Shown: positions 1 to 64,000 of the stretch, piece by piece | Position numbering within the stretch: position 1 is the first letter of the stretch | Layout: each line of letters opens with the position of its first letter | NCBI RefSeq assembly: GCF_042453785.1 | Contig: NC_091676.1 | Location: 1,619,501 to 1,683,500 of the forward strand | Origin: Malus domestica | Lineage: Eukaryota; Streptophyta; Magnoliopsida; Rosales; Rosaceae | Length of the DNA stretch: 64,000 nt | Reading direction: 5' to 3' | Made by a program: the position numbers and the translations under genes | The notes under the pieces: generated by a model | Told to the model about the DNA's origin: nothing | The model's input: the letters and a program-made list of their open reading frames with translations, nothing else | The model's database searches: none

Positions 1-43
1 ATCGCAAACCCAATTCAACAAAACTGGAAATTGATTCAGAAAA

Positions 44-1963
44 ATGAAAAGGGAGCACCAGACTCATCAGCTGAATCAGTACCCCCCGCCGCAGTATCCA
101 GACCCGTCCATGGCTTCCACCTCCGCCGGCGGCGGCGGCGGCTTCTGCAAGGCCAAGATGTGGGAAGACGAATCCCAGCGAATCGACGGCGGGATGGACG
201 AGCTTCTGGCGGTGTTGGGGTACAAGGTTCGGTCTTCGGACATGGCGGAGGTTGCTCAGAAGCTTGAGCAGCTTGAAGAATTCATGGGTTGCGCTCAGGA
301 AGATGGACTCTCTCAGCTCGCTTCTGACACCGTTCACTATAACCCGGCGGATCTGTCGACGTGGCTTGAGAGCATGATCTCCGAGATAAACCTCCCGCCT
401 CCTAATTTCGATCCTTTAACGGGCGGTGCCGTCGCTGGGATGCAGCCTAATCAGCAGCAAGTGCAGCTCGTCGACGATCCGTTTTTAGCTCGGGGGGAGT
501 CGTCCATCACCACCGTCGATTTCCCAGATCAGCGGAAGAGCAAATCCATTAGCACATCACCTCCCCAAACTGTATTCGAAGACTGCAACTCTTCTTCCAG
601 CTACTACGACTTCAAATCTATCCCCGGAAACGCCGTGTTCACCCAAACCCGCCTCGATTCTCCGTCGCGGGAGCTCAAGCGTCTCAAATCCTCATCCGGG
701 TCTTCTCCCTCCGAGCTCCTCTTCAACCGCCCCGCCGCCTCCTCCCTTCCACAACCACAACAACCCATCTCCCTTCCCGCCACCGCCGAGTCATCACCAA
801 CCCGCCCAGCCCTCATTGTCGATTCGCAGGAAAACGGAGTCCGACTCGTCCACGGACTCATGGCCTGCGCGGAAGCCGTCCAGCAGAACAACTTCAACCT
901 CGCCAAAGCTCTGGTGACCCAGATCGGCTACCTGGCAGGTTCACAAGCAGGTGCCATGCGTAAAGTTGCCACCTTCTTCGCCGAAGCTCTGGCCCAACGA
1001 ATCTTCCGAGTCTACCCGCAGTCGCCGATCGACCACTCCTTCTCAGACATGCTGCAGATGCACTTCTACGAGACCTGCCCCTACCTGAAATTCGCCCACT
1101 TCACCGCCAATCAAGCCATCCTCGAATCCCTCCAGGGCAAAACCAGAGTCCACGTCATCGACTTCTCGATGAACCAGGGGATGCAGTGGCCCGCTCTTAT
1201 GCAGGCGTTGGCGCTCAGACCCGGCGGCCCGCCCGCTTTTCGGCTCACGGGCATCGGGCCGCCGGCTTCGGATAACTCCGACCATCTGCAGGAGGTGGGT
1301 TGGAAGCTCGCCCAATTGGCTGAAACCATCCACGTCGAGTTTGAATACAGAGGATTTGTGGCAAACAGCTTGGCCGATCTTGACGCGTCGATGCTTGAAC
1401 TCGGACCGAGTGAGGTTGAGTCGGTGGCGGTCAACTCGGTCTTCGAGTTGCACAAGCTGCTGGCCCGACCCGGCGCGATTGAGAAGGTGTTATCAGTGGT
1501 GAAGCAAATGAAGCCGGAGATTGTGACCGTGGTGGAGCAGGAGGCGAACCACAACGGTCCAGTGTTCATGGACCGGTTCAACGAGTCGCTCCACTATTAC
1601 TCGACCCTGTTTGACTCGCTGGAGGGATCGGCGAACAGTCGGGATAAGGTGATGTCGGAAGTGTACTTGGGGAAGCAAATCTGCAACGTGGTGGCGTGCG
1701 AAGGGGTGGACCGGGTCGAGAGGCACGAGACGTTGGCCCAGTGGCGAGCCCGGTTCGGCTCGGCAGATTTCGTCCCGGTTCATCTCGGTTCGAACGCGTT
1801 CAAGCAAGCGAGTATGCTGCTGGCGTTGTTCGCCGGCGGAGATGGGTACCGGGTGGAGGAGAACGACGGGTGTATGATGTTGGCCTGGCACACTCGCCCG
1901 CTCATCGCCACCTCGGCTTGGAAACCCGCTTATAACTCGGTCATGGCTCACCGAGTCGAGTAG
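44..1963 (+). CDS. DELLA protein (GRAS-family gibberellin signalling repressor, GAI/RGA/RGL type)
   Basis: Single-exon ORF of 639 aa, the usual size and intronless structure of a DELLA gene. The N-terminus has the regulatory motifs needed for GID1 binding: [12 protein letters not shown] with DELLA at residues 52-56, LEQLE at about 74-78 and TVHYNP at 96-101. A Ser/Pro-rich linker follows. The GRAS domain starts near residue 268 ([12 protein letters not shown]) and includes the VHIID-type motif VHVIDF near 369, an LHKLL segment, RVER and the terminal SAW region (ATSAWKP, near 624). DELLA proteins are nuclear co-regulators that restrain growth and are degraded through SCF-SLY1/GID2 after gibberellin-bound GID1 binds the DELLA/TVHYNP region. 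All motifs look intact, so it should be functional and GA-responsive. The start is the first in-frame ATG, followed by the family-typical MKRE. Which paralogue it is (RGL1-, RGL2- or GAI-like) cannot be told without alignment. Confidence 0.96.
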
Positions 1964-2340
1964 CGAGTTTAGTCAAAACTCGGTTCCATTTTTTTTGGGT
2001 GCAGCCAAACACACCCTAGCGGTGGTGGGGTTATCGAATGTGTCGTATTTCTGTGATATTCTGAGCTGGGTGCGATAATGTGATTGAGATTGGGACACCC
2101 AAAGAGGCCCACCATTTAGGTCCATTAGCAAATTGTGTCTGAGAACACCTTCCCTCTCTTTCCTTTTTCCTTTTTTTTTTTTTACTTCATTTTGTTGGGG
2201 GTTATTTTTGTGAAGCAAGAGGTGGATGTACGAATGTTTATATTTGATATATGGGTTGGTGGGAATAATAAAATAAATAACCCTTTTTCGACAACTATTG
2301 CCCATTGTTGTGAGTTTTTTTGTTGGGTGGACAAATAGTT
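1964..2340 (+). other. 3' flank / probable 3' UTR of the DELLA gene
   Basis: Non-coding, with T-rich runs around 2160-2185. An AATAAA-like stretch (aataataaaataaataa) near 2263-2280 would suit plant polyadenylation. The transcript end is inferred. Confidence 0.4.
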
Positions 2341-5300
2341 GCTGTCCACTGTGTACGTCAAGTGATTAAGAGTGTTTAATCTGCATTTGAAGTTACCGTG
2401 TTTGAATCATGTTCTGTTAACATTACATGTACCAACTCGACGATTTCAAGAGACTTATAATTCAAGAAGTTAAGAGTGTTTAGTTTGCATCCCTTTAGAG
2501 TCATGTGTTTGAATCAAACTCGAATAAGTGATAGCAAATGACTTGTAATTCAATCGACTAAAAGTGCTTTCGAAATCTTGTGTTGAGTAGGGTAAGTTGC
2601 TTGTGGCTTTGATGATGGAACCGAATTGGAAAAAAGGTTCAAGAGCAGAACACTATTTGAACCCTGAGGTTATGATCTATGTAGGTTGGATTCCACTATC
2701 CACTGCCTATTGTTGTAGGTTGGGATAAGATTGTACCAAAAATAGTACTAGGCTACTGTCGCGCTTCATGTTATAAACATGGTAAATGTCTAGGGACAAA
2801 TTATTAATGAAATTATATTTATGTGAGTCTTGTCGTAATGGAAATAATCATACAAAATTTTAATGAAAGTATATATATGTGAGTCTTATCGTAATGGAAA
2901 TATTGTTTTTTTGTGATGGAAAGATCACGGTTCGAATTGTAAAAATAGCATCTTTGTAAAATAAAAATAATAATAAAACTGTATACGATGCACATTCAAA
3001 CCTATTTTAACAAAACATAAAGTATTGTTGGCTTGGGACCGCCCCTACGTGTGCCGTGTGTGAATTTAATGAAGTGTTGCAATAGCTTTAGTACATATGT
3101 GGAAAATTAGCGTTGCAGAATCCTCCTCTTTTTAGGTCATGCAAAAAGAGGAAAGAAAGCACAATCATAATTCATGAGAGTTTACCAAAAAAAAATTATA
3201 AAAAAAATTCATGAGAAAGTGAAAAGGCAGGCCAACTTCAATGTCAAACTTTTCTTCCCTTTTTTACGACCACTTTTCTCAAAAAAAGTTGGCTTTTATT
3301 ATGTTCTTTGCTGCGATCTATCTCACTTCTCTTAAACTTTACCTGAATTAATATTCTCTCTTTCGGTTTTCCTGAAGTAACAAATGCAATAATTCTCTTC
3401 TCTTTTGTTAGGTTACTGCCATTAGGGGAATATATATTATGTGCATATAGATTTTATTTTAAAAAAAGGCATAGTTGCTAGCAATAGTCTACTATTCTAA
3501 AGGCCGAGAAGACTCACGAAGTTATTTTAACTTTTTTCTTGAGAGATTTTTTAGTATGCCGAGAATACAGTCCGGTACAGTACAACTATAATTTATAACT
3601 AGGTTACGACTATAAATTATAGTAGAGGGGATGAATCATGATGTTATAGAACTCAACTTTTGTATTCCCAAACTCTCTTGTTATTACATGGGGTGAAAAT
3701 AATACCATGTTCATGTGCTCACTCTAATATATGTCAAAGAGATCATAGATGAATTTATTTTTTAAAAAGAGCACGAGTTAAGCTGTAAAGTGTAAAGAAT
3801 ATCTTTGGTAAGGGGAGACCGAGTGAGTTTTGGTGAAATTAAAATTTAAAGATATCAAATATTTTTGTAAGAAGTATCATATGAATGACATGGTTCGAAC
3901 ATCCTCACACAAATTTTTCCCGTGTATGTACTTATAGCGAGAAGGTACGAGGGCTTTTCAGCCGATTGATGAAGTTTGGGGAGTATTTAACTTTATTATC
4001 TCATTCTCTTTCAAATGATTGATGTACTGCGTAGCAAAAGTTACCATGAGTTGGTAAACCCTAGCAAAGGCAATAAATATACATACATACATACATATAT
4101 ATATATATATTTATATATATGCTTTGTACTTTGATAATTACTAGCTACAAAACATACAAACTGCACAATAGTTTACAATTTAATTAGTTTGTTTTAATTA
4201 TTCACAGTCAAGCAAGTTGAAGACTTGAAGTTGGAGGAGTTTACGACTACCTTTTCAACTTGAGATTCTAAATTTTGTAACCCTACGGTTAATAACTTAT
4301 TGTTATTAGTAGTCTAAATTGTCTGTAATGGCCAGGCCAACTAATATTATATGAGTCATTGATTTGATTATGACTAAGATTGCCTAGGAATATCAGATGA
4401 AATGATATAATTTAAATTTAATTTGCATCTCTTTCTCAATTAATGGTATGATACAAATAATCAATGGCGGATTCAGGAAGTATTATGGATCCAGGAAGTA
4501 TTATTGGGGGTCAATAAGAATGGAAGGCACAATGCAAAAACTTTTTCGACAGAATATCATGCAAGATATTTCACCGAATCTTGATAGGCCTGAGGTCGTT
4601 TGTCAAGCTATATTGCACACATGTCGACATACCAACAACTTGCGATTGAGTATGTTAACTGATGCTAATAGTTTTTGAACGAGCATGCTGACTGATACCA
4701 ATATATGACAAGAGCCCATTGAAAATGCCCATAGCAACGCATACAAATGCGCGAGTCTAGCAGCTACCTTGCCCAATGCCCATAGAGACAATTCGTGGAG
4801 CAAACTGGAGGACAACTTTTAAAGGCATCTTAGAATTTCAAAGGGCAACACCCAACTCTTCCTTCGAGCAATTGGAAGACAACTTGGGGGGATCAAGTGA
4901 GCCACCTTGCCCCAAAGTGGATCCACTCCTGTAGATAATGCATACAAGATTTCATGTAGTATATTGGTAATATTTTGTGTGCCAAAAGGAACCCACCACT
5001 AATTACGGGGCTCTCTTTAATTTGAATAACTTCGATAATGTCATCTGTAGGATACCAATCATATCAGCACGATACTATTTGCATTTTGATATGATCTAAC
5101 ATGCGAGAGTTGTCCTAATCATGCTATTTGCCAAAACTTCTCTCCAAAGTAGTGTTAGCTGGACTAAGCTTGCACACATTGAAATTAAAAAAGAAACATA
5201 TCAGAAATTATGAATGGGGAATTGGCATAGCACCTAAATTTCCTTTCATTTGTGCATACATATCGTATTATATTTTAGCCACCTAGATAGGACTTAAAAG

Positions 5301-7430
5301 TTTTGTAATTATACATGCATGTCACGTAATGCTGCATGATAAATATCATTTAAGGTTCAATCACAACATATAAAAATCCAGAGTCCCGTGCGGTCCTGCC
5401 CCATCTTTTGGGAAGATATAATTTTAAAAGGATTTATTATTTGTTAATTAACATATAAATCATAGTTTAATTAAGGGAAAGGGTCAAGAACTTTTGGTTT
5501 TAGGGTGTAAAAAGGAGTAGATTAGTGAGAGAACGAGAGGGAAGCACTAATGCAGATAGCACCGCTCTTTATTTGAAGATCACATCATCCATTTGAAACA
5601 TTTCATGGGGGGACCTAAAATATTAGTAGCAAAATACAGACGTGTTCTTCTTCTACTTATTTTTTTACTTAAGAAAAAGTATTATGTGCTGGAAGTTGGT
5701 ATTGTTGTTCAAGAATGTAAATGGATTTTTAATAAATAAAATAAAATATATAATGAATGGTTCGTCCGTCCTATTGAAATTGCAGCGAGATATTTTTTTA
5801 TATAATAATTATTGGCCTTTTACAAATGTATTTTTTTGTCTAAATATAGAAAGTTTAGAGTACCAATAATGATTCTCAAAAAATATTTATACACATTAAT
5901 TTTTTTTAATTTTTTATCTTGTGCACATTTGTTGGATTGAACAAATCAAAGAAGAATCAACAGTAAATTAAGGAGCGAGTGCAGAAGGTGAAATATATTA
6001 CTTTCTTTTGCGATAGAACTCTGTACATGTTTTGGTAAGTCATAATATACAAGTTAAAGACAATATCAACGCTCGTAAGTTAGTAGTGAGCCGTTGATCC
6101 GTTAACCTAAAATTTTGATAAGTAATAGTTAATTATTTTACTTAAGGAAGCCAAGTCAGACTAAAATAGCTAGCAATTTTGTGTTAAGAAGCCAGGTGAG
6201 AGTAATGATGGAAGCTTGGAGGAGACTGACTGGTCAGCTTCAAATTCTTCAGGGTTAGCCGCATTTTTCAAAAGTCGGCCGCAAACTTGCTTCACAAACA
6301 TTCTAGTTAATTCCATGGATAATGAATTAATCAATTGGATTTATATGTGGAAATCGGAATCTCTCGTACGTTTTTGGAACAGTTCTTTGCATGTAGGGAG
6401 ATCCTGAATGCGACGTGAGGTCTTAATTCTTGCCTTTTTAAGGTTGGCTTTGAGAGATCTTTGACCATTTTGCACTACTCTCCTTCCTTCTCCCTTCCAA
6501 CTTGCCAATTTCTTCACGTTTTTCCTTCTTCCAGTTGTCACAAAAAATCTCACCTTCTTGGAAATGCACCACTTGGATGTTCTATATTGATTGAGACCAA
6601 GTGAAATTGCTAATCTGAGAGTAATTTCACTTCATATTCTTTCTTACAAATTGACCCAAAGGAAAAAGAAGAAGAATCTTTCTCAAAAGGACTTGGCTTT
6701 GGCCTAAAGACTAAACCCTAGTGGAAATTGAAGTGCCTAAAGTTTGAAAAGTAGGGGACTTCTTTAACTTCTATCCATGATTGAGATTTTTGTATTCGAG
6801 CGATATCTTACGCTACATTAATCTTTAACTTTAAAAAAAGATGTTCAAACTTGAGAGGACTCTTAATAATTTGACTAAGCTCAAATCCGTTTTATCCACA
6901 TTCAAGATTTCAAGTAACATACAACTAGAAGTATTTTGTACTTCTGTTTTATATTGATGTGTGCTCTTTTTGGGTCACTGCCTACCTTGTGAGCCGAATT
7001 CTATATGCTTGTAAGCTGTGGCCCAAAATCGAATTTAAGCTCATAACACTTAATTGTACGGTATGAAATTGGTGCGCATGATTGCACCGCGTGATGAAAG
7101 TGAAACAGAGAAAGGAGCACAGCCAAAACCTGCAATCTTAAAATTAGGATTTACTTTCATGTAAGTTTCAAATCTAATAATATTATATCAAAATGTTAAA
7201 AATTCAATCAACTCGTTACGTGTAAATCATTTAATAAAGAGACGCGTCCACTTTCTTGTTGATTAAGACTTGATGATCCAGGAGAGAAAGTATATCCATA
7301 AATTGCAGATCATCTCAGTCTGGAAGAGTTTAAAGCAAACAGAAAATTCTGGCCCCAGATGCCCAAAAAAAGGAAGAGAGGTTCGTGGCTTTTCTTTTGA
7401 GACGGGAAGAGATGGAAAATGATGGAATAA
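2341..7430. other. Intergenic, no gene recognised
   Basis: AT-rich DNA with many stops in all frames. Visible structure is limited. Two diverged direct copies of a segment around 'taagagtgttta...gtgtttgaatca' lie at about 2388-2430 and 2470-2515. A roughly 64-bp tandem duplication containing 'gtgagtcttrtcgtaatggaaat' lies at about 2811-2905. An ATAC/AT microsatellite lies at about 4080-4120. Short ORFs near 4448, 5642 and 6216 match nothing I recognise and look like chance. Confidence 0.5.
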
Positions 7431-7439
7431 AAAAAAAAA

Positions 7440-7670
7440 TTGAAAAATTTGAATTTGAACGATAAGTGTATAATAAAAGGTAAAGTAAATAATACCAGAA
7501 ATGATATTTTAATGTAAAAATATGGTTTTTGATTAAAATGAATAGTACTGTGAGTTTTTCGTTAAAGTTTCCTAAATAAGAGATTTTAACGAAACACGTT
7601 TTGGTATTATTCACTTTTAACGAAAATGACATTTTTACTTTAAAAAATCAATCCTAATACTAGCTACTTA
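7440..7670. mobile_element. Two head-to-head partial copies of the GGAAAACT MULE-type MITE
   Basis: The left half (about 7440-7573) is a reverse-orientation copy, recognised by 'aaaaggtaaagtaaata' and 'attaaaatgaatagtact'. The right half (about 7582-7670) is a forward copy with 'ttttaacgaaa', 'attattcactttt' and 'aaaaaatcaatcctaatact'. Both resemble the better copies at 9140-9292 and 24813-24966. Borders are unclear and no target duplication was found here. Confidence 0.5.
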
Positions 7671-8833
7671 CAACATTTTGATTAAAATTCAAAAAATTTA
7701 AATTTTTTTATCAGTTTTGCTTAAAAGAAAAGAAAATTGTACGATAAAGATGTACCGTTGTACCGTCATGGTCCTTAACTTATAGAGACATGACGCACTG
7801 TGCCTGTGAGTGGTACTCAGTTTGACAGATGTACCACCGATTTAGGGTAGGAACAGAGATGATTGTTGCTGTCAGATATCAGACTAGTGTGAGGCTGTGA
7901 GCTTCTTTATTTTGTGGCCATTGAAATACATCGTGACCGATATAGCCGAGGCTTCTGGTATGGTGGGGGAATTCTTTCCTGCAACTGATCACGTGGTGGT
8001 GAGAACATACATGATAATGAGTTGAGATCCTATCCAGATCTAACTGTTCGGACAATGATGAAGAATTTGGACCGTTTAAGAGAAAGGTAGATGCAAATTT
8101 CTATGTTGTGTGAGATGAGTTAGTAAAATAAGTTAACGAAAATTGCATCTTTTAATTTGAATGATCTAGATTTCTTGACCCTTGAGAGCTGAATGGTAAG
8201 ATCCAAAGAGGATCTCAACTCAAAATGATAAGGGACTTGTATGAATTTTGTGTTTCGTTCTAATAATGTATTATGCGTTGTTGATCGGGTTGTCATGTTA
8301 TCAATGAACCAATTCAAGTAAGTTATCCTCATAAAAAAGAGATGAATAGCTGGTGGCACTCAACATTTTGTCGTGCATTTTTGATAGTTACAAAAGAAAT
8401 AATGATACACAAATCAACAACGAAAATATTACTATGAGTTTAGTATAAGCTAATCAAATACTCACATTTATTTGAATTTTTTTGAGTTTGAGCATATATC
8501 AGTTACTCACATTATAACATTTTCGTTACGTGAAAGTCCTCAACAACAAGGGGTAGTGGAAGGGGAAATTCAATAAACACCGGACTCCAATTCGCAAAAC
8601 AACAAATATGATTATGGTAAAACCGTGAAAGTGAGAGTGAAACTCTATTCGGTAATTAACTAGTTGTGGTGCTTGGTGAGGAAGGAAAGCATAAATGTTG
8701 GTTACGTCATTATTTCCCCCCACCCCACTCCACCCAATGTAACCATGTAATTGATGGGAAGTAGACGGGCGTCCCACTGGATAATTGTCCGATTAGGTTC
8801 GGATGATCAAGATGTGTTTTGGGTGAAAGGTAG
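7671..8833. other. Intergenic, nothing recognised
   Basis: No coding potential, repeat or RNA gene could be supported in this stretch. Confidence 0.4.
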
Positions 8834-8841
8834 TAGAAAAC

Positions 8842-9055
8842 GAGAGATGATCCTCGTCAGATCCTCATTGTAATGATTTCAGAGATTATATAATTATATC
8901 CATTTATCGTACATTGTGCGATCAGTTTTCGTCAGATACTATTTATATTTAATTTTAAATAAAAAAATCTACAATGATTTATGTCTGCACGATAAATGAA
9001 CGTGATTTGAAGACTCCATAAATCCTCACAAGAGGATCGGCGAGGATCTCACTCA
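8842..9055. mobile_element. MITE with 8-bp target duplication (hAT-like)
   Basis: The imperfect terminal inverted repeats pair 'gatcctcgtcagatcctc' at the left with 'gaggatcggcgaggatc' at the right. The 8-bp sequence TAGAAAAC directly flanks both sides (8834-8841 and 9056-9063). An 8-bp duplication and a length of about 214 bp fit a non-autonomous hAT-type element. It encodes nothing. Confidence 0.7.
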
Positions 9056-9139
9056 TAGAAAACATCAGTATGACAACATGATAGAGTGACTAGTTGGACA
9101 ATTTCACAGGTTACCTAATTTGTGCACGAAAAATTTGTA

Positions 9140-9292
9140 GGAAACTTTCACGAAAAGTTCTCGGCATTGTTCACTTGAATGAAAAACCACATTTTTACAC
9201 TAAAAAATCAATCGTGGTACTATTCACTTTACCTTTTATTTTGTCCTTATTGTTAAAACTCAAAGTTTTCAAACTATTTTAATTAGTTTTCC
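9140..9292. mobile_element. MULE-type MITE (GGAAA...TTTCC family), copy 1
   Basis: A short element starting GGAAACT and ending AGTTTTCC, flanked by the direct repeat AAAATTTGTA (9130-9139 and 9293-9302). A 9-10 bp duplication is the Mutator-type signature. Internal blocks such as 'caatcgtggtactattcac' and 'ttaaaactcaaagttttcaa' recur in the copies at 24813-24966 and, reversed, at 25111-25240. Confidence 0.7.
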
Positions 9293-9794
9293 AAAATTTG
9301 TATTTATATTAAATCGTATGATATACGCTTCTCTCCTGAGGATTTTCTCGAAAGACAGCATAGAGAAGGGAATAACACTTGCATAATAATTAAGCTTGTT
9401 TAATTGATTAAGCTAATTATTTGACACAACATAATGTAGGGCAGGTTTAATCGATTAGGCTAATTATTTGAAGGCATAATTCGCATATGCCTGGAATGTG
9501 GAGTAGATAATGAGAAAGCGGCTTAACTTCAAACTTGGCGGAAGAGCAGTTTCAATCGTGAAACGCTCTGCTCTCACTAAATCGTCTCACATCACATGCC
9601 CCGAAACTCAGCAGCTTCCACATGCAGCAATTATTGTATGATGACAGCTTATTTCCCCAAAGGAAAATACAAGCCAACTTCATTTGTTTTAAAATGCTTA
9701 GAAAATTGTTACCCAAAAAACATGCTTAGAAATCTATGCTCTGTACACCACACCCTTGTATTTTTATCTAAACCGGCCCCACATGCTCCTAGTT
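9293..9794. other. Intergenic; short direct duplication
   Basis: Two tandem copies of a roughly 60-bp block built around 'taattgattaagctaattatttga' lie at about 9395-9470. The ORF at 9596-9796 matches nothing I recognise. Confidence 0.4.
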
Positions 9795-10125
9795 GATGTG
9801 TGTGGGTGTCACCTTAATCAGACTGTATATTATGAGTGTAACTCTAAGGAGGTTGTATAGTGTGGGCGGGAGTCACCCTAATCAGGCAACTCTACCTGGC
9901 CACACTCCTAGTCTGTGTCATCCTAATTAGGTCGTATAGTACTCTCACGCTAATTTGGCAACCCTACCCGAGTTTCACCCTAATCAGGCTACTCTACTCG
10001 GCTGTATGCTCATAGATTGTGAGTATCATCTAATCAAGCAATCCTACTCGAGCGTCACCCTAATCAGGCTGGGTAGAATGCGAGTCACCTTAATCAGGCA
10101 ACCCTGACCGGCCGCACATGAACAC
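9795..10125. repeat. Degenerate minisatellite (TCACCCTAATCAGGCAAC-type units)
   Basis: About eight to ten imperfect, irregularly spaced units share a core like 'tcaccctaatcaggc', often followed by 'aacyctacycgg'. The spacing is roughly 30-60 bp and units vary by substitution and indels. It is GC-richer than its surroundings and has no open frame. Origin unknown. Confidence 0.7.
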
Positions 10126-10342
10126 TAGCTGTGAGAGCCGTTCTAGTCTGTCACCCCTACCGATTATCATCACATGAAGGTGATAAGTTTGTGAACTCAT
10201 CTTCTTGGAAGATTGTTTAATGAACTTGCAAGGAGCATCGAAGTCCCCCACACAACGAAGAGACGACACTCGACAATTTACCCACGGCATTATGTCAGAA
10301 AGTAGAGACCGCCAACGGCATAATTAGGTAGCACAATTGTTT

Positions 10343-11121
10343 TTTTTTGTTTTTTTTTTGTTTTTTGGTAATGGGGTTACTTTATTAGTACTAAAACACA
10401 ACATAATTACATAACATAGGCCCAAATACATAAACCAGAAGCAAAAGATGGACCTACGTAGCAACCAAACAGCTCAAAACTACGTTTTGAGCCCAAAACA
10501 GAAGCACACAAACAAACCCTAACAGCTACCTCCACCCGCTGCCGCCGAAAGCGCCGCAATAGCACAACGAGCACGAGCCTTCACAGCCAACATTTGCTAG
10601 GAGCACAGCCAAATAGCACCTCAGAGATGGAGAAAAAACAGATTTCGTCTCCGTCTGATAGCATACCGCAGATCTCAACCACCAAGTAATAGAAACCGAA
10701 GAAGCTTGTGGGATTTCCACAAGCAACACTGCCAAATAAGGCAGACAGGGAGGAGAAGGTGGTGGTGTGACCACCCGAGCTGGTGTAAACACCGGGAACT
10801 CTAGGCACCTTCTCGTTGAAAGGCTGCAACAGATCGCCGTCCATGGAAGACAAAAGAACATGCAGATGAAGGTATGGGTGGGGGACATGCAGATGGGGGG
10901 TGGATGGATGGGGATATGTTGATTGGGAAGGGGGAAAAGAAATCAGATCCGAGGGCTGGAAAGCTCAGTGGCAAATAGGGGTGGAAAGGCAAGAACAAAC
11001 AAGGAGGAAAACTGGGGAAACCACCAAACATCCAAAAAGCAGAGGCTGCCACCGACCCTACACTGAAATAGGGCCGGCGGCTAGAGGAGGAAATTGAGTT
11101 TCTTTGCTGCTCTCACACACG
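10343..11121 (-). mobile_element. Retroposed insert with poly(A) tail and 16-bp target duplication (LINE-derived or processed transcript)
   Basis: GGTAGCACAATTGTTT occurs directly at both ends (10327-10342 and 11122-11137), the long target duplication typical of LINE-mediated insertion. On the minus strand the insert ends in an A-rich tail (poly-T at about 10340-10367 on the plus strand), with AATAAA at about 10379-10384 just upstream. The body is GC-rich. It carries overlapping minus-strand ORFs of 83-120 aa with no domain I recognise, so I do not call a gene. A 5'-truncated LINE, a SINE-like element or a processed pseudogene are all possible. Confidence 0.7.
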
Positions 11122-11428
11122 GGTAGCACAATTGTTTAATCATGAAAACGAAAAACAAATCCATTGATTAATGCAACTGAACCGAATCAAAGTTACAGCG
11201 CAAGTTCCTCCAATGCACACTCAAGGAAGTGGAAGAAATTAAACATTACAACCAATCTGTAATTTATTCGAAAAACAAAAACTTGAAGGGACAAAAAAGA
11301 GTGCAGCCGGAAAGGATATGAGCGACCGACTCTGCAACTAATGAAGAAAGCCACCAACAAAAACTCAAACAAAAACTAGATAAAGCAAAAACTGATCTCC
11401 ATTTATTCCCATTAATTGAGAAATTAAA
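11122..11428 (-). other. Probable 3' UTR / downstream region of the At4g22758-like gene
   Basis: No ORF of its own. It lies directly 3' of the stop codon at 11429 on the minus strand. The retroposed insert begins about 300 bp past that stop. Confidence 0.4.
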
Positions 11429-12135
11429 CTAATGGGAAGAGACCTTGAGATTGAGGGACTTGTTGATCCATGCCTTCCAGCTCCCACTACCCTTGCGAAT
11501 AATTGCAGCTGCTGGTATCTCATCCTTCTCCATCTTCACTGGCTGAGGCTTCTTGCACAGCATAAAGTTACGAGCTCCTTGCGCCCCGATTGTGTCCCAC
11601 GGGCTCAGAGCTGCAAACGAATTTGCAAACACCATCAGAAACCAATCTCGGAGAACCACATTGAAAAATAATGCATAAAAACAGAACCAATTTTGACTAT
11701 GAACACCCAATACTATTCAACTTGTATCAAAACTAAGACGTGGGTTTTGAAATTGGACAGATGAGAAATCAAGGGTAAGATTCAAGTCTTAAAATTGGAT
11801 TGACATGAATCGAGAACAGGGTTAATAAAATCTTGAACAGTTCATAAGTGATTAGATTGGTAAATTCAATAGTGATAAAGGATTGGTTAGTGTTAGTTAC
11901 CTTCAGGTCCTACGGCGGGGCAGTAGAGCAGGAAGTCATTGAGATCGGAGCCAAGAACCGGGAGGCGCCCCTCACGCGCATAGGATTTCAAAGCGGTGTC
12001 CATGACGGCGGCGACGAGCTCCTGCTCGTTGACAACGAAGCGGATCGGGCCAGCACTGCCGAGCACAGTGATGCTGATCAAGAGCCTGTTGCCCTTGGCG
12101 GTGCTCTGGTTCTTCTTCTGCTTGTACAGCAACAT
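11429..12135 (-). CDS. Uncharacterised protein At4g22758-like (small conserved plant protein)
   Basis: Two coding exons on the minus strand: 12135-11901 (235 bp) and 11610-11429 (182 bp), separated by a 290-bp intron with donor GTAACT and acceptor TTTGCAG. Together they make 139 codons (138 aa). Conserved blocks include GNRLLISITVLGSAGPIRFV near the N-terminus, AREGRLPVLGSDLNDFLLYC in the middle and a second-exon block LSPWDTIG...NFMLCKK. These match the plant family annotated as 'uncharacterized protein At4g22758'. Its biochemical function is not known to me. The start at 12135 (MLLYKQKK) was chosen because the conserved region begins shortly after it. An in-frame upstream ATG at 12198 would add 21 unconserved residues. 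A GA-rich leader and a possible upstream ORF lie 5' of it. Confidence 0.85.
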
Positions 12136-12378
12136 CTTCGTCGTTTTGTTATCGAAATCAAATAAATCAATCGAACAGCAAAAAGCCAGACAACACAAAA
12201 TCTAAGTTTCTTTTTTTCTTCCTAGTTCCCTCTTTCCCAACAAGTTATTGATTCAATTCAACAAAATAATCAAAAAAATCGACGGACGGCGGCGGCGATC
12301 AGTGAAAATCCGGGTGCGATAATCAAAAACGGACGATGAGAAAGAGGAAGATGGGGGGAGAGAGCTCTGGTTGCAGAT

Positions 12379-12498
12379 TTACGGGTCGACTCCGAGGCAG
12401 CGGTAGTACCAGCCTTCCTTGCAGGAGCCGAAGGCGAATGCGGACGCGGCGGAGATCGGGAGGATAGCGCTCGCCCTTGATTGTTTCAGGGAGCGCAT
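12379..12498 (-). other. Possible 39-codon upstream ORF in the leader of the At4g22758-like gene
   Basis: On the minus strand an ATG at 12498 opens a 39-aa frame ending in TAA at 12379, about 240 bp upstream of the main start. It is GC-rich, unlike the AT-rich DNA around it. It encodes an Ala/Ser-rich hydrophobic centre followed by the Cys/aromatic tail SCKEGWYYRCLGVDP. It could be a regulatory uORF, a separate small protein or an alternative 5' exon. I do not recognise it in any named family. Confidence 0.4.
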
Positions 12499-12684
12499 GA
12501 AATTACTGCCGCTTAAGATTTCCACCATTCACAACTTGCTTGCTTCGAATCGTGATGTAATTTTGATAAAGGGTAGAATACCGTGAGTTTCTGGAGAGGA
12601 CCAATTGGAACCGTAACAGGAAATCCGATCGAAAGAGGAAGAAAATTGGGAATTTAGGGTTAGGGTTTCGTCGAGTACAGAGGC

Positions 12685-12686
<2 letters not shown>

Positions 12687-12730
<44 letters not shown>
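12687..12730. repeat. (CT)n microsatellite, GA-rich on the gene strand
   Basis: Uninterrupted CT dinucleotides over about 44 bp. On the minus strand this is a (GA)n tract in the probable 5' UTR or promoter of the At4g22758-like gene, a common position for GA repeats in plants. Confidence 0.9.
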
Positions 12731-12731
<1 letters not shown>

Positions 12732-12739
12732 ATCAAATC

Positions 12740-13370
12740 CTCTGTTTTGCTTTGAGCTTTTTGTTGAGATGAAATTTTGGGAGAGGAGCCCCTGCTTTTA
12801 TATTTGCATTTCGGTTTATTCCTGACTTCGTTCCGTGGAATGATTGGGTTTGTTGGGTGTAAATTTTACTGCCACCGACTTCCCCAAATTTACCGCTTCC
12901 TCCTCGCGTCTTCCTACCGTCATACCGTGTCAGTTTTTAACCGTTGGAAATTTTTTTTTTTTTTGGGTCAAAAGATAGGCTTTATTTATAATCTAATTGA
13001 AATGTCTACATCTATAGCAAGAATATTAAATAAAAACTCAAGGTCTATATTGTCCTAAACAAATGGACCACCATATTTGGCATTGGCTGATTTTTTCCGA
13101 TTAGTAAGGAGCTACCAATTTCCCATTAATATTCCAGTCATAACTTTTCACATTTTGACTAAGAGACTCTTTGAAGATGTAACTCTCTATAGACTTTCTC
13201 TCACCTTATTGTTTAAGGTTAATTTTTGTTTGAATGTTACAAAATATTGTGCTAAAAATATAAGGTATCAGAGAGTTCACGAAGAGTAGTACTTAACCTA
13301 ATTACACTTTTTTTCTTGGTGAGCAAGTCCAGAAGAAAACACCTTTGAACTGACCAACATATATCGTTTT
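12740..13370. other. Intergenic, nothing recognised
   Basis: AT-rich with a long T run near 12950-12965. The two ORFs here (12777-13058 and 13077-13289) show no recognisable domain. The segment at 13090-13280 resembles the fold-back repeat that follows, so it may be a decayed part of the same repeat family. Confidence 0.4.
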
Positions 13371-13374
13371 GAGG

Positions 13375-13850
13375 TATTGGTTAATTTTTTCCGATTTGTA
13401 AGGAGCTGTCAATTTCTCTATAAACTTTAATTTTAGCCGATTACCTCTTTGAACTTTATAATTGGCTAATTTCCCTCATGAACTTTAATTTTAATCGATT
13501 ATCCCGTGAACTTTTATTATTGACCAATTTCTCTCTGAGCTTTAATACCCCCTAAACCCTAAAACTCAAACGGAAAAAGGTACAAAGAGAACTAGCGGAA
13601 GAAAAGAAGAAGAAAATAATAATTTGTTGTCTGCATTAGGGATAAAATTACTTTTTTTTTTGCAATTATAAAATTAAAGTTAAGAAGAAAGTTGGCTAAT
13701 AGTAAAAGTTTAAGGTTAATCGACTAAAACTAAAGCTCAAAAAGAAAATTTGTCAATTACAAAAGTTTGTGTGATAACTGGCTAATATAAAAGTTCATTA
13801 TAAAATTGGCAGCTCTTTACAAACTCAGGAGGAGGATGGAGAACTCGACA
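13375..13850. mobile_element. Fold-back element with long inverted arms made of short subrepeats
   Basis: The left arm (about 13375-13550) contains several units of the type 'gattaYcYctttgaacttta'. The right arm (about 13670-13850) is their approximate reverse complement. The middle has no convincing coding capacity. Target duplications could not be defined. The same subrepeat flanks the MULE at 35.6 and 37.6 kb. Confidence 0.5.
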
Positions 13851-13859
13851 AATACCTTT

Positions 13860-14776
13860 ATCGTTTTTTCACTCTACTTTGTTAGGATAAAAAAAATAAG
13901 ATAAAAATGCGTTTGGTTGGTGGAATTAGAGAGAAATTATTGGATCTGGTATTTATCACCCTTGGGATGAAAAATTAAGAATAAAAAATGGAAGTAAGAG
14001 TATTCGTAAACCCTTGAGTTGAGATGAATCATGTATATGAAAAGGTATGAGCAAGACAGTTTATGCAAATACTCAATTGAAAATGACATTATTATTATTA
14101 TTATACTCCTATATAAAAATAAATAATATTGAACACTATACAAGTTTTTTCCTCGTTTTCTAATATATAAAAAGGACATTTCTCATATGCGATGTACGGA
14201 TACAAACTGACCTACCCAAAACGCACCAACCGTGCCTTGGTGGGCAAATGAGAGAGAGAGAGAGAGAGAGAGTGAGAGATGCTGAATTATTTTGTCTAAT
14301 ACTAATTTGTCTGGGATAAGTGGGTGGCATGGGCTGTAAACCTTTGACATAAAAGAGCATAATCTCTTTGACCCCGACTAATTAGAGTTAAGAACATGAT
14401 CAAGTGGCATTTGTTTAGAGTGAAATTTAGGTATACAAAAGTCTTGGTTTCTTGGTTGCTTTGTCGACTTATAGTCATTCACAGTTGAATTTGATATTAA
14501 AGGTGAAGATCCAAACATTAAAGACACGTTCAGTCCTTATTCAGCCTTAAATATGCAATCCAAGGTGAGTAATTATGTATTTTCTAATTACTTGGTGACT
14601 ATAAGTTGGCGTTGTATCGTTTTTTGGTAAATGATATATATTTCTTGTTTGTATGTTTCTCTCATGACGGTAAACACACACAAAAATATATATACAGAAG
14701 ATTGGACTCAAGATTTTGCCATTTGTTAGCTTGAAAGCTGGCCAGTAAAGTTCATGCCACGAAATTGCATATATAC

Positions 14777-14808
<32 letters not shown>

Positions 14809-16850
14809 GAGGTAGGATAGATTTGATGAGATTTCATGGTGTTCTTAATCTGATGGAGATATGAGGTAGGATAGATTTGAACCGATATTTCTCAACGATG
14901 CTAAAACAGCGACATCACAACACAAGATAATTTAAAGGCGCCGTGGATGTGCATACAACATAGCAAATGAGTGATATAAGCCGTATACGTGGTCCCTCTG
15001 AAGAAGAGAATGCATGCATGTGTTAACATCTCAGCTCTTCCCCACATGTCTTGAACAATTTCCATGTGACTATTGACAGTATATTGAAAGCCAACTTTTT
15101 TCGCTCTAGTTTCATATTTTTTATACGTAAATTAAGTTAATTGGCCAGAGCAATGACGTACTCATTTAAAATATAATTCGAATCCTCTTTTTTGTAGATT
15201 AGAAAATGTTTGTTTAGATAGCACTTCTGCTTATCCACGTTTTTTTCCTAAGTGTTTCTTCCTTTGAGAATGTGTTGACATTTTAACTAATTAAAAATCT
15301 TTATAGAAACTTATAAGTTATTCCTAAAAGACAAACTTAGCAAGTTTCTTTTAGACAAGTTGTTCAACTGGAGATTACGGGTCAACATAATGTTGAGGGA
15401 GAAATGTTAAGGGGCTCTGTTAAAAGTGAGATTTTCTATGGTTTATTTGTTACTTTATGTTTTTGACATAATATTTTGGCTTGTTATAGTAACACTCCAC
15501 ATTTGTTTTTTCAATTAAAATTTATCTTAATACATTCCACATGTATTTTCATAATTCCCTCACACCCCACACTCTCAACATATATCTTAAATTTTCTACA
15601 TACATCTCATACTCTTCACAATAGTTTCTTTCTTCGGTTTTTGTCTCTGCTACGTACCATTTGATACAAAATCATTCACGTCATACAAGGATCAATTTGC
15701 TCAACTTTTTCCCTTACATTATTGTTTAGTAACAAGGATTTGCTCAACATTTTTCTAACTAGTGAACATTGATTACTGAGGGGGTGTACCCCAAAAATGA
15801 CAATACATTTTAACCTTCATCCACTTGTGACGGTACATTTTGAACAAGGTTTGGGCCCCAAGTTCAGGCAGCCCCACGAAACTGGAATTCACTTCTCAAT
15901 GTTTGAGGATACAATGTTACTGAAAGTAGTTGACTTGGATATATATCCTATAGATGTGCCCTCCTGCCTACGATAGATCAGAGGGAAGCCCCGTGTCTAT
16001 AACAACAAACTCCTAGATAACTCAAACTGTTTTAGAAAGAGAAAGGTGAATTCCAAGTTAGTCTTAGGGTTGTCAAGCAGATTCTTTGGGTGAATGGGAT
16101 GAGGTATGAACTACATGAGATATATGGCATTGGTAATTCAGTTGAAGGTGACGTGCACAAATAATGTGTAATTTTCATGTCTGAACCATAAAAATTGACG
16201 TAAACTGTGATGTATCAGGGAGTCCTTAAAAAGTTCAACTTTAAGAGAGTCTCTTTAGCATTATCGTGCTAAGGTTATGAATCGGAGTGATCAAATTGTA
16301 GGTATATAGTACAATAATATGATATTACTTGATACAAAAGGTGCAACTTGAGAAGGTTCATGTGACCCCTCTACGCCTATATATACATGCATTCGGCCAA
16401 CAACATTTGTCCCTTCAATGGGCCAATACGCCGTCGGACACGTCGGACAGTTAGACTTGTTAGTCAAATTCCCAAACGAGCCGACCCAGGCATGTGATCC
16501 AATTGAAAAGGTAGATGGGTCAATCCAAAACCTAATATACACAAAATCATAGGCCGGCCCAACCGAAATCCAAATAGCGACTCACTCAAGGGGTGGCAAA
16601 GCGACAAGGGCGGCGGACCACTTCCAAACCCTTAAGTCAATTTCAGCAGTGATCGGTGGTTGTGTGGTCTGTCTGTGAATGGTTGCCCTAATGACATTTC
16701 CACCACTTTCATGCCCTTCAATTCCATGCAACGCATCCTCGTAAATATCTTCTTATCATATCATATCTTCACCAATCCAGGAAAAAAAAAAAAAAATCTC
16801 AAAAAAAAAGAACCAGGAAGTTGTTATTGTTATTGTTTTCGCGAATTACG
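13860..16850. other. Intergenic and promoter region of the C2 gene
   Basis: AT-rich, no gene recognised. It includes a (GA)n tract at about 14250-14272, a TA tract near 14782-14800, and a direct repeat of 'tatgaggtaggatagatttga' at about 14806 and 14860. There is a long A run at 16782-16809 shortly before the C2 gene start. Confidence 0.45.
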
Positions 16851-17363
16851 ATGAACAACATCCTCGGACTTCTCCGGCTTCGGATAAAGCGAGGAATAAA
16901 CCTCGCCATCCGCGACGTCAAGACGAGTGATCCGTACGTGATGGTTACCATGGGATCGCAGAAACTGAAGACGAAAGTGATAAAAAGGAACTGCAACCCT
17001 CAATGGGACCAGGATCTGACGCTTTCGATCACCGACTTGGAAGAACCCATCCATCTGCAAGTGTACGACAAAGACACGTTAACCGTGGACGACAAGATGG
17101 GGGATGCAGACATAGGCATCAAACCCTACGTCGAGTGTCTGAAGATGGGGTTGGACGCGGACGCCCTCCCGAAGGGCTGCGCCCTTATGAAAGTTCTGCC
17201 CAACAGGACCAACTGCCTCTCCACCGAGAGCTGTTGCGGTTGGGAAAATGGCAAGATTGTTCAGGACATGATTCTCAAACTGCGAAACGTCGAGTGCGGT
17301 GAAATCGTGGTGCAGATTGAGTGGATCAACCTTCCTGGTTCTAAAGGTTTAGAAGGAGTCTAG
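16851..17363 (+). CDS. Single C2-domain protein, CAR (C2-domain ABA-related) family
   Basis: One open frame of 170 aa. The N-terminal C2 domain starts almost at once (GLLRLRIKRGINLAIRDVKTSDPYV). The Asp residues expected to bind calcium are present: D22, D27, D73, D75 and D80/D81 (YDKDTLTVDDKMGDADI). The C-terminal part includes a Cys-containing insertion and ends with a strand, EIVVQIEWINLP, typical of CAR proteins. CAR proteins are small peripheral proteins that bind membrane phospholipid in a calcium-dependent way and recruit PYR/PYL abscisic acid receptors to the plasma membrane. The start at 16851 is preferred over the upstream ATG at 16821 because MNNILGLL matches the family N-terminus. 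No intron interrupts the frame, whereas I recall most family members as spliced, so it may be a retrogene. Confidence 0.85.
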   Translation: MNNILGLLRLRIKRGINLAIRDVKTSDPYVMVTMGSQKLKTKVIKRNCNPQWDQDLTLSITDLEEPIHLQVYDKDTLTVDDKMGDADIGIKPYVECLKMGLDADALPKGCALMKVLPNRTNCLSTESCCGWENGKIVQDMILKLRNVECGEIVVQIEWINLPGSKGLEGV

Positions 17364-18723
17364 GTACAACATAAATCTGTTTGCTCTCTTATTTAAGTGT
17401 GTTTTGTTTAATGTATATCTATGTTTCAAGCAAGAATGCCGTGCGTGTCTTGTGCTTGGGATGACTACTTTTTTGTATTTTCTTCCATGTGAAATTATAT
17501 GAATCATGCAACGCTACTTAAATACTCAATTTTTTTTTGTTTTGTCTGAAATATTCGCTTTTGGAGTTTCTGCAAGATCTTTGGGCACGTTGAGTGGACC
17601 GAACAAGATAGGATTCCGTACTTCAGACTGCTTAGGCTAGGATTAGATTCGATAGGTTGTGCCTTTTGTCTATTCTTTGGTCTAGACTAACTCAACTGAA
17701 TTTGGATTAGATCGAAAACCTACCTGCATTTTGATCGACCCACGCTGCAAACTGGAAAAATAAATGAAAAATTATTGGCGGGGACCAAATTCATCACAAT
17801 TTTCCAATGGCTAGAACGTCTCTGAAACGTTTAGCTTATGGTGAGACCAAACTACCACAACATAAAAAGGTTTTATGATGAGAGATTAAGCGGTTCTCTT
17901 TTGCTTCAATTTGTTTTAATTCGGTTTGGATCATATTTAATTAGTTAAGAACCGTGGACTGAGCCATGTGTAGCCAGTCTAGTTCGGTTTTTGAAGGTTT
18001 TAACTATTTTTCGTCAACAATCAATTGGTCAGTGAAGATGCATATTGGGACCTTAGTGGTCCCAAGACCACTCGGACCACTCGGAGTTTGAGAAATATAC
18101 ATATGAAGATCTTTTGAGGACTCTCCAAATATTTGGCATGAGTCATTTTTATGCTTAGTGTTTGACGAAATACTTCTCTCATGTTGTGTCGACAACACTC
18201 TTGTTCTCTCAATAGCATTCATTAGATTGCTTGTCATATGTCAATATCTGTTGACATGTGTGCAACTTGGTTTGGCTGACAACAACAGGCTCACTAAGTG
18301 TTCAATAATGTCTCAGTGTGAATAAATTGATTTTTTTTTTTGTCTCGCGTTTTGTTTCTATCTAAAGACCTTTCGAATCCTGGATCGGCCACTAGCAATA
18401 GCACCAAGAATATGCCATTGCTTCTTATGGACTTGGGAGAGAATCATCAATAGCACATCTTGTAAAAAGAAGGGGCATTGCCTTGACTACAAGAAGAAAG
18501 AAGCAAAAAATCTGGGCATTTGGAATTTTTGTTCAAAGATATTTATTTTCTTCCAAGTTTTATTTGTATGGATATTCAAATGTAGGGCTATAGTTTATTG
18601 AGGTATCTTATCTTCCAAACTTGTTTGTTTGGTCCCAAAATCCCCCTCTTCAAAACAAGCATTTGAAAAAAAGAACCAAGGGCGCCAAATTGAACACTAC
18701 TCTGAATTTGTTTAATCTCATCG
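17364..18723. other. Intergenic, nothing recognised
   Basis: AT-rich. The first roughly 150 bp are the probable 3' UTR of the C2 gene, and the last part is the promoter and leader of the phosphohexomutase gene. ORFs at 18004-18237 and 18621-18827 show no domain, the latter being a frame shadow of the next gene. Confidence 0.45.
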
Positions 18724-21466
18724 ATGGCTTCCACTTCAACTTATTCAACAATTTATTTGCAAACAAATGCTCAAAAACTATCCTTCCCCTCAAAGCCAGC
18801 AACCAAAACATCCCACACAAACCTTAGCTTTCCGTGCTCATTGCAATTCGCTACTAAATTTGTATGTGTGAAGTCTTCTAGCACTGCCTACAATGAAGTT
18901 GTGGTGGATGAAGAGATGGACAGAATCAGGAGGCTCCAGAACGGGTCTGATGTTCGCGGTGTGGCCTTGGAAGGCGAGAAGGGGCGGATTGTGGACCTAA
19001 CACCAGCGGCTGTGGAGGCCATTGCGGAGAGTTTTGGTGAGTGGGTTATCGACGGCTTGGAGAAGCAGCAAGGACAACTTGTGGAGAAAGTTAGGGTGTC
19101 CCTTGGCAAGGACCCAAGGATTTCAGGACCAAATTTGAGTGTAGCTGTATTTTCGGGACTAGGTCGTGCAGGTTGTTTGGTATTCGATATGGGACTTGCA
19201 ACTACACCGGCCTGCTTCATGAGTACAATTTTGCCTCCATTTTCCTACGACGCTTCCATCATGGTATAATATATTCAGCAACATCTACAAACTGGCACTG
19301 TTTACACTAGTAAAATGTAAAGTTAGACTAGGACTTATGAGGCATTTCCTAATTTAATGGGACGGGACCATAAGTCTCCTTTCCTTCGGGGTCAAGGGTG
19401 GATGCTTACTTCTTGTGACCTTAAGAGCTTATCTCGCCTAATTCTTTACTTAGAAACAAATCGAGGCATGTTAAATGTGAGGTTGAAATCAGAGTTCCTT
19501 CAAGTCAATTCTCATATCACATAAGATGTAAAACAATTACTATGATCATTTGATTTCGAACGTTGTACTGCAGATGACCGCATCTCACTTACCCTACACC
19601 CGAAATGGTCTCAAATTTTTCACCAAGAAAGGAGGACTAAGCTCGCCAGAAGTGGAAGACATATGCAATAGAGCAGCCCGAAAGTATGCCAATAGGCTCG
19701 CCAAAGTGTCAACATTGCTCAATGTCCCTCCATCAAGAGTTGATTTCATGAGCTCGTATGCAAAGCACCTCCGAGACATTATCAAGGAGAGAGTTAACCA
19801 TCCGTTGCATTACGAAACTCCACTCCAAGGATTCCAGGTTCGGAATTGAATTAGCTATCAGGAAATGAATTCCGCACACGTCTTTTCTCCTACTGCGCAC
19901 ACCAATTTATTTATATCTCTTGATTCTTCATTGATTTATTCACTCGGAATGATGACTAATTGCTTTTTAATTAATGCAGATAGTAGTGAATGCAGGTAAT
20001 GGATCAGGAGGATTTTTCACATGGGATGTGTTGGATAAGCTTGGGGCAGACACCTTTGGCTCTCTATACCTTAATCCAGATGGAATGTTTCCGAACCACA
20101 TTCCCAACCCTGAGGACAAAACAGCTATGGCGGTAACCAGAGCTGCAGTGCTAGAAAACTCTGCTGATCTTGGGATTGTATTTGACACTGATGTGGATCG
20201 CAGCGGCGTTGTGGATAACAAGGGCAACCCCATCAATGGCGACAAGCTCATTGCTTTGATTTCTGCTATCGTATTGAGGGAACACCCTGGAACCACCATA
20301 GTGACCGATGCGCGTACAAGTATGGCGCTTACAAGATTCATCACGAATCGGGGGGGTCACCATTGCTTATATCGTGTTGGTTATCGAAATGTGATTGATA
20401 AGGGAGTGCAGCTTAACAAGGAAGGCATTGAAACTCATCTCATGATGGAAACATCTGGACACGGTGCTCTTAAAGAGAACCATTTCCTTGATGATGGTAA
20501 TTAGCATTGTTGTTTTTGCATGTCTGTTTTCTACTTCCTTAATTTTGTTCTAATTTAAATTCTTAGGTAGCTTATTTATCGTGCTCAAATTAAATAATTG
20601 TTCGTAGGAGCTTACATGGTGGTAAAGATCATCATCGAGATGGTGCGAATGAAGCTTGCAGGATCAGACGAAGGGGTTGGAAACATCATAAAAGACCTTG
20701 AAGAACCGTCAGAGTCCATAGAGCTGAGGATGAATGTAATTTCTGAGCCTAGATATGCAAAAGAAAAGGCAGTGGAGGCCATTGAAATGTTCCGAGAGTA
20801 CGTTGAGGTAATTGTTTTGAGCAACTCCTTATTAGCTCATGCAAAGTTCCTATGACTCTCACGTATTCAACAACTCTTCACATCCTTACATTATTTGATA
20901 CGAAACACACATCGACTTTTAGGAGGGGCGGCTTGAAGGGTGGGAGTTAGATTCGTGCGGAGATTGTTGGGTGAGCGAGGGCTGTTTGGTAGACTCAAAT
21001 GATGCGTCAGCTGCTGCCGTTGACGCACACATGTACAGGTGCTGTACTAAATACATTTGAATTTGACGTTGTTTGAATTTAATCATAGCTACATTTCTTT
21101 AAATTTTAATTAAAACTTGTATATTTCAGAGCAAAAGTATCAGATGAGGAACATGGACAGCATGGTTGGGTGCACATTAGGCAGAGCATTCACAACCCGA
21201 ATATTGCAGTGAACATGCAATCAACTGCGCCTGGCCGTTGCCGAACAATGACAAGAGTTCTTCTAGATAAGTAAGTCATGTTGCTCCAAATTGACGTTCA
21301 CCCTGCTACGTATGCAAATTCATAGAATGGTAAATAGTAATGTTCTAGAATGATTGATTCAATTGACGATACGTTTCTTTGCAGATTTCTCATAGCAAGC
21401 GGGATGGATAGATTCCTTGACATTAGCCAGATTGATAAGTATGCCAAGAGTGGAAATGTAGGCTGA
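18724..21466 (+). CDS. Phosphoglucomutase/phosphomannomutase family protein, probably plastid-targeted (At1g70820/At5g17530 type)
   Basis: Seven exons with canonical GT-AG introns: 18724-19263, 19574-19837, 19980-20496, 20608-20807, 20923-21038, 21130-21270 and 21385-21466. They give 620 codons (619 aa), close to the Arabidopsis members as I recall them. The N-terminal 40-50 residues are Ser/Thr-rich and acid-poor, as in a chloroplast transit peptide. The phosphoserine loop is TASHLPYTRNG with the catalytic Ser at about residue 184. The metal loop reads DTDVDRSG at about 337-344 and keeps the three Asp ligands of the usual DGDGDR. The sugar-binding loop is METSGH near 424-429. The family interconverts hexose or hexosamine 1- and 6-phosphates; the substrate of this plant clade is not clear to me. 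All splice phases close correctly and no break is seen. Confidence 0.92.
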
Positions 21467-21544
21467 GCTGCTATAATCTACGGTGAAGTTGCTAGCTAGG
21501 TATACAAACAGATGGATTACGTCACAAAACTTATGTATAATGTA

Positions 21545-21691
21545 GGGGTGTGATATCCACACACCCCATTTTACTTCTCACACACCCTTCTAATTTTCGG
21601 CCGTCGGATCGGATGAATTGAAGAAGATCAACGGATAGAAATTAACAAGGGTGTGTGAGAAGTAATTTGGGGTGTGTGGATAGCACACCCC
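21545..21691. mobile_element. hAT-like MITE with about 45-bp inverted repeats and 8-bp TSD
   Basis: Left and right arms are near-perfect inverted repeats (GGGGTGTGATATCCACACAC against GGGGTGTGCTATCCACACAC, continuing through a block like ACTTCTCACACACCCTT). The flanks are the direct repeat ATAATGTA (21537-21544 and 21692-21699). It sits about 80 bp after the stop codon of the phosphohexomutase gene, so it may lie in its 3' UTR. Confidence 0.85.
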
Positions 21692-21786
21692 ATAATGTAT
21701 ATATCTGCGACTTATAACGTGTGCCATGTCGAGTTATTTTTCGTATTAAAAAACAATATGGATGTCAATCTCTTCATGCCGAAAAC

Positions 21787-22508
21787 TGTTGGAATTGTTG
21801 GATCGCCGGGCCCGTCCCACTCTAACAACACTAATACTGTCCCCACTTAACCACCTGCACAATCCTCAGGTGTGGGGTTTTATCACAAAAGGCCTCGGTA
21901 TTAGTTAGAGTGGGGTAATACTATTTAAACTTCTTTAGTTTTCCCGTCCCACTCTAACAACACTGATACTGTCCCCACTTAACCACCTGCACAATCCTCA
22001 GGTGTGGAAAGGCCTCGGTATTAGTTAGAGTGGGGTAATACTATTTAAACTTCTTTAGTTTTCTTCACCCCACCGATGTGGGACAGTTTAACACTCCCCC
22101 TCACGTGTAACCTCATTTAGTGGTTCACACGTGGAGATCCACATCAGTAATTGAAACTCAGAGGTCGGCTCACGTTGGGCCCACTTGTTTTCAATTGGAA
22201 CTCAGCGGTCGTTTCTATATTAAGAGTTTAGACTTGTTTCCTTCCGGGTGGTGACAAGCTCATTGGCTTGCACACAAGCTCGTTGGCTTGCACGGGCCCG
22301 CAACCGTGGGCTCTGATACCATGTTGGAATTGTTGGATCGCCGGGCCCGTCCCACTCTAACAACACTGATACTGTCCCCACTTAACCACCTGCACAATCC
22401 TCAGGTGTGGGGTTTTATCACAAAAGGCCTCGGTATTAGTTAGAGTGGGGTAATACTATTTAAACTTCTTTAGTTTTCTTCACCCCACCGATGTGGGACA
22501 GTTTAACA
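21787..22508 (-). mobile_element. TRIM (terminal-repeat retrotransposon in miniature), complete with TSD
   Basis: Read on the minus strand, the 5' LTR (22508-22322, 187 bp, starting TGTTAAACTGTCCCACATCG and ending in CAATTCCAACA) is followed directly by a primer-binding site TGGTATCAGAGCCC (22321-22308), complementary to initiator Met tRNA. A roughly 215-bp non-coding interior ends in a purine tract (GAGGGGGAG) just before the 3' LTR (22093-21787). The 5-bp direct repeat AAAAC flanks the element (21782-21786 and 22509-22513). The 3' LTR is 307 bp because it has an internal partial duplication of about 120 bp. It encodes no protein and must have been mobilised in trans. Confidence 0.88.
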
Positions 22509-22583
22509 AAAACATCATATAACAAAATCAAGCTGTTATTTGTGAAGGTTTTGGTTTCCCCCACTACATTGCCTTGTATCCGT

Positions 22584-24157
22584 TTAAAGATGATGGCGAT
22601 TTACTGCAGGACGCAAGTACTCTTGTCTATTGTAATCTGTTGAGATTCGTATTTCTTGCTGATCGTCTTCATCTTGTGTGGACAAGGAGTTTGCGTTACT
22701 GCTACGCGATGAAGTCGAGCCAGTAAACATACTGTCATCAATCACTTCCCTTCCCTTCCATATGATCTTAATATTGCAGCTGGTGTCGGGCGCATTTCGT
22801 AGAATCTGACTGGCTATTCCACTTCCTTTCTTGGACCTCAGTTTCCTCAGACTTGATTCGGTGGTTCCAACTACTAGGTTTCTTATGTTTTGAGTAGGAA
22901 TAAGGTCTAGGAGTGCCTTGGCAACTGTATCACTCTCAACGAGCATAATTTCAGTCTTAACCTGTTCCGTTAACGTCATATTCATCGACATACAGAGGTT
23001 AATCAGTACTAATAAACTTGTAATTAAATAGCTATAGAGGGCCTGTATTTTGGAAATCTGGTAATACCTTGGCAGATGAGCAGGCATCAACGTATCTGTC
23101 AAGGAGCTTCCACCTCCTGTCTCTTTCTAGGGCCATGCAATTGTTCACCATCTTTGGACTCACTGTATTTTTGGAAGCATTCCTACTGCATATCAGAAAA
23201 ACCAAGACAGAAATATCTCTTACTAATCATCGATTAAATGATAAAATTAATTAAATGCAGTCATAACCCTATGGTTAATTAGTCGCCTTTACAGCTAGAA
23301 AATCTGTGTAATCTGAAATTTGTGTTGAACTCCTGTAGTGTAAGACTTTGATGGATTCAACTCGAATCAATAACTTGTGCAATACACACACGCAAGATTA
23401 TGTCAGCCCTTGTATCACTCTCAACTTCGAAATTTAGTAATCAACTAAATTATAAAAAGAATAAAATATATATGTGATAATATAGATCAAATGTATGAAT
23501 CATGACATCTGAGTCATCTGACTATACAGCACGCATGTTCATTGTATTAGGCTCTTACAATTTGGGATTGCTTTAGGAAAGGTTAAAACCGCTATATGAC
23601 AACCAAAAGAAGTTTTAACTGTGATTAATAGAAAACGTAAAAGTGTTTCAAGGTCTTAGCTAGAAGCCTAGAAGCGCTTTCTGAAAATTGAGGACTTGAA
23701 CATTTACTAAAAATAATTGACGTGTTTTTAATTAAAAAACACTTTTAGCAAACACGCTAATGAACTTACAAACAAGCCTTCCTCATCAGACCTCGCTCCA
23801 ACTGACCGCCGGGCGGCGACATGCACACGCAAACACACAGAGACATGGTTCATGCCTTCATGGATAGAGAGATGCCCGTGAATTAATGCAATTGACGATG
23901 ATGAGAAGCTGAATTAGATAACTGAACTTACAAGGAGAAGGAACAAATCGCATCGGTGGGAAGACATGGACGATGACTATTAATGGTGATTGATCATGAT
24001 CATGAGTCACTGCGGCGCGACTCAGTGTCCAGAGAAGCGCATCCATGCTAGACTCGCTCTTCTGGCCCCCAACTGCTACATAGTATTGATAAGGACCTAC
24101 CTCTTCCTCTCCCTTAGAATTATTCTTAAAGTTAAAATTAAAATCAATGGAAAACAA
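22584..24157 (-). CDS. USP-domain (adenine nucleotide alpha-hydrolase-like) protein, with apparent 1-nt frameshift in exon 2
   Basis: Three exons on the minus strand: 24157-23932, 23185-23068 and 22961-22584. Exon 1 carries the nucleotide-binding beginning (YYVAVGG...LIVIVHVFPP). Exon 2 encodes the stretch up to ERDRRWKLLDRYVDACSSAK. Exon 3 carries VKTEIMLVESDTVAKALLDL and LVVGTTESSLRKLRSKKGSG, then a Ser-rich tail. The family is the plant universal-stress-protein-like domain also found at the N-terminus of U-box kinases; here there is no kinase or U-box, as in the stand-alone members. Exon 1 enters exon 2 in the frame giving PLGMLPK, but the rest of exon 2 is in another frame. The shift lies at the five-A run at about 23170-23174 and leads to a stop two codons later. 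This is a disabled allele or a sequence error. Confidence 0.7.
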
Positions 24158-24812
24158 GCTTTCATCATCATCGTCCTCCTCATCTTAAGCAGCTTCTAAT
24201 TCTTCTTCGATGGAAGTCAAGGCCAAAGGCAAAGGCAAGGGCAAGGGCATCCTCGTCTCTTCCTTTGCCATCGTCGTGCTTATAATAAAAGCACCGTTAA
24301 ACTGCTGGCGACCGACGTCGTATGCACCAGCAACCAAGCCCAATTGTTCCAACTCCGATATAATTGGATCTTTTGAAAGAGGCAGCAGAAAAAACTAGAA
24401 AGTGAAGCAGCCTGGCTAGCCAGCTCGAAAAAAACTTTGATTTGTATCCTTAATTTTAAATTTCAATATATACCTTAATTTTTAATTTAATTTATAGTTT
24501 TTTTTTTTTTTTTTACATACGTATGTCAATTACATGTCACTTAATACTACACTATAGTGGTATTCTTTTCACTTAATATGACTCGGCCCATTAAAAAGTT
24601 TAGCCCACTCCATCACCCTTAGTGCAGCAAATAAGCTTCTTCTTCTTAAAAAAAAAAGCTAATTGTATATTTATTTTATGTTTTAAATTACTATGTGAAG
24701 AATAATAATAGAGTTTAAATAATCTTTTTTGTTCAATAATATTACTCTCTTATTGATTTTAAGTAATTCCTAAATTTTAAAATATTATTTACTCTTATTT
24801 GAATTTGTTTAA
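24158..24812. other. Upstream region of the USP gene, no other gene
   Basis: The leader is followed by an imperfect 'aaaggcaaaggcaagggc' repeat at about 24220-24250 and AT-rich DNA. The plus-strand ORF at 24210-24398 is this low-complexity tract and is not supported as a gene. Confidence 0.4.
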
Positions 24813-24966
24813 GGGAATTTTAACGAAAAGCTTTTGGTACTGTTCATTTTAACGAAAAACCACATTTTAACGCTAAAATGTCAATCCTATTACTATTCAT
24901 CTTACCCTTTATTTTGTTATTTTCGTTAAAACTCAAAGTTTTCAAGTTATTTTCATTAGTTTTCCT
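24813..24966. mobile_element. MULE-type MITE (GGAAA...TTTCC family), copy 2
   Basis: Flanked by the 9-bp direct repeat TTTGTTTAA (24804-24812 and 24967-24975). The internal sequence closely follows the copy at 9140-9292 (tactattcatcttaccctttattttg, then ttaaaactcaaagttttcaa). Non-coding. Confidence 0.75.
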
Positions 24967-25110
24967 TTTGTTTAAATGTATAATTTATAGCATGTAGAAA
25001 GAGTTATCTTAAATAATGACAAGAATTTCGATCAAAATATTAAACAAATATGATTTCAATTCAACGATTAAGTTGAGCATGTACTGGAACTAAAATCACC
25101 ATTAATTCTA

Positions 25111-25240
25111 AGGAAAACTAATGAAAATGGCTTGAAAACTTTGAGTTTTAATGATAAGGACAAAATAAAAGGTAAAGTGAATAGTACTACGTTTAACTTT
25201 TTATTGTAAACATGTGATTTTTCATTAAAATGAATTTAAA
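25111..25240. mobile_element. MULE-type MITE, copy 3, reverse orientation, right end decayed
   Basis: It starts GGAAAACTAATGAAAATGGC, the reverse complement of the right end of the 24813-24966 copy, and continues through 'gacaaaataaaaggtaaagtg'. The far end is hard to place, and no duplication could be read. Confidence 0.6.
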
Positions 25241-25467
25241 CTTTTCATGCCGTTTTGTCTTTTGCGTGTACGCAGGCATCTAGGAATTTACCGTGTACTT
25301 TGTTGTGGTGAGGTTTCTCACTTCATTTCTGTCTTTTTATTTGCTTTGAAAGAGATTCTTTCCTTAAAATATACAAAAGAAAAGGACTGAAATAGAATAG
25401 AAAACGGATCCAAATGGTACCTCTAAGTATATTCATATGAAATTATGAATTATAACGTACTTAGCAC

Positions 25468-25470
<3 letters not shown>

Positions 25471-25516
<46 letters not shown>
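25471..25516. repeat. (TA)n microsatellite
   Basis: Uninterrupted TA dinucleotides of about 45 bp. Likely length-polymorphic. Confidence 0.9.
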
Positions 25517-25520
<4 letters not shown>

Positions 25521-25630
25521 AGAGAAAACGAGAGTTCGAAACTATTATAATAAATTTGGAGAGGAAGAAGTTTCGAACTGGAAAGTAAGCCAACACTTCT
25601 ATCTATTAGGATATTGGACCACATATGTAG

Positions 25631-27818
25631 TGACACACCCCGATCCTAGAATCAAGGCGTGCTGGCCGTCACGTGAGCGTGACGTAACCAAAAGTGCGAC
25701 GCGGAAGCAATAGATAAGAACATACGAATAATAAAAAAAAACCAGATACTAGCAGAATAACCAAGTAACGTGCTAGAATAAGTTTAAGTGTGCAACACAC
25801 ATATTCAGAGCCTAAGAACTAGATGCAGTCAAGTAGGACCATAACTAGATTACAACACCCGTAGGTGAGTCCTACATTTATGTAGTCTGTCAGTACGCCG
25901 TGAGGATCCTCGTGGGCCACCAACGCTGCTAACTAGAACCTGGAGGGGTGCAAAACAAAATTGAGTGGGTCAGTAAAACCAAAGTTTTCCAAAACATTTC
26001 ATTTAAAACATTTCTAACCCCTCACTGTAAAACTTGTATACTTTCCCAGAAAATAACATAATAGTATATAAATCCTCATATATCTCAAATCATCAATCTA
26101 TCACAAATCCAGAAATATGCCATGTCATAAATGTCAATAACGAAACATGGATGCATCAAAATAACAGGTGACATAATGAATCAACCGGAGACCCTGCAGT
26201 TGGTCCTGTACGGTTAATTCCATAGCTCAATATCCAACCCAGCCGGAGTCACCACGGTGACCTGTACGGCACTACTCTGCACATAAATCGGAACTACCTA
26301 AAGTAATCTGTACGATAAGAAAGGTGTAAGAATACGCTCTAGTGCTTCTCTCATCAATCATCTGCATGCATAATCTAAGGTCACCTACTAGTCGGAACAA
26401 CCTCTAGTGGTCTGTACGACTAGCATGTCGGAACCCTCTCATGGTCTGTACGACATGCACCTACTTGGATCCAAGGTGAGCGTGCGGTGCGGTGAATAAT
26501 ATAAGCACTAACACCAGGGGTGTAGGTTATGAGCTCTCAACAATTCACATCATCAATGATTCACATGAATAACATAAACTCACCTGATACTCACCTGTGC
26601 GTCCACAGCACCAGTTCACATATATATATGCATCAATATCAATTCATACAATTCACAATATGCATGCATGGCATTTGAAAACATATTTTCATATAAATTC
26701 AATTTATAGGAAAATCAATAGTATATAGGTATATACGGAAAACAAAACTGCCCACTCATTGGTAAGTCGATGGGTCGTAACCCCCGTGACGTCCCTGGAT
26801 GCGCTCGTCCTCGGGATAGGTGTCACCTATATGCGAAACAACTATAAAAACGTTAATTTACGCACATAACCGACAATTCGTAATAACTTCTCATACGGTG
26901 CTCAAATTGGGTATATGAATATACCACATCGACCTACTCGACGTCACGGACGTCGAGAAATTTTTAGAAAAATTTTCTGAGGCTGCACGCGCCCCCACGC
27001 GCCTGGACAGGCACGGGTCCACGCGCCCCCCACGCGCGTCTCCTACCTCGGCTCGCCGGATTGGTTTTTCCGGTGGCCGGAAAACTGGAGATTTTTCAAT
27101 CTCCTTGTTCTCCGTCATTTCTCAACCATTTTCTTCGTATTTTATATCAAAATGAAGCCCTAAGCATGTAGTTTCACGTTACACTACTTTAAGGCTCTAA
27201 AAACTACAAAATCTCATCGGAGAAATTCCAAGAAAACCGGCCAATTTCGAACCCAATGATCCCGACGTCCAAAACCTTCAAACGAAACACTCCGAGCTTC
27301 CTTGGGACCTCACTAAGCTCACTATAAGCTTAGAATTCCCTGAAAATCAACATATCACGATTGCATGAACAGTGATCTCAAAATGGGTTTCGGGTTTCAC
27401 GTGATATCGAGGGTTCTAAGTTCTAAAAATTGCACCAATGAACTCACAAGGTTGCAAGGATTCACAAACTTACCTTTTTGACGTCGATCCGTGAAAGTTG
27501 GAGGGTTTTGGTGCCTCGTCCGTACGAGTCGAGAGGGAGAGAGGAAGAACTGAGAAGGGGAGAGAGATAGAGGGCACGGGGAAAGGGACAGGGTGTCCCG
27601 TGTGTGTGTGTGGTCCCTCAAAACAATTCCACCCTTATTTTCCTAACCACATAAATTACAAACCAATTTTAATCCAACTTAAAATATTTTCCAAAAGCTT
27701 GAAATATATGAATTTAGTCCAAATAATATGTCACACACACACATACCTTAATACCCGTCAAGGGTAATTCCGTCATTTCGCATCCCCGATATATAGAATC
27801 CCGGGACGGGCTGTGACA
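25631..27818. mobile_element. 2.2-kb element with TG...CA ends and 5-bp TSD, probable solo LTR of a Ty3/gypsy retrotransposon
   Basis: It begins TGACACACCCCGATCC and ends GGGACGGGCTGTGACA, with TGTAG on both sides (25626-25630 and 27819-27823). TG/CA ends with a 5-bp duplication are the retrotransposon integration signature. There is no second copy, primer-binding site or coding frame, so a solo LTR left by recombination between two LTRs is the simplest reading. The GC content changes sharply inside (about 26950-27080 is very GC-rich). Around 26170-26460 there are five loosely spaced units ending in 'ctgtacgrc'. Orientation is not certain because the ends are nearly palindromic to each other. 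Confidence 0.65.
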
Positions 27819-27823
27819 TGTAG

Positions 27824-28302
27824 TACAAATTGGAATCTATAAATATATTCATTATAACACGGTATAACTAATTCACATGATGCTCTTATTTTGAGAACTT
27901 GTGAGAGTGAAATGCATATTAGCCACAAGATTATATTAGGTTAGATCGAAAGGATTATAATACTAAAAATAATATTGGTATAAATTAAAAAAAAGGATAC
28001 AAATTATAAACAGAAATATATGAAGAAAAAAAACTAAAAATATATATTTAAAAAAGATTAATAAGTTTTTTATTTTTAAAATTGCCATATAATGACTTGT
28101 AAATAATCTAACATTCCAATCATGACATGGGGAAAAGTCAAGAAACTTTTATCAAAAATGAAAACAGAATAAAGTTTTAATTAATGAGAAAGAAAAATGA
28201 GAAATAAGAACCTAGTTTATCTTATGAAAATGGTAATAAGAGAAACATTTTTGGTATAGTAAGAGAGTAAATTATTAAACTAGTATTAATACACTTATGG
28301 AT
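27824..28302. other. Intergenic, AT-rich, nothing recognised
   Basis: No open frame, repeat border or RNA gene could be supported. Confidence 0.4.
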
Positions 28303-28311
28303 GAAACAAAG

Positions 28312-28510
28312 GGATTTGGATCCTCTCCTGAGCTCAACTTGCTAAGTCTCTTAAGCAAATCACACGGATTGTTGGATTTTGATCCAATGACTACAAATAG
28401 GGGACATCTCTAAAAGTTATAATAATTATAGTCGTTGGATCAAAATCTAACAGCCTGTGTGATTTGCTCATGAGGCTCAGTAGGTTGAGCTCAGGAAAGG
28501 ATCCAAATTC
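28312..28510. mobile_element. MULE-type MITE with about 85-bp TIRs and perfect 9-bp TSD
   Basis: The two arms are near-identical inverted repeats (GGATTTGGATCCTCTCCTGA at the left, GAATTTGGATCCTTTCCTGA as reverse complement of the right). They are flanked by GAAACAAAG (28303-28311 and 28511-28519). The whole element can fold into one hairpin, a possible small-RNA source. Confidence 0.85.
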
Positions 28511-28609
28511 GAAACAAAGACAGGTTGGGGTAAGTAAATGGGTGGGACAGTCAATCAACTGACATTCTCAGTTACTTAGTTTTATATTGAAATATGAGGG
28601 TAAAAATTG

Positions 28610-28807
28610 GAAAGGGATCCTCTCCGGATCCCTTCCTTCTAATTTACCAAGTCTGGAAATTCGGGTCATTAAAATTTGATCAAACAACTAAAGTTATTAT
28701 AATTTTTAAAGTGGACATTTGTTTGTAGCCGTTGGATTAAATTTCAATGGTTCGGATCTCCGAACTTGATAGATTAGGAGGAAGGGGTCCAGAGAGGATC
28801 CCTTTCT
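28610..28807. mobile_element. Second MULE-type MITE, related in end sequence, 9-10 bp TSD
   Basis: The inverted arms start GAAAGGGATCCTCTCCGGA and end in the matching 'aggatccctttct'. The flanks are GTAAAAATTG (28600-28609 and 28808-28817). It lies only about 100 bp from the previous MITE. The ORF at 28747-29019 starts inside it and is not a gene. Confidence 0.8.
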
Positions 28808-28971
28808 GTAAAAATTGCTTTTTGATTAAGATCAGACAACTATTAAGGATTGACTTGTTGTGCGCAATATATAATTTAAGAATTTGGTGTTACAATCATC
28901 TTAAACAAATCTTGCTTTATGTCCCCCACTTACGCTTTTATTCAATCTGGAAAACCACGGTACAATATGCA

Positions 28972-29934
28972 ATTTCTCGTTTGTCAGCTCGGACTGTACT
29001 GATTATTTCAGTCGGATAGGATAAATAGTCGTCGGATAATACTGACTAAATTAGTTGGACGTTTGGTAATTGAATCGGATTAATTTCTACATCGGATAAT
29101 ACGTCAGATTATAATAAATTTTTAAAAGTATTTCACAGAATAATTGTTGTTAAAATGAAAAAAATGAGAAAAACAAAGAAAAACAGAGAAAAAATGAATT
29201 AAACACCATTACAGAAAAAATTAAAAAAATAAAAATAAAAAAGGGATTAAACATCACCATCTTCCCCACGGAGGAATATGTTCTTTGAAACCCAGGCAAC
29301 CACTACTCCAACAACAAAAAAAAAAAAAAACCAGCCATTACACCAACAGAAAAAAAAAACCCAGCCAGCTTTCGATCTCGTTGCCACCTTCAATTTCTTT
29401 CAAATTCAGAAACCAATTAAAACCTCCAAATTTGCAGAAGCAACCTCCAACAGAATCGATGGTCACTCGTGCACCCAGCAAACTGCAATTTTGTGCTTTA
29501 CAGGGAAATTGGTGCCGCTGCTCTCTCTCACAGCTTCTAATCCATTGAAACTAAAAACCCATATGAGATTTCTCCCATTCTGGTTTGATCTGCCACTATA
29601 GGTGTATGAACAAGAATGGCGTGAAGTGGTTTCGATTCGGCACCTCTGGTTTTGTGTTTGTATCTACTTGATGTTGATTGGTAGTGAGGAGGGAGAAAGA
29701 GAGAGAGCAGTAATTCCTTGATTGAGGAGTTTGTGATGCGCAAGAGCGAGCGGTAGCATGAACCCGACTAATTATACAAACGATTTGGGGAGGATAAGGA
29801 GCCGTGTGTAGGGTGTATTAAATAAGCAGAGGCGGACTAATTATCCGGTGGCTATTTAATCCAAACGGACACCAAACACCGTACTCCGTAGTATTAGTAC
29901 TATCCGATGCCTTATACGGTGTGCCAAACAGACC
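28972..29934. mobile_element. Harbinger-like non-autonomous element, diverged copy of the one at 40918-42119
   Basis: The left part has 'gctcggactgtactga', 'tatttcagtcggataggataa' and 'actgactaaattagt', almost the same as the 40.9-kb element. The right end 'ccaaacagacc' is followed by TTA (29935-29937). The left border has decayed, so its TTA is not readable. It carries overlapping low-complexity ORFs (29278-29601) that are not supported as genes. Confidence 0.6.
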
Positions 29935-30068
29935 TTAGGGTCTATGAATAGATTTCCTGTCTGTAGTGTTCCGTTTTTCCTTTCCTCATTATATGATCAC
30001 CATCGTATTTCAGGCTCATTAGTTCTTGATGTATTTTAGTCTTAAGAACCTTAAACATCTAATTAAAA

Positions 30069-30113
30069 CATATCATCATTTTTTAAGGCATGCTTTTCTT
30101 TCTTCTGGTTCTG

Positions 30114-30164
<51 letters not shown>

Positions 30165-30349
30165 ATATACACATATATATATATACATATATTTTGCTTT
30201 TCTTTCCTCTGGTTCATATCATCATTTTTTAAGGCATGCTTTTCTTTCTTCTGGTTCTGATATTTTTTGGTTCTGATACACACACACACACACACACATA
30301 TAATATACACATATATATATACATATATTTTGCTTTTCTTTCCTCTGGT
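30069..30349. repeat. About 140-bp tandem duplication carrying a (CA)n microsatellite
   Basis: Unit 1 (30069-30213) and unit 2 (30214-30349) share 'catcattttttaaggcatgc', the run of CA, then 'tataatatacacatatata' and 'ttgcttttctttcctctgg'. The CA run is about 46 bp in unit 1 and about 20 bp in unit 2, so it changed length after or during duplication. Confidence 0.8.
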
Positions 30350-30740
30350 TCTGATACATATACATATATTTTGTTGGTTTAGTTATCATTGGTACGAATT
30401 TCTTAAACTGGACTTTTGGTTGGAAATTTATATTTGATCATCAATGGATATTGGACATTCAAGTCATAATTTCACATACAATACAATAGTACTAGTTGTA
30501 GTGAAAGCGTACCATTAAAACATAGAAGAAGCAAGAAATTAAAAGGAAACGCTAAAGCTTCCCACTATCACCCTGGCCAGCTTTTATATACGTACCATAC
30601 TATATGACTATTTTTCTTCTTATGCACACCTCCTCTTGATTTTGGTCTTCGCTGTATATATATATATATTTTTTTTTGTGATTACTAAAAGAGTGTGCCA
30701 AAAATAAAAAATAATGTGCATAAATCGTTTTCAAATTAAT

Positions 30741-31357
30741 TTATTTATTATTGAGAAGGTGGGCATCAATATTGTTCGTCAGAAGGACCAAAAAGTCCAT
30801 GTACTTATGAGGAACCGGAACACCCTCCGTCAGCTTCTCATACTCGACGGTCCATTTCACGGATGAGCTGCTGCATCCCCCACTAACCTTTGGTGTGACT
30901 TGAACCGTAGCCTTGAAACTCTTGTAGTATTTCGCCAACTCTCCTCCTACTGTTCGGAAAGTCACTGATTTGTTTTTCTCATCTATGGCTTCAACTGTCT
31001 CTCTTGAAACCTCAGAAACATTGTCTATCATGCAGGTATATAATTAATTAAGAAAATATCAAATCATTGGGTCCAGGTTAGGTTATATAGTCGATCGAGT
31101 CTAGTATATGTATAAAATATTTTAAGTTGGCATGCATAAATTTTTTTCCATGAATTGTTATTGTTACCTGCAGCAAAGTAAGTCCATTGCTTGACTGAGC
31201 CCACAGAGCCCCAATCACCTTGGATGACCTGAAGGTCCTTTATGACGTTAGGGCACATCTTGGGCAACAGGTACCCTTTGCTACGAAAGATTTCGTAGAA
31301 CTTGTCGGCACTGGCTTTAATCTCAGCCTGGACCTCCATCTTTGCTATTTGAGCCAT
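30741..31357 (-). CDS. MLP-like protein (major latex protein / Bet v 1 superfamily), copy 1
   Basis: Two exons on the minus strand, 31357-31168 and 31024-30741, total 158 codons (157 aa), the normal MLP size. The intron uses donor GTAACA and acceptor ATGATAG at phase 1, the position conserved in the family. The first exon has the family start (IAKMEVQAEIKASADKFYEI) and the loop GDWGSVGSVKQW, equivalent to the glycine-rich loop of Bet v 1. The second has ETVEAIDEKNKSVTF and the C-terminal helix. These cytosolic proteins bind small hydrophobic ligands in an internal cavity, and roles in stress and defence are reported for some. A TATA motif lies about 85 bp upstream of the ATG. The gene is intact and is the first member of a same-strand cluster. 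Confidence 0.9.
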
Positions 31358-31437
31358 AGCGTTCGATCTTTTTGCCTTTGTAATTTGTATGAAATTAGCT
31401 AGCTAGAGTCTGGTGAAAAAATGACTCCCCCTTGTTC

Positions 31438-31445
31438 TTTATATA
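31438..31445 (-). promoter_or_regulatory. TATA box of MLP copy 1
   Basis: On the minus strand TATATAAA lies about 85 bp upstream of the start at 31357, a plausible TATA-to-ATG spacing for a short leader. Confidence 0.6.
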
Positions 31446-32631
31446 GAAGAAATAAAATAGCTAGATAAAGTATAATATGCCTTCACTTCGAGCCAATTGC
31501 AATTGCGGATCGGAATTGGGGTGGTTTTTCTGACAAATTTAATTTAGGTTTGGAGTTCTGTTTGGTCCCTCGCTAGCTAGGGCAACTGGGCAAGTAGATT
31601 TCTGTTTTAGCACTGTCTTGTTAATTTGATGCTCATGGCCACTATGTTATGGTGGATCAGATGCGGATTCTATTCCATCTTTTTCATAAAGAGATTATAT
31701 ACTTTCCTAAATTATACTGTTCTTTTCCTTTTTGTTGTTCCTGTGTTTCCATCAAAAAAGGAAAATACCGATAAGACACTTATTAGTACTATAGTTAAGT
31801 AATATTTCTCTTAAGTATCAATTTATTATTTTTATCCCTTAGTGTAAAATGTGTAAATATATCGTTGTATCAACAAAACAAAAAAATTTATTTGAAAAGG
31901 GCAAAAGCCGAAAGCATTTTGCCTTTGTTTTTTCTCCCACTAGCCTTTAATGCCGAAAATTTGAGTTTGTTTCTAATTTTATATAAATCAAACTCTTACA
32001 GTGAGCTGTAGACTTTGTGTTCTTTGAGAGTGGATCCAATTCTTGAGAGTTTAATATATGAAACTCATGAGTTAGAAAATTACAACAAAAATTCTCCACC
32101 ACATCTGTCATTTTTCATGAATGAACGGTTGAGATGATATTTAGTTAAATATCAACCGTTCGCTTTTGACCTTTCATGAGCATTAGATCAAAGTTTGTAT
32201 ACAATAGGTGACCACTCATTTGGGAGTGAAAAAAGGGAATAACCCACCATAAAGTAGGAAAAATAAAAAATAGGTGAGTCCTTACAGCAGTAAACAGATA
32301 GAACTCAAGATAAACTCTGAAACTCACACAGTTGTAGTAATGGTATTCTAGGAATCAAACTGAAGATGTTTCTTATATAAGAAATTAAACAGATACAAAT
32401 ACAAATGTTGTTGCATACCAAATACATATTTGCACACGCTCTGTTAATGTACAAGATAATGATTAAGACGAAATCATCCCTTATACATGGAAGACACCCA
32501 ACTGACTCAAGCTTTGTGTCTTTTTTTTTTTATGTACGTATAAATACAACGTTACTCAAATCCCACAATTAAAAAAAAAAAAAAGGCCTTAGTTATAATT
32601 CGAACCATTTATTACTAATAATAGCTGTGTC
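31446..32631. other. Spacer between MLP copies 1 and 2
   Basis: Non-coding. It holds a small palindrome around 'aacggttga...tcaaccgtt' at about 32124-32162 and a poly-T run near 32520. The segment 31990-32330 may be a decayed MITE, but ends and duplications could not be fixed. Confidence 0.4.
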
Positions 32632-33398
32632 TCATTCAGTGAGAAGATGAGCTTCAAGGTCTTTGGTGACCTTCACTGCAAAGTCCTGATATGATTCTGG
32701 ATCTGGGATTTCCTCCTTCACCTTCTCATAGTCAATTATCCATTTCACCAAACTGCCCCCTCCAGTAGTCTTTTCTGTTACTTTTAGTGTCACCCTAAAG
32801 CTCTTATAATGCTTCAAGATTTCTCCATCCAGAACGTTGAACTTCACTGTTTTGTTTTCCTCATCTATCGCTTCAACCGTCTCCTTTACACTTAACGAAC
32901 TCCCATCTGTACATATCCATCGTCACTTTCACATTATAAAAGAGTAATTATATATGAGCAATAATTTCTTCACACTTAGATCCAGTTTTCTTTTTGCATA
33001 CCCTTGTTAATTTTTCTTCTTCATATTCTTTTAATATATTTAACCTAAAGATCATAAATAAACATAGATGCGGACAAAAAGTTGTATGCATAAATCACTT
33101 CCTGATTATATATATGTGCACATAAATAAATTATAAATAAGGGAATCACCCTAGCTAATTAATAGTTAGGGCTTCAACTAAGTCAGTTCTATTGCCTCCG
33201 GTGTGACTTACCCAACGTATAATCCCAATGCTTGACAGAACCCGCAGTCTCCCAATCACCTTCGTGCAGCTCAACCCCTTGTATTTTGTCAGAGCAGATG
33301 TTAGGAAGCAGGTGCATTTGGCCCGAGAAAATTTTGTAGAACTTATCAGCAGCTGTACTTATCTCTACCTCCGTCTCAAGCTTACCAACTAAAGCCAT
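32632..33398 (-). CDS. MLP-like protein, copy 2
   Basis: Two exons on the minus strand, 33398-33212 and 32906-32632, total 154 codons (153 aa). Donor GTAAGT and acceptor TGTACAG split the family's conserved glycine/aspartate codon at phase 1, as in copies 1 and 3. Exon 1 has LETEVEISTAADKFYKIF and the loop GDWETAGSVKHW. Exon 2 starts DGSSLSVKETVEAIDEENK and ends in the helix DFAVKVTKDLEAHLL. No break is seen. A TATA-like sequence (TATTTAAG, about 33530) lies roughly 130 bp upstream. Expected role as for the family: a cytosolic ligand-binding Bet v 1 fold. Confidence 0.9.
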
Positions 33399-34467
33399 AT
33401 CTTAATTAATTAGAAGATCGATCGGTTAAGGATATAAACCAAGGATAATTTATGATCAACAATTGATGAACTAATAACAAAACAGGTTAGAGGTAGAATT
33501 GGGAGATAACACTTAATCCTAGGATTGACTTAAATAGGAGAAATTATCATTCATGAAAAGCTACAACTTGCCTATAATAAATATTAAAAGGGAACTTATT
33601 GGTGGTCCTGAACGTTTAAAATTGACACCAAAATTTACTTCCATCACCTTTGCTACTTTAATCGTTTTTACCTATATTTTGTTCAATTTTTTTTTACACC
33701 TATATATACATATGGGATGGATCCGTGATATCACTTTTTTTTATACAATTTTTTACACAAGTTTTGTGGGACCCACTCAGTAATGTATTTCAACAATCCA
33801 ACTGTTTATTTTTTAGAACATCATTAATAAATCATCCTTACAAAAAATTAGACAAATTCAAAACCATGACATTCATTTATAGCGAAGAAAGTGGACAAAT
33901 ATGTTTCTATAAAGAAACCCTACATGATTTATGATGAAATATCTAAAAATAGATTGTTTGGATCGTTAAAATACATTACTTACAAGTTACAAGTGAGCCT
34001 ACAAAAATTTGTGTAAAAGGAGTATATAAGTACACCGATGGTGAATATATAATAATTTTTGTGTTTGGTAGATTTGGAGTGGTTAAAGGAATTGGAAATA
34101 ATAGGCACATTTCTTTCAGGTGGGACACGACTAGATAGTCATTCCTAATTAGGATTTACCAAATCTTAGTGACGTTCTTGTTTATTGTAAACAAAAGATA
34201 AAAGAATTCAAATGAATCAGACAGTTATGTCAATTGTTAATCACCAGTCACCACATCACATTAACATTATTTCGAATTCTATATCTATAATTGACGAGTT
34301 TACGACTTGGAGCGTCAAAAAAATATGGCAAAGCATTCAAGATACTTGGGAAATAAATTAGAAGTTTCAGTAGTCCACATAACTGTAACAAACACACAAA
34401 CAAATGATAGATTCACTTTATTTTTCATTTTCCCCAAAATTACATCCAATGATTATCCTATATACGA
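33399..34467. other. Spacer between MLP copy 2 and the MLP pseudogene
   Basis: AT-rich with several stop-rich short ORFs. No gene, RNA or clear mobile element was recognised. Confidence 0.4.
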
Positions 34468-35095
34468 TTGCGTAAAGAAATTATTGGTCTTTTTGACAAG
34501 AGCTGCAAACTAAAGCTGAAGGTGTTAGTCTGGATCACCGCCACATAGCTTTTCCTTTTCCTGTTAAAGGACCGCATCACCACGCTGCCCTCATCATAAT
34601 CTCATAATTTTGAAGAAACTTGAAGAATAATCTTGTAGCATCTGCAGCGATCTAGAGGGTTCCTTCAAGCACCCTTAAAGTACGGACTGATTTTCATCAT
34701 CTATGGTTTCAGTTAACTCCTTACGAAATGTAGGTTTCTCATATGTTCAACATTCCACAAGCAAAAATTATATCATGTTCCGATGTATAAGATACTCTGA
34801 GCATGTTAACTGTTGAATCTTGATTTTTGTATATTTGACCAAATTTAAAAAAAAAGTATAAAATATCCGATACTTGGGAGCACCATAGAACTCTTCACTA
34901 GCTTACTTCATCCAACATACATATCAACATTCATGGTAAAAAGACACTTGGAGCCGAACTTACGTTCAAGATTATTCAACCCAATTTACCACCTTCTACT
35001 AATTTATAACTCTGAACTTTGTTGGGGGCGATGTTGTTAACTTTGTTGGGGGCGATGTTGATATCTCGTACGGTATTGTTCGTGTGACTGTTAGC
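34468..35095 (-). pseudogene. Broken MLP copy, closest to MLP copy 3
   Basis: 34468-34743 resembles exon 2 of the gene at 43981-44544 (shared 'cgatctagagggtt', 'ccttcaagcac', 'atggyttcagttaactcctt', 'cacgctgccctcatca'), but with indels and stops. About 34945-35095 resembles its exon 1 (shared 'aatttataactc', 'gaactttg', 'gggcgatgttg'). A tandem duplication of about 24 bp is present ('aactttgttgggggcg' twice). The N-terminal coding part is missing. No open frame spans it. Confidence 0.75.
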
Positions 35096-35603
35096 AAGGA
35101 GGGGAAATTTGTTTGATTTCAGCGCTCGTCCTCGCCTTATTGTTACAATGATCTCAAATCACCATATTGGCTTCTGTCCACCACATGCATTAAGCGTCTA
35201 TGACTAGATCTAGTCTTCCACAACAAGAAACCCTTTCAGCGACGAATTCTTCCTCTGAAAGTAGGAAAGTTGTCCCAGAAACAGTTGGCGACTATAATGT
35301 TTTCCTTTTTAGATCATCCCAGTACGTAGGGCCTTTAGTGAACTTATATGGCGAGAAATATGCTTGATCGTTGTTGATAAATTAGAATCATCAAAATATT
35401 TCCTCGCTGAAAGTTCGTCATTTTGTCGGTAAAAGTTGTTCCTCGCTGTTAGACAGGGGAAAATAGAAAAAATTCTGAAAACATTGCGAGAAAATTAGGA
35501 TCTATTTATTGATTTGCAAAAACTCCCTCCAAACTTGTATAAAGCTAGCAATTTTTTTCTTTAAATTTAATATTAACCGATTAACTCTCTGAATTATTAT
35601 AAA
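35096..35603. other. Spacer with fold-back repeat remnant at the MULE insertion site
   Basis: 35510-35594 resembles the subrepeats of the fold-back element at 13375-13850 ('attaaccgattaactctctgaa'), and the sequence right of the MULE (37620-37650, 'aaccaatttctcc') continues it. So the MULE seems to have landed in an older repeat. Confidence 0.45.
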
Positions 35604-37610
35604 GGGTAAAAGACTGTTTACTACCCTCATGTTTCATGGTTTTCAACATTTAGTATATCAAGTTTTTTTCGTCCCAGAGTCATACCTAAAGTGTTAATTT
35701 TGGGACAGTCTCATACATCCGTTAGTCAAACTGTTAAGTATGCCGTTAACTGATGATGTGATGCCTATGTGGACAATGACTGGGTGCCACGTGTCATTAA
35801 GGGATCCACGTGGAAATTAAAAATTAATTATTAAAAAAATTCAAAAAAAAAAAAAAAAAACAAACAAACAAAATAAAACCCAGAAGCCCTTCGTCTTCCT
35901 CACCCCCACCCGACATCCCTCAATTCCCAGAACCCCATTGTCTTCCCCACCCGACACCCTTTATCCATGCTTCCTCAATTTCCTTGTTATGGCTGTCGTC
36001 TGCAAATCACCATCTACATCTTCCTCCAGCAGCTGAAGACCTCGCCTCCTTGTCGTTGCTCGAAGAGCAGGTGAAGCAGGATGAGCTTGACCGTGACATG
36101 GCACTGAATGACGACGCATCTTTAATAGAAGGGACGCATAAGGAGAGGAACGAGGCCATTTTCGATTACTACTTTGATTTGCAGGAATGCTACTCTGAGG
36201 TGGAAGAATCTGAAACAATGAAGCGGAGAAAATCGAGAAGCGCCGCCTGTGTGGCGATGTCGGCGGTAGCTGATGGAGTCGAAATAGGTAAGCCGGGAGT
36301 CGAATCGGGTCACCATCGGCGGCTATGGGTCAAGGACAGGTCGAAAGCATGGTGGGACGAGTGCAACCAGTCGGATTTTTTGAAATCAGAATTCAAACCG
36401 TCTTACCAGATCTAGTCGATGACGCATCCTGTCTGTCCGTCCCTCACTCCATCATTTCTTTTCCCTCCCTTCTCTCCTCTGCACGAACCAAACCGTCCTA
36501 CCAGATCCGGTCGATGACGCAGTCTGTCTTGGGCTGCTGCTACGAGCTATCTCGTCCTCTACGTCCATATCCTGGACCCACCGCCTATTCTCTGCCTTTC
36601 CGTCTTTTCTTTTTCCCTTATTCTTCCTTTTTCCTTTTGATTTTCCTTTTCTATTTCCGTTTTATTTTCATCTCGAAAGAGACCCCAATTTTTCTGGGTT
36701 CACAAAAGAAACCCAATATTAGTTGATCTGAATATTTTTTTTCTTTTAACTTTATAGTTTTCTGGAAAATTGGGAGGATTTGAGTCTCCTCCACCCGTTT
36801 TGATTTTGCATTTTCTGGTCCAATTCGAAATGGCCTAGAGGAGGAAGAATTTGATTTAATGGTTTATGCCCCAGATCTCGTCAAGATTATTGAAACTTCA
36901 ATCCACACTTTTCAGCTTTTCCTGAAGATGGAAGTCACTTGTTTCTTAATTTGCTTTAATTAAACTTCTTGTTTCGTTATTTAAGAATTGTGATAGATGT
37001 AGAGAAATTGAGTAGCGAGAGAGAGGTGGGTAAGACGGATTGAAGAACGATTCTAATTTAACTTCTTCTCTTTTCGTGGAATAGGGGTCACGAGAGAGGC
37101 TTTTTCTGGCTTTTTCTTCTGGGTTCACAAAGAGAAGATCCATACTTGAAAATACCAAATTCTTGTTGAAATAGAATTTCTTTGGGAGGGATTTTGTTGG
37201 GTTGGGTGTGCGGAGATGATGGGTACGGGTTGTAGAGGAGAGAAGGGAGGGTGGTGCAGGTGCAGAAAAGAGAATGGAGGGAAGGGGTACGGGTTGCAGA
37301 AGAGAGAAGGGAGGGAGAGGGTGCGAGGGATGAGGGAGGAGACAAATGTTTGTTTTTTTTTTTTTTTTTTTGTATTTTTAATTTTTTAATTTTTTTAATA
37401 TTGAAGTGGGCCTAAATTGACATGTGGTGCCCAGTAATTGTCCACGTGGGCGCCACGTCATCAGTTAACAGAAGTTCTAACAGAAAACTTAACGGATGTA
37501 TGAGACTCTCTCAAAATTAATACTTTAGGTATGACTCTGGGATGAAAAAAAATTGATGTACTAAATGTTGAAAACCATGAAACTTGAGGGTAGTAAACAG
37601 CCTTTTACCC
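35604..37610. mobile_element. Mutator-like element (MULE) with about 200-bp TIRs and 9-bp TSD; Pack-MULE candidate
   Basis: Long inverted ends: the left starts GGGTAAAAGACTGTTTACTA and the right end reads the same when reversed (GGGTAAAAGGCTGTTTACTA). Similarity continues for about 200 bp, including the ACGTGG-rich inner part. The perfect 9-bp repeat TATTATAAA flanks it (35595-35603 and 37611-37619). There is no MURA transposase. Inside lies a plus-strand frame resembling an ALP1-like gene fragment, plus GC-richer sequence unlike the surroundings. A roughly 36-bp block around 'taccagatcyrgtcgatgac' occurs twice, near 36400 and 36500. Confidence 0.88.
36050..36415 (+). pseudogene. Captured gene fragment resembling ALP1-like / HARBI1-type nuclease protein
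   Basis: The end of the open frame 35984-36415 reads RRLWVKDRSKAWWDECNQSD followed by FLKSEF. I recognise this as the block just before the DDE nuclease domain in plant ALP1-like (Harbinger transposase-derived) proteins. Upstream is a charged region with LLEEQVKQDELDRD. The frame stops at TAG before any catalytic part. It sits inside the MULE, so it looks like a captured piece. The 5' part of the ORF (35984-36050) is probably not from the same gene. Recognition is by memory of the motif only. Confidence 0.55.
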
Positions 37611-37818
37611 TATTATAAATAACCAATTTCTCCACTGCGTTTAGATTTTGAATTTTTTTCATTCAAGTTTTCATCATCGTGGTCATGCGGACATACAAGG
37701 CAAATGTATAAGGGCAAAAAAGTGATTTTCGTTTTGGTAAATTGGGCACAAAGCCACTATTTTACAGCTGCTAATTGGACTTTCAGGACTAATTCAAACA
37801 AAAGTACGAAGTCAACTA

Positions 37819-40055
37819 CACTACTACAAATTTTTACATACATAATGCAGTTTATGGGTCATGTTAAAAGTTTAATGACGCAAGGGTTTAGCGTCATCTT
37901 TGTGGTGTCATTAAATATATTTTTTATGACGTTGAAAAAGTGTCATGTATTACTTTTAAAGACGCCTAACAAGTGTCATTGAATTAAGAACTTGTGTTAT
38001 CTACTACCATTTAAGACGCGGAATAAGTGTCATAAACAGAGGAATGAGTTTCATGGTATACTAATTATGACATACGCACAGTGTCATGTATAGCTTTTAG
38101 AGACACTTAACAAGTGTCATTGAAATAAAAAAGCGTGTCATCTATTTCAGTTCGAGACGCGGAATATGTGTCATAAACAGAGGAATGAGCGTCATGATAT
38201 ACTAAACATGACATCTGTATAGCGTCATGTCTATAGCACTACAACGTCATTGAATATTAGCAACGACACACAAAGCTTGTCATAAACCATTCAATGCATG
38301 TCCTGAAATATGTTTGATGACATATGTAATGTATTTTTAATTTGAAAACAAGACTTACATAATTCATCCAAGAAGTAAGATATTTACCTCAAATAAAATA
38401 ATATTGTTTCATAAATTTGTAATTCACCCACCACCAAAGTATTACAAAAGACAATATAATGTGTAGAGCTTTCCTTCTAAAATAAAACTATACGTTCACT
38501 TAATTTAAAATTTCACAAACTAGCTAATCTAGAGTTTCATCTATTGGGCTGTATTCATCAACATACTCAGCCCACTTTATTCTTAATGCATCAATTTCCT
38601 GTTGAGTGTATGTAGCTTTTATCCTTCAAACTGCTCCTGCAAAAAATAAATAAATTGAATGAGAGGATCCTTACCATAAGACAACAGAAAAACAAATAGG
38701 AAAACTCTTTGTTGATCACCGTGGATCTTCCCGTCTCCCTTGTCCTCGTTCTTCTTTATTTGTGCACAACTAAATAGCAACCGTAAATTAGTGGTTCAAT
38801 TTGCAGTTTAAATTAGAGGTTAAATAAAAATAGAATAAACACATATTTATCCAAGACTTGAAAGCAAAGCCTAAACCTGATGCAATTTTTATGAGGTCTG
38901 GGTGGAGGGCAAGTCTGTAGCATACTAGCTGAGATCGAACTTGTGGTGCTACAACTTATCATCTCAATAATTGAACTAAAAAAAAATAAACATAAAATTT
39001 ATAAGATTATATACTGAATGAGCAGGATACGAAATTATTCCTATGACCAAAATGAAGATGAGTGATAGAAAAAAGCAACACGCATGCAGAGAAAGGGAGG
39101 GAGAGTGTACCTTTGGAGTGATGTTTGTCATCATCACTGAACAAAATTTTGATTCTGAAAGACCTGTCATGATTCATATAAAAAAAATCCAAGAACAATT
39201 TTCAAAAGCATATAAAAATCCTTTAGACAAACCAACTCTCTTAAATACCAATCCATAAGATTGCCTCTGCTTGCTTTACGAATCTTGCAAATATCAGTCT
39301 ATTAAATATGAATGATGAAGACAAACCTACTCTCTTAAGCATAAACCAGATGCGTCACCACCGCCTGTCCAGAACCCAATTCTAGGAGCGGACACTCGAG
39401 AATGAAGACATCAGACCATAATTGAAACAACTACAAACTAAACTGACCAAACCACTTAAAACCACACAACTAAGATAAGAGTTTGTATCATAAAAGCATA
39501 AGTTTGAGTGAGTGAAAATTTGAGTACTGACAATGGTTCACTTTTTCTTAGCAGCAGACTTGGTGACCTTGGCATCGATGGGATCCTTCTTCTCAACACT
39601 CTTGATAACACCAAAAGCAACAATCTGGCGCATGCCACAAACAACAAAGCAACCTAATGGATGGTACTCAGAAAATGTCACCACAACCATGGGCTTGGTA
39701 GGAAGCATCTTCACCATAACTGCATCTCCGTTCTTCAAGAACTTTGTCTCCATCTCAATCTCCTTGCCAGACCTCCTGTCAATCTTGGTAAGGATCTCAC
39801 CGAACTTCCCAACCTTGCGCAGTTGATAAACAACGTGCTTTTCAAGCGTAGTGGCGTTAAAAAGAAATAATCTATAACTGCTTGAGAGATTTAAGGGATA
39901 AATCTTCCACTTTTCCTTTTAAAATCTTCCGCATATTTTATTGAACAACACATTTTTTTTAGTTGCATCATAATATTACTTTAATAACATTTTTAATAAA
40001 AGAATGTCATTAAAAATTTTACCAAGTGTCATGAAAGCCCTATTTTGTAGTAGTG
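37819..40055. mobile_element. CACTA (En/Spm-type) element with 3-bp TSD, non-autonomous
   Basis: The left end is CACTACTACAAA and the right end is TTTTGTAGTAGTG, flanked by CTA on both sides (37816-37818 and 40056-40058). Subterminal regions are full of short repeats with 'gtgtcat' or 'atgaca' cores (37840-38340, with a roughly 140-bp unit repeated about twice; also near 40000), the kind bound by the TNPA-type protein. A minus-strand frame at 38524-38610 ending YVDEYSPIDETLD may be a relic of its own transposase. It also carries an EF-1alpha fragment (39538-39860). Confidence 0.85.
39538..39860 (-). pseudogene. EF-1alpha C-terminal fragment captured inside the CACTA element
   Basis: The minus-strand translation contains KIDRRSGKE, then [36 protein letters not shown] and a terminal [10 protein letters not shown] with stop. 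These are the last roughly 100 residues of plant elongation factor 1-alpha with several substitutions (for example the conserved Gly of NGDAG and the RFAVRDMRQT block have changed). It cannot make a working factor. Frame and order are kept, which suggests capture of a genomic or cDNA 3' end rather than random similarity. Confidence 0.85.
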
Positions 40056-40058
40056 CTA

Positions 40059-40914
40059 GCAAAAAAGAAGACGAGAAAAAACAATCCGTTGTACACATTA
40101 GGAATAAAAAAAAAGGAGAGGTTTGGGTGGGTGGTTGGGTCTGTGAATCTCTTTCTCACTAATTTATGGCTTGTTACAAGCGTTTAGATGGTGGTTGGAC
40201 CCATTGATAAAATGTGGTTAGAATAAGTCTGGATGGCAAGGGCGGAGGCTTGAAACATGCTCTCCAACCCAAAAACCCTCCTCCAGCAGGCTAAGAAGAA
40301 GAGGGCAGCCTGAGCAACTTATGCTCAGCCCTTACGCTAGCGGGCAAGGCTTTTTTGTTTTTTTTTGTGTCTGGCGATTGCAATGAACGCATGAACTCAG
40401 CAAGTGAGCTAACAACTTCCAACTTCGATTGTCGTGGGGCCCACTGCATAATCTAACAGCCACCATCAACATCTCTATGACGTGACAATTTGTGAGTCGT
40501 TAAATTTTCAATGGCCTAATGTTCTGGACTATCGGATTTCCAATTCCAACAGTAAAAAATTGAAAAACTTATCATTTTGACATGTGTCACATTCTAATGC
40601 ATATGATTTTAGATATGTTTGGAAATGAATGGCCATGATTAATCCAACAGTTAAAAATTATAAAAAAGGGGATTTTTTATTATTTATTATTCTATAAATA
40701 TTGAATCATCTTCTGCATTTCTCTCAACACAATATTTATTTTTACTACAATCTTCTAAATTTGTTTTCAACTTTTCAAATCCTTTTATTACTAAAAAAAA
40801 TGAATGAGAAGGTACTTTGGTCGGTCGAGGAAGATGTTGCTTTGCTTTGTTTTTCACTTTCCAAATCCTTCTATCACAAAGAATAATATTGTTTAAATAT
40901 CGTAGTTGGTTATC
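40059..40914. other. Spacer between CACTA and Harbinger-like elements
   Basis: Non-coding. One 61-aa frame (40701-40886) has no recognisable domain. Confidence 0.4.
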
Positions 40915-40917
40915 TTA

Positions 40918-42119
40918 GGCCTCATTTGGCTGCTCGGACTGTACTGACTATTTCAGTCGGATAGGATAATCTGTCATCGGACTGTACTGACTAAATTAGT
41001 CAGGCGTCTGGTGCAGTATCGTATTAATAACCGTATTATTTATAATGTGTTTGGTACTGTACTGGATAAGAGATCGGATTATATTATTTTTACTAAAAAA
41101 ATTTGATGACTAATGAAAAAAAAAATCACAACAACCAAATGCATCAAAATAAAAAATAAAATAAAAATAATATTGTTTGTGATTTTGAACTTTGATATTG
41201 TATTTTCTATTTGTCCTTTATTTAAACCAAATTATAAAAAATAAAAATAAAAAATCCTTTCTTCCCCAGATCTTCTCCATCGCATAGCCCCCAGACACCC
41301 TCACTCCCTTCTCCAGTTTTCCTTACCAGTTCAAGAAAATCTTCCCCCTCTATACAGAAGAAGCGGATTGTCGGTGTTGGCATCAATGGCTAGTGAGAAC
41401 GGCAGTTACCCATATCAAACTGCAGATTATCAACATTTCCCAAATTTAACGTACTGGAGATTCCCAGTGAGAACGACATTTACTTGAAGTAATGATATGA
41501 ACTGGAGATTCCCAGTGACTATATGATACCTGATTTCCTAAATTTAATCCATAATTTTATTTTCAATTTATCGAGAGGTTGCATTGGATTGTCGATATCG
41601 TTGAACGGTGTTGCAGCGATGTTGGGCAGTAGGTGAATGCAGGCAATTCTAGTGCTCCGACGACGTGGGTTTCGGTCAGATCTAGTTCAAATCCAGGGTC
41701 GATGGCACGTGAACCCGTGCGGGTCCCGCGATAAGGAACTAAAGAGGAGAGAGAGAGGCAAAAAAGAAGAAAAGAGAAAGGGAAGAAGAAAGGAGGAGGA
41801 AGAAGAACCTGAGATTGACGATTGAGCGATTTGGTGAATGGGTTTGAGGAGAGAGAGAAGAAGAAAGGAGAAGGAGGAAGAAGAACGATGGTAACAGAAG
41901 TGAGAAGAGAACGATGCGCCACACCGATGAAGCGAGGACACGAACCCAACTAAATAATACAGAGATTTCTGGAAGGATAAATAAGCGGGCAGACACCGGA
42001 TAAAAGATGTGGGCCCAGTTTAAGTAATACGGGTACTATTTAGTACGTAGTTGCACCAAACACCCGGATCCATATTACTTATCCTATCCGATTCCTTATA
42101 TGGACTACCAAACGAGGCC
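40918..42119. mobile_element. Harbinger-like non-autonomous element with TTA target duplication
   Basis: The ends are GGCCTCATTTGG and its inverted partner CCAAACGAGGCC, flanked by TTA (40915-40917 and 42120-42122), the PIF/Harbinger preference. Subterminal 'cggactgtactgac' and 'cggataggataa' blocks recur in inverted form near the right end. No transposase is present. The interior is purine-rich on the plus strand (41720-41910) and produces long low-complexity ORFs that are not genes. A diverged relative is at 28972-29934. Confidence 0.8.
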
Positions 42120-42126
42120 TTAGTAT

Positions 42127-43573
42127 TGTAATACCCTGAAAATTTTAAATATATGAATATGTGGAGAAAATCGAAAATAAATCGATTTATGATTATGAAG
42201 AATTAAATCGAGCATATTACTGAGCTTTTATATGATTTTTCAAGAATTTATAATAATTTGTGTAAGTTTAGTTTTAAATTAAACTAGTTATGAGATTTAA
42301 AGTTTGGACCTTAATTATTTAAAATACGTAGACCTTTCGAGGTCAAAAATCATATTTTTGAATAGAGCTCGACCTCATGAATGCGTAGGCGCAAACTGTT
42401 CGTGAAACAGAGTTAGAACGAAGAATTTATTAACGTTTAAAGTTAGGGGCATTTTAGTAAAATAGTTAAGTTCAAGATAATTCCAGATTTTTGAGAAAAA
42501 TCTGGAAGGCCACGTGTGTGGCCGAGATTTAAAGACAGAAATAATGGGCGGTGTAGATGGAAAATAAAGGAGAGAAAGGAGGGAGAGAGGAGCCAATCAG
42601 AAAAAGAGGGATGAAAGGTGACCAATGAGAGAAGAGAGAAATGGGGAGAAAGGAGAGAAGAGAGACACGGGGGATCGGGACCCGGGTCTTGGTGACCCGA
42701 CCCGATCGGCATCATACACTTTTCCGGTGGATTTTCACCCCTTTTTTCCGGTGAAATGCATCAAACCACCCCTTGGAAACCCCCTCCACGATCTTCCCTC
42801 TTCCTATTGCATCCCAAAAATCATAAAATTTGGTCTTGAAATTTGGAGAAAGAACACTCGGTGCCGCGACTTTCCTTGCTTGAAATCCATCAAAATCTGA
42901 AATGTTTTGGTTCAATTACAACCACCATTAGACTCCCCTTAAGAGCTGGAATAAAGCCCATTCATTGGTTGGGGTGTCGGAGTTGCTATGGAGTCGAATT
43001 GAGGACACCCAAATCTTAGGGTTCCGACGGATTTTGATGAAATTGGAGCCTTTTCCAGGCCAAATTGGCCTTGGTTGCAGGTGTGAAAGTTTCTCTACTC
43101 ATTGAGATCTTCATTTCTGTAATTTTTGAGAATTTTTAAAAATAATTGAATTTTTAAGCGAACCGGGACGGCCGACCGCCACCCGCGGTGGCGGGTGCAG
43201 TAGCGCACGGCCAGGGAGCCTACAAGTGTGTTTTATGCGAATTTCGTTATTTTAATTATGTTTTTGAGATTTAATTGATGTGGTTTGAATATTACTACGT
43301 TTTTGGTATATGTTGGATTAAAAGAATATTTTCAGGTTTGGTTTAAATTTTGAAGTTTTGAACTACGAAAGGCTTGATCCCTGTTGAGGGTACGTAGGCA
43401 GTCTAACGAGACGTTAGATGCAGCCATAAAATAAATGTGTTTAAATATTCAAGAATTAGTATATAGATGGAAATTGATCCAAGAGAAGAAAATAAATTAG
43501 CTATGTTTTTAGGTTGGGCCTAACATAATTATTTTCCCGAAATATACAAATATTTCGGGGCAGTGGCATTACA
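42127..43573. mobile_element. Probable solo LTR of a gypsy-type retrotransposon
   Basis: It starts TGTAATACCCTGAAAATTTT and ends TTTCGGGGCAGTGGCATTACA, so TG...CA with nearly inverted ends. The flanks are AGTAT (42122-42126) and AATAT (43574-43578), a 4-of-5 match that could be a mutated TSD. There is no internal domain and no second copy. It inserted right beside the Harbinger-like element. Confidence 0.5.
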
Positions 43574-43758
43574 AATATGCTATACTTTTGCCTTGTATTT
43601 GAAATTAGATAATCGTTTTATTTTAAAAAAACAAACTTACTAAGTTCACACTTAAACATATTTAAACAAACTTACAAAGGTCAACACACTTGCAGATAAC
43701 ACAATTAAAATTAAACATACCAACAAACATGGATCACACTTACAAGGCCAAACAAAGC

Positions 43759-43806
43759 ATATATATATATATATATGTATGTATGTATGTATGTATATGT
43801 ATATTA
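43759..43806. repeat. AT / ATGT microsatellite
   Basis: A run of AT dinucleotides passing into ATGT tetranucleotides, about 200 bp downstream of MLP copy 3. Confidence 0.8.
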
Positions 43807-43980
43807 TATTGATGAACAGTATTGCCCTTGCTCTTGTCTTTGCCCAACTGGTAGTAGAGTTGCACAGAGACAAAGTATTGTTCATAGTAAAAAGTACGGG
43901 CAAGCCAACTGCCTTGTTCTTACACTTGCATTCTCCAAACGGGTGAAACTGCTATTATGATCGGTCTGAAGTAGACGCGC

Positions 43981-44544
43981 TTATTCTTGGGTGAGGAAAT
44001 TGTCAGTCTCCTTAACAAGAACAACAGCTAACTGGAGCTGAAGTTGGGGATCCGGAACCCCATCATGTAGCTTTTCATATTGTAAGACCAAATTCACCAC
44101 GCTGCCCTCATCATGAACGCCTAATTTTGGAGTAACTTGTAAAGTGATCTTAAAGCTCTTGTATCGATCTAGAGGGTTTCCTTCAAGCACTGTGAAAGTC
44201 ACCGAATGATTTACATCGTCTATGGCTTCAGTTAACTCCTTGGAAAAAGTTGGTTTCCCATCTGCTAACATTTCATCACAAAATCAATTACTTGCTTCAT
44301 CCACAAAAAAACATGTAGACATATACAGTAAGAGAACAATCTTTGAGCCACACTTACCTTCAATATAATCCCACAAGAAGACACAACCCACTTTACCCCA
44401 TTCACCTTCAAGTAATTTATGACTCGGAACTTTGTCGGGGCTGATGTTGCATATTTCGTATGGTGTTCGTGCGAAGAATTCATGGAACCTGTTTGCTTCA
44501 GACTTGATTTCAACACTCGTCTCCACCTTGCTAGAATTTGACAT
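43981..44544 (-). CDS. MLP-like protein, copy 3
   Basis: Two exons on the minus strand, 44544-44358 and 44261-43981, total 156 codons (155 aa). The 96-bp intron (GTAAGT...TTAGCAG) is in the same phase-1 position as in copies 1 and 2. Exon 1 has VETSVEIKSEANRFHEFF and the loop GEWGKVGCVFLW. Exon 2 has DGKPTFSKELTEAIDDVNHS and the C-terminal helix. It is more diverged than copies 1 and 2 (for example an acidic-to-hydrophobic change in the C-terminal helix, LQLQLAVVLVKE), and is the parent-like sequence for the pseudogene at 34468-35095. A TATA motif lies about 50 bp upstream of the ATG. Confidence 0.88.
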
Positions 44545-44591
44545 TTTCCACTAGTACCAGAGTTGAAGGAAAAACGACTTTGGCCCTTACA

Positions 44592-44599
44592 CTTATATA
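44592..44599 (-). promoter_or_regulatory. TATA box of MLP copy 3
   Basis: TATATAAG on the minus strand, about 50 bp upstream of the start at 44544. It lies in the same 'TTCTATATAA' context as the TATA box of copy 1, which supports shared promoter ancestry. Confidence 0.6.
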
Positions 44600-44618
44600 G
44601 AAGAAAAGAGGGAAACAA

Positions 44619-46051
<1,433 letters not shown>

Positions 46052-46301
46052 TCCCCCCTTAATCTTGTCTTGTGACGCCGATTGTGTTCCTTAATCTGAC
46101 AAAGTCTTTTTGCCTGAGTGGTTTGGTGAATATGTCGGCGACTTGGTCTTGTGACTTCACGTATTCCACTTGCACATCCTTTCTTGCAATACACTCTCTT
46201 ATGTAATGATAGCGGGTATCTATGTGTTTGCTCATGTCATGGAATATTGGATTCTTTGCTAGAGCTATTGCAGACTTGTTGTCGACATAGATCTCTATTG
46301 G

Positions 46302-48355
46302 CTATTCTTGTGGCATGTTTAATTCTTTTAGCAAGTTTCTCAGCCAGATTGCATGATAGACACATGAGGTAGCAGCTATGTATTCAGCTTCGCAGGTAGA
46401 GAGAGTGACAATCGATTGCTTCTTCGACATCCATGTGAATGCAGTGTTTCCCATAAAGAACACAAATCCAGTAGTGCTTTTTCTATCGTCGGAATCTCCT
46501 GCCCAATCACTGTCGCTATATCCAACAAGTTTGTAGTTATCAGAACTTGAATAGAACAAGCCAAAGTTAATAGTACCTTTAAGGTATTGAAGAATTCTTT
46601 TGGCGGTCTTCAAGTGTGTAGTTGTGAGATTCTCCATGTAGCGACTGACTAATCCGACGGCATAGAGAATGTCTGGTCTTGTGCATGTCAAGTAGCGCAA
46701 GCTTCCAACTAAACTCTTGAAAAATGTTGGATTTACACTTTCTCATTCGTCATGCTTGGTTAGTTTGACTCCGCACCCCACTGTCGTGCTTATGGGCTTG
46801 CAGTCTTTCATTTTGAACTTTTTCAGTATCTCATATGTGTAGCTTTCTTGGGAGATGAAAATGCTTTCTTCGTTCTGCTTGACTTCAATGCCTAGGTAGT
46901 ATGCCATCAGCCCGATGTCGGTCATCTCAAATTCTTTGGTCATCACTCTTTTGAACTCTTCATACATGCTTGGATTACTTCCGGTGAAGATTATATCATC
47001 CACATATAAGCACACAATCAGAATATCTTCATCTTTGACTTTAACGTAGAGAGCATGTTCATGATGGCACTTGATGAAGTTGTTTTCTTGGAAGTACTTG
47101 TCGATGCAACTATTCCATGCTTGTGGCGCTTGTTTTAACCCATAAAGGGCTTTCTTCAGCTTCAGAACTTTGTCTTCATGCCCTTTGATTTCATAGCCAA
47201 ACGGTTGCTGAATGTAGACTTCTTTTTCAAGGACTCCATTTAAGAAAGCAGACTTCACATCCATTTGTTGAATCTTCCATTTGTTTTGAGCTGCCAAAGA
47301 AATTAGTAATCGTATAGTTTCCAACCGAGCAACGGGTGCAAATACCTCATCATAGTCGATTCCGGCTCTTTGACTATAGCCCTTTGCCATTAATCTCGCC
47401 TTGTATCTTTCGACCTCTCCGTTGGCATTCTTCTTTGTCTTATACACCCATTTGACTCCGATGGCTTTGTGTCATTTCGGAAGAATAGTGAGTTCCCATG
47501 TATTGTTCTTATGGATTGCTTCAATTTCTTCATCCATTGCTTTCCTCCACTTAGTATCTTGCATTGCTTCTTGGAAGTCAACTGGTTCACAATCAGCAAA
47601 GAGACAGAAAAGTGTAGGATTATCAAGTCTTTCAGCTACCTCATAGAGATCTCGTAGACTTCTTATGTGTGGTACTTCTCTTTCATTTAGACTCCCACTT
47701 GATGATGCTGATGCTGGTGAATTGCCATGATTGGTTGATGTTTGTGAAGCAGGTGGAATAGTGGATTCTTGTTGAACCCCTCTTGCTTGCTCCATCATCC
47801 CTTGTTCATTCTCTTCTTCAAACTAAGGAAAAAAGTGAAGATCACCTGCATGAGAGCCAAAATCCCATTCTCATTCTTCATCGAACGTCACATCTCGACT
47901 GATTACCATCTTCCCATTGTTTGGATTATACAGCTTATAGCCTTTTGAATTTGAGTTATAGCCGATGAAGATGAACTTCTCACTTTTGTCGTCGAGTTTG
48001 GTTCTCCTCTCGTCTGGTACATGTACATGGGCTATGCTTCCAAAAATTCTTAGATGGGAGATACCTGGTTTTCTTCCACTCCACGCTTCTTGCGGAGTCT
48101 TTCCCCACACACTTCTTGTTGGAGACCGATTGGATTGGTAGACAACACATGATACAGCTTCTGCCTACAACTCCTTAGGCAATCTCTTACTTTTGAGCAT
48201 GCTTCGAGCCATGTCGAGGATGGTTCGATTTTTCTTTCCGCCACACCATTTTGTTGAGGGGATCTTGGAACTGTCAAATGTCGACGAATTCCATTGGCTT
48301 CACAGAATTCTTGAAATTCCTTCGAAGTGAATTCTGCTCTTCGATCAGATCTCAT
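46302..48355 (-). pseudogene. copia-1 pol remnants: integrase, reverse transcriptase, RNase H
   Basis: Fragments in different frames on the minus strand. Integrase pieces lie at 48050-48355 (with SPQQNGVAERK) and 47871-48110 (GRKPGISHLRIFGS), where the usual RSDRGGEF has become RSDRRAEF. The reverse transcriptase segment (46743-47447) keeps the catalytic YVDD. RNase H (46302-46700) has DSDWAGD and STCEAEY. Frames change after ERK in the integrase and between the RT and RNase H, and the far C-terminal part past 46302 is also out of frame. Confidence 0.85.
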
Positions 48356-48470
48356 GGCTTTAATCTTGCAACCACTTTCTTTTTCTATAGCAGCTTTGAA
48401 CTTCTTGAATGCTCCAAATACCTATGATTTCTACTTTAAGAAATACACTCAGGTTTTCCTTGAAAAATCA

Positions 48471-50132
48471 TCAATGAAGAGAAGGAAATAATTTATTTTT
48501 ACCCAAAGAGCTTGGTTTTATTGGACCGCACACATCGGTGTGAATGAGTTCGAGTGGCTTCTGGGCTCTTGTGGTTGACTCTTTTGGAAAGCTTTTCCTG
48601 AACTGTTTCCCAAGTAAACATCCTTCGCAAGCTTGATCAGGACGACTGATGCACGGTAAGCCTCTCACCATCTCCTTCTTGGATAATAACTCCAGTCCCC
48701 CAAAGTTAAGATGCCTAAAACGAAGATGCCAAAGCCATGATGTGTCTTTGTAACATATCTTGAGACACTTTGCAACATTGTTTTGAATGTTCATGGGAAA
48801 CATCCTATTCTTTGACATTTTCACCTTGGCAATTAATCTTCCTTTGTCATCTATAAGAAAAAGGCTATAATTTTTCATGTGAATATCATAACCTTTTTCT
48901 AAGAGTTGACCCAAGCTCAAAATGTTGCTTTTCATATTAGGCACGTAGTAGACATTTGAAATTAATTGGTGACCACCATTTTTTAAGGGAATAAGGATGT
49001 TACCTTTTCCTTTGATGGGTATTTTGGATTTGTTTCCAAAAGAAACGTTGCCACTCTCCGATTCATTGAGCTCTACGAACATGCTTTTTCTTCCGCACAT
49101 GTGGTTGCTAGCGCCGGTGTCAAGATACCATGTATAGTCTTGGTCTCCATCATTGTTCTTGCATGCTAGTAGCACAATGCCATTATCTTCTTTCTTTTCT
49201 TTCACATAATTGACCTTCTCATCAGGCCTGTTGCTTGGAGCTTTACATTCCCAAGCATAATGCCCAAACTTTTGACAATTGTAGCATTGAACTTGAGATT
49301 TTTCATACCTCAAGTTTGAGTGTCCTCTTCCATGACCATTTGTTGAGCTTCCTCCTTTTTCGTAGTTGTTATGATTGTTGAAGTTCCAACCACGTCCACG
49401 TCCATGTCCGCGACCTCGACCGCGACTTCTTTCGTACTGGCTTCTCTCATTATCCAATCTTTCTTCTTTCTTCTTTGGCTGGACATGCGTCTTGAGGAGC
49501 TGCTCATCATTCCCTTGCCTCTTCTTATGTTTCTCTTCATATGCTTGTAGTGAACCCATTAATTGCTCTATACTAATTTCTTCCAAGTTTTTTGTTTCTT
49601 CAATCGTCACGACAATGTGCTCGAACTTGGGGTCCAACGAGCGTAGTATCTTCTCCATAATTCTAACATTTTCTAACTTTTCTCCGTTTCTTTTTAATTG
49701 ATTGGAAACGGCTAAGACTCTTGAAAAATAATCAGAGATTGATTCAGACCCTTTCATTTGTAGAGATTCGAACTCACCTCTTAGTACTTGAAGACGAACC
49801 TTTTTCACTTGTTTGACTCCTTTGTAAGAGGTTTGAAGCTTCTCCCATGCTTGCTTGGCAGAGGTTGCACTCGAGACTTTCTCAAAGCCATTGTCATCTA
49901 ATGCTTGGTAGATGAGGTAGAGAGCCTTCTTGTCTCTCTTTCTTGAATCTTTCAAACTCTCATTCTGGGGTTGGGACAGAGTAGCTTCATCTTCTGGCTC
50001 AGTGTAGCCTTTCTCCACGACTTCCCATACATCATGTGCTCCCAAAAGGGCCTTCATTTTGATACTCCAATTATTGAAGTTGTTGTTGTCGAGCACTGGA
50101 ACTTGGAAGGCTGTCATAGCGTTGCTAGCCAT
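48471..50132 (-). pseudogene. copia-1 gag, protease and start of integrase
   Basis: One 553-residue open frame. It has the gag domain of the UBN2 type, an Arg/Gly-rich linker, a CCHC zinc knuckle CYNCQKFGHYAWEC, the aspartic protease site WYLDTGASNHM and the pre-integrase zinc-binding region ending CEGCLLGKQFR. The frame is lost just after GKNK at the beginning of the integrase core, where a one-base shift and then a stop occur. Confidence 0.88.
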
Positions 50133-50148
50133 AGCTCTGGTACCACTT

Positions 50149-51082
<934 letters not shown>

Positions 51083-51990
51083 TGTTTTAGTTTTTACGTG
51101 TTGAAATTTTATGCCCTTTTAGTTGTACCATAATGAAAATTCCTTCATTCGCTTAGTGACGGGTCCCACGTATGGGAGTGATTTTTTTGTTGTTGTTGAT
51201 TTAGCATAATCACGAAATTTAGACATGCTTATAAATTTAGTCCTCAATTTAGGAGTAGGAAATTTTTATGAATATATGACGTGCATGTTTACTTAAAAAA
51301 TTAGAATGAAAAATTATGAATCCAGAAAGTCAAAAATACAATGAAAGAAATTTAGGAGTAGGAAATCTTTTGACATATTTTTTTCTATTTTTATTTTATT
51401 TTTTAGTTGTTGAATTATCAATGTAAAGTAGAACTCAAATACTTTTTGACTCCACATAACCACATAAAAATCAAGAATTGAAACAGAGTAATTCTAATAC
51501 TAGTTCGTACTCTAACCTAGTGCAAAAAGTTAGAATTGTAAAAATTTAGAGCTGATCTTGGTGAAATATAGAACGTCATAGGACCATGATTCTGGAACTC
51601 CTTTCCCTCCTTCAACTGTGGTCGGCCTGGGTCAGATTTCTTCGTTCAGGGATTTACCTCTTCTGAATAGTCCGCCCTTGATGGGTCAACTCTAGTTAGT
51701 TAATCCAAGCATAGGAAGATGAGACAAAATACACACAAAGTTGTTAGGATATCTTTTCTTTTTATATTTGAGCGATATTCTAATCTAATCCAAATTCATG
51801 GGAGGATTCAAATTTGGCTACACTCGGATTCACATATTCGGATTGATTTTAAATTAAATCCAGGTTGAAACAGAAGATATTGAAGTTGGGATTGAAATAG
51901 AAGATAAAGCGTAATATAAAGTTACATTACAATAACATGTTCTATTAAATGAAAGTGACTAAAGATTGAAAAAAATGCTACACTGCGTGA
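51083..51990. other. Spacer between the phosphatase and RALF genes
   Basis: AT-rich and without recognisable genes. Both flanking genes end here (convergent), so it contains two probable 3' UTRs. Confidence 0.5.
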
Positions 51991-52152
51991 TCAACTCCGG
52001 CAACGAGCATTAGCACTGCATCCACGGTTGTAGGGGTTACTCTGATTCTGAGCACCCGGCTTGCAGTTGTTGGAGGAAGCACCTCTCTGAGAGCAAGGCA
52101 CAGTGTTTCTCTGCAGAGCTTCATAGCTTATGTTTCGTGAGGTGGCTAAGAT
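51991..52152 (-). pseudogene. 3' part of a RALF precursor gene: mature peptide, cut off by copia-2
   Basis: Minus-strand frame of 53 codons plus stop starting ILATSRNISYEALQRN. It is a typical RALF mature peptide region with all four conserved Cys (PCSQRG, NNC, RGCS, RCRS). RALF peptides are secreted cysteine-rich hormones that bind FERONIA-type receptor kinases with LLG co-receptors and raise apoplastic pH. It lacks the start codon and signal peptide, which lie 5 kb away at 57164-57349. The YISY receptor-contact motif reads NISY here. Confidence 0.88.
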
Positions 52153-52153
52153 G

Positions 52154-52503
52154 TGTTGAATTATAAGTCTCTAGCTGATTAGAAATAAGTTGTGATGTTA
52201 ATATGTGTATGCACTTATGTTAAAATACTAAGTGAGAAGATATATAGATGTAAAGGCCATGAGTGCCATGTGTGATGATCTTATAGATTAGCTAAATGTG
52301 TGGCTGAGATCTGTTATTTTGAATGTCCATGATCCAGCTCAGGTTTTGTAAAGCTATATATCCTCTCTTGCACGTTGAGTGCAAGCTAGAGAGACATTTA
52401 ATGAAAACATTATTCTTCTGAGTAATTGCAGAAGAAAGAACCACCACCTTCTCTCTCTGTTTTCTTTTTCTCTTTCGAATTTGCTCTCTTTAAAATACTA
52501 ACA
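52154..52503 (+). repeat. 5' LTR of copia-2
   Basis: 350 bp, with a TATA-like 'ctatatatcc' near 52353. Seven mismatches to the 3' LTR by eye. Confidence 0.9.
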
Positions 52504-52641
52504 TGGCCTCAGAGCCTATGTTCGATTAGATCTGGGCGTGTTCTGTGCACTCAAACATCACCGGTTTTGGGTTCGGTGAAGTTTGCCGGAGTTTATTTGT
52601 GATCTAAGAACTACGTGTTCCTGGATTCACACAAGCTCACG

Positions 52642-55600
52642 ATGGCTGAATCTGGGAGTACTGAAGTAAGGACCCCGATCTTCTCCGGTGAGAACTACGA
52701 GTTCTGGAGAATCAAAATGGTTACCATTTTCAAGTCACATGGACTATGGAGTCTGGTGGAAAAAGGAATTTCAACTCCCGATTCGAAGAAGAAGAAAGCT
52801 AAGACTGATGAAGATACAGATGTTGATACTGACGATGATGAGAAAATGGCTGCAATCTTCATGAAAGATGCAAAAGCTCTCGGAATCATTCAAGGCGCAG
52901 TCTCCGATCAGATCTTCCCTCGAATCGCAAACGCAGATTCAGCAAAAATGGCATGGGATCTGTTATATGGCGAATATCACGGTGGGGATCAGGTAAGATC
53001 GGTGAAACTTCAAAATCTTAGACGAGAATTTGAATACACTAGAATGCGTGATGATGAATCTTTGACTGTGTATCTTACTCGTTTAAATGATCTGATTAAT
53101 CAAATGAAGACGTTTGGTGAAACTCTGTCAAATGAGAGATTAGTTCAGAAGGTGTTAATCAGTCTCACTAAGATGTATGATCCTATATGCTTAGTGATAG
53201 AAAATACCAAATGTCTAGAATCTGTTGAACTGCAAGAGGTACTAGCTATATTGAAGAGTCAAGAGCAGAGGTTTGATTTGCATTCCACCGATGTAACTGA
53301 GAGAGCATTTTCTTCTCTTACTGTTAATTCAAAATGGCAGAATCGAGGTTATGCTCAGTCTAGTATTTTTAAATCACAGAAAAATTGGAATAAAAAGGGT
53401 AAGAAGTGGGATTCAAAACCAAAGTTTCAGCAAAAATCATTCACAAATGTTGCACAGAATAGTACTTCTTCACAAGTTATGGGTCAAGAGAGTGTAAAAC
53501 CTCAATGTAAAGTGTGTTCAAAGTTTCATTATGGTGAATGTAGATACAATGGGAAATCGAAGTGCCATAATTGTGATAGATTTGGACATTGGGCCAAAGA
53601 GTGTACTGTTGGAAAGTCTGTTCAAAAGGCAAACTGTGCAAATCAAATGGAGGTGACAGGAAATCTATTTTATGCAAATTGTGCAGTTGCTGAGACTAAG
53701 GTCAATGGAGATTGGTACATAGATAGTGGTTGCAGTAACCACATGACAGGAAATGTGGATTTGCTGGTTGATGTGAGAACCAACATAGCTGGCAAAGTTC
53801 AAATGCCAACTGGAGATCTTGTGAATGTAGCTGGAATGGGATCACTGGTGATAGACACAAATAAGGGCAGAAAATATGTGAGAAAGGTAATGTATTTGCC
53901 TGGTTTAAAAAAGAATCTGCTAAGTGTAGGTCAAATGGATGAGCACGGATATTTTCTTGTGTTTGGTGGTGGAGTGTGCAGTGTGTATGATGGTCCATCA
54001 CTGGAATGTTTAATCATGAAAGTGAAGAAGAAAGTGAACATGTGTTATCCACTGGTTTTATTATCTGAGAATCAAGTAGTCTTAAAGGCTAGTGTCACTC
54101 ACTCCACTGAGATTTGGCATAAGAGATTTGGACACCTGCATCTTGATGGTCTCAAACAGTTGAGAGACAAGGATATGGTACACGGCTTACCTCAGCTTGA
54201 AGACTACAATGGAGTCTGTGCAGGTTGTCAATTTGGAAAACAACACAGAGAAGAGTTTCCAAGAAGTCAAGTACAGAGAGCAACTTCTCCACTTGAACTT
54301 ATACATGTTGATCTGTGTGGACCCATGAAAAATGAGTCAATTGCAGGAAATAAATATTTCATGCTTTTGGTAGATGATATGACCAGGATGATATGAATCT
54401 ATTTTCTGCGATACAAATCTGATGCATTCAACTGTTTTAAAAAATTCAAAGCCATGGTAGAACTACAAAGTGGTTTCAAGATCAAGTATCTGAGAAGTGA
54501 TAGAGGAGGGGACTTCAAATCATTCGAATTTGACTCGTTCTGTGAAAAAGCTGGAATTCAAAGGCAGTTTACCCTTGCATATACTCTACAGCAAAATGGA
54601 GTAGTAGAAAGGAAAAACAAGACTGTGGTTGAGATGGCTAAATCTATGTTGCATGAGAAGAGTTTACCATATTTTCTCTGGGCAGAGGCAGTTCACACAT
54701 CTGTGTATGTTTTAAACAGATGTCCCACAAGGGCTTTGAAAAACATCACACCTTTTGAAGCCTACTCGGGAAGGAAACCAGGAATAGCTCATCTGAGAGT
54801 ATTTGGTTCAGCATGTTATGTTCATGTTCCAAGTGAGCACAGACATAAACTTGAGCCTAAAAGTTTCAAAGGGGTGTTTGTGGGATATGCAACTTGTGAA
54901 AAGGGATATAGGGTGTTTGATCCCATATCAAAGAAGTTGATATTATCAAGGGATATTGTTTTTGATGAAGAAGCTGTATGGAATTGGGAAGTGAACTCTG
55001 AGCAGCCTATCTCTACTACTGAAAACCTTGTTTATGATGAATTAAGAACAGGAAGAAATGAAGGAATGATGCAGACTCCTACCTCATCAACAGCATGCTC
55101 ACCTAGGAATGTTCTTAGTATTGGAGATTCTGTCCAATCTAAGGGACTTACATCAGGTGAATCTGTAAACAACTCAAACTTGAGTGAAAAGGATACTCAA
55201 GCATTTGATCATACACCATTGAAGTGGAGAAAACTGGATGACGTCTTAGCACAATGTAATCTCTGTATTATGGATCCAGAGAAATATGAAGATGCCAAAC
55301 AAGATGTGTCTTGGTTAAAAGCCATGGAGGATGAGATGTTCATGATTGAAAAGAATGGCACCTGGATGCTTGTTGATAGACCAACTGAGAAACCTGTCAT
55401 TGGGGTTAAATGGGTGTACAAAACCAAATTAAACCTTGATGGTTCAGTGTTGAAGAATAAAGCAAGGTTAGTTGCAAAGGGCTATGCTCAAAAGCCTGGC
55501 TTGGACTACAATGAGACCTATGCACCAGTTGCTAGGTTAGATACTATTAGAACTTTGATTGCCTTAGCTGCACACAAGAGCTGGAAGTTGTATCAGTTAG

Positions 55601-56826
55601 ATGTGAAATCGGCTTTTTTGAATGGAGTTTTACAAGAAGAGGTCTATGTTGAACAGCCCGAAGGTTTTGTTGTTAAAGGCAAGGAAGAAAAAGTGTACAA
55701 ACTTCCTAAGGCTCTCTATGGTCTAAAACAAGCTCCACGAGCTTGGTATGGTGAAATTGATAACTATTTCACACAGTGTGATTTTGAGAAGAGCCTAAGT
55801 GAACCAACTCTATACATAAAGGCAAGGGGAGAAGATGTCTTGATTGTTTCCATCTATGTAGATGACATAGTCTACACTGGAAACTGTAAAACAATGCTAG
55901 AAAAATTCAAGGAAGATATGAAGATGAAATATGAGATGACAGATTTGGGATTGTTACATCACTTTCTTGGAATGGGGGTGATCCAAACCGACTCTAGCAT
56001 CTTCATTCATCAGAAGAAGTATGCAAGTTCTTTACTAAGCAAGTTCGGTCTGAATGAGTGCAAATCTGTGATCACACCACTTGTGGCAACTGAGAAATTA
56101 ACTAAAGATGATGGAAGTGGAGCAGTAAGTGAAGAGTTATACAGAAGCATTGTGGGAAGTCTTCTATATCTCACTGCTACTAGGCTAGACATCATGTATG
56201 CATCTAGTTTACTTGCTAGATTTATACACTGTCCTACTAGCAAGCATTTTGGAACTGCCAAACGTGTGCTCAGGTACATCAAAGGGACTATAGACTATGG
56301 TTTGGAGTATACAAAGGGCAAGAAAGCAATGTTGATTGGCTATTGCGACAGTGACTGGGGTGGATCATCAGATGATAGCAAAAGTACATCTGGATATGCA
56401 TTTTCTTTTGGAAGTGGAGTTTTTTCTTGGGCTTCAGTTAAACAAAGTTATGTGACATTATCCACTGCAGAAGCAGAGTACATAAGTGCATCAGAGGCTA
56501 CTACTCAAGCTATATGGCTGAGATTTGTCTTGGAAGATTTCGGAGAACTACAGACTGAAGCCACTTCTCTTCACTGTGACAACACTTCTGCCATTGCAAT
56601 CACTAGGAATTCTGTCTTTCATCAAAAGACCAAACACATAGACAGAAGGTATCACTTCATTAAAGATGCACTGCAAGAAGGAATCATTGATTTGATTTAT
56701 TGTCCCACTGAAGAGCAGATAGCAGATATTTTCACAAAACCTTTAGCCAATGATCGGTTCAACTATCTCAGAAATTTGCTTGGAGTGAAATCAGCTCAAG
56801 ACTTAAAGGGGAGTGTTGAATTATAA
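52642..56826 (+). CDS. copia-2 gag-pol polyprotein, single in-frame stop at 54394-54396
   Basis: The start MAESGSTEV at 52642 is preferred; an upstream in-frame ATG at 52615 would add nine residues. Domains in order: UBN2-type gag; zinc knuckle [14 protein letters not shown], preceded by a second Cys/His-rich stretch; protease [11 protein letters not shown] (Ser in place of the more usual Thr, DSG); pre-integrase zinc finger ending [11 protein letters not shown]; integrase core; reverse transcriptase with YVDDIVYTG; and RNase H with STAEAEY. A TGA at 54394, where the family has Trp in the integrase, breaks the frame. The same frame resumes and stays open to 56826, just inside the 3' LTR. So copia-2 is one substitution from an open frame but cannot make integrase as it stands. 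Confidence 0.88.
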
Positions 56827-57163
56827 GTCTCTAGCTGATTAGAAATAAGTTGTGAAGTTAATATGTGTATGCACTTATGTTAAAATACTAAGTGAGAAGA
56901 TATATAGATGTAAAGACCATGAGTGCCATGTGTGATGATCTTATAGATTAGCTAAATGTGTGGCTGAGATCTATTATTTTGAATGTCCTTGATCCAGCTC
57001 AGGTTTTGTAAAGCTATATATCCTCTCTTGCACGTTGAGTGCAAGCTAGAGAGACATTTAATGAAAACATTATTCTTCTGAGTAATTGCAGAAGAAAGAA
57101 CCACCACATTCTCTCTCTGTTTTCTTCTTCTCTTTCGAATTTGCTCTCTCTAAAATACTAACA
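56814..57163 (+). repeat. 3' LTR of copia-2
   Basis: 350 bp, directly after the polypurine tract. Its first bases contain the polyprotein stop codon. Confidence 0.9.
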
Positions 57164-57349
57164 TCGCCTGCTAATCTCCGAGTCCATGCCAAACTCATCA
57201 TCACGATCATCCATACACTCTGCTACAGAACCCTCGCAGCGAGGTCTCACTGGAACCCAGCTCACCCCATGATCGCCGCCTGCATCAACGGAGATGATCA
57301 GAGCGGCCACGAAGGCCAAGGAAAAGATAATCGCTGAGGAATTGGCCAT
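57164..57349 (-). pseudogene. 5' part of the RALF precursor gene: signal peptide and propeptide
   Basis: From the ATG at 57349, 62 codons on the minus strand: a hydrophobic signal peptide (SSAIIFSLAFVAALIISVDA), a propeptide with CEGSVAECM and an acidic stretch DEFGMDSEISRR. The last RR is the first half of the RRIL subtilase (S1P) processing site. Reading on into the LTR gives one codon and then a stop. Together with 51991-52152 the length would be about 115 residues, normal for a RALF precursor. It can still be transcribed, but it would give only a propeptide without hormone. Confidence 0.88.
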
Positions 57350-57494
57350 AGGTTTTGGTATGGTCTGTGTTTTTAGCTGCCAACTTGTATTTTGTTGTAC
57401 GCCTGTTTAATTACAGAGGGAGACAGATGAGGCGGCAAGAGAGAGAAGATAAAGTTGGTGAATTCTTATGTGTATATTATTGCACTCCATTGTG

Positions 57495-57503
57495 TTATTT
57501 ATA
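57495..57503 (-). promoter_or_regulatory. TATA box of the RALF gene
   Basis: TATAAATAA on the minus strand, about 145 bp upstream of the ATG at 57349. The promoter side of the split gene is intact. Confidence 0.55.
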
Positions 57504-59120
57504 GTAGTAAAAAGTATAAAAAAGGGAAAGTCCTTGTTCTTTAATTAATCCATAGTAGTAAGAAGGGAAAATCCTTATCTTTCAGGTAATCCATCTTAGA
57601 TAAGACACAATCTACAAGATATTCTGCAGTCCCATAAGGATTTTTTACACACATTCCTAGTAAGTTTGGACTTTGATATATTTAAATTTGATTAAATGAA
57701 AAATTGGATGCTGATTTCTTCAAGGAGGTGATTGTGGATGCAAATTTCTCCCTTATTGATCTTGGACAAAATTGCACCTACAAAACAATTAACACCTTAG
57801 GATCAAGGCCAAGAGCCTCACGCGCCCACGATGAACGCCGGGGGGGGGGGAGCTTTGGCCGAAGAACCTCTGATGCCAAAGTTAGAATTTAGAGAGAAAA
57901 GTGTTTAGAGAGTATTGAGAATTTTGCAAGTGTGTTGGACCTAGGTTTTGGTGAAAATGGGAGTCAATACATAGGGCATAGGGTGTAACTTATGGTTTAA
58001 TGTGTGATTTAATGGATTAATTAGGCAATTAATCCATTGATTGGTTAATCAACACATTTTTGGAATAAATATTTTGGGGGTTATGTAATTTATACCTTGT
58101 GGAAAATATAGAATGAGGATGGATGAAATAACTTTGAATTTGTTACTTATTTTGGGCACGTTTGATTTGGTTGAAGGATAATTAACCGCTGCTCGCACGT
58201 AGGAATGCCGTTGTAACTCAAGAGTATTTTTGTCTTCTTTTGTCCAAAAATCCATGTGTTGCCTTGTGATTATTTTTGGCTCCATAGTGATTACTTAAAT
58301 GACTTGCACTAATTAGCCTTAGGGCTAGTTTGGTATTCCTGTGCTTTGAAAAAAAAACTGCTTCTGCTGTGAAATAAAGCGGTAGAGTGTTTGGTAAACT
58401 TTTTTGTAAAAGTGCTTTTAGCAAAAAAATCAGTGTTAAAGTGCTTGGTAAATTTTTATATAAAACTGCTATGATTATGTTAAATGACTAAAAATGATAT
58501 AATGTTAAATTTAATATATAATTTTTTATTTTTTAATCTCTATAATTGTCGAGTCATCCAAACTCTTCCATTTTCCAAATCCCATTTATAATTCTAGAGT
58601 CATCCTTTTCGCCTAATTTTTTTTTTCATTTGACTTTCAGATCCGATATGTTAGCGTTCCGTTGGTCATCAGACAGGATCACACTAAGCGTAGGCTGTTT
58701 CCGGATCAGATCTAGCCGAAGAGCTCTCCCCCTATAACTTGAATATGGCAGTTTCCCACTAGCCGCTTAAAGGAGTACTCAAGGATTACCCTATTACCAA
58801 TCTCGAATTGGCCTCCTACTGTCCTCGCTAAGAAAGAGTCTGCCCGCTTAATTCAATGAAGGAGTTGATATTTATCTATTAAAGTAATTTATCAATTACG
58901 GAATTCAAGGTCGGATGATATCAGTTCTCTGTACCCAAGAAGTTCGGGGAAAGGAAATAGAAGCAATGCAGACTGAATTTGACGAACTCCCCACCCATAC
59001 TAAAAAGCAAATAAAGACCCATGTTTAGCGTCCTCCACTCTAAGGACCACATTATTGAATATGATAGTAGACAGATGGCATTATCCTGTATTGACAAATG
59101 TCATAATCGTGTGAGATCAT
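57504..59120. other. Intergenic between RALF promoter and copia-3
   Basis: No gene recognised. It holds a G10 run at 57841-57850, a decayed MITE-like block at about 58320-58480 ('gggctagtttggtattcctg', 'aaagtgctt' repeats), and a segment of different composition at about 58640-59060. In the latter, one frame reads KDYPITNLELAS, reminiscent of a gypsy RNase H motif, but with stops on both sides. Confidence 0.4.
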
Positions 59121-59317
59121 TGTTGAGATGTTAGCTTAGTCAATAAGCTACTATGTTTACTATAAATAGGAGATTGCACCACCATGTAACTAAGTCTTTT
59201 GTAATTCATTACAATCAATATACAAAGATATTTTCTCTCTATCTCTCTTTTTCTCTATTTCTTTCTTCTTCCTTGTCGATGGGTTTCTTGATTTCTACTT
59301 CCGCAACTCTGTTATCA
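59121..59317 (+). repeat. 5' LTR of copia-3
   Basis: Defined by the TG start, the TATA box, the CA end and the adjacent PBS. It cannot be checked against its partner, which lies outside the window, so the left border is provisional. Confidence 0.65.
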
Positions 59318-59544
59318 TGGTATCCAAAGCCAAGTTCTCAATTCGATCTTCAGAATTAATGCTGGAATTCAAAGCGGGGGATGGTCTTGTGAAGGGAGTT
59401 AGAATTTTTTTTGAGGTGGTGGAGATTTCTGTTCGTCGGTGCCGTGTCGGTGTACTTCAATCTCATCTTCATGCTGATTTCTTTGAAGATTTGATGGTAT
59501 CTGTTCTTATTCCTCTATAATTCATACTTTGTTGATTTCAATTC

Positions 59545-59790
59545 AAGGCACGAAGCCATTCTTGAGCACGAAGCTGATTGTCTTTTCCGGTGAAATTGAT
59601 CATGCAAAATTGGTGTTCTCTTGAGTGTATATTGGACAATTGTTGATTGTATAAGCAAGAAATGTTAGGGCACAATGCCATACTCTTGAAAATTGTTTCC
59701 AATTGTTGATATTTGTTGAGTTCTGAGATAATTGAAAAGTTAGGGCACGAAGCCAGATTGTTGAGAAAACTTTGGGGCACGAAGCCAGGT
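59545..59790 (+). repeat. Degenerate 'GGGCACGAAGCCA' repeats in the copia-3 leader
   Basis: Five imperfect copies of a core near 'gggcacgaagccag' at about 59546, 59564, 59668, 59741 and 59773, spaced irregularly (roughly 20-100 bp) between the PBS and gag. Function unknown. Confidence 0.7.
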
Positions 59791-59847
59791 TCATTTTGTA
59801 AATCTTGAAGGTTATTGTTGAATTGGTGTGTATTGATTCTGTGGTTC

Positions 59848-61092
59848 ATGATGGCGTCTTCGTTTAAGATTGATGGTTTGTTAGGCATGTTTACCATTCG
59901 TTTGCAAGAAGACAATTTTGCCAAATGGTCATTTCAATTCTGTTTTGTGCTTGAAGGGTATGATCTGTTCGATCATTTTGATGGTACTAATGTTTGTCCG
60001 CCTAAGTATCTGATTTCTTTGGATGGTGGTGTTACTAAAGAACTCACACAAGCTTATAAGGAATGGATTAAAACTGATAAAGCTTTGTTGAGTTTACTCA
60101 TCGCCATACTTGGTGACGAGGCTATTGAATATGTTGTTGGTAGTAAGACTACATTTGAAGCCTGGACTAATCTTACTGATAGATATGCTACAGTTTCTAG
60201 GGCTCGCATTAATCATCTCAAGACTGAATTCTATACAATCAAGAAAGGGTCCGATTATATTGAGAAATATTTGCTTCGGCTGAAGAATTTGAAAGATCAA
60301 TTGCTTTCTGCAGGGGAAGTGATTTCTGATAATGATTTGATAGTGGTTGCTCTAGCTGGTTTACCTTCTGAGTATAATATCATTCGTACTGTAATTGTTG
60401 CCAGAGAAACACCACTTACTCTTAAAGAATTTCGAGCACAGTTGCTCAGTGCTGAGAGGACTGCTGAAGATTTACCAAGTTCTCTTCATTATCCAATAGC
60501 TGGAATGTACTGTCAAGGAGAGTCTTCGAATTCTGGTGGCTATAATGGTTTTCATGATCACAATACAAGTAATGGGAGGCAGTTTTATCATGGAGAGTCT
60601 TCGAACTCAGGTGGTCAAGTTAGTTCTCATTCTACTGAAAACTATGGTTTTGTGGGGCAATACAACATCTCTAATCCAAGGGGTCATTCGAGTGGGAGCT
60701 TCTCTCAAGCACATATTCCTCAGCAATATAAGTCTCATAGACCTAATAGTAATAATGGTGGTTCCAATGGTTCTCGGTATAATTCCAGATCAAGATTCAA
60801 TGGGGGTTTTAATACCAGACACAATGGAAATAATGGTTTTTCTAGTAGCAGTGGTTCAAACAGTAAATGGGGCTCTTCATGGAACAATTGGAATGGCAAT
60901 ACTGGACAGAAATCTCATGTGATACCCGAATGTCAAATTTGCAGTAAGAGAGGGCACACTGCTCCCAACTGTTATTATAGAAATGAACAGCAGCCTATGG
61001 TTAATCAAGGTATTCCTGAGTGTCAAATTTGTGGCAAGAGAGGTCATGTTGCTCTTAATTGTTTCCATCGAAGCAACTATGCATATCAATGA
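59848..61092 (+). CDS. copia-3 gag
   Basis: Starts MMASSFKIDG (either Met is possible). It has an N-terminal gag domain with the family's LxExNFxxW-like opening (LQEDNFAKW), a long Ser/Asn/Gly-rich linker at about residues 225-370, and two zinc knuckles, CQICSKRGHTAPNC and CQICGKRGHVALNC. It ends at a TGA (61090) where the frame otherwise runs straight into protease, so the stop looks like a Trp-to-stop mutation rather than a designed gag terminus. Confidence 0.85.
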   Translation: MMASSFKIDGLLGMFTIRLQEDNFAKWSFQFCFVLEGYDLFDHFDGTNVCPPKYLISLDGGVTKELTQAYKEWIKTDKALLSLLIAILGDEAIEYVVGSKTTFEAWTNLTDRYATVSRARINHLKTEFYTIKKGSDYIEKYLLRLKNLKDQLLSAGEVISDNDLIVVALAGLPSEYNIIRTVIVARETPLTLKEFRAQLLSAERTAEDLPSSLHYPIAGMYCQGESSNSGGYNGFHDHNTSNGRQFYHGESSNSGGQVSSHSTENYGFVGQYNISNPRGHSSGSFSQAHIPQQYKSHRPNSNNGGSNGSRYNSRSRFNGGFNTRHNGNNGFSSSSGSNSKWGSSWNNWNGNTGQKSHVIPECQICSKRGHTAPNCYYRNEQQPMVNQGIPECQICGKRGHVALNCFHRSNYAYQ

Positions 61093-64000
61093 GCAAATCC
61101 ACCTGCAACATTGACTGCTATGACTGCTCAATCTTCCTCTGATTTTAATGCAAACCAAGCCTGGATTATGGATACTGGTGCTACCCACCACATGACTGAG
61201 GACCTTCATGATCTGAATGTTGTCACACCATTTGAAGGAGATCAACAAATCACAGTTGGAAGTGGAGAATGTCTTCCAGTGAAACATACTGGTTCCAATT
61301 CTCTTCACACTTCTTCTAAAACTTTGAATCTTCTTACTGTGTTACATGTTCCTAATCTTGCAGCTAGTTTATTATCCATTTATACCTTGTGTAAGGATAA
61401 CAAATGCTATGTAATCATGGATGAATTTGGTTTTTGGGTGCAGGACAAGGCAATAAGGGCAATTCTAATGAGAGGAATGAGTAGTGGCGGTCTGTATTAC
61501 ATACCAAAGAGTTTGTTCTTCAAGCACAATCAATTGCGACAGTCTGAATCTTTTCCAAAAGCTTATCTTGGGAAATTGGTGCAAGCTTCCTTATGGCATC
61601 ATAGACTAGGTCATCCTAGTAATGCAGTGTTACATAGTATGCTTTCTCATTCTCAGATTGTGTATAGGTCTGATAAAAATCAACATGTATACAGTGATTG
61701 TTTGAGTGGCAAGATGTCTAGACAAAGTTTTTCTTCTAGTTCTCATATCTCTGTAAGACTTTTTGAAAGGGTTTGTAGTGATGTATGGGGACCATCTCCG
61801 GTTGTATCAATTGAAGGCTATAAATACTATGTGATTTTTGTTGATGACTTTACTAAGTTTACTTGGTTCTTTCCTTTGACTTATAAATCTCAAGTTGCAT
61901 CAGTCTTTGAGCAGTTTTATGCCTTTATTCAGAACCATTTTAAAACCTCAGTACAATACTTTCAATCTGATGGAGGAAGTGAATACATGAGTTCAAATTT
62001 TCAGAAGTTTTTGAAAGCTAGAGGTATTATACATTTAGTTTCTTATCCTTATACCCCTCAACAAAATAGGATGGCTGAGAGGAAACATAGGCACATAATT
62101 GAGACTGCAATCACACTGTTGAATTCAGCTAAGTTACCTCATAATTTCTGGACACATGCATGTATTCATGCTATCTTTCTCATAAATCGAATGTCATGTT
62201 CTTCTCTGGACATGAATTCTCCTTATTTTAAACTCTTTGGAAGTCATCCTGTGTTACATTCTGTTAAAGTGTTTGGGACTGCAGTTTATCCTTATCTTAG
62301 ACCCTATGTAAAGAATAAATTGGAACCAAGAACTGAACAGTGTGTTTTTCTGGGATATATGTTGGGTTACAAAGGTGTGGTCTGCTATCACAGGTCCAGA
62401 AAGAGGTTGTTTATCTCTAGGCATGTTTTTTCCTTTTCACAAACCATGCATAGTTCAAAGCAGACATGATGTTTCATCTTCTTCTACGATCCATCCTATC
62501 ATTGTTCCTTCTGTATTTTCTGTTCAATTTGCAAATTCAGCTAGTATGGTAGAATTGGGTGATCATCACGATTTTGGTCTACTTAGATCTTCTGCAGTAC
62601 ATACTTCTCATTGTGCACATAACAATGGCTCCTCTTCCAGAGTAACATCTGCTAGTTCATTTTCTTTACAGGCTTCATCAAATTCCACTACTCCACTCTC
62701 TTCATCAGCATCTTCACATGCCCTGTTGCCTGTCCCAAGTTTGCCTCACCCTGAGGTACATTCCCATCCTGTTACTTATGCTAATGTACCAGTTAATGAT
62801 GACAATATTGTTGCTTCTCCTCTATCCTTGTCAACTCATCCAATGCAAACAAGATTGAAGACGGGAACCATTTCTCGAAAAGATTACACTGCATGTTCAG
62901 CTAGTACATCTCTTGAATCTTCTGACAATTCATTTGGTTCGAGTGTTTTTCCTTGTCTTGGTTTCACTGATGTCTTTGATATTAAGGAACCTACAGAACC
63001 ATCATCATATAAACAGGCTGTTACTTGTGAACAATGGAGAGAAGCTATGAAAGAGGAATTCAATGCTCTTCATAAACAAGGAACATGGGAACTTGTTCCA
63101 ATGCCTACTAACAAGAATGTCATTGGCAGTAAATGGGTATATAAGATCAAACGAGATCAGAATGGCAAGATATCAAGGTATAAGGCGAGATTAGTAGCTC
63201 AAGGTTTCAGTCAAGAACATAGTTTGGATTATGAAGAAACTTTTAGTCTAGTGGTCAGACACAGTACTGTTCGGATTGTTCTTGCTTTAGCTGCTACAAA
63301 TAAATGGCCTTTAAGGCAATTTGATGTTAAAAATGCATTTCTCCATGAAGATTTGCAGGAAGAGGTTTTCATGAAGCATCCTCAAGGTTTTACAGATTCA
63401 TCTCATCCTGATTATGTCTGTAAATTGATTAAGTCCCTTTATGGCCTTAAACAGGCACCTCGGGCATGGAATTCTAAATTTACAACATACTTGCCTTTTC
63501 TTGGTTTTGTGGTTTCCGAATCAGATACAAGTTTATTTGTCAAGACCCAAGGTGATGCAGTTGTTATTCTTCTTCTCTATGTTGATGATATAATCATCAT
63601 TGGATCTGATTCAGTATTGGTTCAACAAGTTATTTCCAATCTTAGAGAGGTATTTGATATGAAGGATATGGGGGCTCTCACATTTTTTCTTGGATTACAT
63701 ATTACTTACCAAGTGAATGGCGATTTGTTTCTTTCTCAATCGAAATATGCCAAAGACTTGATAAAAAAGGCGGGTATGACTACTTGTAAGCTTTCTCCTA
63801 CTCCTTGTAAACCTCATACACAACTATTGCGAAATGAAGGAACTCCACTCATTGATCCTACTATTTTTCGAAGTTTAGTGGGTGCACTGCAGTATCTGAC
63901 TTTTACCAGGCCTGATATTGCGTTTGCTGTCAATTATGCATGTCAATTCATGTCCAATCCTACTGATGTACATTTTGAGTTAGTCAAACGCATTCTGAGG
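61093..64000 (+). pseudogene. copia-3 pol: protease, integrase, reverse transcriptase (frameshifted, incomplete)
   Basis: Frame 1 (61093-62469) contains protease WIMDTGATHHM, the pre-integrase region (HHRLGHPSNAV) and integrase with SDVWGP, FQSDGGSEY and TPQQNRMAERK. It ends in TGA at 62467. The next frame is open from about 62441 to the window end and carries a Ser/His-rich linker, then reverse transcriptase (SKWVYKIKRDQNG, LYVDDIIIIGSD) and the start of the RNase H connection. So one small indel near 62420-62460 breaks pol. The downstream RNase H is outside the window. Confidence 0.82.

Follow-up and report, generated by a model that had tools for sequence, protein, structure and literature searches.

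A tandem apple RALF gene apparently split by a later copia insertion within its RRIL motif

Results

The window analyzed here, a 64,000-nucleotide stretch of apple chromosome 16 (C16:1619501-1683500) from one assembly of 651 Mb in 19 contigs, contains on its minus strand the two halves of a RALF peptide precursor gene (copy A) and, between them and antisense to the gene, a copia LTR retrotransposon, copia-2 (Table 1). In translation the 5′ half is open from its Met through 62 residues to ...ISRR, and its N-terminus, judged by eye, is hydrophobic and signal-like. The 3′ half is open throughout, from ILATSRNISY to RCRS and the stop codon; it contains no Met and carries the four conserved cysteines (in VPC, NNC, RGC and ARC). 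This half matched the Pfam RALF model PF05498 with an E of 1.9e-16 and a score of 61.3 bits (cut-off 22) and, in the PDB, a RALF-like 4 chain with an E of 1.2e-10. No Pfam model matched the propeptide half at E values up to 1. Its identity to the propeptides of the three neighboring whole RALF genes is 94, 97 and 98%, so the resemblance is not due to chance. An earlier note on this DNA had placed RALF halves at 57164-57349 and 51991-52152 on either side of copia-2, and both were found there, open throughout. Their placement stands and only their limits need adjustment, since the gene also includes base 52153, and base 57164 was added to it and is not original.

Table 1. Features of the split RALF gene and of the element within it (positions are those of the window)
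Feature	Positions	Strand	Basis
Copy A 3′ half: mature peptide ILATSRNISYEALQRN...CRS-stop, preceded by the final base of the second Arg codon	51991..52153	-	Pfam RALF, 1.9e-16; 161/163 bases identical to copy C
copia LTR retrotransposon (copia-2), antisense to RALF	52154..57163	+	LTR pair, boundaries, domains
5′ LTR, 350 bp, TGTTGAATTA...AATACTAACA	52154..52503	+	Ends match those of other family copies
copia frame, gag to gag-pre-integrase	52603..54396	+	Closes at in-frame stop 54394-54396
Remainder of copia frame, SH3-like and reverse transcriptase domains	54397..56826	+	Frame and domain search
3′ LTR, 350 bp, 7 differences from 5′ LTR	56814..57163	+	LTR comparison
Single extra T, boundary of 3′ LTR and target	57164..57164	+	Comparison with copies B, C and D
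Copy A 5′ half: signal-like N-terminus and propeptide	57164..57349	-	62 residues to ...ISRR; 183/185 bases identical to copy C
Copy A promoter side	57350..57749	-	Alignable to copy C except for small gaps; TATAAA retained at 57503

Copy A belongs to a tandem cluster of four RALF genes on one strand of C16 (A at 1671494, B at 1690458, C at 1732632 and D at 1747448), in which B, C and D are whole precursors of 115 residues lying 19-76 kb from A. The mature peptide is identical in A, B and C and differs by one residue in D. Across the genome, the mature half gave at least 18 matches at E<=0.001, the four cluster members among them. The propeptide half was found at 8 places, at 7 of which a mature half directly adjoins it, the two being separated only at copy A; the five closest of the seven places other than itself are 87-98% identical. 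In a self-comparison of 152 kb, the near surroundings of A matched those of C (93-98%) and the surroundings of B matched those of D (96-97%), which suggests that an ancestral RALF pair was probably block-duplicated into the pairs A-B and C-D. All four cluster members have NISY for YISY, SNNC for YYNC and two extra residues before NPY; in all of this they differ from the relatives on C3 and C11, where the YISY motif itself is present. NISY is among the YISY variants of RALFs listed in a published survey (PMC7073784), so the missing YISY concerns the canonical YISY class and not membership of the RALF family. The survey also names Md-RALF7 and Md-RALF8 as one tandem pair of apple. RALF genes were also seen to be paired on C3/C11, C4/C12 and C13/C16. 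Between C and D, with the two inserted codons left out, the mature part has a dN of 0.009 and a dS of 0.193; retention of the variant mature peptide between these two copies suggests that the cluster is probably functional. Compared with the C11 gene, B, C and D have a dN of 0.053-0.062 and a dS of 0.090-0.158 in the mature part, and of 0.043-0.073 and 0.284-0.322, respectively, in the propeptide; dS exceeds dN in either part, and we do not claim that the cluster's mature peptide has been under positive selection.

The whole copies allowed the break in A to be placed to the base. On the sense strand at the empty site, B and C read ...AGCAGGCGC followed by ATCTTGGCC, and D reads AGCAGACGC; in A, ...AGCAGGCGA runs up to the LTR, and a C followed by ATCTTAGCC resumes downstream of the element. 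RR closes the 5′ half and IL opens the 3′ half of a site that is an unbroken RRIL in B, C and D. The break itself was previously put between RR and IL and equated with the S1P cleavage site, and neither statement holds. copia-2 interrupts the second Arg codon (CG^C), which the extra base on the propeptide side leaves as Arg, and S1P cuts after the Leu of RRIL: RALF23 is cleaved between RRIL and A, at Leu88-Ala89 (PMC13082318). The break therefore lies within the recognition motif, two residues short of a RALF23-type cut. The expectation that the promoter-side remnant would encode exactly the propeptide without the hormone was nearly right, in that the open frame of A reaches ...SRR, except that one LTR-encoded Cys is added before the stop (SRRC-stop). 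The RRIL motif makes up 12 of the 348 coding bases, so a single insertion there is unremarkable and chance suffices to explain it. With the break in the motif and off the scissile bond, a meaningful S1P position was considered and set aside; the coincidence carries no demonstrated meaning.

The element is 5.0 kb long and has paired LTRs with TG...CA ends, a copia-type gag and the order of integrase before reverse transcriptase. Its coding frame is interrupted by one stop. The first piece matched Retrotran_gag_2 and gag_pre-integrs (Pfam, E up to 1) and the second matched SH3_retrovirus and RVT_2 (Pfam, E up to 1e-5); neither piece matched rve, the model of the integrase core, at these same limits, and the stop between the pieces falls within the integrase region as judged from domain order. 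Over a 243-base piece, five relatives (three 97-98% identical, two 74%) all lack a stop at the aligned codon. An integrase defect predating the insertion of copia-2 is thus unsupported, and the stop cannot be dated.

The flanks of copia-2 are AAGATG on the left and T then CGCCTGC on the right, and the 5-bp target-site duplication that might be expected is absent (AGATG versus TCGCC). Relative to B, C and D, the target has lost no base and duplicated none, and has gained one extra T; this is the same base as the one that follows the LTR inside the element, an agreement expected one time in four by chance. A search with the LTR listed 40 matches at 30 loci, 24 of which form 12 pairs including copia-2, the other 6 being unpaired. 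Among these listed matches, seven of the 11 other pairs have perfect 5-bp duplications (the pair at C3:22.93 being perfect when the second of its two possible LTR ends is used), one has a duplication with 4 of 5 bases, two have none, and one was left unjudged, its 5′ LTR match starting at position 8. Elements that have lost or lack the duplication are a minority in the family, and copia-2 is not the only one; since most of the other pairs retain it, the absence belongs to this insertion and not to the element family. The neighboring copia-1 is flanked by AGCCC at either end and has an empty site in C, and the next element downstream seemingly has a CACAT duplication, again with an empty site in C.

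We then considered whether the halves of A are parts of one gene. Within 500 bp on either side of the break, omitting every column with a gap and leaving one three-state 5′ site uncounted, all 68 sites at which the four copies split two against two group A with C and B with D (45 upstream, 23 downstream); the number grouping A with B and C with D, or A with D and B with C, is 0 in each case. A and C are 98.9% identical (183/185) in the 5′ coding part and 98.8% (161/163) in the 3′ part, 97.6% in both the 5′ and the 3′ 500-bp flanks and, with gaps omitted, 96.0% along a 1,900-bp (1.9-kb) 5′ segment and 97.8% along 0.8 kb of 3′ sequence. Five codons differ between their coding parts, the junction codon among them, and at the sole amino-acid change A has the residue of B and D. 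The insertion site is empty in B, C and D. These data show that the two halves of A are a single gene, the sister of C, and not two joined paralogues. The earlier note's account of one RALF gene split by one copia element is borne out, and the case that it named as refuting, in which a rearrangement joined halves of two different RALF paralogues, is scarcely credible: four near-identical tandem copies would offer material for such a joining, for instance through recombination between two copia elements, and it would also account for a copia-2 without target-site duplication, but the 68 sites agree on both sides of the break and the flanks join at the identical base position of C with no base lost. 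We give equally little credence to an assembly or haplotype artefact in which copia-2 or its junctions were misjoined; a tandem region rich in repeats and an odd junction might invite one, yet both LTRs finish at the usual ends of the family and both flanks follow C for the full 0.8 and 1.9 kb compared.

The LTRs of copia-2 have diverged by K=0.020, or about 1.6 million years at 6.5e-9 substitutions per site per year and about 0.8 million years at 1.3e-8. Between A and C, K is 0.041 in the 5′ flank and 0.023 in the 3′ flank, or 0.035 when the two are combined. That the duplication came first and the insertion of copia-2 later agrees with these values, the LTR divergence being below that of the combined flanks; however, the 3′ flank taken by itself barely exceeds the LTR figure, and the main support for this order is therefore the empty site in C.

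Discussion

Copy A is, very probably, a tandem RALF copy that was split by a later copia insertion and became a young pseudogene, its loss likely buffered. The best explanation is that an ancestral pair was duplicated to give A-B and C-D and that copia-2 later inserted antisense into A; the comparison of the four copies places the split in the second Arg codon and after the block duplication. Transcription from the retained promoter side would yield at most a 63-residue propeptide ending in SRRC, and the hormone half, with neither start codon nor promoter of its own, would lie behind an antisense element; on these grounds A would have lost its function and be a young pseudogene. With three whole copies encoding the same or, in the case of D, nearly the same mature peptide, the loss is likely to be buffered. 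The coding parts of A show no sign of decay besides the insertion, as expected for an insertion this young. It is very unlikely that A keeps a function, either through a secreted peptide consisting of the propeptide only or through an mRNA that loses the element by splicing, like an intron. The similarity of its promoter side to that of C, a 5′ half that is open to the break and its single amino-acid difference from C, at a position where A matches B and D, would fit retained function, but with so small an LTR divergence the open frame may simply reflect youth, and a stop follows one codon past the break. We know of no function of a RALF propeptide, and a literature search that combined RALF with propeptide, pseudogene and transposon insertion gave no papers; nor was a description of this split RALF gene found in the literature searched.

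The one mildly unusual feature of the split gene is its scar, which lacks a target-site duplication. It could have arisen if linear copia cDNA was joined end to end with a chromosomal break, one leftover base remaining beside the LTR, or if a normal insertion was followed by changes to its duplication, namely a 4-base loss and one more change. Of the two, we consider the first, with linear cDNA joined at a break, to be somewhat likelier than normal insertion with a later altered duplication. The fuller version of this proposal, in which copia-2 was caught as linear cDNA, free of integrase, at a double-strand break in the RALF gene and the extra T is the base that the tRNA primer left beside the LTR, is one that we advance tentatively and with something short of even confidence. 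In a review (PMC12786077), integrase-independent retrotransposition is described for Tf1 as Rad52-dependent, and the targets of the pathway are regions homologous to the element, or resident elements. copia-2 resembles such events in having no integrase-type 5-bp duplication; it differs in that its target is a host gene and in the end joining at a break that we propose. No homology between element and target was listed in the self-comparison of the region (matches of at least 300 bp).

In other respects the locus resembles known systems. The split gene is like RALF precursors with an S1P site (the AtRALF23 class and the Rosaceae RALFs of PMC7073784) in its signal-like N-terminus, propeptide, RRIL, four Cys and Pfam RALF domain; unlike them, the chromosome 16 copies have NISY, SNNC and two residues added before NPY, and A is also split. 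copia-2 is like plant Ty1/copia elements in its gag, gag-pre-integrase, SH3-like and RVT_2 domains and its TG...CA LTRs. In contrast to other Ty1/copia elements, it has an in-frame stop, found in none of the five relatives examined, and no target-site duplication, whereas copia relatives in the same genome have 5-bp duplications. In transposon-disrupted tandem duplicates, one copy is broken and whole copies lie beside it, and the RALF cluster differs from these in nothing essential. As a whole, the split of the RALF gene is a commonplace disruption, and only its insertion scar is slightly out of the ordinary.

Annotation could mistake the two halves of A for a pair of short genes. The junction has some value for studying how retrotransposon DNA enters chromosomes and, if cDNA capture is true, would be a clean natural record of an end-joined copia insertion, its exact empty site supplied by intact paralogues. 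The split copy leaves the view of RALF biology unchanged; it provides a well-resolved case of a tandem hormone gene lost to a young retrotransposon, the three whole copies serving as controls.

Variant motifs of the RALF cluster

The four tandem RALF copies on chromosome 16, namely the hormone half of the split gene A (window 51991-52153) and the whole copies L001, L002 and L004, share a set of changes. In all four, NISY replaces YISY, EAL replaces GAL, SNNC replaces YYNC and two residues are inserted ahead of NPY. Among the matches listed, their closest relatives, on contigs C11 and C3, have the canonical RALF motifs. The variant has been kept between copies C and D, with a mature-peptide dN of 0.009 and dS of 0.193, figures that leave out the two inserted codons.

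In copy C (L001, C16:1732632), propeptide residue 38 is Arg; the other three tandem copies and the relatives on C11 and C3 all have Cys there. A further RALF-like copy, L013 (G000:C16:27911379), matches query residues 1-41; its C-terminal part departs from the family and it looks degenerate.

Copia insertions in the A-B block

Copia-type features neighbouring the split RALF gene (window coordinates)
Feature	Position	Strand	Content
copia-1 (second copia element)	45564-50639	-	LTR pair, 45564-46051 and 50149-50639
copia-1 with tyrosine phosphatase gene	45564-50639 together with 50600-51082		
Third copia-type element	about 59055 to beyond 64000		gag and integrase domains

Copia-1, whose LTRs are 97.8% identical, apparently interrupts the coding sequence of a gene for a plant tyrosine phosphatase, which matches Pfam Y_phosphatase2 (1.3e-36) from profile position 41 onwards. 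The element is flanked by a target-site duplication, AGCCC, and its empty site is visible near C16:1731087. Two adjacent genes of one block, this one and RALF A, thus seem to have been split by copia elements. The third copia-type element, with an apparent CACAT duplication, is inserted in the same block as A and is missing at the corresponding site of the C block. The A-B block seems to be accumulating copia insertions.
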